34,610 nucleotides of DNA, taken from the IMG/VR virus record IMGVR_UViG_3300025425_000075, positions 1-34,610 of that record; one strand, written 5' to 3'. A program made the position numbers and the translations under genes. Below are positions 1 through 34,610 of this stretch, in pieces (position 1 is the first letter of the stretch; every line of letters begins with the position of its first letter). Below the pieces are notes generated by a model that did not search any database, was not told the origin of the DNA, and worked only from the letters and a program-made list of their open reading frames with translations. The DNA is from a virus.

Positions 1-23
1 AAATAACGGATCTTATTTCGATG

Positions 24-512
24 TTACCTGTCATTTAAGACAGCGTTCAGCCCATTATACAAGCGGACGAATTTTGTCCGTTGTTCCTGTTCAGTTATTA
101 AGTGAGCGTATCTGTGAGCAACTACTTTGCGTTTGTTATCCCAAACAATACGAGCCTTATCCACGTCAGGCACAAAAAAAGTATTTGGGTGTTTTCGCCA
201 TTGTGTTAATTCGCCCTTTTGTACTAATTCCAATATCTCGGCAGGTATTATTTTATTTGTTTGCTCAACATCCACAATCTTACCTTCTTCTCTTTCAATA
301 GCATCTTTAGTTTTCTGAATGCTATCTTTCAAGTTTCGCAAAGATTCATTTTGTCTATCCCATTTATTTAATGTTGTTTGTCCATTCCTTTTGTCGTTTA
401 AAGGCTGTCCGTTTGCTTGCTTAACCGTATCAATATGGTTTTGTAGTTTATCGTCAAATTTTTGCTCTTTTTTAATCAAAGAGTTTTTTAATATTTCAAG
501 TCGTTTGCTCAT
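24..512 (-). CDS. Coiled-coil protein of unknown function (terminal gene, copy 1)
   Basis: 162 aa, not recognised as a named family. Residues 1 to about 85 are very rich in Lys, Glu, Asn and Gln and look like an alpha-helical coiled coil. Residues 95-162 form a compact domain with aromatic and basic residues (QWRKHPNTFF, AHRYAHLI). The last third is repeated at the right end of the window (34378-34610). The two copies differ at 14 bases over 106 bp yet at only two amino acids (NAVLNDR versus NSVLNGR), which indicates selection on the protein. The stop codon lies in a GGTAAC sequence, as in the other copy, where it forms the outer box of an attC-like hairpin. The function is unknown; cassette cargo is an inference. 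Confidence 0.75.
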   Translation of the reverse strand: MSKRLEILKNSLIKKEQKFDDKLQNHIDTVKQANGQPLNDKRNGQTTLNKWDRQNESLRNLKDSIQKTKDAIEREEGKIVDVEQTNKIIPAEILELVQKGELTQWRKHPNTFFVPDVDKARIVWDNKRKVVAHRYAHLITEQEQRTKFVRLYNGLNAVLNDR

Positions 513-535
513 AGTTTCGTGATAAAAACGGCAGG

Positions 536-658
536 TAACACAGTATAAAATTAATACGGGTTTAGTGCCAAATTTCAGCGAATTACCTTTTAATAATTTT
601 CGAGCAGTACGGATGGTTTTCGCTTTTTATTCCCGTACTAATCTTATACAAAACGTTA
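536..658. repeat. attC-like long hairpin, site C
   Basis: Outer boxes TAAC (536-539) and GTTA (655-658) are complementary. They are followed by unequal unpaired spacers (540-543, 4 nt; 649-654, 6 nt) and then a 17-nt inner arm (544-560, TATAAAATTAATACGGG) pairing with 632-648. In the minus strand the arm has 15 Watson-Crick and 2 G-T pairs. The 71-nt loop contains a further stem (AGCGAA...TTCGCT). It lies between the genes at 24-512 and 656-898, and the stop codon of the latter is inside the GTTA box. The layout (R box, unpaired spacer, L box, variable loop) and size fit integron attC sites, but the R boxes do not match the RYYYAAC/GTTRRRY consensus exactly. Confidence 0.5.
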
Positions 659-898
659 TATGTAATGGTTAAAAACATCCTCTTCTATTTCAACACCTCT
701 TACTTTTTCACCGCAGACAGGACAGTTATTAACTCTTATTTTATTTTCAGGAAAACAAGGCATTAATAAAAGTTTATTACCGTTTTCGTCAAGTCTGCTA
801 AACCATTGGTAATTTTTAAATGTCTGCTCAAAATAACCACAACATATAACACTTGGTATAGTGCATGGCTTAGTTTCAGTTTCTTTATTAGTGTTCAT
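656..898 (-). CDS. Small zinc-ribbon protein
   Basis: 80 aa. CPVC (C59, C62) together with upstream cysteines (C12, C19, C20) suggests a small zinc ribbon. The C-terminal part (RVNNCPVCG) resembles short zinc-ribbon proteins common in phages, sometimes loosely compared with the restriction-alleviation protein Lar; I cannot show that function. It starts 71 bp after the primase-helicase stop and ends inside hairpin site C, so it may be cassette cargo rather than part of the replication operon. Confidence 0.7.
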   Translation of the reverse strand: MNTNKETETKPCTIPSVICCGYFEQTFKNYQWFSRLDENGNKLLLMPCFPENKIRVNNCPVCGEKVRGVEIEEDVFNHYI

Positions 899-969
899 CT
901 TTATTTAAGTTTTTGTCTGTTTAGTTAATTAGTGGTCTTTAAGTCGCCACGACACCATACAAGATGCCG

Positions 970-2766
970 TTAAAAAGGGCAATCATCTTCTTTATCTAAG
1001 AAGTTTGTATTTGCTTCAATCGGTTTATCTAATTCCATCACGTAGTCTATTGGTTCTTTTTCACCTCCTTTGGTGAAATCCCTATCGCATTTAGGATAGC
1101 CACACATATTATATCTAGCTGAATCAATATCATATTCAAATCTATACTGTTCTCCTATCTTACCCTGATAACTGAATTTAGTTTTACAGTTTATAAAGTC
1201 AGTGCCTGCTGAAGTGTTCTCACTTTCAAAGGTTCGGTGGATCGTAAACCCGTTGTGCGTTTGGTTTCTGAAATCAGCAGAACCACTAACATCGTAAAGG
1301 GTTGGCGCTTCATAAGTACCGTCTTCTTTCTTTCTCATTTTAGTTGGGTGGGCTACTAAAAATATTTGTACATTATTTTGCTGGCAGAACGCTGTTATCC
1401 TAGTTATAACCCTGTCAATCCCTTCCTTTCCAGACATTCCTTTAGGCATTAAGACTTTGTTCCAAGCATCAATCATAAATATGTCTATGCCGAAACTAAA
1501 TATCTGTTCTTGGAATTTATCGAGTAACCAATCCCAATCAACAGAATCACCTGAAACACCTGACGTTTGATAAATTCTCTTATCAGCCCATTTAACGAAC
1601 CTGTTTAGTTCAATTGGTGTTATCCTATGGTTTGAATCCTTTCGTTCAAAGAATGGCTTCCCTATAGACTTCTGAGCCATGTTAGACAAGTGACTCTCTA
1701 ACGGGTTGTGTTCTGGACTAAATATTGAAAGTTTTAAATCCATTTCGTCTATGAGGTTTAGAAGATACCACTCAGCAAATGTAGACTTTCCATGTGAAGG
1801 TATTCCAGTTATGACTGTTAATTGTCCTTGCATGGTGCTAAATATCTCGTGTAACCGCCCGAAACACTTCTTTCTAGGTACTATGGTTTTAGGTAAACCC
1901 TGTTCGTATAGATCAATTAGCTTGCTTTCTAAATCGTTTGCCGTGAATGTTCCACTAACAGGAAATTTAGTTTCACTTGCTAAACTTGTTTTTAGATTTC
2001 CGTTAATCAAATCTTCGTTAGCATCTTTACCTTTCCATTTTACGAATGAGCATCTGTATTTACCTAATCGGTGGGCTATCTTCTCCATAATCTTTTGACC
2101 TTTCTCATCACTATCTGTAGCTATTACAAAGGTTTTAACCTCCGTTAGATACTGCTGTGAGTTAATCCAATAATCGTCATTATCATTAGCTCCTGCTGGT
2201 AGGCTTACGCAGTTATTAAATCCAGCTTCTGACATTGCTAGAACGTCAAACTCACCTTCTACGATGTATATTTTATCGTGTCCTGTTATGCTGTTAATGT
2301 TGTACAGGATAGGCTTTCCGTTCTTTTGTTGCGTGAAGTTCTTTTGCGAATCTCTGTATTTCTTATTCACTAGAATATCCTTCTCAAAGTAATTAAACAC
2401 CATGCAATTCCTTTCCTTTTGCACTTGTGGAATGTAATTCGTCTCCTCTGTGATACCATGTTTTAAAAGTGTTTGTTTGCTTATGGCTCTAGCTTCGCAG
2501 TACTTAACCAAAGCATCTGTAAAGATTGAGTATTGTTTCCATTCCTGAGTTGGTAGGCTATACGTTTTTTTAACCTCAAGCTGATTTGACTCTTTAAATC
2601 CTGTGGCTTCGCAGTGATGGCAATAAGCCGATCCAATATCAAAGTTAACCGCTAGACATAAATCTTTTTTATTCTTTCTTTCGTGGCTACAGCTTGGGCA
2701 GGTTGTTCTCTTTTGCCCTACTTGCGAACCTTTCACTTTTATATCTTCCCAGTTTAAATTTTTCAT
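970..2766 (-). CDS. Bifunctional primase-helicase (T7 gp4-like)
   Basis: 598 aa. An N-terminal zinc finger has CPSC (C23, C26) and CHHC (49-52). A TOPRIM domain has IYIVEGEFD (E170) and ATDSDEKG (D218-D220). A RecA/DnaB-type helicase has Walker A GIPSHGKST (321-329), Walker B IDIFMIDAWN (427-436) and motif H3-like FLVAHPTK (469-476). This is the domain order of T7 gp4, which primes the lagging strand and unwinds DNA at the fork. It overlaps the preceding initiator/loader gene by 4 bp (ATGA), so the two are translationally coupled. No phage DNA polymerase is visible, so host polymerase is probably recruited (inference). Confidence 0.93.
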   Translation of the reverse strand: MKNLNWEDIKVKGSQVGQKRTTCPSCSHERKNKKDLCLAVNFDIGSAYCHHCEATGFKESNQLEVKKTYSLPTQEWKQYSIFTDALVKYCEARAISKQTLLKHGITEETNYIPQVQKERNCMVFNYFEKDILVNKKYRDSQKNFTQQKNGKPILYNINSITGHDKIYIVEGEFDVLAMSEAGFNNCVSLPAGANDNDDYWINSQQYLTEVKTFVIATDSDEKGQKIMEKIAHRLGKYRCSFVKWKGKDANEDLINGNLKTSLASETKFPVSGTFTANDLESKLIDLYEQGLPKTIVPRKKCFGRLHEIFSTMQGQLTVITGIPSHGKSTFAEWYLLNLIDEMDLKLSIFSPEHNPLESHLSNMAQKSIGKPFFERKDSNHRITPIELNRFVKWADKRIYQTSGVSGDSVDWDWLLDKFQEQIFSFGIDIFMIDAWNKVLMPKGMSGKEGIDRVITRITAFCQQNNVQIFLVAHPTKMRKKEDGTYEAPTLYDVSGSADFRNQTHNGFTIHRTFESENTSAGTDFINCKTKFSYQGKIGEQYRFEYDIDSARYNMCGYPKCDRDFTKGGEKEPIDYVMELDKPIEANTNFLDKEDDCPF

Positions 2767-3428
2767 AGTGATATTCCTGACGGTGTATTGCCTTTGTTCT
2801 GATTAACTGCTTTGTTTTTGTTGTCGTAATTTCCTTCTATTATTTTCAGAAAATTTGTAGGATTCATAACCCAGTCAAAACTACATTTAAAATTTGATTT
2901 TCTGCCTTGTAAAAATTCAGAATCTTTTACTTTCTTAAAAGCATTAGTTAGCTCCTCTCTTCCATGTTCTTTTATTCTTGCTCTAACGTGTGTTTTCCTT
3001 CCTTCATTTATTGATTTAATCACAGGCAAACTCCAATCATAATTATTCCACTCTTTCAAAATTGATTTAAAATTAACCGCCTCTCTATTAGATTGTTCTT
3101 TCTCTTTCTCTTCTTCTTCTTCTTTCTCTTCCTTGGGGTCACTATTCGTTTTGCCCTTGGGAGGGGTCGGTGGGGTGTCTTGCGTTTTGCCTTGTAGGTC
3201 TGTTTTAAATACTCTTAACCAACCCTTTACAGAACTGTCTATAGCATTTATTTGACTTTCATAAGCAAGGTCTACAGGAAATTTCAACTCTTCTGGGTCT
3301 TCATTTAGAAATTGCTTATTAATTATTGACATCAAAAAAGATAATTTATCTTCATCAGTTTGCAATTTATTCACAACGTCAAAGTAACTTCTAAGGAAAT
3401 TAAATGCCTTTCGTTTTGTGTGTTTCAT
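2763..3428 (-). CDS. Replication initiator / helicase-loader-like protein
   Basis: 221 aa. Residues 1-75 look like a helical N-terminal domain. A low-complexity linker (about 78-112) is rich in Pro, Lys and Glu, including an acidic run. The C-terminal domain (about 118-200) ends with SFDWVMNPTNFLKIIEGNY, a motif typical of the conserved C-terminal region of phage replication-initiation or loader proteins. It lies immediately upstream of the primase-helicase with a 4-bp overlap, fitting a helicase-loading role. The 5' leader contains an interleaved hairpin (3445-3524). The family assignment is from motif memory and position. Confidence 0.68.
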   Translation of the reverse strand: MKHTKRKAFNFLRSYFDVVNKLQTDEDKLSFLMSIINKQFLNEDPEELKFPVDLAYESQINAIDSSVKGWLRVFKTDLQGKTQDTPPTPPKGKTNSDPKEEKEEEEEKEKEQSNREAVNFKSILKEWNNYDWSLPVIKSINEGRKTHVRARIKEHGREELTNAFKKVKDSEFLQGRKSNFKCSFDWVMNPTNFLKIIEGNYDNKNKAVNQNKGNTPSGISL

Positions 3429-3444
3429 TTTATTGAAATATAAA

Positions 3445-3524
3445 AGCCCCAGCTAAAACAAAAGTGCCTGAGAATACTTCGGTGATAGTGGGGCTAGATA
3501 TAAAATTCTTTGAGTTTCTCAGGC
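3445..3524 (-). promoter_or_regulatory. Interleaved inverted repeats (possible pseudoknot or attenuator) in leader
   Basis: Two perfect inverted repeats interlock. AGCCCCA (3445-3451) pairs with TGGGGCT (3489-3495), and GCCTGAGAA (3466-3474) pairs with TTCTCAGGC (3516-3524). The order a-b-a'-b' allows a pseudoknot or two mutually exclusive helices. On the minus-strand transcript the last arm is followed by TTTTATATTT, so the first helix could act as a weak terminator and the second as its competitor. It sits in the 127-bp gap between the DnaA-like and initiator genes. No known riboswitch class was recognised. Confidence 0.5.
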
Positions 3525-3555
3525 TCTTGAAGTACAAAGATAGTTCTTTTTACCC

Positions 3556-4140
3556 TTAGTTGTACAATCTATTTATTTTATAATACATTTCTTCCTCAGT
3601 ACCTCTAGTAGTACGGTCTTTGATTATGTTATACAAAGGAAATAAATTATCTTGAGTGTACTTGTTTTCTTTAATTGTAACTAGAAACCCTTTGATATGC
3701 TGAGCTTGTTCTTGGTTTACGTTTGAAAGCCTGTTTAATTCTTTTCTTTGCTTTTCAATTTCAACCCTTAGAAGTTTATTCTCTATTGTTGTTTTATCTG
3801 AATTGTTTTTTAATATATCACCGTCTAACTTAGCATCATAATCTAAAGAGTGCCAGTTGTCAAATGCTTCCTTACAAACTAAGTACTGTTCCCTGAATAA
3901 AGTATATGACTTTAAGTACTCATCTATGTTTCTGAGGTAATGTAATACGGTGGCGTGATCCATATTAATAGATTTAGAGATAACACTACACCCGTAACCC
4001 TGTTTATGTAACATATATGAATAAATACGCTTTGCGTTTACTATATGCTTAAATCTTCTTTTATCGTTTACAGGATCTACACCCATTTTATCATATATAA
4101 TAGTAAGCATCCTGTTAAAATCTTTGTCTTTCTTAGTCAT
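3556..4140 (-). CDS. DnaA domain IV-like replication/DNA-binding protein
   Basis: 194 aa. Residues about 34-76 match the DnaA C-terminal (domain IV) helix-turn-helix: NAKRIYSYML, then MDHATVLHYLRNI, equivalent to the DnaA signature (DHTTV-type) helix that reads DnaA boxes. There is no AAA+ ATPase. The rest (about 110-194) is a charged helical region with coiled-coil character. Its place directly upstream of the initiator and primase-helicase suggests origin recognition. TAAGGGTAA motifs nearby (3550-3558, 5659-5667, 5692-5700) are candidate sites, but that link is inference. The leader is AAACAAATCAAAATG with no Shine-Dalgarno. Confidence 0.72.
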   Translation of the reverse strand: MTKKDKDFNRMLTIIYDKMGVDPVNDKRRFKHIVNAKRIYSYMLHKQGYGCSVISKSINMDHATVLHYLRNIDEYLKSYTLFREQYLVCKEAFDNWHSLDYDAKLDGDILKNNSDKTTIENKLLRVEIEKQRKELNRLSNVNQEQAQHIKGFLVTIKENKYTQDNLFPLYNIIKDRTTRGTEEEMYYKINRLYN

Positions 4141-4157
4141 TTTGATTTGTTTGATTG

Positions 4158-4364
4158 TTATATTAATTCGGTTGATATTGCACCCATATCTGTAGCCCTT
4201 ACAGCTATCAAATTACACATTTCTTTGGGAGCCTTGAATGTTAGTATTAGTTGACTTTTTTTGTACTTAATTACGTACTCTTTTACGATATATATTTCAT
4301 CCATTAAATACTTATCTCTTAATTTTAAAGTACTTAGGTCGAAAGTTATGATGTATTTCTTCAT
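4158..4364 (-). CDS. Small hypothetical protein
   Basis: 68 aa, unrecognised. It alternates basic/aromatic and hydrophobic residues (predicted beta-rich) and ends with RATDMGAISTELI. Its start codon overlaps the stop of the 59-aa gene upstream by one base (TAATG), indicating translational coupling. It belongs to the early replication operon. Confidence 0.6.
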   Translation of the reverse strand: MKKYIITFDLSTLKLRDKYLMDEIYIVKEYVIKYKKSQLILTFKAPKEMCNLIAVRATDMGAISTELI

Positions 4365-4543
4365 TATGCTAGTGATTTAGATATTTTAATTAGTTTGTAA
4401 AAGCTAACATTATGTTTTATAGATGCGCTCATTATTTTATCTGATTTAACTTCTATTTCTTCATGGTTCTTTGCTTTACCTCTGATCTCTGTCATAGCGT
4501 TTAGAACTCTTTTAGAGTAGGCTAGATTGGCTTGTGCTTTCAT
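4364..4543 (-). CDS. Small hypothetical protein, MKAQA family
   Basis: 59 aa read directly from the sequence: starts MKAQANLAYSKRVLNAMTEI and ends SFYKLIKISKSLA. It is basic, probably helical and unrecognised. It overlaps the upstream gene (stop at 4540) by 4 bp and the downstream gene by 1 bp, supporting a real gene. Its first 14 bases (ATGAAAGCACAAGC) are repeated exactly at the start of an 18-codon frame at 4815-4871, suggesting an old duplication. Confidence 0.55.
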   Translation of the reverse strand: MKAQANLAYSKRVLNAMTEIRGKAKNHEEIEVKSDKIMSASIKHNVSFYKLIKISKSLA

Positions 4544-4818
4544 TTTGATTCAATAGTATTATCCTTAGTTATATCGTATAAAGAAACATTATTAAAACAA
4601 TCATAAAAAAACCCTTCAGGAAGTTCCTCTAAAGGCTCAAGATTTACATTGATATTAATGGACTCACCTTTTTCTTGAAAATGCCAATCGCATATATTAA
4701 CGTCAATTACTTTACACCTGAAATCTTTATATCCATCTTGATTTTCATCTTGATTTTCATCTTCATTACATATAGTGTACATAACTGTTTTACCTATTAA
4801 ATCTGTTAAACTATTCAT
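4540..4818 (-). CDS. Acidic hypothetical protein with ENQD repeat
   Basis: 92 aa, strongly acidic and unrecognised. An in-frame tandem of a 12-bp unit (ATCTTGATTTTC on the plus strand, 4735-4758) encodes ENQDENQD near residue 20-30. A predicted beta-rich region follows. The start overlaps the stop of a possible 18-aa frame upstream (ATGA). Confidence 0.62.
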   Translation of the reverse strand: MNSLTDLIGKTVMYTICNEDENQDENQDGYKDFRCKVIDVNICDWHFQEKGESININVNLEPLEELPEGFFYDCFNNVSLYDITKDNTIESK

Positions 4819-4867
4819 TTTTTATAAAATTTATTAATTAATTTATACAATAATTCTGCTTGTGCTT

Positions 4868-5080
4868 TCATTTCTTTGTGCTTGCTTTAAATTCTAGTAT
4901 TTGATGCCATACCATAAGACCGACTAGAAGTAAACCGTATAAGGCTTTAGGAGTGTCTGTAAAGGCTTCGTGAATTACTACACCTGTCATTAGTACATAT
5001 ATGGCAAACCATCCTAATTGAAAGCTTGCTAACTGTCTAGGCTTCGTGTTATCGAATAACCATTTAAAAAATTCTGTCAT
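4868..5080 (-). CDS. Small membrane protein (two transmembrane segments; alternative holin candidate)
   Basis: 70 aa. Residues about 20-38 (LGWFAIYVLMTGVVI) and 45-62 (LYGLLLVGLMVWHQIL) are hydrophobic and likely membrane-spanning; the C-terminus is basic (KASTKK). Size and topology would suit a class II holin, but it is in the early replication operon, away from the amidase, so that role is doubtful. Confidence 0.62.
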   Translation of the reverse strand: MTEFFKWLFDNTKPRQLASFQLGWFAIYVLMTGVVIHEAFTDTPKALYGLLLVGLMVWHQILEFKASTKK

Positions 5081-5091
5081 AGTTCTTTGAT

Positions 5092-5196
5092 TTAAACAGC
5101 GGCAGCAACCGCTATTAATATTAATAATAATGTAAATGTAGCGGCTAGATTAAACCTTACATCTTCCTTGTTTGCTCTTTTTAAAAATTGTTTCAT
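5092..5196 (-). CDS. 34-aa single-TM peptide
   Basis: Short frame read from the sequence: MKQFLKRANKEDVRFNLAAT followed by a hydrophobic segment (FTLLLILIAVAAAV). It has the same AAAACAAATCAAAATG leader as neighbouring genes and fills the gap between 5080 and 5208. One transmembrane helix with a basic N-terminus is predicted. Function unknown. Confidence 0.45.
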   Translation of the reverse strand: MKQFLKRANKEDVRFNLAATFTLLLILIAVAAAV

Positions 5197-5207
5197 TTTG
5201 ATTTGTT

Positions 5208-5528
5208 TTAATTTTCGTTAATATGATTCTCAACTTCTTCATAATTAGACTCTGCTGATAAATGGTCACAGTAATATAAATCAGTGTTACCTACTTTTCC
5301 TTTAGCTGCATGATCGCTAAATCTAACGCAATAACCGCAATGAGGGTCATTATCTAAGTACAAAGAATATTCAACATAAACAGAGCTACTTACTTTTGAA
5401 AATTGAACATTATGTATTTGGTGACCATTTGAAATAATTAGTTTTGAAAAATCAACTAAACCATTATAAATATCGTTATGGTTTTCTTTTAATGATGGAA
5501 CTTGTACTGTTAATTCTGAAAGTGTCAT
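5208..5528 (-). CDS. Hypothetical protein, first gene of the replication operon
   Basis: 106 aa, unrecognised. A central predicted beta region (KVSSSVYVEYSLYLDNDPHCGYCVRFSDH) contains HCGYC; the C-terminus is acidic. The leader is AAACAAACACAAAACAAAATG, and a TATATTTG promoter box lies about 20 bp upstream (5549-5556), so this is the promoter-proximal gene of the 5.5-1.0 kb unit. Confidence 0.65.
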   Translation of the reverse strand: MTLSELTVQVPSLKENHNDIYNGLVDFSKLIISNGHQIHNVQFSKVSSSVYVEYSLYLDNDPHCGYCVRFSDHAAKGKVGNTDLYYCDHLSAESNYEEVENHINEN

Positions 5529-5548
5529 TTTGTTTTGTGTTTGTTTGA

Positions 5549-5575
5549 CAAATATACATTGTTATATAAAGCAAA
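5549..5575 (-). promoter_or_regulatory. Bacteroidetes-type promoter (P3)
   Basis: A minus-strand TATATTTG (5549-5556) matches the Bacteroidetes -7 consensus TAnnTTTG exactly. It is embedded in a 19-bp sequence (5550-5568) repeated identically at 31791-31809. A TTTG (5572-5575) lies upstream but only 15 bp away, shorter than the usual 19-21. It is just downstream of the terminator at 5602-5637 and starts the replication operon. Confidence 0.6.
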
Positions 5576-5601
5576 GGATGAAAAAAGTAATTTATTTTAA
5601 T

Positions 5602-5637
5602 AAAAAACCCCATTAGATGATTCTAACAGGGCTTTTG
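5602..5637 (-). terminator. Intrinsic terminator ending the structural/lysis operon
   Basis: On the minus strand: AAAAGCCC, TTAGA, a short loop, TCTAA, GGGG, then TTTTTT (5602-5607). The stem is CCC/GGG plus TTAGA/TCTAA with a small internal loop. Complementary A and T runs on both sides could make it bidirectional. It lies about 75 bp beyond the metallophosphoesterase stop and before promoter P3. Confidence 0.75.
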
Positions 5638-5656
5638 TTGTGTTCCGATGATACAA

Positions 5657-5700
5657 AGTAAGGGTAAATAATTCTTAATACTGTAACAGAGTAAGGGTAA
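5657..5700. repeat. Direct repeat AGTAAGGGTAA (x2)
   Basis: AGTAAGGGTAA occurs at 5657-5667 and 5690-5700, 33 bp apart, about three helical turns. The core TAAGGGTAA also occurs inverted at 3550-3558, at the end of the DnaA-like gene. These may be protein-binding sites near the replication operon; the binding partner is not known. Confidence 0.4.
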
Positions 5701-5712
5701 TTAAGGTTTGAT

Positions 5713-6855
5713 CTAAAAGTAATGCGTCAAGTGAGAAACTCTTCCGTGTTCTTTGCTATGAATAAAACCTTCTACTGCTACCATGTTTAAATAACTACTA
5801 TCTGAGTGCCATATATCGGCAGAACTTGGACTTCTCAAATATGTTATATTGCATCCGATATAATCTTTGCTCGATTGGTACTGCTTGACATCGGAATTAT
5901 GGATATGGTGCAAATATCCGTATCTAAACTTAGTATCTGCCCATAGTCTAGGTTCATTTTGAGCCATTACCAAAGGTAAATCTGCGGCTTTGCCTTTGTC
6001 CCCGTGTTCAAATTCCAACATATTACCGTAGTATTGGTAATACTTCCTGTAAGCTGGTGAAGTTTTGAATGTTATATTTTCAGATAGTCTAAAATGAGCC
6101 GCTACGGTTTCAGCTAGAAAGCAGCCACTCATGAAGTCATGGTTTGAAGGGCAGTGTATAGCATCTACATCAGCAACCGCCAAACAAAGCTCTATACATT
6201 CCACGTAACACTTTTTTGCAATTACGAAAGCTGTGAACCAATCTTTATCGGTGTCCTGATTAGTACCCTTTGTAGTTTGCTTCTGTAGATTGTCGGTGTT
6301 TAGAACGTCATTACCCATAACGAAAACAATCTTATCTATATTGTATCCACTCGCGGCTTGAAGTAGTCCCTTTGTACCCTCTATGGCTCTCTCAACTGCT
6401 ATCTCGCTATTGTAATCAGCTCCCGTTAGTTCAGCAGTGGCATATTTGTTAATGTGTAAATCTGCTATATCAATAACTAATAAGTGACCGTCCTTAGAAA
6501 TACCTCTTTCAATCTTTGGGTACTTTGGAGAATGCTTTTTAAAACTGTCTAATAAATCTTTTTTGAAATCGTCTTTACCTTCTTGTTTAAACTCAGGATT
6601 CTTAACGAGTATAGAATAACTTTTACTTGTTTTATCCCAGTAGTATGGAATGTTTGTAGGTATTGTCTGAGCTTGACTGGCTGCGTTCTCTAAACCTTTA
6701 CATGAACTCTTTTGATGCTTCGAACCGCTTTCTAGTTTTAAAGCGATTATTTTGTCTCTTGTTTTTTTGTCTAATCTATATTGACCGCCTTTGTTCGGTT
6801 CTAAACCTACCGCCCTTGCTTGCTCTTCAGTTGCTCTAATAGTTTTCTGACCCAT
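5713..6855 (-). CDS. Calcineurin-like metallophosphoesterase
   Basis: 380 aa. The two-metal phosphoesterase motifs are visible in order: DIADLH (129-134), GND (181-183), SNHD (237-240), EHGD (283-286) and HHIH (316-319). This pattern belongs to the calcineurin/Mre11 superfamily, which hydrolyses phosphodiesters or phosphomonoesters; the substrate here is unknown. Residues 1-60 look like a separate basic helical domain. It overlaps the spanin candidate by 49 bp and is last before the terminator. A DNA-processing role is likelier than lysis (inference). Confidence 0.8.
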   Translation of the reverse strand: MGQKTIRATEEQARAVGLEPNKGGQYRLDKKTRDKIIALKLESGSKHQKSSCKGLENAASQAQTIPTNIPYYWDKTSKSYSILVKNPEFKQEGKDDFKKDLLDSFKKHSPKYPKIERGISKDGHLLVIDIADLHINKYATAELTGADYNSEIAVERAIEGTKGLLQAASGYNIDKIVFVMGNDVLNTDNLQKQTTKGTNQDTDKDWFTAFVIAKKCYVECIELCLAVADVDAIHCPSNHDFMSGCFLAETVAAHFRLSENITFKTSPAYRKYYQYYGNMLEFEHGDKGKAADLPLVMAQNEPRLWADTKFRYGYLHHIHNSDVKQYQSSKDYIGCNITYLRSPSSADIWHSDSSYLNMVAVEGFIHSKEHGRVSHLTHYF

Positions 6856-7322
6856 TTGATTATGTTTGGTAATAATATAAACGCTAAAATAAACATTAAT
6901 AAGATAAACCAGTTATTGATTAACCAGTTAAATAATTCAGAACGGTTCTTCTTCCTTAATTCTGTAGCCTCTTCTTTTAAAAGTTTAGCCTCAAATTTTA
7001 GTTTCTTGTTATTGGCTTTTAAGCTGTCATTAATTAATCTGAATCTTACTAACTCCGCCTTCTGTAATCTACCGTCTAAGCGTTCTTCTTTGTTGGTTCG
7101 TTCCTTTACCCATTTAATTACCGTAGTTTCTACCGGTACATTAACAGGTACTCTAATAGTTTCACCATCTACATAGACAGTAACGGTATCGGTAACGTAA
7201 ATAACTTCCGCTTTTACGTGTCTCCTAAGTACTTCAGGGTCTTTCTTTATTGCTCTATTAATAAGCTGCTCAGGAGTAGCGCACCCTATAAAAATTAACG
7301 CAATCCAAAGGAAGCGCACCAT
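6807..7322 (-). CDS. Probable unimolecular spanin (lipoprotein with C-terminal TM)
   Basis: 171 aa from the ATG at 7322; an upstream ATG at 7358 would add 12 residues before the signal sequence, so I prefer the later one. The N-terminus (MVRFLWIALIFIGCATPE) is a lipoprotein signal with a lipobox-like FIGC. The middle is a predicted coiled coil (about 75-135) and the C-terminus has a transmembrane segment (NNWFILLMFILAFILL) followed by basic residues. Outer-membrane lipid anchor, periplasmic linker and inner-membrane TM are the architecture of u-spanins such as T1 gp11, which fuse inner and outer membranes at lysis. It overlaps the amidase by 28 bp. Confidence 0.7.
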   Translation of the reverse strand: MVRFLWIALIFIGCATPEQLINRAIKKDPEVLRRHVKAEVIYVTDTVTVYVDGETIRVPVNVPVETTVIKWVKERTNKEERLDGRLQKAELVRFRLINDSLKANNKKLKFEAKLLKEEATELRKKNRSELFNWLINNWFILLMFILAFILLPNIIKWVRKLLEQLKSKQGR

Positions 7323-7735
7323 TCTTTTACATTGAACTGAGGACATAATTTTACCCATTCGTTTGAAGTTATTTTTCCGTCTCTGTTAAGGTCTGGAGAT
7401 AAATCTCGGTGTCCTAAAATTTGAGCTTTAGGAAATAATTTTTTAGCCTTTCTAATTTCTTTTAGCAGTGTCTTACGTTGGCTGTAAGTTCTATCATCTA
7501 TATCCTTACCTCCTATGTATGAAATATGATAAGATGTACTATTATAGCCTCTCACACCGTTTGTAACTTTGTCAGGCGTTGCTAGTTCGGTAACTCTTCC
7601 GTGAAGGTCTATTATCTTATGATAACCGTAGCTTTTCCAACCTAGTTTATTTTTCCAATAACTTTTAATGGATTCGATTGTTGTACTTTGTGCAGTAGCT
7701 GTACAATGAATAACTATGTATTTAACGTATCTCAT
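7295..7735 (-). CDS. Endolysin, N-acetylmuramoyl-L-alanine amidase (T7 lysozyme-like)
   Basis: 146 aa. Amidase_2/PGRP-type motifs: IVIHCTAT (H10), GYHKII (Y38, H39), ILGHRDLSPD (H109) and KLCPQF (K129, C131). H10, H109 and C131 correspond to the zinc ligands of T7 lysozyme, and Y38 and K129 to its catalytic residues. The enzyme cleaves the bond between MurNAc and L-Ala in peptidoglycan. An EF-hand-like loop (DLNRDGKITSNE, 115-126) is inserted just before the zinc cysteine. There is no signal peptide, so export relies on a holin; it overlaps the holin candidate by 4 bp. Confidence 0.92.
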   Translation of the reverse strand: MRYVKYIVIHCTATAQSTTIESIKSYWKNKLGWKSYGYHKIIDLHGRVTELATPDKVTNGVRGYNSTSYHISYIGGKDIDDRTYSQRKTLLKEIRKAKKLFPKAQILGHRDLSPDLNRDGKITSNEWVKLCPQFNVKEWCASFGLR

Positions 7736-8013
7736 GCTTGTTTTAATCTAGTGTTTTCAGCTCTCAGTAAATCCATATTGCCACGCATTACTACAAGCTC
7801 TTGACGGAGTTCGTCAAGCTCTTTCTGCTGCTCTTCGTACTTTTCCTTCATATCGGTTACGAACTGCGTGTAACCGCCTTGCATACCTCCTAGAGCATTA
7901 CCTTCTACTACCTTAGTATCTGCTCTGCCTTTTTTCCTACCGACTAACCAACCAATAACTAAAGGTAAAACTACTATTAATAAACTAAATACATTATCCC
8001 CAATCCACTCCAT
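7732..8013 (-). CDS. Holin candidate: single TM plus coiled coil
   Basis: 93 aa. One strong transmembrane segment near the N-terminus (residues 8-25, VFSLLIVVLPLVIGWLVG) is followed by RKKGR and then a long heptad-like coiled coil (about 50-93). It overlaps the amidase start by 4 bp (ATGA). Position immediately before the endolysin makes a holin or lysis accessory likely, although most holins lack such a long coiled coil. It could instead be an i-spanin-like protein. Confidence 0.6.
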   Translation of the reverse strand: MEWIGDNVFSLLIVVLPLVIGWLVGRKKGRADTKVVEGNALGGMQGGYTQFVTDMKEKYEEQQKELDELRQELVVMRGNMDLLRAENTRLKQA

Positions 8014-8034
8014 CTTCTTCTTTCTTTTATAATG

Positions 8035-8310
8035 TTAAATTTCTATTGATACGTTAAAATTCTCTGTCTTTCCTAGCGTTTCCTTTAGCTGAGATGTGTA
8101 ATTATCACCTAGATAATAAAAGTCTACATCTCCGTTATCTTTATAGCTTATAGATGCGCTTATACAAGAGACTGTTTTTTCATCACTTCCTTTAGGTAAA
8201 TCAATATCTGTAGCTGCTTTCGCTTCTGCTGATTCTAAATCTTTTAAACTGCTCCATTTCCAGCCTGTAATTTGAATCGTTTGCTTTGCTTTGTTTTTTC
8301 CTTTAGCCAT
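8035..8310 (-). CDS. Hypothetical protein between fibre and lysis genes
   Basis: 91 aa, unrecognised. The N-terminus is basic (MAKGKNKAKQ) and the rest is predicted beta-rich, with an alternating pattern around VDFYYLGDNY. Its start is 3 bp after the fibre gene stop, so the two are probably translated together. A virion component is possible from position only. Confidence 0.6.
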   Translation of the reverse strand: MAKGKNKAKQTIQITGWKWSSLKDLESAEAKAATDIDLPKGSDEKTVSCISASISYKDNGDVDFYYLGDNYTSQLKETLGKTENFNVSIEI

Positions 8311-8312
8311 GA

Positions 8313-9506
8313 TTAAAACATTTGATAAAAGTCGTTAACATTAGTTTCTATAGCAGCCTCAGTTTTAACTCTGCTAGTTCCGTATAGAACATCTTCTGAT
8401 TTGTAGCCTTTATGCCTTGCGTAGTGGTTAAAAGTAGAATCTAATCTATTAAACACAGAACTTTCGTTAATATAGTAAGAACCGTCTACACCAACTACAC
8501 CGTTTAATCTAGCTGAAACTGTAGCAGGATTAGCTCCATCAGCGGAAGTTATGCAAATAAATCCGCCAGTTTTAACTAAGCTCGTGAAATGCTCTACAGA
8601 TGGAGTAGAGTAAACAGAAAATATTTTTGAAGTACTTCCTGAAATAAACCAATACCATGTGGTAGGAACTACACCATTTGTGCTAGTACCTACACCTACT
8701 CTAAATCCATTAGCACCTACAGCATCTGAAAAAACAGAGAATGATAAATTAGACCTACTGGCATTAATACCGCTGTCTTCAATATCGAAAAAGTGGTTTG
8801 TTCCATCTCCCAAATGTGCTGGTCTGTCGCTTTCTGGGTCTTTTAATACAACACCGTCAACTACTATAGGAGGTTGTGCCGACATAGAGGATTGAGAGGC
8901 ATGATTAACACCGCTACCGCTTTGGTTATATCTCTTAGTTATGTACCCGTGGTTACCGTTTGAAGTACCTACAAAGGCTAGTAAGTTAGTTTCGTTTAGT
9001 ACGTACTCATCATTCAATAATACAAATGGAATATCCTGCTCTGTGTTATCTGAACTCCTTCTTACTTTTATTAAAGCTCCTGTATAGTCAGGGTTTAATA
9101 GCCTAGCATCTGAATAAGCTAAATCAGCTTCCTCATCTGCTAATAAATAATTCCAGTTAGAAGTGACGTAAACTATTTCCGTTATACTGTTTAAATCTGA
9201 TTGGCAGCTAGCATCATTACAGTAAGATGTTAAAGTAAAACTGTGAGGTTCACCGCCTACAATAGTACCGTTATCGGCTGCCCACTGCGTAAGGTCTATA
9301 TTAATGTTATTTGCTCCAGTTCCTACAGTTACATAAGACGCTTTAAATGCAGTCCAACCTGTGTCTGTAGTAGGATTATCTGAAAACATATTATCAGCTA
9401 TGTTCCAAGTGGCACTAAATAACTGTTCCGTTTCTGTATTGGAATAGATTATAAGTGTCTTAGATATAGCATCACTTCCGACTATGTTCAAGGTGGTTAA
9501 TCCCAT
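8313..9506 (-). CDS. Tail fibre / receptor-binding protein with lectin-like domain
   Basis: 397 aa. The N-terminal ~110 residues are beta-rich and Thr/Asn-rich. The stretch from about 128 (AYSDARLL...TGALIKVRRSSDNTEQDI) through GYITKRYNQSGSGVNHASQ resembles the arabinofuranosidase-B/LamG-like concanavalin fold found in phage fibres and surface glycan-binding proteins. The C-terminal part (about 250-360) is also beta-rich. It lies just before the lysis genes, as expected for an adsorption protein. Catalytic residues cannot be assigned with confidence; binding is likelier than hydrolysis. Confidence 0.68.
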   Translation of the reverse strand: MGLTTLNIVGSDAISKTLIIYSNTETEQLFSATWNIADNMFSDNPTTDTGWTAFKASYVTVGTGANNINIDLTQWAADNGTIVGGEPHSFTLTSYCNDASCQSDLNSITEIVYVTSNWNYLLADEEADLAYSDARLLNPDYTGALIKVRRSSDNTEQDIPFVLLNDEYVLNETNLLAFVGTSNGNHGYITKRYNQSGSGVNHASQSSMSAQPPIVVDGVVLKDPESDRPAHLGDGTNHFFDIEDSGINASRSNLSFSVFSDAVGANGFRVGVGTSTNGVVPTTWYWFISGSTSKIFSVYSTPSVEHFTSLVKTGGFICITSADGANPATVSARLNGVVGVDGSYYINESSVFNRLDSTFNHYARHKGYKSEDVLYGTSRVKTEAAIETNVNDFYQMF

Positions 9507-9530
9507 GTTTTAAGTTAACTTGTTTTATTA

Positions 9531-9854
9531 TTACTGTACTATAAACTCGCCTTCTATGGTTATGTAATTATCTATAGTTGGGCTTGTAGGCTGTATTATA
9601 AAAAAATACTCACCTACTCGTAACCCTATTGCCGTTTCTGACTGAACTTTGATTACTTCACCATCTATAGTAACATCAAATGATATTAAATTTTCTACAT
9701 TTGTTTGCCAATGTTTTACTCGGCATAAATATCTAGCTGCCATATCTAAACCACCCGCTACTTCAGGTGATAAATCAAATGAAACTGAAAAAGGATGTTC
9801 TTTTTTAATCTCTATAGATTGTTCTTTTATATTTGATAAGTCTATTAACCCCAT
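9531..9854 (-). CDS. Hypothetical beta-rich virion-associated protein
   Basis: 107 aa, unrecognised. It has an alternating hydrophobic pattern typical of a beta-sandwich (VSFDLSPEVAGG, FDVTIDGEVIKV, GEYFFIIQPTS). It overlaps the upstream connector gene by 10 bp and precedes the fibre gene; MGL starts both this protein and the fibre. Possibly a fibre-attachment or head-decoration protein (inference from position). Confidence 0.55.
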   Translation of the reverse strand: MGLIDLSNIKEQSIEIKKEHPFSVSFDLSPEVAGGLDMAARYLCRVKHWQTNVENLISFDVTIDGEVIKVQSETAIGLRVGEYFFIIQPTSPTIDNYITIEGEFIVQ

Positions 9855-10357
9855 AGTTCAATATTTATATCTTCACTTTTACAACAATCTGAAGCCTCCC
9901 AAAATGGAAAGGTTTCTTTATTTCTATCTAAATATTTTTTTACATCAACAAAGATTTGCAACGCCCTTTGATTGTGTTTATCTCCTAATGATTCTAGGTG
10001 TTTAGTAGATACCCTTTCAGAGTGGTTTGAATCCTTTCTAACCATTCCGAACGATGTAGAAAGTACAGGAGATTCAGGAACAAACCGACCATAAGCGAAG
10101 TAAGACAAAACCTTTTCCAATCCTTCAAAAGAATAATTCTTATCTTCATAAGTGTAAGAACTACCAGCTAATAAAGTTTGATACTTTGTGTCTGTGTAGT
10201 TATTCACTAAATCATTATAAAAGTCTTCACAAACAATGCCTTTTAAGTCAATATACTGAGCTTCGAATATAAAGCGTTTAAAGGTTTGCTTGTCTACTCC
10301 TTCAGCTACTTGTAGGTTGTTCTGTACAGTGCCTTTATTTATAATTAAATCACTCAT
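9845..10357 (-). CDS. Head-tail connector-like protein (DUF6712-like)
   Basis: 170 aa, predicted mainly helical (KQTFKRFIFEAQYIDLKGIV, FEGLEKVLSYFAYGRFV). Pattern and position directly after the portal fit the gp6/DUF6712-type head-completion proteins of Bacteroidetes phages, which form a ring below the portal. It overlaps the portal by 4 bp (ATGA). The name rests on pattern recognition and synteny. Confidence 0.65.
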   Translation of the reverse strand: MSDLIINKGTVQNNLQVAEGVDKQTFKRFIFEAQYIDLKGIVCEDFYNDLVNNYTDTKYQTLLAGSSYTYEDKNYSFEGLEKVLSYFAYGRFVPESPVLSTSFGMVRKDSNHSERVSTKHLESLGDKHNQRALQIFVDVKKYLDRNKETFPFWEASDCCKSEDINIELWG

Positions 10358-11511
10358 ATAGTAGGTTCTATTTTAGGTGAATCTGTTTCTTCTATTGTGC
10401 CATCATCTGACATTATACTGTATTGGTTAATCTTCCAATCTGAATTAATAGGAACTCTAAAGTTTGTAAATAATTCCTTGAAAGATATTTCATACAGGCT
10501 ACGAACGTCTGCCGTGGTTTGGTTATACATTGATTGCGCTACCTTCAAATCTTCTCCTGTGCTATTACCTAGCTTACCACTTACGGCTTCGAATAATTGT
10601 ACAGGAATACTCCACTTTGTTCTAATCATAGTTGAACAGGTGCTTAAAAAGTGTTCATATTTCTCAGGAGAAGCATCATTAACTAAAGGAGTAAACTTAT
10701 ATTTAGTCTGTTCTTTTAAATCTGTAGAGTTTGGATAAGGTAAACCGATAATTTTACCTGAGTTCTCCAATCCCATAGCACCCGTAATAGATTCTTTTAA
10801 CCTTTCATTCTTGTTTTTATCTTCGCTTAGGACATATTCAAATATTTGTATATTCTCAAAGCCTCTTTCTACGGTAGAAGCGTAATACACACCCATTTTA
10901 TTTTCTGTGTGCGCGAAGTTCTCTACGCCTTCTATTTTTCCTTTAGGGTAAACAGTATCGTCCTGCTCTCCTATAAACATAATCTGACCCTTATAGTATT
11001 CCCAACCTCCTGCTAGTTCAACTTGTTTCTGAATAACTACAGGGTCAGGGTTATATCTATCAAAAATCTCAAAGCTTTCTTTCTTTGCTCTTTTACCCCA
11101 TCCTTTATTCGCTCTAACTATCTTACCGCTATAATTATTATCATCTTCTAAGCCAAATCTACACTGGCTAAAAGGTATTTTTTCAAATCCTACCTTAACG
11201 TATAAAGGATTATATCTTATATGAATAAAACAACCTTCGTTTTTAGAGTGATCTTTAGCACACTCATTTAATAAATGGTTAGGAGTATAAACCTTGTAGG
11301 GCTTATCTGAGATGTTTATTTCTCCTCCTGTAAATCCTGCACCTCTAATGAATTTAGAGTAGAGGTTAGCGCAGAATGAAGCTGTAGGACTTTTCTCTAT
11401 AAGGTTCTCAGAAACAAGCGAGCGTAAATTATCAGCTCCATGAATCATGATACCCATAGATTTGTTCTCTAGCTTGTATTCTATTGGCTTATACTGTCCT
11501 AGAATCTCCAT
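10354..11511 (-). CDS. Portal protein
   Basis: 385 aa, shorter than classical portals (about 450-550 aa) but matching the compact portal type of Bacteroidetes siphoviruses. Features include an N-terminal region with SPTASFCANLYSKFIRGAGF, the central KIPFSQCRFG motif, FDRYNPDPVVIQ, and a helical segment with VSGKLGNSTGEDLKVAQSMYN characteristic of portal stems. It forms the dodecameric DNA channel at the capsid vertex. Neighbours are a 160-aa protein upstream and the connector downstream. Confidence 0.75.
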   Translation of the reverse strand: MEILGQYKPIEYKLENKSMGIMIHGADNLRSLVSENLIEKSPTASFCANLYSKFIRGAGFTGGEINISDKPYKVYTPNHLLNECAKDHSKNEGCFIHIRYNPLYVKVGFEKIPFSQCRFGLEDDNNYSGKIVRANKGWGKRAKKESFEIFDRYNPDPVVIQKQVELAGGWEYYKGQIMFIGEQDDTVYPKGKIEGVENFAHTENKMGVYYASTVERGFENIQIFEYVLSEDKNKNERLKESITGAMGLENSGKIIGLPYPNSTDLKEQTKYKFTPLVNDASPEKYEHFLSTCSTMIRTKWSIPVQLFEAVSGKLGNSTGEDLKVAQSMYNQTTADVRSLYEISFKELFTNFRVPINSDWKINQYSIMSDDGTIEETDSPKIEPTI

Positions 11512-11994
11512 TTATTTCTTAGTTGTTTTCTTAGTTGTTTTCTTTCTGTTTTTATCCATAGGCTTAGTAGATTCTACTTCAGCTTTTAGTTCAACTTCTT
11601 CCTTTACCTCTACAGGCTTACCGTATTCTTTAACTCGAGCTTCCCAATCTTCTGGAAGTATTTCAAACATACTTTTTCTGCTGATTGGATTAGTAGATAA
11701 AAAAGCCTCTGCTTTATTGTCTGTGATATTGTGGTTACTCATAACCTTACCACCTAAAGCACTAACAGTCACTTGACCGTTACTCTTTAATTTATACGAA
11801 CATTTAGTATCCATTGCGTAATTTTTAATTGTTTCTATATACCCTAAAAACTTACTAGGGCAAGTACTACAGCCTTTAGTAAAAAGCCATTTATATACCT
11901 CTAATACTACATCTATATTATTACCAAAGGAGGAACTACCGTTAAGTAATTCCTCCGTTGTAGCTTCTTTGATGAATGAAAGCTTATTTTTCAT
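11512..11994 (-). CDS. Hypothetical protein with Lys/Thr-rich tail, next to portal
   Basis: 160 aa. The N-terminal domain is helical with CSTCPSKF (C42, C45) and C64-65, possibly a small metal site. The C-terminus is low complexity: an acidic VKEEVELKAEVE stretch, then KKTTKKTTKK. Similar small proteins sit between tail-tube and portal genes in related phages, but the function is not known to me. The basic tail suggests nucleic acid or virion association. Confidence 0.6.
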   Translation of the reverse strand: MKNKLSFIKEATTEELLNGSSSFGNNIDVVLEVYKWLFTKGCSTCPSKFLGYIETIKNYAMDTKCSYKLKSNGQVTVSALGGKVMSNHNITDNKAEAFLSTNPISRKSMFEILPEDWEARVKEYGKPVEVKEEVELKAEVESTKPMDKNRKKTTKKTTKK

Positions 11995-11997
11995 TTA

Positions 11998-12576
11998 TTA
12001 AGATGTGAATAGGTTAGAAGCTATCCATGCTTCAGTAGTAGTTACATCAACATCTAAGAATATCTTTAGAGAACTTCCTTCTAAAGCTCCTTCTTGAGAT
12101 ACAAACTCTACTCCTCTAGTTCCTGATTCAGCATCGTAATCTATAGAATCAACGTCCATTTGCATTCCGAACTCTAAACCGCCTAATTTGAAATAGGCAT
12201 TGTTTTCGCTCGAACCGTCTTTAGTTTTTACCAAAGAAATGAATGAAGCATTCTTCATTTTATCTAACTGAGACCAAGTAGCAGAAGTACCATCTATGAT
12301 TCTAAGCTTCTGTCTGTGAGTAAAAGCCATACCGTAATCATCTCTAGCACCTACAGCTGAAAGCCCTAGACCTGTATCTATTGAATCTACGCTATAAATC
12401 TCCTTACCCGCTTTCAAAGCTAATGATGTAATAGTTACACCATCTGCATTTTCAACTACTCCAGTTCTATCTAAATCGTCTAAGTTTATTAGGTACGCCT
12501 CGAGCGTTCCTTGTGCTGGTCTATATGAACAATCGTCTCTGTCTATATTACCAGTAATTTTATCTACACACGCCAT
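11998..12576 (-). CDS. Probable major tail (tube) protein
   Basis: 192 aa. The N-terminus (ACVDKITGNIDRDDCSYRPAQG, then EAYLINLDDLD) matches a virion protein common in Bacteroidetes siphoviruses. The body is beta-rich with many Gly, Asp and Ser residues, compatible with a tail-tube fold. It follows the major capsid gene, from which it is separated by a GC-rich hairpin (12600-12621) likely to modulate expression. A decoration protein is the main alternative. Confidence 0.6.
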   Translation of the reverse strand: MACVDKITGNIDRDDCSYRPAQGTLEAYLINLDDLDRTGVVENADGVTITSLALKAGKEIYSVDSIDTGLGLSAVGARDDYGMAFTHRQKLRIIDGTSATWSQLDKMKNASFISLVKTKDGSSENNAYFKLGGLEFGMQMDVDSIDYDAESGTRGVEFVSQEGALEGSSLKIFLDVDVTTTEAWIASNLFTS

Positions 12577-12599
12577 TTTATTTGTGTTTTTTTATAAAT

Positions 12600-12621
12600 G
12601 GGAGGAGCTCTAACCCCTCCC
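12600..12621 (-). terminator. GC-rich hairpin between capsid and tail-tube genes
   Basis: GGGAGG (12600-12605) and CCTCCC (12616-12621) form a perfect 6-bp stem with a 10-nt loop, in the 58-bp gap after the capsid stop. No U-tract follows on the minus strand (A-rich instead), so partial termination or mRNA 3'-end stabilisation is likelier than full termination. Confidence 0.5.
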
Positions 12622-12634
12622 GTTTGGTTAATAA

Positions 12635-13750
12635 TTATGCAGTTGGATCGTAAGAACTAGCAGCTAATAAATAATCAGGGTTTGCAACCTTGAAATCTGC
12701 TCTGTATTTACACTTGAAGTGAACCTCATCAAGGATAGGATCTCTAAACCATTCGATGTCAGAAATTGCGTTCTGCTCATCCATACCCATTAATAGGTTA
12801 GCTTTAGTAGTTAATACCATGAAGTTAGGGTCGTGGTGATCTGTTCCTGAAACTGCTGTTCCGAACGTACCTTCTGTATCCGCTTTAGTATATCTGTCAT
12901 AAACCTTAGAAGACTTCGTGTCATATCCGTTTATGTTAGAGATAGCTAAACCATCTGTAAGCATATTTCTAGTTGCATCCGTTGGGAAAGCTCCAGCATC
13001 TCTTAGCTCTTTCTTGAATCCTTGAACCATTGCATAATTACATACTTGGTGGTTAGGATCAAAATTGATAGCTAAATCTTCTAGCTCTATTGCTATATCA
13101 GATACTTTTTTAGTTCCGTTTAAACCATCATACTGATACTGTCTAGCAGTAATCTCATTCTGTGGAATGTGAACGAAGTTCTTTTGAAATCTTGTAATCG
13201 TTGAGAAATAAGCTAGAGTTGCGTCTAAACCTCTTTCGATTTGGTTGTAATCAGCAACGTCTACACCAGCATTGTTGAAGTAACCACCACCAGCTACTGT
13301 AGCCGCTGAACCGTTACCCATTAAAGCAATACGTCCGAAATCTCTTGTAATTGCGTTGTTCCCTAAAGACTCTAAAAAGTCTCCGAAATCAGCAGCAGTT
13401 AAATCAGCCTTTCTAATTCCTTTAGCTAAACCAAAAGAAAGGAAAGAAGATTTGAAATCAGACCAGCACCATTTAACGTGAACGCTTAAGTCCTTAACGT
13501 TCCATTTTTGTTGGAAACCTCCGATAGTCTTAGTGATGGAATTATCACCACAACCTGCGTCTGTCTTAGTTACCTTGTCCATTTGGTCAACAACTGCCAA
13601 AGGCGCACCGTTGGCAACGTCTGGAACTACTGTTAGCATTCCGTTTACATCGTCCTCTGCGATGCTGTTTATCATTATCTCAGCCGCTTCAGTAATGTAT
13701 GTTTCTGAAGTTGAGAATGATTTAAAGTTAGCTTGAATATCTATAGCCAT
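12635..13750 (-). CDS. Major capsid protein
   Basis: 371 aa. Size, position directly after the protease/scaffold gene, and mixed alpha/beta composition with Asn/Asp/Gly-rich loops fit an HK97-fold major capsid protein. Landmarks are DKVTKTDAGCGDN (57-69), KWCWSDFKSSFLSFGLAKGI, and the C-terminal WFRDPILDEVHFKCKYRADF, typical of Bacteroidetes siphovirus capsid proteins. The last segment would form the A-domain/P-domain strands. No maturation cleavage site can be placed with confidence. Confidence 0.78.
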   Translation of the reverse strand: MAIDIQANFKSFSTSETYITEAAEIMINSIAEDDVNGMLTVVPDVANGAPLAVVDQMDKVTKTDAGCGDNSITKTIGGFQQKWNVKDLSVHVKWCWSDFKSSFLSFGLAKGIRKADLTAADFGDFLESLGNNAITRDFGRIALMGNGSAATVAGGGYFNNAGVDVADYNQIERGLDATLAYFSTITRFQKNFVHIPQNEITARQYQYDGLNGTKKVSDIAIELEDLAINFDPNHQVCNYAMVQGFKKELRDAGAFPTDATRNMLTDGLAISNINGYDTKSSKVYDRYTKADTEGTFGTAVSGTDHHDPNFMVLTTKANLLMGMDEQNAISDIEWFRDPILDEVHFKCKYRADFKVANPDYLLAASSYDPTA

Positions 13751-13771
13751 GTTTTAAATTTTTTTATGTTT

Positions 13772-14929
13772 TTATTTATCGTTTCTTTTATTTAAATACT
13801 CGCTTACTCCATCTGATTTAGATTTAGCAGGAAGTACTTCTTTAATCACTGTGTTAGCAGCAGGGCTTTGAATAGAACTCGCTAGAGTTATGTATTTAGC
13901 TTCTGAAGCTTCCGCTTGTGCTTTCATTTCAGAAAATGCTAGTTCTTGCGAAGTAGTAGATTCTTTGATAGTAGCTAAAGCATCTTTGAAAGAGTTAGCG
14001 CTGAAAGTCATGAACTCATTAGTATCTTCTTGGAATTGTAAGAAGTCTTTTTGTAGTTCTTTGAATTGCGCCTCCATTGTTTCTGCTGGAATCTCTTCAG
14101 CTACTTCTGGTTCTGCTTCCACTATCTCAGTAATTACACCGCCTTCTGTAGTAACGGTTAAACCGCTTTCAGTAACGTGGGCTGCATCTGGAGCAGGAGT
14201 TCCATCTTCGAGAGTTACAGAATCCCCAACTTTAGGTACGTCTGTATCGTCTGTATCAATGATAATTTGAACACCCGTGTCGAGTGTTTCTACGGCTTCA
14301 TTAGCTAACTCTTCTGGAGTAGCCTTTAAGCCGTCTAAAGCTGCGTTAAATGCAAGCTTGACATCTTCTAGGATGTTTTTAATTTTATTACTCATATTTT
14401 CTTTTGTTTCTGAATTGAATAAGTGATTCGTGGCTGCTGGTTCGTCTACCAAATCAGAAGCACTAAATTTTATTAGAGTAGGAACTAACTGCTCTACGCC
14501 CTCGATCTCTTGAGTTTCTAAAGAAGCAGTGAATACTACAGAGTTACCCATCATATCAGGGTTATTTGCAGCCATTTTAAGGATATAGTTCCATGTACTA
14601 GTTCCGTTTACTAAGGTGTCTTTGCTTATATCGTCTAAGTAGAAATCACAATAGAGCGCATTTTCTACTATCCTATAATTCTTTTTCCTACCTATATAAG
14701 TTCCTAGTGATTCGGTGTACTCGTTAGGGTGTCCAAACCTCGATTTAATCCCTTGACCAGCATTACCTTGCTCCATTAAGTCGTTCAATAACTTAGAATC
14801 AAAATAATAACCGTTCTTATTTAAACCGTAATCGGCTTCTTTAACTCCTATTATAATACCCTCCTCTACATTGATAGAGCTTAGAATAGTGTTAGTATCG
14901 TTACAGATTATGCTCTTAATGTTTTCCAC
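13772..14929 (-). CDS. Prohead protease fused to scaffold
   Basis: 385 aa, starting at GTG. The N-terminal ~175 residues resemble phage prohead proteases: GIKSRFGHPNEYTES with a conserved His, GTYIGRKKNYRI, NSVVFTASLET with a candidate Ser, then SASDLVDEPAATNHLF. The C-terminal half (about 200-385) is acidic then coiled-coil, as in scaffolds (TMEAQFKELQKDFLQFQEDT). Fusion of both functions in one protein is known in HK97-like systems. A near-consensus TAATTTTG box ends 4 bp before the GTG, but no upstream TTTG was found. Confidence 0.72.
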   Translation of the reverse strand: MENIKSIICNDTNTILSSINVEEGIIIGVKEADYGLNKNGYYFDSKLLNDLMEQGNAGQGIKSRFGHPNEYTESLGTYIGRKKNYRIVENALYCDFYLDDISKDTLVNGTSTWNYILKMAANNPDMMGNSVVFTASLETQEIEGVEQLVPTLIKFSASDLVDEPAATNHLFNSETKENMSNKIKNILEDVKLAFNAALDGLKATPEELANEAVETLDTGVQIIIDTDDTDVPKVGDSVTLEDGTPAPDAAHVTESGLTVTTEGGVITEIVEAEPEVAEEIPAETMEAQFKELQKDFLQFQEDTNEFMTFSANSFKDALATIKESTTSQELAFSEMKAQAEASEAKYITLASSIQSPAANTVIKEVLPAKSKSDGVSEYLNKRNDK

Positions 14930-15025
14930 GAAGCAAAATTACTATGATGTTATTCTATTTGTTGCTCGATGGTTTGAGCATAAAGAGTTATATTAGCTTA
15001 TTATATACTTTTAAAACAAACGGAA

Positions 15026-15313
15026 ATGAAATACGAAAAGATTAATTTATTTGGTAAGCAACGGAGTAGAGGAACATTTGATGACTTCTTTAACACTGAA
15101 AAATACGACTCTTTGCAAGAGGCTTACGAATCAAAAGATTATGTAGAATGTGACTTCGTGAAAGATGAGGGCGGAGCGTTGCATATAGAGGCAAAAAACA
15201 TTAGTAAGCCTGATGTAAAGAAATATCACAGACTTAATTACCAAAGCCCCGTTTCTGGACTTGATGTATCAGATGATAATGCTGGATGTGAGATTGCGTT
15301 TAGTTTGTTTTAA
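15026..15313 (+). CDS. Hypothetical protein, first gene of plus-strand island
   Basis: 95 aa, unrecognised. An N-terminal FGKQRSRGTFDDFFN segment precedes an acidic central region. It has the leader TTTTAAAACAAACGGAAATG, of the same A/C-rich type as the minus-strand genes, and is divergent from the protease gene (96-bp gap). It is the first of six small genes against the general direction of transcription. Confidence 0.6.
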   Translation: MKYEKINLFGKQRSRGTFDDFFNTEKYDSLQEAYESKDYVECDFVKDEGGALHIEAKNISKPDVKKYHRLNYQSPVSGLDVSDDNAGCEIAFSLF

Positions 15314-15327
15314 TTGCATATAACGTC

Positions 15328-15437
15328 AAATAAGATGAGTAAGGCAAACAGAATAAATAAACAAAGGCGGTTTGGTTACCAACATCGGAGAAATTCGGTT
15401 CTGAGGGTTCGAGTCCCAGTCTTACTCATTCTTATTT
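15328..15437 (+). other. Long hairpin with tRNA 3'-end-like sequence
   Basis: A 16-bp stem pairs 15328-15343 with 15421-15437, perfect except for one unpaired base (T15430). The 77-nt loop ends with GGGTTCGAGTCCC (15404-15416), the typical T-arm sequence of tRNA, located just before the 3' stem, which also resembles an acceptor stem (AGTAAGG/TCTTACT). No D arm or anticodon arm can be drawn, so this is not a complete tRNA. It is preceded by ATAACGTC, reminiscent of the attC-like sites. Possible explanations are a tRNA-derived remnant, an attachment-like site or a folded RNA. Confidence 0.45.
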
Positions 15438-15446
15438 TTAATGACT

Positions 15447-15504
15447 AGGCTATGAGCCTGTACTTGTATGGCTTTATAGCCTTTGTTGTAGGTAGTTAGC
15501 CTAC
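15447..15504 (+). repeat. Two hairpins in the gap before the 75-aa gene
   Basis: The first hairpin pairs AGGCTATGAGCC (15447-15458) with GGCTTTATAGCCT (15470-15482), with one bulged base and an 11-nt loop. The second is GTAGG-7-CCTAC (15488-15504). The same GTAGG-7-CCTAC palindrome recurs at 15759-15775, on the other side of the gene. Neither is followed by a U-tract, so they are not standard terminators. They probably mark cassette boundaries or RNA-stabilising structures. Confidence 0.45.
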
Positions 15505-15534
15505 GTATTTAATAAACAACTAAAAATTAATAGA

Positions 15535-15762
15535 ATGACTGAAAATGAATTAAAAGGGCTTGGTTTTGAACTGACCCAAAAGTATGAACACAACCAATAT
15601 CATACAAACCGATACGCTAAAGGCGTTTTAGAAGTAGAATTTACCTACGAAGGTGATAAGTTACTTACTTGTGATTTGACTATTTCGGAGCTGAATAGCA
15701 AGGCCGTAACACTTGACGAAATGAAAGCCCTGACACCTATACTTGGAGGATGGCACGAGTAG
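15535..15762 (+). CDS. Small cassette-like hypothetical protein
   Basis: 75 aa, starting MTENELKGLGFELTQKYEHN. It resembles short Bacteroidetes phage and plasmid proteins beginning with MTExELxxLGF; function unknown. It is flanked by matching 17-bp palindromes and followed 13 bp downstream by the attC-like site B, so it has the layout of an integron-type gene cassette (one gene plus 3' recombination hairpin). Confidence 0.65.
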   Translation: MTENELKGLGFELTQKYEHNQYHTNRYAKGVLEVEFTYEGDKLLTCDLTISELNSKAVTLDEMKALTPILGGWHE

Positions 15763-15775
15763 GCTTATTACCTAC

Positions 15776-15832
15776 AACGACCGTATAAAGTTAAGCGTTA
15801 GCGACCTGAAAGGTTAATTTTATACCTCGTTA
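15776..15832 (+). repeat. attC-like hairpin, site B
   Basis: AAC (15776-15778), 5-nt spacer, TATAAAGTTAA (15784-15794); then CCT-GAA-AGG (15805-15813) in the loop; then TTAATTTTATA (15814-15824), 4-nt spacer, GTT(A) (15829-15832). The inner arm pairs over 11 bp with one G-T. The unequal spacers leave one extra unpaired base on one side, as in attC. A 20-bp stretch of the right half (15817-15836) is repeated exactly, inverted, at 34318-34337. It lies directly after a small gene in the same orientation. Confidence 0.55.
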
Positions 15833-15888
15833 AAATACCTAATAAACGCCACTAATTTAATAAACTGGTAAATCTTAAAACAAACAAA

Positions 15889-16482
15889 ATGATATACACT
15901 AAATTTAAAATAGATCAAGTAGCTAATTCAGCTATGACAGCAAAGCAAAAGGAAGATGAGCTTCTAAGAATGGATACGGAAGAAGAATTTAGAGACATTG
16001 AAGGCTATGAAGGTATTTATCAAGCTTCTAATTTAGGTAGAATTAAGTCTTTAACTAGACTAGACGCAAGAGGTCATAAATTAAAAGAGATTATTTTAAA
16101 TCCAACCATATCAGGTCGTGGTTACTTAACGGTTAGTTTATACAATAAATCTAAAAGAAAGAGTATAACTATTCATAAATTAATAGCGATAACTTTCTTG
16201 AATCACGATCCTTGTGGAATGAATATAGTCGTTGACCATATAGACGGAGATAAGCTAAATAACAACTTAGATAATCTTCAGTTGATAACTCAAAGAAAAA
16301 ACGCATCAAAAGATAGGAAAGGTGGCACTTCTAAATATATTGGAGTTAGTTGGTTTTCTAGGTATTCTAAATGGGTGGCTCGTATATACATTAACGGAAA
16401 GAATAAATATTTAGGCACATTCACAGACGAACTCGAAGCAGCTGAAGCCTACCAAACCGAATTAAAAAAAAATAGAATATGA
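15889..16482 (+). CDS. Homing endonuclease, NUMOD4-HNH-AP2
   Basis: 197 aa. Residues 33-75 are a NUMOD4 domain (EEFRDIEGYEGIYQASNLGR). Residues 95-140 are an HNH_3 nuclease (HKLIAITFL, VVDHIDGDKLNN, NLQLITQRKNAS). Residues about 149-190 are an AP2-type DNA-binding domain (YIGVSWFSRYSKW, YLGTFTDELEAAEAY). Such enzymes cut a specific site and are copied into it by recombination. Residues 1-29 are not part of the nuclease: 18 of 29 match the N-terminus of the next gene, so this gene appears to have captured the 5' end of its neighbour. The stop overlaps the next start (ATGA). Confidence 0.9.
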   Translation: MIYTKFKIDQVANSAMTAKQKEDELLRMDTEEEFRDIEGYEGIYQASNLGRIKSLTRLDARGHKLKEIILNPTISGRGYLTVSLYNKSKRKSITIHKLIAITFLNHDPCGMNIVVDHIDGDKLNNNLDNLQLITQRKNASKDRKGGTSKYIGVSWFSRYSKWVARIYINGKNKYLGTFTDELEAAEAYQTELKKNRI

Positions 16483-16703
16483 TATACACAGAAACAGAAA
16501 TAAAAAAAGTATCTAACTCTACTATGAGTATTAAAGAGATAGAGGACGAGTTATTAAGAATGGATGCGAAAATGCATTGCTATATGGGTACAGATTCTAC
16601 AAACGAAGAAAGAAGTGCAGTAGCGGCTGCTTCTTTGATTATTTACACTATTATTAATAAAACAAACCCTGAATTCGGTAAACGATTACTTGGGGATAAC
16701 TAG
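16479..16703 (+). CDS. Small hypothetical protein, target gene of the homing endonuclease insertion
   Basis: 74 aa. Residues 1-29 (MIYTETEIKKVSNSTMSIKE onward) resemble the N-terminus of the endonuclease upstream, 62% identical with no gaps. The remainder (ERSAVAAASLIIYTIINKTN) is helical and partly hydrophobic. The N-terminal motif is seen in other short Bacteroidetes phage proteins. Function unknown. Coupled to the endonuclease by a 4-bp overlap. Confidence 0.65.
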   Translation: MIYTETEIKKVSNSTMSIKEIEDELLRMDAKMHCYMGTDSTNEERSAVAAASLIIYTIINKTNPEFGKRLLGDN

Positions 16704-16708
16704 ATAAA

Positions 16709-16855
16709 ATGAAACTAACAGGAAAATGGTATTTGAAAAAAACCGTGTTCGGATATAAAGTAATGGCTGAAGTAACCTCTGAGCATACTTACAAAAGTTA
16801 CTACAGGAAAGCAACAAGAGACGATATAAACAACCTTGAAATTAATTGTAATTAA
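16709..16855 (+). CDS. 48-aa hypothetical protein
   Basis: Short frame starting MKLTGKWYLKKTVFGYKVMA and ending DDINNLEINCN. It is basic, probably beta-rich and unrecognised. It begins 5 bp after the previous stop in the same orientation and ends overlapping, by 4 bp, the stop of the convergent minus-strand gene. Tight packing and uninterrupted frame support it. Confidence 0.55.
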   Translation: MKLTGKWYLKKTVFGYKVMAEVTSEHTYKSYYRKATRDDINNLEINCN

Positions 16856-17073
16856 CTAACCGACTTACTCATAAAGGAAACTATACGCCTAACGGTCTGT
16901 TCTGATAGCCTACATTCTACAGATACGTGGGCGTATCTATCCATCATACCACCAGTGGAAGAAAGAAAGCACTTCATTACTCTCATCTCATTCATAAGGC
17001 TCACTTTAGTTACTCCTATCTCGTGGAGTTTCTTAACGTTTAAATTGCTATTGATAAATTCGTACCGATTCAT
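16852..17073 (-). CDS. Small HTH-like protein downstream of tape measure
   Basis: 73 aa. The C-terminal half (YAHVSVECRLSEQTVRRIVSFM) has the pattern of a helix-turn-helix (hydrophobic spacing with SEQTVRRIV as recognition helix). It resembles short regulators in Bacteroidetes phages. It is the last gene of the tail unit and converges on the plus-strand island. DNA binding is inferred from pattern only. Confidence 0.55.
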   Translation of the reverse strand: MNRYEFINSNLNVKKLHEIGVTKVSLMNEMRVMKCFLSSTGGMMDRYAHVSVECRLSEQTVRRIVSFMSKSVS

Positions 17074-17096
17074 ATATATGTTTTAATACCGTTAAT

Positions 17097-17363
17097 TTAT
17101 TTACTCCACTTCCTGCATACCTCAGAACCTCTTATCTTAGCTACTAACGGACAACCTCCGCAATCACTACAAAAATAACCCTCTGCTTCCTTTATTTCAT
17201 CTTTAAATCTAGTAAGTACTGAACCAAACTTTCTAAACTCACAACCTTCGCACACCTCTGCTCTAGCTTTCGCTAAAGACTGAGGAATGTTACCTTCTAT
17301 GTGTAACTTTGAAAGGCTGTAATTCCACCACGCATTCGCTATAATGTTTACTTTCTTAATCAT
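17097..17363 (-). CDS. Small zinc-binding protein of the tail block
   Basis: 88 aa. Cysteines are in pairs: CEGC (39, 42), CSDCGGC (65, 68, 71) and C83, consistent with one or two zinc sites. Short cysteine-rich proteins of this pattern follow tape-measure genes in several Bacteroidetes phages. It may be a tail-assembly or virion protein; function not established. It starts 3 bp after the tape-measure stop. Confidence 0.65.
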   Translation of the reverse strand: MIKKVNIIANAWWNYSLSKLHIEGNIPQSLAKARAEVCEGCEFRKFGSVLTRFKDEIKEAEGYFCSDCGGCPLVAKIRGSEVCRKWSK

Positions 17364-17366
17364 TCG

Positions 17367-20300
17367 TTATACAGTCGCAAATTCACTTACTTCTGTTAGG
17401 TTTTGGTTCACGTTGTTAATAGCATCTACTGATACGCTAGGTCTAATCTGAGAGCCTCCTGCTACAAATGCTTCTGTTAGTCTAGTATAATCTATTTCTA
17501 CGTTGTTAGCGCCTCCTGTGGAGATTAAACCACCTTTAGCAGCGAAGGAAGTAGGTACGTTTAACGCTACTCCTCTACCTTCTCTTTGGTTAATGAAACT
17601 AAGTGCGCCCATTATACCTAATCTATTGATAAGGCTTGAGGCTTTCTTGTTTACTATATGCGTGCTATTCCCGTCACTGTACATATTCTCACCGCCTTCA
17701 GCTTCTATTCCATTGCCTAAATTAATACCTCCTTGCGCGTGTGATTTACCTTTAAGCGTTCCTTCGAATGATATTCCTTTCTCTGCTTTTCTAATGTTCT
17801 GAATGTTCTTACCTGTTCTAATTGCTACGGCTGCGGCTGGTATTAAACTCAAAGGAAAAGGTACAGATGCTAGAGTCTTTTGAACTGCTAACCCTCCATC
17901 TATTAAAGCGGCTGTAATGGCTAGGGCTTTGTTTTCTCCTGCTATTTCTTTGAGCAGTCCTGAGATAGCAGCCGCTGTATTCATAGCATTGTCTACCTTT
18001 CCTTTCTGCTCTGCTTTATTTACTGCATCCGTTTGCTTAGAATACTTGTCATTTATTAAAGCTATATCTGCGGCTGTTCCTTCAGCGTTTTCAATCTCTG
18101 CTAGTCTTAATCTTTCAAGCTCTTCTAACCTAAGAGTGAATAAACTTTCACCGTTAAGCTTTCTGATTTCTAGCTCATTGTTAAAGTTTTCTAGTAGTCT
18201 TTCAGTTTCCGCGGCTTCTGCTTGAAGGTCTAGTTCTTTCTGCTCATCTTTCAAACCTACGATTAACTCCGCCTTTTGCGCTTGGAACTCTGCTTCTGAA
18301 ATTAGCTTGTTCGATAAACTTAACTCTAACTGAGATAATTCCGCGTCAAATAAATTGTCTAACCTTTCGCTCTCTAAGGCTTTTAATTCACTACTCAGAA
18401 ACTTACCATCTTCTAATACTGATTTATTCTTTTCTCTGAATATCTCGAGTTCTCTTAATCCAGTTTCAACTGCTACTTCTACAGAAGCATCTGCAAAGGT
18501 TTGGTTTATTCCTATACGCTCAGAAGTGAACTCTAAATATTTTAGTTTTCTCTCAGAATCTAAAGCGTTTTTAAACTCTTCACTAGCTTCGTAGGCTGTA
18601 AGTTCTGAATCTAGTATTTTGATTCGTTCGTCACGAAGGATCTGTTCTTGTGTTAGCTTTTCTAGTGATGGGTTTGCTTCATTCTCTTCTTGTAAAAGTT
18701 TTAGTCTTAGTTTACTTGCGCTAATCTCTGCCTCTGAGTTTCTTTTTATTATATCTAAAGCTTTCTTTGCGTTCTGTTCTTCTATTTGCTTTAACTTTTT
18801 TGCATCTTCTTCTATTTGCTTTAACTTTTTTGCATCTTCTTCTATTTGCTTTAACGCTTCGGTATCACTTTTTGCTTTTTCGTCTGCTGCTATTTGTCTG
18901 GCGTTTTTAACTCCAGTAACTGAAGAAATTATGTCTTCGTTTAGTTCTATGTCTTTTGTAGTTGTTTTAACACCATCTTCTAAGCCTTTAATATATTGTG
19001 CATAAACTAACTGCTGTTCCTTATTTAACTTAATAGAACTACCTACACCTGAACTATACTTACCTGTAGATGTAGTTACTTTCTGAAGTACACCGTCTAC
19101 CTTTTGAACTGCTCCTACTCCTTCAATATATGTAACATTTCCTTCTTTGTTAATTTTATCTACTCTTTCTAATTCGTCACCTAGTTCAGATAATACTTTC
19201 TTTTGTTTATCTATATTTACTTCAGCTTGTAGGCTAGATATTTTACCGTTTTCTTGATTGAACTCTTTTACTTTTCCCGTATTAATTTCTAAAGCGTTAC
19301 CATACTTATCAACTTCAGTAACTGCGCTCGGTACATTTCTAGCTATGTCTTTTATTATTTTATCTAGTTCTATTTGTTCTTCTTTTGATTTTCCTGCTTT
19401 TGTTTTTAATGTGTCATATCTATCTGCCATAGTAGAAAGTTTATCATTCAATTCTACTGATGCTTTGGCTTGAGTAATAAATTCCTCATTACTTTTATGA
19501 AGTTCTTTTACGTTTTCGCTTATTGATTTATTTACATTTCTAAATGCAGCTACTAAAGCTATTAACCCTCCAATAACTAAAAGCAAAGCGTTAGCCTTTA
19601 GAGCTTTGTTAAATGCTTTAAATGAGAATGTAGCCAGACTAACCCCTTTAGCTTGACCTAACATAGCCATTCTAGTAATAGATGCTTGTTTAGCCATTAA
19701 AGAACTTTGAAGACTAGCCAATAAAACAGCAGCTTTATAAGCACCCCAAACTCCGACTACCGTTATTAATGCTTTTGCTATCAAACCTAGATTATCAGCT
19801 AATACTAAAATGACATCTTTAACCGTTCCAAAAACTCCCGTCCCTTGTTCAAACTTTAAGATCAAACCTTCCCAAGCTGATTGAAGTAATTTAATAGAAC
19901 CGCCTAAAGTATCCCTTTGAGTTTCTGCCATTTGTTTAGCAGCTCCTTCACTGTCTATCATCTTCTCAGTTAACCCTTGTACATCTTCCTGCGTGTTAGC
20001 TAAGATAACCCCTAAAGTAGCACCCCTAACTCCGAACAAATCCATAGCAGTACCAGTCTGGTCTGTAGAATCTTTTATTTTATTAAGTGCTTCCCCGAAT
20101 GACAGCCCAGCTTTATTGGAACGTAGGAACATATTCCTAAGTCCTGTTCCTGCTGTACTAGCATCCAAACCTCTGTCTGTTAAAGTTCCTATTAATGCTG
20201 TGGTTTTCTCTATGCTCACACCTGCTAGATTAGCTACAGGAGCTACTGAAGCCATTGCAGTACTAAACTTAGCCATGTCTAAGGATGAACTAGTGAATGA

Positions 20301-21182
20301 CTTAGCCATTACGTCAGTCACTCTCTGAGTCTCACTAACATCTAACCCAAATCCTCTTATAGTAGCACCTACTACAGTAGCGGCTTCACCTAAATCACTG
20401 CCAGTAGCTTCTGCAAGTGCTAGGGTTGCTTCCGTTACTCCTTCAATCTCTTCTTGTGAGAACCCTAATTTTGCAAACTGAAGTGCTAACTCTGCTACTT
20501 GTGAAGCTGTAAAGGTTGTAGTGCTTCCTAGAAATTTAGCTTGCTCTGTTAAAGCTGCCATTTTATCTACGCTTGTACCTAATACAGAAGCTAGGTTAGC
20601 TTGTGACTGTTCAAACTCCTTAACTACTGAGAACGCTCCTTTAATTAATTTGAATACAGCGAAAGCACCGCCTAACCTTTTTAATAATCCTGTTAGCTTT
20701 CCTACTGCTCCTCCATAGTTTCCAATGTTTATCTTTTGCTTTTCTAATCCTGAAACATTTTCTTTTATAAATGCGTTGTTTTTCTCTAGCTGCTCATTAA
20801 CTTTCTTTTGTGCTGCTACTCCTTCTTTGCTCTTTAGGTTTAGATTGTTTCTAACTGCTAAGAGTTCTTTGTTACTTGCTCTAGCATCGTTTATAGTCTT
20901 AACTTCCTTACTTAAAGATTTATTTAAACTTTCTTGTACCGTTAGAAAGTTACCACTGGCTTTATTAAGCTGTACTAAAGTATTTTCGTACTGCTTACTT
21001 TCTCCTCTAATCTTTTTAATCTCGGCCTGATTCTTAACGAATGATTCAGAACCCTCTTTTGTAGAAGTGTCTAATCCTTTCTGAGCTAGTTTAAGTTCTT
21101 CTAATTGCCGTTTATAATCAGCTAGCGTTTTAACTATGTCTTTAGTGTCTATGTCGGCACTGAATAAGGTTATCTTTTCCAT
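17367..21182 (-). CDS. Tail tape measure protein
   Basis: 1271 aa, the longest gene. It has an N-terminal coiled coil (1-150) and then a TP901/PhageMin-type core (about 185-440: SVLGTSVDKMAALTEQAKFL, TTFTASQVAELALQFAKLGF, GLDASTAGTGLRNMFLR). Hydrophobic segments follow (about 460-495, 530-550), then a very long coiled coil (about 560-1100) and a C-terminal hydrophobic region (ITAALIDGGLAVQKTLASVP). Its length should set tail length, roughly 190 nm by the usual 0.15 nm per residue. A 30-bp tandem repeat (18781-18855) adds KLKQIEEDAK units. The start is 1 bp before the upstream stop region. Confidence 0.93.
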   Translation of the reverse strand: MEKITLFSADIDTKDIVKTLADYKRQLEELKLAQKGLDTSTKEGSESFVKNQAEIKKIRGESKQYENTLVQLNKASGNFLTVQESLNKSLSKEVKTINDARASNKELLAVRNNLNLKSKEGVAAQKKVNEQLEKNNAFIKENVSGLEKQKINIGNYGGAVGKLTGLLKRLGGAFAVFKLIKGAFSVVKEFEQSQANLASVLGTSVDKMAALTEQAKFLGSTTTFTASQVAELALQFAKLGFSQEEIEGVTEATLALAEATGSDLGEAATVVGATIRGFGLDVSETQRVTDVMAKSFTSSSLDMAKFSTAMASVAPVANLAGVSIEKTTALIGTLTDRGLDASTAGTGLRNMFLRSNKAGLSFGEALNKIKDSTDQTGTAMDLFGVRGATLGVILANTQEDVQGLTEKMIDSEGAAKQMAETQRDTLGGSIKLLQSAWEGLILKFEQGTGVFGTVKDVILVLADNLGLIAKALITVVGVWGAYKAAVLLASLQSSLMAKQASITRMAMLGQAKGVSLATFSFKAFNKALKANALLLVIGGLIALVAAFRNVNKSISENVKELHKSNEEFITQAKASVELNDKLSTMADRYDTLKTKAGKSKEEQIELDKIIKDIARNVPSAVTEVDKYGNALEINTGKVKEFNQENGKISSLQAEVNIDKQKKVLSELGDELERVDKINKEGNVTYIEGVGAVQKVDGVLQKVTTSTGKYSSGVGSSIKLNKEQQLVYAQYIKGLEDGVKTTTKDIELNEDIISSVTGVKNARQIAADEKAKSDTEALKQIEEDAKKLKQIEEDAKKLKQIEEQNAKKALDIIKRNSEAEISASKLRLKLLQEENEANPSLEKLTQEQILRDERIKILDSELTAYEASEEFKNALDSERKLKYLEFTSERIGINQTFADASVEVAVETGLRELEIFREKNKSVLEDGKFLSSELKALESERLDNLFDAELSQLELSLSNKLISEAEFQAQKAELIVGLKDEQKELDLQAEAAETERLLENFNNELEIRKLNGESLFTLRLEELERLRLAEIENAEGTAADIALINDKYSKQTDAVNKAEQKGKVDNAMNTAAAISGLLKEIAGENKALAITAALIDGGLAVQKTLASVPFPLSLIPAAAVAIRTGKNIQNIRKAEKGISFEGTLKGKSHAQGGINLGNGIEAEGGENMYSDGNSTHIVNKKASSLINRLGIMGALSFINQREGRGVALNVPTSFAAKGGLISTGGANNVEIDYTRLTEAFVAGGSQIRPSVSVDAINNVNQNLTEVSEFATV
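18781..18855. repeat. 30-bp tandem repeat (2.5 copies) in tape measure
   Basis: The unit at 18781-18810 is repeated exactly at 18811-18840 and for 15 more bases to 18855. It encodes KLKQIEEDAK in a coiled coil, in frame, so copy-number change alters tail-length coding without breaking the gene. Identical copies imply a recent expansion. Confidence 0.95.
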
Positions 21183-23213
21183 TTAGTCTGGGTTATCGTC
21201 ACCGCCTCCGTTGTCCTCTTCAGGTACATCGTAAGTTGGTATGACATAATTATTGTTTTTAAATACTGAACAGTCCTCAAATTGTGCTTCAAATCCTTTA
21301 ACCTCGATCAGTTCGCACACTGTATTATATCCTTCTCTGAAGTTTATTATCTTGTTTAGGTAGTAGTATCTGCCCTCCTGATTAAAGTATTTAAGCTTGA
21401 AGAAATCTCTGTTCTTAATGTCTAAAGGCGTTAGATACAATGCCATCTTAACCTTGTTAGGCTTATCTATTATCCTTGTAAACGCTTCGAAGTACTCTTC
21501 CCAGTAGAACTCCCACTCTACATTTGTATTAGTTAGGTATTGGACTAACTGGTTTATAGTTGCCGTTCCTGAACCTCCGTCTATTATATCGTATGTCTTA
21601 TTATAAAACTTAACCTTAGATGTTCTATTTTCTATTTGTAAGGACTTGTAGAATTGATTATAGCTAGCTAGATACTCATTTCCATCTTCGTCTTCTTCAT
21701 AACGCTCAACTCGGACAAGCTCAAACATTACAGGGTTAATAGTTGGCGTGTCTTCAAAGGAATTTCTAAGCTCAGAAACTTCGTAAACACTTTCTATGAT
21801 TGTATTGTCTCCTTGTTGGTTTAGATTAGTGCTAACGTGGTCGTAATCTAAGAAGGGTGTAATACCTTCTGAGTATTTATACTTGAATCTATTATTTACT
21901 CCATAGCTTCCAATATCCTTTTTAGATTCTATCTTAACACCTCGTTTGTCGCTCCAATCTTCTGCTCCATTCCTATCGTTTAATACAGACTCCATTGTGG
22001 TAAAGTCATAAACTAAAGAATCAGCAGAAGCTCCTTCTATTCCTAAAGGTGGTACGATTCTAAACATCATACCTAAACTTTTAATTAAGTCTTTTACAAA
22101 TGCCGTTTGAGATATATCTCCTATTAAATCACTGAAGTCAATATAAGGCTCTATTATTTCTACGTAGATATTACTTAAAGCATTGCTAATTGTGAAGTTT
22201 AACCCCTCATTTATTACTGCTGTAGTAGTTGCTTCAAACTGTATAGTATCTCCTGCCTCAATAATTACGTATTCAGTAAAATCTTCCGAAGTACTTGTTC
22301 CATTATATGTGTAAATAGTAGGTGCATTATTTAAATCAATAGCGAAGTAATTCGAATAACTTAAAGAATAGTTTTGATTTGCAGGACTAGCATTAGCGCC
22401 ACCACTAAAAGAGCCTACTATTCTAATTTTACAAGGGTAGTTAAATCTTATTGTAGTATCATTGATAGCATCAACTCTGTTGTCGTCACTATTTACTTCA
22501 GTATTGAATGTAGATACTAATGTGTATGTTCCATTTGCAGGAGTTTGGTAATTTTCAGAGTATCCTTGTGAATCTTGGTCATTTAAAACCTTACCTACAT
22601 CTACATGACCTTTTGCCATACTGATAACCTCATGTTTGTATTCAGCACTGTCAAATATATCTCCCTGATAAAGAACACCAGCTTCTGCAAATATCTTAGT
22701 CCATAAGTAATGCTTAAACAATGAAGGGCTTTGCCTTGCTACCTGTAAAGGATTATCAAAACCACTACCAAAATCAGCCAACCCGTACACGTGTCCTGTG
22801 ATATTGTCGACTCCATCTGTATAGGTTGTGTTATTTAGGTAGTGGTTAATATCTGAGAAATCTAAATCTTTTAAGTCTTTGTCTTTTATTAAGTCGAATA
22901 TGTTTCCAGCATCTTCTTTTACTATCCCTTCGTAATAGTCTTCTACTGTTCTTCTAATCTTACACACTCCTTTTAAATGTACTTCGTTCTTAACGTAGAT
23001 AACACATTTAACTATGTCGTAAGGAATAGAACTCTCAGAACCTTGATAATCTAAGAAGTCAAAGAACTCTGCGTTTCTTGGAGTCTTAGGAAACTTTAAC
23101 GTGGCGTTAGATAAGTTCCTGTTCTGTATCTCGTTTAGATTATTACTCTCATAGGTAGGTCTTATCCCTATAGGTAGTACATCTAATTCTATTCCGTTTA
23201 GTTCTACTCTCAA
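21183..23213 (-). CDS. Tail-tip / baseplate hub protein
   Basis: 676 aa. The N-terminus (MRVELNGIELDVLPIGIRPT, then LSNATLKFPKTPRNAEFF) matches a tail-associated family common in Bacteroidetes siphoviruses. A beta-rich middle precedes a C-terminal part ending in an acidic, Gly-rich tail (EEDNGGGDDNPD). The gene overlaps its upstream neighbour by 4 bp and abuts the tape measure. The position and size suggest a Tal/gp27-like hub; no catalytic motif is seen. Confidence 0.62.
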   Translation of the reverse strand: MRVELNGIELDVLPIGIRPTYESNNLNEIQNRNLSNATLKFPKTPRNAEFFDFLDYQGSESSIPYDIVKCVIYVKNEVHLKGVCKIRRTVEDYYEGIVKEDAGNIFDLIKDKDLKDLDFSDINHYLNNTTYTDGVDNITGHVYGLADFGSGFDNPLQVARQSPSLFKHYLWTKIFAEAGVLYQGDIFDSAEYKHEVISMAKGHVDVGKVLNDQDSQGYSENYQTPANGTYTLVSTFNTEVNSDDNRVDAINDTTIRFNYPCKIRIVGSFSGGANASPANQNYSLSYSNYFAIDLNNAPTIYTYNGTSTSEDFTEYVIIEAGDTIQFEATTTAVINEGLNFTISNALSNIYVEIIEPYIDFSDLIGDISQTAFVKDLIKSLGMMFRIVPPLGIEGASADSLVYDFTTMESVLNDRNGAEDWSDKRGVKIESKKDIGSYGVNNRFKYKYSEGITPFLDYDHVSTNLNQQGDNTIIESVYEVSELRNSFEDTPTINPVMFELVRVERYEEDEDGNEYLASYNQFYKSLQIENRTSKVKFYNKTYDIIDGGSGTATINQLVQYLTNTNVEWEFYWEEYFEAFTRIIDKPNKVKMALYLTPLDIKNRDFFKLKYFNQEGRYYYLNKIINFREGYNTVCELIEVKGFEAQFEDCSVFKNNNYVIPTYDVPEEDNGGGDDNPD

Positions 23214-24328
23214 AGTGTATATCCGTTTTCCTTTTGGAATGTCTTAATTTGAAAATCAAACACATTCTTTCCAGTTTGTTTAAGTCTTAACTCTCCTTTC
23301 TTGAATACTCTTTCCTTCCATAGTGGGGTGTCGTCCTCTTTAAAGAATAACTGATAAACTTTAGGTGAAGCTATCAATCCTTTTAGTCCTTTAGCTTCGT
23401 TAGATTTGATCCTAATAGCTGTATGTTCTAGCTGCTGGACCAAATCAGTGCCAGTACTAACTAGGTTAGCTTCGTAATCGTCAAAGGTTTCGTAATCGTT
23501 CTCTATGAAGTCTTTAGTACTCCCTGCGAAGTCCTGTGTTTCGTGTACGAATGGAAAGTAAGCGTAACCACCTTCTAAGTTTAACCACTTCAAAACAGTT
23601 AAACAGTCTTCTGCTTCTTTGTGAATGTTTATTATTTCAAATACTGATTGATTTCCGTTGATAGGAAAAACCTGAATCCTATTCCATCCATCCTGCAAGG
23701 TTATTGTAGGCATTTCGTTACCTAATCCATCCTGAAAGAAAACTCTGTTAACTCCCTCTGTTACTGACCAGTTTAAATCCTCTCCTGTTGTGGTATTATA
23801 AACAAGTAGACTAGCGTTTGCAACCTTAGAATAGATAGACAAATCAAAAGGCTGTGTACTTGTTGTCCTTGCGTAGTATTCACCGTCAGTTTGAGGTAGT
23901 AAAACACTTAAATCATTAACTATAGATTGTTTACCTAGCTGAAACTGTAGTGTATCATAAACAGCTTTTAAAAACCTGTATGAATTACTAGAGGTTTCAT
24001 CTCCTGCAACTTCAAACTCTATAGTATAATCTACATCTATACTTAAATAACTGCCAGCCTCGTTATATATGAAAGTACCTCCTGAAATATCTACAGAGTT
24101 TAAAGGGTCGTTGAAGTCGTTGGTGTTTACCTTGCTATTAACTGAGCGTTGAAAGTCAAACCTAAACTTTCCGTTAGGGTCTGGATCAATCGAGAAGGTT
24201 TCTCCTAGAAATTCAACCGTTGCCCTTGTTGGTGTTTCTACCGTGTCAGATTCAAACTGAACGACCCAAGCGTTTCCCGTGCTAAGTAAGTCAGTATCTA
24301 AGTAGTTCTTTGTAAATATTAATGCCAT
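23210..24328 (-). CDS. Putative distal-tail (Dit-like) protein
   Basis: 372 aa, beta-rich throughout (RATVEFLGETFSIDPDPNGK, SYLSIDVDYTIEFEVAG). The C-terminus (RLKQTGKNVFDFQIKTFQKE) resembles tail-tip adaptor ends. It lies next to the hub gene. Assigned from secondary-structure pattern and position; a distal tail or baseplate role is inferred. Confidence 0.55.
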   Translation of the reverse strand: MALIFTKNYLDTDLLSTGNAWVVQFESDTVETPTRATVEFLGETFSIDPDPNGKFRFDFQRSVNSKVNTNDFNDPLNSVDISGGTFIYNEAGSYLSIDVDYTIEFEVAGDETSSNSYRFLKAVYDTLQFQLGKQSIVNDLSVLLPQTDGEYYARTTSTQPFDLSIYSKVANASLLVYNTTTGEDLNWSVTEGVNRVFFQDGLGNEMPTITLQDGWNRIQVFPINGNQSVFEIINIHKEAEDCLTVLKWLNLEGGYAYFPFVHETQDFAGSTKDFIENDYETFDDYEANLVSTGTDLVQQLEHTAIRIKSNEAKGLKGLIASPKVYQLFFKEDDTPLWKERVFKKGELRLKQTGKNVFDFQIKTFQKENGYTL

Positions 24329-24329
24329 G

Positions 24330-24479
24330 TTAGTTTGCTGAAAATGATGTGTAAAATATATCGTCTAGGTCAGATTCATAAAACAAACAGTCAGCATCTA
24401 TTGATTGCTGATTAGCATAATAGTATATAGTGTCTTCTAGTTTCTCTCTAGCTTCTATCCTTCTGTTAATATCTTTCAT
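24330..24479 (-). CDS. 49-aa hypothetical protein in tail operon
   Basis: Short frame starting MKDINRRIEAREKLEDTIYY and ending SDLDDIFYTSFSAN; helical and acidic. It overlaps the preceding 44-aa frame by ATGA and ends 1 bp before the next ATG. This tight coupling on both sides is the main evidence that it is real. Confidence 0.55.
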   Translation of the reverse strand: MKDINRRIEAREKLEDTIYYYANQQSIDADCLFYESDLDDIFYTSFSAN

Positions 24480-24610
24480 GGCTTATCGTTATTTAATTTA
24501 ACCTCTGTTCTCTCATCTGAATCGAAGAAGGTGAACTCATTTAATACAGGATCTTCATTTGAAACCAAAGCATCAAACTCAAACCACTCATTAACGTAAT
24601 TATCTTTCAT
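24476..24610 (-). CDS. 44-aa hypothetical acidic protein in tail operon
   Basis: Short frame starting MKDNYVNEWFEFDALVSNED and ending EVKLNNDKP. It overlaps the neck protein stop by ATGA (24607-24610) and the next small gene by ATGA (24476-24479). It is acidic and unrecognised. In position the pair could be small tail-assembly factors, but no frameshift site was found. Confidence 0.55.
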   Translation of the reverse strand: MKDNYVNEWFEFDALVSNEDPVLNEFTFFDSDERTEVKLNNDKP

Positions 24611-25080
24611 TTCAAGTCTAATATTGATTTAAATTCCTTACTCATTTCGGTGATGTAGAAGTTTCCTAACTCCCCCCACATTAAAGGTAAATGATTCTTA
24701 ACGAAGTACTCTATTGGTTCGCTGAATACTTTTCCATCATTGTTTGAATTAGGTACTTTAACACCTTCTAAGAAGTGTTTACGTGCTATGATGAAAGCAA
24801 ATCTATCTACATTATCTTTAAATACTTGAGGTAAACCTTCCTTAGTCTTTATCCATTCTTTTAAAGCTCCTATGTTACTATACGTTCCAGCCTTTCGCCC
24901 TCCTTGCATCATACCTGAAGACCACTTCTCCGCCTTAATACCTATAACCTTACCTTTCTGAAACTGCTCTAGACTGCGTTCAAAGTTACCTGAAGCCTTT
25001 AGACCTCTATCGTTATAACTCTTCTTAATTAAGTCACTGAGTATAGTTAAATACTTGCTATAGATTTCAGCTTTAGTCAC
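24607..25080 (-). CDS. HK97 gp10-like neck / tail-completion protein
   Basis: 157 aa. SGMMQGGRKAGTYSNIGALKEWI (54-76) and FAFIIARKHFLEGVKVPN (93-110) are characteristic of the gp10-like family in Bacteroidetes phages, which joins head and tail. It overlaps the upstream gene by 4 bp. Predicted mostly helical at both ends. Confidence 0.7.
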   Translation of the reverse strand: MTKAEIYSKYLTILSDLIKKSYNDRGLKASGNFERSLEQFQKGKVIGIKAEKWSSGMMQGGRKAGTYSNIGALKEWIKTKEGLPQVFKDNVDRFAFIIARKHFLEGVKVPNSNNDGKVFSEPIEYFVKNHLPLMWGELGNFYITEMSKEFKSILDLK

Positions 25081-25508
25081 CCTTTAGTTAAGGTAAATTC
25101 TAAGGTTACACCGTCCAAGTTATTATCAAACAAATTAGAGAACTCCTTCTCAGAAAGTCCTCCTGTTATGATGTAACCGCAACCGTTTATTGCCTCTTTA
25201 AATATGTTTACTTTGGATTCTATAAGAGGCTGAATGTTATTCTCCCACTTATAGTTATAGTCTTTGTCTGCTATGTTTGCAGTAACTCCTATCATGAATA
25301 TACAGGAGTAAGATTCACTCTCAATAGCACCGTAACTAGAGTACTGCTCATTCTTAGATACTGTGTAAAGTAGTGTGTGTATAGCTCTGTCCTCAAACTT
25401 CTTTCTAAAATCTGATTTATAATCTACTAGGTTTAACCATTGCCCAGCTCCATAAGAGAATGTCCAACCGTTGTCCGTAGATACTTTTTTAATCGCGTCA
25501 ACTGCCAT
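25077..25508 (-). CDS. Probable tail terminator/completion protein
   Basis: 143 aa, alpha/beta. The C-terminus (SEKEFSNLFDNNLDGVTLEF) resembles minor tail proteins found beside gp10-like genes in Bacteroidetes phages. Mixed composition and position next to the neck protein fit a tail-terminator fold. Medium confidence. Confidence 0.55.
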   Translation of the reverse strand: MAVDAIKKVSTDNGWTFSYGAGQWLNLVDYKSDFRKKFEDRAIHTLLYTVSKNEQYSSYGAIESESYSCIFMIGVTANIADKDYNYKWENNIQPLIESKVNIFKEAINGCGYIITGGLSEKEFSNLFDNNLDGVTLEFTLTKG

Positions 25509-25552
25509 AAGGTAATTTAAACGCTTTCACTCATCGTTGGCAAAGGTACGTA

Positions 25553-25936
25553 TTATTTAGATAGTATTTTTAATACTTTAAGGCTGCCCTCTTCAATACC
25601 TAACCTGTTAGATGATAGGTTAAATCCTTTATAACATTCATTGTTTAAAAACAAACCAGCATCTAATCCTATTACTCTAGTATATTCAGGGTACATATTA
25701 TTAATAGCAACATAAGCAACCCCTTTCTTTAGTTTGTTTATTGACCTTGATTTTATGTTTTGGTACGAATGAATGCAGTATTTGCCGCTATCGTTTCTAT
25801 ATCTACACGTACTAGATTCACCTACACATATACTAATAACCTCAGCGCCTTTCTTTAATGATATAGATACTAACGCCCCGTGCTGCTCATATGTAACCAT
25901 AGATATATCTTCGTGTCTAATGATTAGGTCTTTCAT
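25553..25936 (-). CDS. Hypothetical protein downstream of terminase
   Basis: 127 aa, unrecognised. Beta-rich N-terminal half (ALVSISLKKGAEVISICVG). It overlaps the upstream gene by 4 bp, so it is in the same unit as 25933-26478 and 26475-26828. These three genes lie between terminase and neck genes and may be accessory. Confidence 0.6.
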   Translation of the reverse strand: MKDLIIRHEDISMVTYEQHGALVSISLKKGAEVISICVGESSTCRYRNDSGKYCIHSYQNIKSRSINKLKKGVAYVAINNMYPEYTRVIGLDAGLFLNNECYKGFNLSSNRLGIEEGSLKVLKILSK

Positions 25937-26478
25937 TTCTCTGATTTAATTTTTTGAAACTTAGTTTGAATTTGATTCCAGTCCTTACTACACTCCATGT
26001 AATCGAAGACCCTGTAATATGGCATTGCTAAGATAGTATCTTCCTGCGTTAAATCCTTACTTATCATAAACAAAGTTACATATTGACCGTAAACACTTAG
26101 CTTATCTATCCCTGCTGCCTCCCATGCTTCGCTGTCTTCTTTAGATACCAGCCTTTCTTCTTTCTTGATTATCTTCTGAAGTTCTTCGTCTATCCATTTT
26201 AAAGTACCGGTATAAGAATACACGCAGCAGTCGGAAGTGTCTTCTATGCAGTAGATCATTTTAACTATCTCATCTAGCTCCTGTGCTTGTATCATGTTTT
26301 TAAACCATATCACCTCTTTAAATGTGAAGTCCTGTAAGGTGCTTTGTTTTGGCTTAATAGTGCAGTAAGGAGTAACTAGGTCGCTTGATACCTTAACGTG
26401 TTTTAGTACCACGTCTATGGAATCCTTATCGACTAGGTTAGCGTATTCGTTTATAGTGCAGCTTTGGAATATACTCAT
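25933..26478 (-). CDS. Hypothetical protein downstream of terminase
   Basis: 181 aa, unrecognised and helix-rich with many acidic residues and scattered Cys (CIEDTSDCCVYSY). Coupled on both sides by 4-bp overlaps. No membrane segment. Possibly a cytoplasmic assembly or accessory factor, but nothing specific is visible. Confidence 0.6.
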   Translation of the reverse strand: MSIFQSCTINEYANLVDKDSIDVVLKHVKVSSDLVTPYCTIKPKQSTLQDFTFKEVIWFKNMIQAQELDEIVKMIYCIEDTSDCCVYSYTGTLKWIDEELQKIIKKEERLVSKEDSEAWEAAGIDKLSVYGQYVTLFMISKDLTQEDTILAMPYYRVFDYMECSKDWNQIQTKFQKIKSEK

Positions 26479-26828
26479 TTAACTTCTAGCTCTTCTCCTG
26501 TTAATGCAAAGTAAAGGTTCTGTAGTTGGTGTACGTATTTACAATGAATCCCTGCCGCATATTCAAAGTTTGTTTTGTCTCCTATCCAAACAGTTTGTTG
26601 ATGTATGTCTAATAAAATACATTCGTTTTTTTCTAAAGTTATGAAGTCATCACTACTTAACCCAAACTTAACCAGCCAATCTTCTGTTAGTGGGATGGGT
26701 TCGTAGTCTGAAAAATCATAATTTGCTTGTGTCATTAAGTGAATGTCTGACTGGTGAATCTTAAAACCGTTAGGCCTAAATTCTCTTGATATAATCCAAT
26801 TCCCTATTCTTAATTCTGTCGATTTCAT
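26475..26828 (-). CDS. Conserved Bacteroidetes phage/mobile-element protein (ELRIGN...LYFALTGEEL type)
   Basis: 117 aa. The start ELRIGNWI, the middle YEPIPLTEDWLVKFGL and the end KYVHQLQNLYFALTGEEL match a hypothetical protein very widespread in Bacteroidetes phages and genomes. Function unknown. It is the first gene after the regulatory gap at 26829-26999 and has a leader AATACAAATAAAACAAATG. Confidence 0.75.
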   Translation of the reverse strand: MKSTELRIGNWIISREFRPNGFKIHQSDIHLMTQANYDFSDYEPIPLTEDWLVKFGLSSDDFITLEKNECILLDIHQQTVWIGDKTNFEYAAGIHCKYVHQLQNLYFALTGEELEVK

Positions 26829-26846
26829 TTGTTTTATTTGTATTAG

Positions 26847-26881
26847 TTATCGGTTAATAATCCGATATATTGATTTATCGG
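26847..26881. promoter_or_regulatory. Cluster of TTATCGG half-sites
   Basis: TTATCGG at 26847-26853 and 26875-26881, with CCGATA at 26862-26867. The last two form a perfect 6-bp inverted repeat with an 8-nt loop. In the 5' leader downstream of promoter P4; could be operator half-sites or an RNA hairpin. Confidence 0.4.
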
Positions 26882-26941
26882 CTTTTAAGCATATAATTTA
26901 CAATCTCATGCACTTTTGTGATTCTTATTTAGCTTTATAGT

Positions 26942-26976
26942 GTTCCAAATATAAGTAAATTTTGACGATTTGGAAC
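26942..26976 (-). promoter_or_regulatory. Promoter P4 within a 9-bp inverted repeat (operator candidate)
   Basis: GTTCCAAAT (26942-26950) and ATTTGGAAC (26968-26976) are a perfect inverted repeat with a 17-nt spacer. A minus-strand TATATTTG (26946-26953), an exact -7 consensus, overlaps the left arm. No clear TTTG lies at -33, as expected for an activated or regulated promoter. It would drive the tail unit starting at 26828. The gap 26829-26999 contains no gene that I can see. Confidence 0.5.
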
Positions 26977-26999
26977 GGTTTAAATTACACCATTCAATC

Positions 27000-28322
27000 T
27001 TACCATACAGATGCCTCGTGTATTAAATCACCTCCCCCTTGCACTACGAAGTACATACCCATTAAAAGCATATCCATATAATCAGGAGAATGACCTAATA
27101 CCTCCCTCATCTTATCCTTAGATATAATCTTACTAACTAAAGCATCTACATTATCTTCTTTCAAACAAGATGATAGCTCCTCTCTTATTAACTCTTCTTG
27201 TTCAGGTGTACAAATAACTCTTAAAAGCCTTTTGTTTATTACCTCCGCTAATTTAAATGCGCATTGAGACTTGAGGTTATTGTAAATGACTTTGCTTTCT
27301 TTACCGTTTAAAGGTCTAGATCCTCCGTGAAAGGTTACTATGTTACTCATGTATCCACTTAGGTAAGCACCTAAACCATCTGAATCAGCTACTATCTTTG
27401 AATTACCTACGCCCTTTCTATTCTTTAAATCTGTTAACGAATCCTCTATTTGTTTAGATGTGGACTTATCCATATCAATAGCCACTTCCACGGTTAAACC
27501 CTCCCAGAATCCAGCGATATACTTATCCCTACCCATCATAGCTAAATCAGTGCTGATTGATTTAAGCCCTTCTCTTTTTACGTGTGTGTTTGTAAAGATG
27601 TCAGAGATAGCATCATAAGAGCAAAGCAAAGAAGGATCATCGTCATAGTTCCAGTTACCCTCTAATAGCCTTTCTCTGCTGGCTGTGTTCATCTCTCTAA
27701 GTGATTGAATATAACTAGGAGGAAGATGAGGGTTGTCTGTAGGTAGTGCTTGAATAAACTTTCTATACTTAGGTAATAAGCCTTTTGAGGCTAGAGTAAA
27801 GAAATTAGAGAACACCCAATTCTTAGACGGGTTGCAAGAACCTAAAAGCTTTGGTGTTAATCCAAACTCATTTAATTTATAACGCATTCTAGACTTAATT
27901 GTCTGCCAAGCCTTTAGTGTTATCTGATTGCATTCGTCCACGAACGCCCCACATATCTCAAGAGAACCTAAACTATCAAACTCCCTGTCACTAGGGTATT
28001 GAAACAAATCCTTTAATAGTATCTCGCTGCCATTATTCCATTTAATAACTCCTTTCTGCTCTTGGTAAATCCACTCTGAAGATATATCTAATTTAGATGA
28101 GATGTCAAAAAATGAATTTAAGGTAGTCTCTTTTAAACTTTTCAGTTTGGATCTACCCATCACCCACCTAGAACCCTCATAAGTCTGGCACATTTCTATT
28201 AACCACAAACAACCTAGAGCAGATTTACCTCCTCCAGCAGCACCCCCGTATATTATCTCAGTGGTAGTCTTATCGTTTAGATAGAAGACTGCGTGTTCTT
28301 GTTTAGGTAGTAGTTCCATCAT
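27000..28322 (-). CDS. Terminase large subunit (TerL)
   Basis: 440 aa. ATPase domain: Walker A GGAAGGGKS (26-34), Walker B ICGAFVDE with catalytic D129/E130, and coupling motif GSCNP (161-165). RNase H-like nuclease: STDLA (D259), VADSDG (D313) and HSPDYMD (D414/D417) supply the metal-binding acids. It packages and cuts concatemeric DNA at the portal. It overlaps TerS by 20 bp. Confidence 0.95.
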   Translation of the reverse strand: MMELLPKQEHAVFYLNDKTTTEIIYGGAAGGGKSALGCLWLIEMCQTYEGSRWVMGRSKLKSLKETTLNSFFDISSKLDISSEWIYQEQKGVIKWNNGSEILLKDLFQYPSDREFDSLGSLEICGAFVDECNQITLKAWQTIKSRMRYKLNEFGLTPKLLGSCNPSKNWVFSNFFTLASKGLLPKYRKFIQALPTDNPHLPPSYIQSLREMNTASRERLLEGNWNYDDDPSLLCSYDAISDIFTNTHVKREGLKSISTDLAMMGRDKYIAGFWEGLTVEVAIDMDKSTSKQIEDSLTDLKNRKGVGNSKIVADSDGLGAYLSGYMSNIVTFHGGSRPLNGKESKVIYNNLKSQCAFKLAEVINKRLLRVICTPEQEELIREELSSCLKEDNVDALVSKIISKDKMREVLGHSPDYMDMLLMGMYFVVQGGGDLIHEASVW

Positions 28323-28614
28323 CTGGGTTAATCCCTTTACCTAGATTTATTATGTTTCTAATTACTTCACCTCCTGAAGTTATATCTGTCTTAGTCTCAG
28401 GTTTACCGAATACGTGTTCAGCTACAAAGATTTGTCCTCTCTGTGATTCTAATAGCTTCTTTACGAACTCAATCTTAGCCTCTTCTGTATCTTCCTTCTC
28501 GTACAGTACAGACATAGCTTTAATGAAGATGTGATTCGCTTGATCTTCTTTGGCTTTCGTTTTCCTTCCTGCCGTCTTATGCCCTCCGTTGTTCTTTCTT
28601 TTATCTTCTGCCAT
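28303..28614 (-). CDS. Terminase small subunit (TerS)
   Basis: 103 aa. The N-terminus (NNGGHKTAGRKTKAKE) is the typical basic GGxxxGAGRK-like start of phage small terminases. The central helix is an oligomerisation region, and the C-terminus (GKPETKTDITSGGEV) carries the common KPxEKTDITS motif. It binds packaging sites in DNA and loads TerL. Directly upstream of TerL. Confidence 0.82.
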   Translation of the reverse strand: MAEDKRKNNGGHKTAGRKTKAKEDQANHIFIKAMSVLYEKEDTEEAKIEFVKKLLESQRGQIFVAEHVFGKPETKTDITSGGEVIRNIINLGKGINPDDGTTT

Positions 28615-28655
28615 AATTAAAAAAGTAATTATTATTAATGTTTTTATCTTCTTCC

Positions 28656-28970
28656 TTATACTTCATTTAGTAATTTTAGTACATCTTTATTCTGAACATC
28701 TACAAAGAAAATTTTAAGTATTAGTTCTTTTTTAGTGTGAGCCATTGACCTTTCAAACTTCCACATAGAACCGTCTTCTGTTTTAACTTTAAACATCCAA
28801 GACTCTTCTGTAAAGTGATGTCCGAAATCACTTTCTTCAATAACTCCATCTTGTAATATATCTGATTCAATCATATAAACTTCATCACCTACATCAAACT
28901 GAGATATAGGTATTATTCCAGACTCTTGATTCCTGTCAAAGTCTTTAGGTAGATTTGTTTTACAAGCCAT
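28656..28970 (-). CDS. Hypothetical protein
   Basis: 104 aa, unrecognised. The central region (DVGDEVYMIESDILQDGVIE) looks like a small beta-barrel (SH3-like VGDxV pattern). It overlaps the 46-aa gene upstream by 11 bp. Function unknown. Confidence 0.6.
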   Translation of the reverse strand: MACKTNLPKDFDRNQESGIIPISQFDVGDEVYMIESDILQDGVIEESDFGHHFTEESWMFKVKTEDGSMWKFERSMAHTKKELILKIFFVDVQNKDVLKLLNEV

Positions 28971-29100
28971 TCAATTCTCTTTTTAATTCCAGTTTAAACG
29001 TGTACCCAAAGCACTCACTTTCGACTCCTATTGATTCCTTTCGGTGTTCCATAGAGTAGTCTATTAATATGTTTAGCGCTTTGGTTACTTCTTCGTTCAT
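28960..29100 (-). CDS. 46-aa hypothetical protein
   Basis: Short frame starting MNEEVTKALNILIDYSMEHR and ending LELKRELNGL. It overlaps the upstream gene stop by ATGA (29097-29100) and the next gene by 11 bp. Likely a real small gene in a coupled series; helical. Confidence 0.55.
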   Translation of the reverse strand: MNEEVTKALNILIDYSMEHRKESIGVESECFGYTFKLELKRELNGL

Positions 29101-29336
29101 TTGTTTATAGTTTCAATAACACCGTCTAACATATCACTAACGCCTTTGCTTAGTATCTGACTGGCTTCACCGCTTACTTCAGAGAGTGCCTTATCTTGGT
29201 TCTCTATCTCTTTTATAAGCTGCCTTGTGTGGTACTTAACACCTTTCTTTGCGCTATCCTCGAAGGTGTCTAATCTATTTATCAGAACTACGCTAAGAAT
29301 GTAGACTTCTATTGATGCTTTGTCTTGTTTGTTCAT
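29097..29336 (-). CDS. Small helical protein
   Basis: 79 aa, unrecognised; helical with coiled-coil character (KYHTRQLIKEIENQDKALSE). Leader AAACAATCAAACAAATG. Part of a run of coupled small genes between SSB and terminase. Confidence 0.6.
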   Translation of the reverse strand: MNKQDKASIEVYILSVVLINRLDTFEDSAKKGVKYHTRQLIKEIENQDKALSEVSGEASQILSKGVSDMLDGVIETINK

Positions 29337-29348
29337 TTGTTTGATTGT

Positions 29349-29519
29349 TTAAAGTATTATATAATCTTCAGGGGTTAACTCCCATTCTCCACTCTCTTCT
29401 GACTCCGCTGTTATGATTCCATCAGTTGCTATTGAAGTAACCCTTACAAGCTCTTTATAGAAGAACTGGTGTTTGTTGTTTACGTTTGATTTAATCTGTA
29501 ATTCGTCTCCTTGTTTCAT
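29349..29519 (-). CDS. 56-aa hypothetical protein
   Basis: Frame read from the sequence: MKQGDELQIKSNVNNKHQFF onward, ending LTPEDYIIL. A small beta-barrel-like pattern (GDELQIKS, YKELVRVTSI) is suggestive of a short SH3-like fold. It overlaps the upstream stop by 4 bp (ATGA). Confidence 0.55.
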   Translation of the reverse strand: MKQGDELQIKSNVNNKHQFFYKELVRVTSIATDGIITAESEESGEWELTPEDYIIL

Positions 29520-29773
29520 TGCTTTATTCTATAATAAACGAAACCTAGAAAGGATTTACGGGTTAGGCTATCACTTAAATCAATGAACCTTTGCTGGATA
29601 GATTCTTTGTCGCTCTCTTCTTTTTCGAATAAGTCCTTCCAAATCTTATATTCACATAAAGCTACTCTATATAAATTCTGGTAATTATCAGACTCCTCTT
29701 GAGTTTTCTTAATCTCAGTCTCTAACTGTATTATCCTTTGCTGAATATACTCCTCTTTTGTTTCCTTTGCCAT
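29516..29773 (-). CDS. Small coiled-coil protein
   Basis: 85 aa from the ATG at 29773 (MAKETKEEYIQQRIIQLETE). An in-frame ATG at 29830 would run through the leader hairpin and is less likely. Mostly a charged coiled coil with aromatic residues at the end (FLGFVYYRIKQ). Function unknown. Confidence 0.6.
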   Translation of the reverse strand: MAKETKEEYIQQRIIQLETEIKKTQEESDNYQNLYRVALCEYKIWKDLFEKEESDKESIQQRFIDLSDSLTRKSFLGFVYYRIKQ

Positions 29774-29801
29774 TGCTTTGTTTTTAAGTTGCTTTGTTAA
29801 A

Positions 29802-29827
29802 GAGAGCAGGGAACAACCCCTACTCTC
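29802..29827 (-). promoter_or_regulatory. Leader hairpin before coiled-coil gene
   Basis: GAGAGCAGGG (29802-29811) faces CCCTACTCTC (29818-29827) with a 6-nt loop. On the minus strand the one non-complementary position is a G-U pair, so the stem is intact only in the minus-strand RNA. It lies 28 nt before the ATG at 29773. Attenuation or RNA stability are possible roles; only TTT follows, so it is a weak terminator at best. Confidence 0.45.
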
Positions 29828-29878
29828 CAATCAAACAAATACAACAAAATCAACTAATCAAAAAATAGTCTTTCACGA

Positions 29879-29904
29879 AGATAGTTAAATTATTCATACT
29901 ATCT
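29879..29904. promoter_or_regulatory. Inverted repeat AGATAGT-12-ACTATCT
   Basis: Perfect 7-bp inverted repeat at the end of the HTH gene, overlapping its stop codon. Spacing and location suit either an operator for the adjacent HTH protein or a weak hairpin. Nothing else shows function. Confidence 0.35.
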
Positions 29905-30118
29905 AATTTGTGTTAGTGTTTTTACCTATCTTAATAAGCGTTTCTATTCTAAAGTTACTGCTTTCATTTACATATCTAAGCATCTGCAAGGGATGAATCC
30001 CTACTTCATTAGCGAAGTTAGTCGGAGCTTGCCCTGTCCTTTCAAGATGCTTTTCGATAACATATCTAACAGCTTTATCTATATGCTGTAGGTCTTTTAT
30101 ACTGTCTATTTTAATCAT
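29903..30118 (-). CDS. Small helix-turn-helix regulator (Cro/XRE-like)
   Basis: 71 aa. TNFANEVGIHPLQMLRYVNE (residues about 33-52) fits an XRE-type helix-turn-helix with a FRIETLIKIGKNTN helix after it. It is too short to contain a sensing domain. It may act as a Cro-like switch at early promoters. It is the only clear transcriptional regulator in the early region. Confidence 0.62.
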   Translation of the reverse strand: MIKIDSIKDLQHIDKAVRYVIEKHLERTGQAPTNFANEVGIHPLQMLRYVNESSNFRIETLIKIGKNTNTN

Positions 30119-30131
30119 TGGTTAGATGGGT

Positions 30132-30464
30132 TTAAAATGGTAAACTATCTTCTTCACCTTCTGGAGCTATTGCCGCTTGAGGTTCTCCTGATTTCTCAAT
30201 CTTCCAACCTGTTAGACTTAGAAAGTATTTGTCTACACCGTCTGGGCTAGTCCACTTTCTACCGCCTAAGTTTACAGATACTTCTACCCTGTCACCTACC
30301 TTTGAATTATTCAGCATATCACATTTATCTTGCGTGAATTGTACTGGTATAGTCTGAGGGTATTGATCTTCTGTTTGAATTACTAATTCTCTTTTAGCAA
30401 ACTTATCTGATACCTGTACTACTTCATTTAGAACTATGATAGTTCCCGTTACTTTTTCGCTCAT
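30132..30464 (-). CDS. Single-stranded DNA-binding protein (DUF3127-like)
   Basis: 110 aa. An OB-fold pattern (VTGTIIVLNEVVQVSDKFAK, RELVIQTEDQYPQTIPVQFT, VGDRVEVSVNLGGR) corresponds to DUF3127, an SSB-like family of Bacteroidetes. The acidic C-terminus EEDSLPF mimics the SSB tail (DDDLPF) that recruits repair and replication proteins. Next to ERF, so the two probably act together in strand annealing. Confidence 0.8.
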   Translation of the reverse strand: MSEKVTGTIIVLNEVVQVSDKFAKRELVIQTEDQYPQTIPVQFTQDKCDMLNNSKVGDRVEVSVNLGGRKWTSPDGVDKYFLSLTGWKIEKSGEPQAAIAPEGEEDSLPF

Positions 30465-30471
30465 GTTTTAT

Positions 30472-30702
30472 TTATTTAATTAATTGTTCTCGTTTACTTA
30501 TCTCTTTTGAAATCTTACTCTTCTTTGAATACAACTCTTTTAATGCCTCATCTTCTTTAAACCTTAAATTGTTCTCTTTAATGAAGTGAAGGGTGTAATC
30601 AGTATCTACTGTGAAGTTCTCTTTAATAGCCTTCAGAAGAGCCACTGATACAGATAGAACAGCGTACTCTTCATTAGGCATTAAGTTATTAAAGAAACTC
30701 AT
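30472..30702 (-). CDS. Hypothetical protein between ERF and SSB
   Basis: 76 aa, unrecognised. Helical, with a basic C-terminus (SKKSKISKEISKREQLIK). Start and ERF stop overlap by one base (TAATG). Its position between recombination genes hints at an ERF partner, but nothing in the sequence proves it. Confidence 0.55.
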   Translation of the reverse strand: MSFFNNLMPNEEYAVLSVSVALLKAIKENFTVDTDYTLHFIKENNLRFKEDEALKELYSKKSKISKEISKREQLIK

Positions 30703-31370
30703 TACTTCTTAGTGTCTTCTTGAATGAATCCTTCCAACTCTGCTAACAGTTTCTTTTGTTCTTCTGTTAGATCAAATCCTTTCTTCATTTTCTCTACCGT
30801 GTATTCTCCATTTTCTATCTTCTCAACTGCTGCTGTAAACCTTCCTTCTGTTAGTTTAGACTTCTGAGCTACTACAGGCTTTGGTTTAACTGGCTGCGCT
30901 GTAGGTATGTCATTAGAGTGAGTTGTCTCGGTGTCGTCCATCTTACCTACAGGAGTCAAGAAGGTGTACAGTAAAGCATTCTTTAAAGCGTATGTAGTTG
31001 CTTTACCAGCTCCTTTGTCTTGAGGGTCTACACCATGCCCGTAACCGCATACAACTGTAGACTCTCCGCTTTCGTGGATCAGGTTATACTTTACAACCGC
31101 TTTCGTGAATACAGATTGTTTCTGTTTTAACTGTGGTGCGTTGTTTCCATACTGTACAGTTTCTTCCCATCTGTCTACCTGAGTTTCTTCTTGAATATCA
31201 AACGGTATAATACAAAGCCCGTTGTTGGCTAAGGCTTCATTAAACACCTCTTTAACGTCTTGGTCTTTCGTACCGTTATAAGCAGAACCACCACTACCTA
31301 CGCGGCTGTTCTTCTCCATTCCTTTGACTTCTTTCATTACGGCTAAAACAGCCTTTGCTAGATTTTTCAT
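30702..31370 (-). CDS. erf: ERF-family single-strand annealing protein
   Basis: 222 aa. The ERF core is present, with the signature GYGHGVDPQDKGAGKATTYA (109-128) followed by LKNALLYTFLTP. The C-terminal segment (about 172-215: EGRFTAAVEKIENGEYTVEK) is the appended region found in Bacteroidetes ERF proteins. ERF anneals complementary ssDNA and supports genome circularisation and recombination (P22 Erf). Leader AAACAAATCAAACAAATG. Confidence 0.88.
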   Translation of the reverse strand: MKNLAKAVLAVMKEVKGMEKNSRVGSGGSAYNGTKDQDVKEVFNEALANNGLCIIPFDIQEETQVDRWEETVQYGNNAPQLKQKQSVFTKAVVKYNLIHESGESTVVCGYGHGVDPQDKGAGKATTYALKNALLYTFLTPVGKMDDTETTHSNDIPTAQPVKPKPVVAQKSKLTEGRFTAAVEKIENGEYTVEKMKKGFDLTEEQKKLLAELEGFIQEDTKK

Positions 31371-31395
31371 TTGTTTGATTTGTTTGTTTTGCTTT

Positions 31396-31566
31396 CTACT
31401 TAATTATTTGTTTAACTATATTTAATTCAACTCCGCACTCGTAAAGTTCTCTTTTTATTTTCTTGTTTTGCTCATAAAGAATAGCAGTTATTATAAGTAA
31501 CGAAAACGCAAATGCAATAAATATAACTTTTAAAAACCCTCTTAAAAATTCTTCGAATCCTTCCAT
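31396..31566 (-). CDS. 56-aa single-TM protein
   Basis: Frame starting MEGFEEFLRG, followed by a transmembrane segment (FLKVIFIAFAFSLLIITAIL) and a basic tail (YEQNKKIKRELYECG). It fills the gap between ERF and the 56-aa gene upstream. Function unknown; a membrane-associated accessory peptide. Confidence 0.55.
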   Translation of the reverse strand: MEGFEEFLRGFLKVIFIAFAFSLLIITAILYEQNKKIKRELYECGVELNIVKQIIK

Positions 31567-31590
31567 AATTTTAATTTTAATTAAATAGGC

Positions 31591-31761
31591 TTAACATTGG
31601 ATTTCTCCAACATTAAAGCCATTAACCCATATTGTAAGATTATCATTTACTCTACTTTCTTTTACGTTAGTGTTTTCTTTAGCGTTGTAGTTGTTTACCA
31701 CTTCTTCTAGTGTAGATGTAACTTTTAATTCTCTACCGTTTGTTAATTTAATAGTTGTCAT
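31591..31761 (-). CDS. Small hypothetical protein
   Basis: 56 aa from the ATG at 31761 (MTTIKLTNGRELKVTSTLEE), preferred over an upstream start because promoter P2 (31790-31823) lies inside the upstream extension. Beta-strand then helix pattern. Unrecognised. Confidence 0.55.
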   Translation of the reverse strand: MTTIKLTNGRELKVTSTLEEVVNNYNAKENTNVKESRVNDNLTIWVNGFNVGEIQC

Positions 31762-31789
31762 TTTGTTTCTTTTAATTTGTTTGATGATG

Positions 31790-31823
31790 TAAATATACAT
31801 TGTTATATACTTGCTTTTACAAA
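31790..31823 (-). promoter_or_regulatory. Bacteroidetes-type promoter (P2)
   Basis: TATATTTA (31790-31797, minus strand) with TTTG (31820-31823) 22 bp upstream. It contains the 19-bp element (31791-31809) identical to that at P3 (5550-5568). It drives the 31.7-28.3 kb unit (small protein, ERF, SSB, terminase). Confidence 0.65.
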
Positions 31824-31847
31824 ACACCTAAAAAAAATTAAAATAAT

Positions 31848-32387
31848 TTAATAAGATGGGGGTGTACTGTTATTGATTAAATAAAATACTATTTCATTTC
31901 CACCGCCCGAAACAGGTACAGTTATGCTAAAAGATTTGTGAGGCTCAGGGCTTGAAGTAACTCCTTCTAATTCGTCCCACTTAGTAGAGTTTACGTCTAT
32001 GAAACTTATATTAGGGCTATAACATATAGTGCCGTGCGAGTTCCAATAATCTTTGTATATAGTGTCTAGTCCTATTTCATAACTAGCACCCCATCCTATT
32101 AGATAGTTTGAAAGTGCCTCGGTGTTTAGCGTGTCTCTGAAGGAATCAGTGAAGCTGGTGGTGTCTTGCCCGAAGTGTATCAGTAAACTATTCATTATAC
32201 TCGTGTTATTAAAGTACTGGGAGCTTACTACACTATAGTTTTGTACGCTGTCTATTCGGTGTACGCTGTAGTTATCTCCCCATAGGTAGGCTATACTATC
32301 TTCATACTCGAATTGAACTCTTGACTTTTCTTTTGTGCAGCTAGATGCCAGTAAAATTATAACGATTAGGGTGGTTACTTTTTTCAT
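31848..32387 (-). CDS. Phage-encoded lipoprotein
   Basis: 179 aa. Signal peptide MKKVTTLIVIILLASSC with lipobox ASSC, lipidated Cys at 17. The mature part is beta-rich with many Ser/Thr/Tyr residues (SIAYLWGDNYSVHRIDSVQN) and no recognised domain. A lipoprotein made early by a phage would sit at the cell envelope; superinfection exclusion, as with T5 Llp, is one possible role (inference). It could also be a lysogeny or host-modification factor. Confidence 0.75.
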   Translation of the reverse strand: MKKVTTLIVIILLASSCTKEKSRVQFEYEDSIAYLWGDNYSVHRIDSVQNYSVVSSQYFNNTSIMNSLLIHFGQDTTSFTDSFRDTLNTEALSNYLIGWGASYEIGLDTIYKDYWNSHGTICYSPNISFIDVNSTKWDELEGVTSSPEPHKSFSITVPVSGGGNEIVFYLINNSTPPSY

Positions 32388-32397
32388 GGTTTGGTTT

Positions 32398-32574
32398 TTA
32401 AATTGTGATTGTATCGTGTATAAAGTCGCAGTCCTCGTTTATCTCTTCTAACTGCTCCTCACTCATTGGCGCGCCTTTATAGTCTGCCGATTGAATGTAA
32501 GCATCTGTGAAGTCTGGTCTATCGTTTAGATCAACCCCTTCTAAAACTACATTAGTTATTTGGTTTCGTTTCAT
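32398..32574 (-). CDS. Conserved small acidic phage protein
   Basis: 58 aa from ATG 32574 (an ATG at 32589 would add five residues and overlap the upstream stop). LEGVDLNDRPDFTDAYIQSA then LTEEQL-like (MSEEQLEEINEDCDF) is a motif set common in short phage proteins of unknown function. Confidence 0.65.
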   Translation of the reverse strand: MKRNQITNVVLEGVDLNDRPDFTDAYIQSADYKGAPMSEEQLEEINEDCDFIHDTITI

Positions 32575-32575
32575 T

Positions 32576-32806
32576 TTAATAATTTTCATTTAAATACTCC
32601 GTTAACATAAACATTCTTTTGATTCTAAACTTACTGTTAGCTATGTGCTTATTAATGTAAGTGCAATCAAACCCAGACCTAACGTAGTTAGTCCTAGTCA
32701 TTAGATGCCTGTTTAAGATTCTTTCATAGGTTTGGATTCTTTCATACCCTCCTATCATTCCCTGATGCTTTGCTATTTGGTCTTCTAAAACGTATTGATT
32801 TATCAT
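32576..32806 (-). CDS. Small basic hypothetical protein
   Basis: 76 aa from ATG 32806 (MINQYVLEDQIAKHQGMIGG); a longer frame from 32869 would overlap the zinc protein gene by 47 bp and lacks the usual leader, whereas the 32806 start has AAACAAAAACAAACTAAGATG. Basic and helical. Unrecognised. Confidence 0.55.
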   Translation of the reverse strand: MINQYVLEDQIAKHQGMIGGYERIQTYERILNRHLMTRTNYVRSGFDCTYINKHIANSKFRIKRMFMLTEYLNENY

Positions 32807-32822
32807 CTTAGTTTGTTTTTGT

Positions 32823-33017
32823 TTATGCGTTTGATTCTGCGTGGCAATATGCGGAGCAGTAAGTTTCATCGTCTTCTATCTCATGGTCACAATTATTACA
32901 GACCTTTGGCAGTTCTTTATTGCAGGCCTCACAAAGTTCTTCTTTGTACCAGTTCTCTAGTTCGAAGTCTTCTTTAACTTCTAGGTTACATTGTGCGCAC
33001 TCTTCGTTTTCAAACAT
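32823..33017 (-). CDS. Small multi-zinc-finger protein
   Basis: 64 aa with four cysteine motifs: CAQC (8, 11), CEAC (29, 32), CNNC (40, 43) and CSAYCH (53-58). Eight Cys and a His suggest two zinc-binding knuckles, as in treble-clef or FYVE-like miniproteins. The acidic character argues against nonspecific DNA binding. Function unknown. Confidence 0.65.
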   Translation of the reverse strand: MFENEECAQCNLEVKEDFELENWYKEELCEACNKELPKVCNNCDHEIEDDETYCSAYCHAESNA

Positions 33018-33018
33018 C

Positions 33019-33183
33019 TTAATCTTTTTTAAATAGTTCGTTCATCTTCTTAACTGTTCTTTCAGCTTCTCCGTTCCATCGTTCAGCGCCTTGTATATCT
33101 CCAAGACTTAACGACTTCTTGCTTCGCTTCATTTGTATATTGAAGTCCTGCTCTAGTATCTGTATCTGTTTTACTTTGCTCAT
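33019..33183 (-). CDS. Small basic helical protein
   Basis: 54 aa from ATG 33183 (MSKVKQIQILEQDFNIQMKR). The ATG at 33237 would lie upstream of the promoter P1 box, so the later start is preferred; its leader is AAACAAACAAATCAAATG. Function unknown. Confidence 0.6.
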   Translation of the reverse strand: MSKVKQIQILEQDFNIQMKRSKKSLSLGDIQGAERWNGEAERTVKKMNELFKKD

Positions 33184-33205
33184 TTGATTTGTTTGTTTGA
33201 TGGCG

Positions 33206-33238
33206 TAAATATACATATTTATATAATACACCGACAAA
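33206..33238 (-). promoter_or_regulatory. Bacteroidetes-type promoter (P1)
   Basis: Minus-strand TATATTTA (33206-33213) and TTTG (33235-33238) with 21-bp spacing, close to the Bacteroidetes consensus (TTTG, 19-21 bp, TAnnTTTG). The surrounding 19 bp (33207-33225) match the P2/P3 element at 17 positions. Confidence 0.65.
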
Positions 33239-33248
33239 AAAGAATTAT

Positions 33249-33674
33249 TTAATTTCTATCCTTTGCATCTAGCAGGGTTTCTATACTAGGAAAGTATATC
33301 ACTACTCCGCGCTCTGAGAAGAATAGAGTTATAACATCAATTATCTGATTGATTTGCTTCGTGTCTATCTTAGTTGTTGATTTAATATCGAACATTGCTA
33401 TCTGAATACTTCTCCAAATGTGATTCTTCACCAACTCAGGAGTGTATCTAAGCTCAAATGTTTTACCTGTTAGTCCTTTATACTGAAAAGTCAACCCTAA
33501 TTCATTGAGTTCGTTTGATACCATTGTGAAAAATAAATGAAGACTTTTACTCTGGAGTTGGCTCCTAGTTATCCTAACCTCTTTAAGTTCTATTTGCTTA
33601 CCTAGATTAAGCATCTTAGAACTATACTCTTTAAATCTCTTAACGTCTAACTCTTTTTTAAGATCAAGTTTCAT
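33249..33674 (-). CDS. NinB-like recombination-associated protein (tentative)
   Basis: 141 aa. RSQLQSKSLHLFFTMVSNEL (38-57) resembles the R-x-x-Q-N-K/S-x-L-H motif of Bacteroidetes phage proteins often found beside NinG; a C-terminal segment (SERGVVIYFPSIETLLD) ends with the FPS motif of that group. Lambda NinB (Orf) is a recombination mediator with a similar start pattern. Assignment is tentative; neighbouring NinG supports it. Confidence 0.6.
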   Translation of the reverse strand: MKLDLKKELDVKRFKEYSSKMLNLGKQIELKEVRITRSQLQSKSLHLFFTMVSNELNELGLTFQYKGLTGKTFELRYTPELVKNHIWRSIQIAMFDIKSTTKIDTKQINQIIDVITLFFSERGVVIYFPSIETLLDAKDRN

Positions 33675-33684
33675 TTTATTTTAC

Positions 33685-34308
33685 TTAATTATAAATCCCT
33701 ATTATCTTATTGAATATATTTCTAGCTTCTTTAGCATCTTTCAAATCGTAGGTTTCAAAGTTCCGAACTAACGACCTCACTAATTTTAGCTTGTTGCTTA
33801 TCTCCTGTTCTTTCAATCCTAGATACTTGTATTTAACCTGTAGCTCGGTGTCTACCATGTTAGCATAGTCTAAACCGTACCTTTCAATTAAGCCTTTAAA
33901 ATAGCCTGTATTCCTGCTCCCTTGCCTTTCATTACGATTACACCCTCGATCCTGTGCGTGTATGTTATGGAGGTTATATCTTAGAGTGGAGTTAGCTCCT
34001 ACACTGGTGTAATGACCTCCGTCTACGTTCTCCATATACTTACCACAATCTATGCAATTAGAGTGATTAAACTTCTTATCTATCATCCTAGAGAGTTTAT
34101 TAATCTCTGCCTGTAGATAGCCTTTTGTTTCTTTCGTGTGGGTAAATGGTCTTAGTTCTTTCTTTGTCTTCGTCCATTCTTTCTTCTTCGCGACTTTCTG
34201 CTTACCTAGAAGAAACATTCCTTTAGCTACTTGGCAGTCGATTTCCTTGCAGAATTTTCCGTTAAATTCATAAGGCTCAAATTTATCTTTGCAGTTTTTA
34301 CATCTCAT
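33685..34308 (-). CDS. ninG: NinG/Rap-like recombination nuclease
   Basis: 207 aa. An N-terminal zinc knuckle has C3, C6, C20 and C25. The central NinG core has CIDCGK (85-90), GGHYTSVGANSTLRYNLHN (97-115) and IHAQDRGCNR (116-125), with His and Cys ligands in place. Lambda NinG (Rap) cuts recombination intermediates such as Holliday junctions. With ERF, SSB and the NinB-like protein it forms a recombination module. The gene starts 14 bp after the attC-like site A. Confidence 0.88.
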   Translation of the reverse strand: MRCKNCKDKFEPYEFNGKFCKEIDCQVAKGMFLLGKQKVAKKKEWTKTKKELRPFTHTKETKGYLQAEINKLSRMIDKKFNHSNCIDCGKYMENVDGGHYTSVGANSTLRYNLHNIHAQDRGCNRNERQGSRNTGYFKGLIERYGLDYANMVDTELQVKYKYLGLKEQEISNKLKLVRSLVRNFETYDLKDAKEARNIFNKIIGIYN

Positions 34309-34321
34309 GTTTTCAAAATTT

Positions 34322-34380
34322 TAACGAGGTATAAAATAAACCCTATTGGGTCGTTTACACTTAATTTTATACAGGTGTTA
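34322..34380 (-). repeat. attC-like hairpin, site A
   Basis: TAAC (34322-34325), 4-nt spacer, TATAAAAT (34330-34337); loop with CCC-TATT-GGG (34341-34350); then ATTTTATA (34364-34371), 5-nt spacer, GTTA (34377-34380). The extra spacer base is the unpaired asymmetry seen in attC. A 20-bp half (34318-34337) is identical, inverted, to 15817-15836 at site B. The stop codon of the partial gene beginning beyond the window lies inside the GTTA box, and the site is oriented like a cassette end (gene, then site, minus strand). Confidence 0.55.
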
Positions 34381-34610
34381 CCTGCCATTTAAAACAGAGT
34401 TCAGTCCATTATATAGTCGAACAAATTTAGTCCGCTGTTCCTGTTCAGTAATTAAGTGAGCGTATCTGTGAGCAACAACTTTACGTTTGTTATCCCAAAC
34501 AATACGAGCCTTATCCACGTCAGGCACAAAAAAAGTATTTGGGTGTTTTCGCCATTGTGTTAATTCGCCCTTTTGTACTAATTCCAATATCTCGGCAGGT
34601 ATTATTTTAT
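34378..34610 (-). CDS. Coiled-coil protein, copy 2 (partial, 5' end beyond window)
   Basis: 3' part of a second copy of the gene at 24-512. The reading frame stays open to the last base. The first 106 bp (34378-34483) differ from 24-129 at 14 positions; the last 127 bp (34484-34610) are identical to 130-256. It is either a second allele joined by assembly or a true paralogue. The C-terminal residues are NSVLNGR instead of NAVLNDR. Confidence 0.75.
   Translation of the reverse strand, partial: KIIPAEILELVQKGELTQWRKHPNTFFVPDVDKARIVWDNKRKVVAHRYAHLITEQEQRTKFVRLYNGLNSVLNGR

Follow-up and report, generated by a model that had tools for sequence, protein, structure and literature searches.

The window is the whole stretch of DNA analysed here, 34,610 nucleotides of the virus record IMGVR_UViG_3300025425_000075. 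It contains five hairpins, each flanked by short AAC-type and GTT-type boxes or variants of them, together with small genes of unknown function and several phage genes. The features are as follows:

23-538, minus strand: body of the cassette of gene X, copy 1, with ends GTTACCTGCCGTTTT and, as reverse complement, GTTACCTGTCATTTA.
24-512, minus strand: open reading frame of gene X, copy 1, 162 aa, unknown.
537-657, minus strand: hairpin between gene Y and the first copy of gene X, with boxes TAAC/GTTA, an 18-bp stem and a 71-nt loop.
655-849, minus strand: body of the gene Y cassette, with ends GTTATATGTTGTGGT and, as reverse complement, GTTATATGTAATGGT.
656-898, minus strand: open reading frame of gene Y, 80 aa, rich in cysteine, unknown.
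847-971, minus strand: hairpin of the Y cassette (AAC at 969-971, GTT at 847-849), directly after the primase stop codon.
15439-15487, plus strand: hairpin opening array B (box TAAT at 15439-15442, GTT at 15485-15487).
15441/15442, no strand: point at which a sister contig switches to other cassettes, right after TTTTTAA, the last three letters being the TAA of the box.
15485-15778, plus strand: cassette body of array B, with ends GTTGTAGGTAGTTAGCC and, as reverse complement, GTTGTAGGTAATAAGCC.
15535-15762, plus strand: open reading frame of the array B cassette, 75 aa, unknown.
15776-15831, plus strand: short TATAAA-type hairpin before the HNH gene, with boxes CAAC/GTTA and a 12-bp stem containing one G.T pair.
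15889-16482, plus strand: HNH/NUMOD4 endonuclease gene (by domain match), after the probable terminal site.
33685-34308, minus strand: ninG, a phage core gene (PF05766, E 3e-20), after the probable terminal site.
34323-34379, minus strand: short TATAAA-type hairpin between the cassette of the second copy of gene X and ninG, with boxes TAAC/GTTA.
34378-34610, minus strand: gene X, copy 2, truncated by the end of the window, with its stop codon in GGCAGGTAAC.

A preliminary description had placed three hairpins at 536-658, 15776-15832 and 34322-34380. All three are present (537-657, 15776-15831 and 34323-34379), and those at 847-971 and 15439-15487 had been missed. The three first noted share one order of parts: AAC (as YAAC), 3 to 6 nt, stem, loop, stem, 3 to 6 nt and GTT(R). 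The hairpin at 847-971 reads TAAC, ggcat, CTTGTATGGTGTCGTGGC, a 76-nt loop, GCCATGCACTATACCAAG, t and GTTATATGTTGTGG; the primase stop codon lies inside its upstream box and the ATG of gene Y (position 898) inside its loop. Stop codons within boxes, as described before, were found for the second copy of gene X (GGCAGGTAAC) and for gene Y (ACATATAAC). The halves 34318-34342 and 15812-15836 of the two short hairpins match at 96% over 25 nt with the first 20 exact, in agreement with the 20-bp half-site that had been read there. When folded as single-stranded DNA and compared with shuffled sequences, the hairpins at 537-657, 15776-15831 and 34323-34379 gave z-scores of -2.07, -2.75 and -1.31, and the two added ones gave -3.89 (15439-15487) and only -0.27 (847-971, not significant). 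Such folds, only moderately better than those of shuffles, are no proof by themselves; the proof is supplied by comparison. A scan of the window with Rfam at the gathering threshold and with ARAGORN returned no matches.

Pattern scans located the short TATAAA-type hairpin in four other viral records (L002, L003, L013 and L042). The strict form of the pattern had zero matches across 84,980 genomes, and the short type has therefore not been seen in chromosomes; the single match of a second genome pattern was a 44,947-bp MAG contig, taken as the same sequence as the phage contig L059. No matching cassette end was located downstream of the TATAAA-type sites, and none was found for the HNH/NUMOD4 gene at 15889-16482. 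The hairpins at 15776-15831 and 34323-34379 look like terminal sites beside phage core genes, and are probably not cassette hairpins.

The two copies of gene X are 92% identical over 247 bp. The 162-aa gene was found in 13 phage contigs, in which the closer copies are flanked by GTTACCTGCC...GGCAGGTAAC and the adjoining hairpins differ; in four of the loci (L056-L059) X genes in cassette form are at least 92% identical next to different hairpins. The coupling of hairpin and gene is not absolute, because cassettes of gene X adjoin several different hairpins. A homologue of gene Y, 44% identical, occurs in L043/L002, likewise within an array. Several side observations were made on the record. 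Gene X stands at both of its ends (1-512 and 34378-34610), so that the genome may be circularly permuted, and a permutation may put tandem X cassettes at the assembly break. Just before array B, a tRNA-like element at 15335-15429 (GAGTAAGG...GGTTCGAGTCCCAGTCTTACTC) has parts resembling an acceptor arm and a T arm; it received no tRNA call from ARAGORN, and the cassette junction lies 12 nt downstream. A TTTGTTTGATGNNGTAAATATACATNNTTATATA-like repeat stands upstream of genes at 5550-5568, 31776-31809 and 33192-33225, and is perhaps a phage promoter. At 18777-18866, a 30-bp in-frame repeat occurs three times in tandem within a tape-measure-like gene.

The exchange of genes exactly at the hairpins on an otherwise constant backbone, which the preliminary description had predicted, was met in a second record, IMGVR_UViG_3300005939_000092 (L209/G417), which represents the same phage with 98.9% identity over 11.8 kb. 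All 2760 of the 2760 bases before the junction at 15441/15442 are identical to the window, and nothing after it is similar; past the junction the sister contig carries different hairpins and cassettes, namely those of a HAD-like ORF and of a DNA methyltransferase, identifications that rest on inspection of the translations by eye. At its opposite end, the contig breaks off at the TAA of the primase box, which is where the other array of the window begins, as expected if the assembly broke at a variable junction. As a side observation, this end suggests that several alternative cassettes exist there in the population. Reordering was found between L102 and L103, whose DNA beside the array, including the integrase, is 98-99% identical: they share four cassettes, 99-100% identical, in the order a-b-c-d in one and c-d-b-a in the other. 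Gain or loss of a block was found between L043 and L044 (about 90% identical), where a 92-aa ORF, a YopX gene and two hairpins lie between two genes in one phage and are missing from between those genes in the other.

Recurring hairpins indicate how the units are delimited. In 12 cases, a hairpin shared by two contigs is followed by the same gene and preceded by a different box, and in none was the reverse found; the unit is therefore the hairpin with the gene that follows it, cut between YAAC and the hairpin. Two of the 12 are sites of the window, namely 537-657, of which the same hairpin with gene X stands behind a different upstream box in L058, and 15776-15831, of which a near-identical hairpin stands behind a different upstream box in L043. 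The assignment of each hairpin to the gene preceding it, as first proposed, does not hold in the phages. The alignments establish that units begin and end at the YAAC/hairpin boundary, are swapped whole and are reordered between near-identical phages. It could be argued that ordinary mosaicism produced these patterns, through recombination, homologous or illegitimate, at short conserved linkers, the hairpins then being terminators or 5' regulatory elements and not recombination sites. Phage genomes are indeed mosaic, and the hairpins lie between genes, often around start codons; yet only 3-4 bases are shared at the junctions, cassettes of 99-100% identity move with exact ends and in changed order, the inverted ends of a unit match each other and not those of the neighbour, and a dedicated recombinase with a conserved insertion point, described below, stands at one end. 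Mosaicism alone is regarded as very improbable, and the reading as cassettes that move as units is preferred.

The signature of these cassettes was derived from scans of about 1.3 Mb of loci. An inverted-end scan found that a cassette starts with GTTRnnnnnnG and ends with the reverse complement carrying A at position 11, so that the boxes are inverted repeats of about 15 bp with a fixed G/A difference at that position. This G/A class comprises 124 units (104 unique) and is nearly absent from reversed sequence. Inverted ends alone were rejected as a signature (273 in real and 195 in reversed sequence), and the G/A position was needed for separation. Within each unit, the inverted ends match one another rather than those of the neighbour. 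For the hairpins, signal and noise were separated only by stem scoring with YAAC/GTTR boxes, by which 92 hairpins scoring at least 30 were found in real and 5 in reversed sequence; scans for AAC/GTT based on RNAfold were dropped, with equal numbers of matches in reversed sequence. An upstream hairpin scoring at least 26 was present at 121 of the 146 cassette starts, compared with 137 of 6550 random GTTR positions. A covariance model built from a MAFFT alignment of 21 hairpins had zero consensus pairs and was not used. In 94 of the phage units the gene stands after the hairpin, and in 5 before it; 42 of the 95 phage cassette genes start within the hairpin (by the longest ATG frame), and 74 of the 95 stop inside the last 16 nt of the unit.

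The hairpins also differ between strands. Among 89 distinct hairpins, the strand on the coding side folds better than its complement in 82 and worse in 4; the difference comes from G.T pairs, which stand in a fixed sense in 92 instances and in the opposite one in 18, and box position 11 adds one more. This asymmetry suggests, without proof, that recombination acts on a single strand in folded form. A hairpin with a short flanking tetranucleotide and strand asymmetry would also be expected of IS200/IS605 or REP/RAYT palindromes, which a Y1 transposase mobilises as single strands. Here, however, a gene with inverted boxes at its ends is part of what moves, and the enzyme linked to it belongs to the tyrosine recombinases (a dedicated search for Y1 transposases was not made), so that such palindromes can hardly be entertained as the explanation.

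Integrons are known mainly through IntI, in which an extra helix is held to permit the reading of folded attC. In the related phages, a different enzyme was found beside cassettes of the present kind. In L047, four hairpins are followed by a 276-aa tyrosine recombinase, which as a query recovered 34 viral loci, 28 of them with cassettes or hairpins. Between the last cassette and the start of the integrase, the motif AAC-N4/5-ATATGTA is present in 21 of 23 loci, and in 13 loci a cassette ends on its AAC, 52-54 nt before the integrase start codon. As far as sequence comparison can establish it, the last cassette in the integrase-bearing phages is fused to this motif just before the integrase gene, at a site comparable to attI; the window itself has no such site. 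The phage integrase has no IntI-specific insertion. With the integron integrase model TIGR02249, the L047 protein scores 158.6 bits against a cut-off of 265, and its best curated match is XerA-type at 184 bits (cut-off 220), which leaves it below every curated cut-off. A tree of 66 sequences separated the phage integrases (support 1.0), IntI (1.0) and Xer (0.92), and gave only weak support (0.29) for placing the phage enzymes together with chromosomal homologues. That the contigs with integrase or array belong to phages is supported by portal, virion or terminase genes on several of them; on most integrase contigs no terminase match was found. The window phage encodes no tyrosine recombinase within its 34.6-kb record, which may be incomplete, and in this the earlier statement that no integrase was visible holds. 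Its sites must therefore be served in trans.

A search of 395 Bacteroidota genomes gave homologues of the phage integrase with at best 38-46% identity and no close relative (>50%), and a host source for the phage clade is therefore not shown. These chromosomal homologues often adjoin G/A cassettes and hairpins, with the gene before the hairpin in 27 of 28. An orientation of the chromosomal cassettes toward their integrase was considered and rejected, since the ORFs showed the opposite. Four of the chromosomal integrases (L120, L122, L126 and L133) are extended at the N-terminus by about 90 aa, a stretch that seems to be repeated in L133. Separate from these homologues, IntI above the cut-off was found in 84 of 296 Bacteroidota genomes, and the IntI-linked arrays (L185-L193) have boxes of about 10 bp, no G/A signature and genes before the hairpins. 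Their classical IntI with long attC arrays appears commoner in Bacteroidota than the literature found suggests; in the IntegronFinder 2 study (PMC9024848), Bacteroidetes had earlier yielded only integrases without cassettes, and one complete integron was given, that of Salinibacter ruber.

In Qi et al. 2023 (PMC9892861), integrons and CALINs are reported in phages, Polaribacter phage P12002L is listed as a CALIN phage, and IntI1 expressed in E. coli recombined its attC2, the only published result found that bears on recombination of a folded strand in this setting. Beside its methyltransferases, P12002L has hairpins and cassettes like those described here, so that one instance of this site type has probably been touched experimentally already, with the coordinates of attC2 unmatched. 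This result and the 84 genomes with IntI favour a reading in which the window sites are ordinary attC captured from a bacterial integron and mobilised by a classical host IntI, which would make them a CALIN, a cluster of attC without an integrase. Against it, IntI arrays of the same phylum have box repeats of about 10 bp without the G/A position and genes before the hairpins, and arrays of the present type adjoin a non-IntI integrase. The sites are not canonical attC, since GTTRRRY fits only 4 of 135 cassettes and the associated integrase is without the IntI insertion. Ordinary attC sites are hence considered unlikely.

The reading to which the evidence leads gives the window phage an integron-type cassette system and no integrase of its own; it is held with considerable confidence, the folded-strand mechanism in trans being inferred. 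That the sites are recombination sites of such a system is well supported by the comparisons, in the absence of a recombination assay, and the idea of integron-type cassettes bounded by attC-like hairpins has gained support from exact replacement, reordering, and the integrase and attI-like site of relatives. A cassette consists of the hairpin (C, spacer, stem, loop, stem, spacer), then GTTR and a single small gene, and closes with a 3' box whose last letters are YAAC. With the hairpin before the gene and the start codon often in the loop, each cassette would carry its own 5' region. It is inferred that a tyrosine recombinase of the array-adjoining family cuts at the AAC box, that in the excised circle the inverted boxes and the hairpin would pair into one folded site, and that the circle may be reinserted at the attI-like site or at another hairpin. 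The folded strand is presumed to be the coding strand, because the fixed G.T pairs make it more stable than its complement. For the window phage, the enzyme might be supplied by a second phage infecting the same cell, by a prophage or by the host, and the short TATAAA-type hairpins may be docking or terminal sites. It is likely, although inferred, that the folded strand is recombined in trans by an enzyme other than IntI.

Taken jointly, the observations lean, with some reserve, towards a second integron platform of Bacteroidota and their phages, in which a tyrosine recombinase without the IntI insertion would read the strand from fixed G.T pairs. The phage branch would have turned the cassette round, so that hairpin and 5' region precede the gene and travel with it as one self-contained unit, and a phage-only pool of cassettes would be used also by phages without an integrase, such as that of the window. 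Arrays beside insertion-less recombinases make it testable whether hairpin recombination arose more than once or predates the insertion. They also offer a concrete route by which phages may swap small accessory genes singly, such as those for methyltransferases, YopX and unknown proteins, and the 15-bp inverted ends with the fixed G/A difference, together with an AAC...GTT hairpin, provide a signature for searches. Overall, this Bacteroidota phage and the other phages with such units seem to share an integron-type system, so far overlooked, through which accessory genes pass between phages.

Attention to attC sites in phages is not new. The phage integrons and CALINs of PMC9892861 likewise have attC-like sites and methyltransferase cassettes; that paper gives canonical IntI/attC predictions, and no mention was found in it of the present integrase, attI motif, cassette-end signature or hairpin-first orientation. 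No published description of this integrase, its attI or hairpin-first cassettes was found elsewhere in a search that left out preprints and most subscription journals. With classical integrons, the present system shares single-gene cassettes between AAC...GTT hairpins whose own boxes are complementary, cassette shuffling with gain and loss at the box (here from comparative evidence) and, in the related phages, an attI-like site beside a tyrosine recombinase. The attC architecture of AAC, spacer, stem, loop, stem, spacer and GTT with strand asymmetry is met in the present hairpins, but the asymmetry comes from fixed G.T pairs and not from demonstrated extrahelical bases. The box consensus RYYYAAC / GTTRRRY is not met, the boxes being about 15 bp with a fixed G.T; the integrase is without the IntI insertion and forms its own clade; and in the phages the gene is reversed relative to the site, with the hairpin before it. 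The IntI-linked integrons of Bacteroidota resemble the present arrays in phylum, hairpins and own-box complementarity, and differ in their true IntI, shorter boxes without the G/A position and genes before the hairpins. Xer recombinases (XerC/XerD/XerA) include the best curated match of the phage integrase, which nevertheless falls outside the Xer clade and is linked to cassette arrays. A CALIN is defined by at least 2 attC sites that lack a nearby integrase and can be recognised by attC covariance models; the window has five sites and no integrase, and the covariance model built here gave no consensus pairs. In conclusion, the system is not a classical integron in the strict sense, since on testing it departs from one in the IntI insertion, in the GTTRRRY box and in the order of gene before attC.
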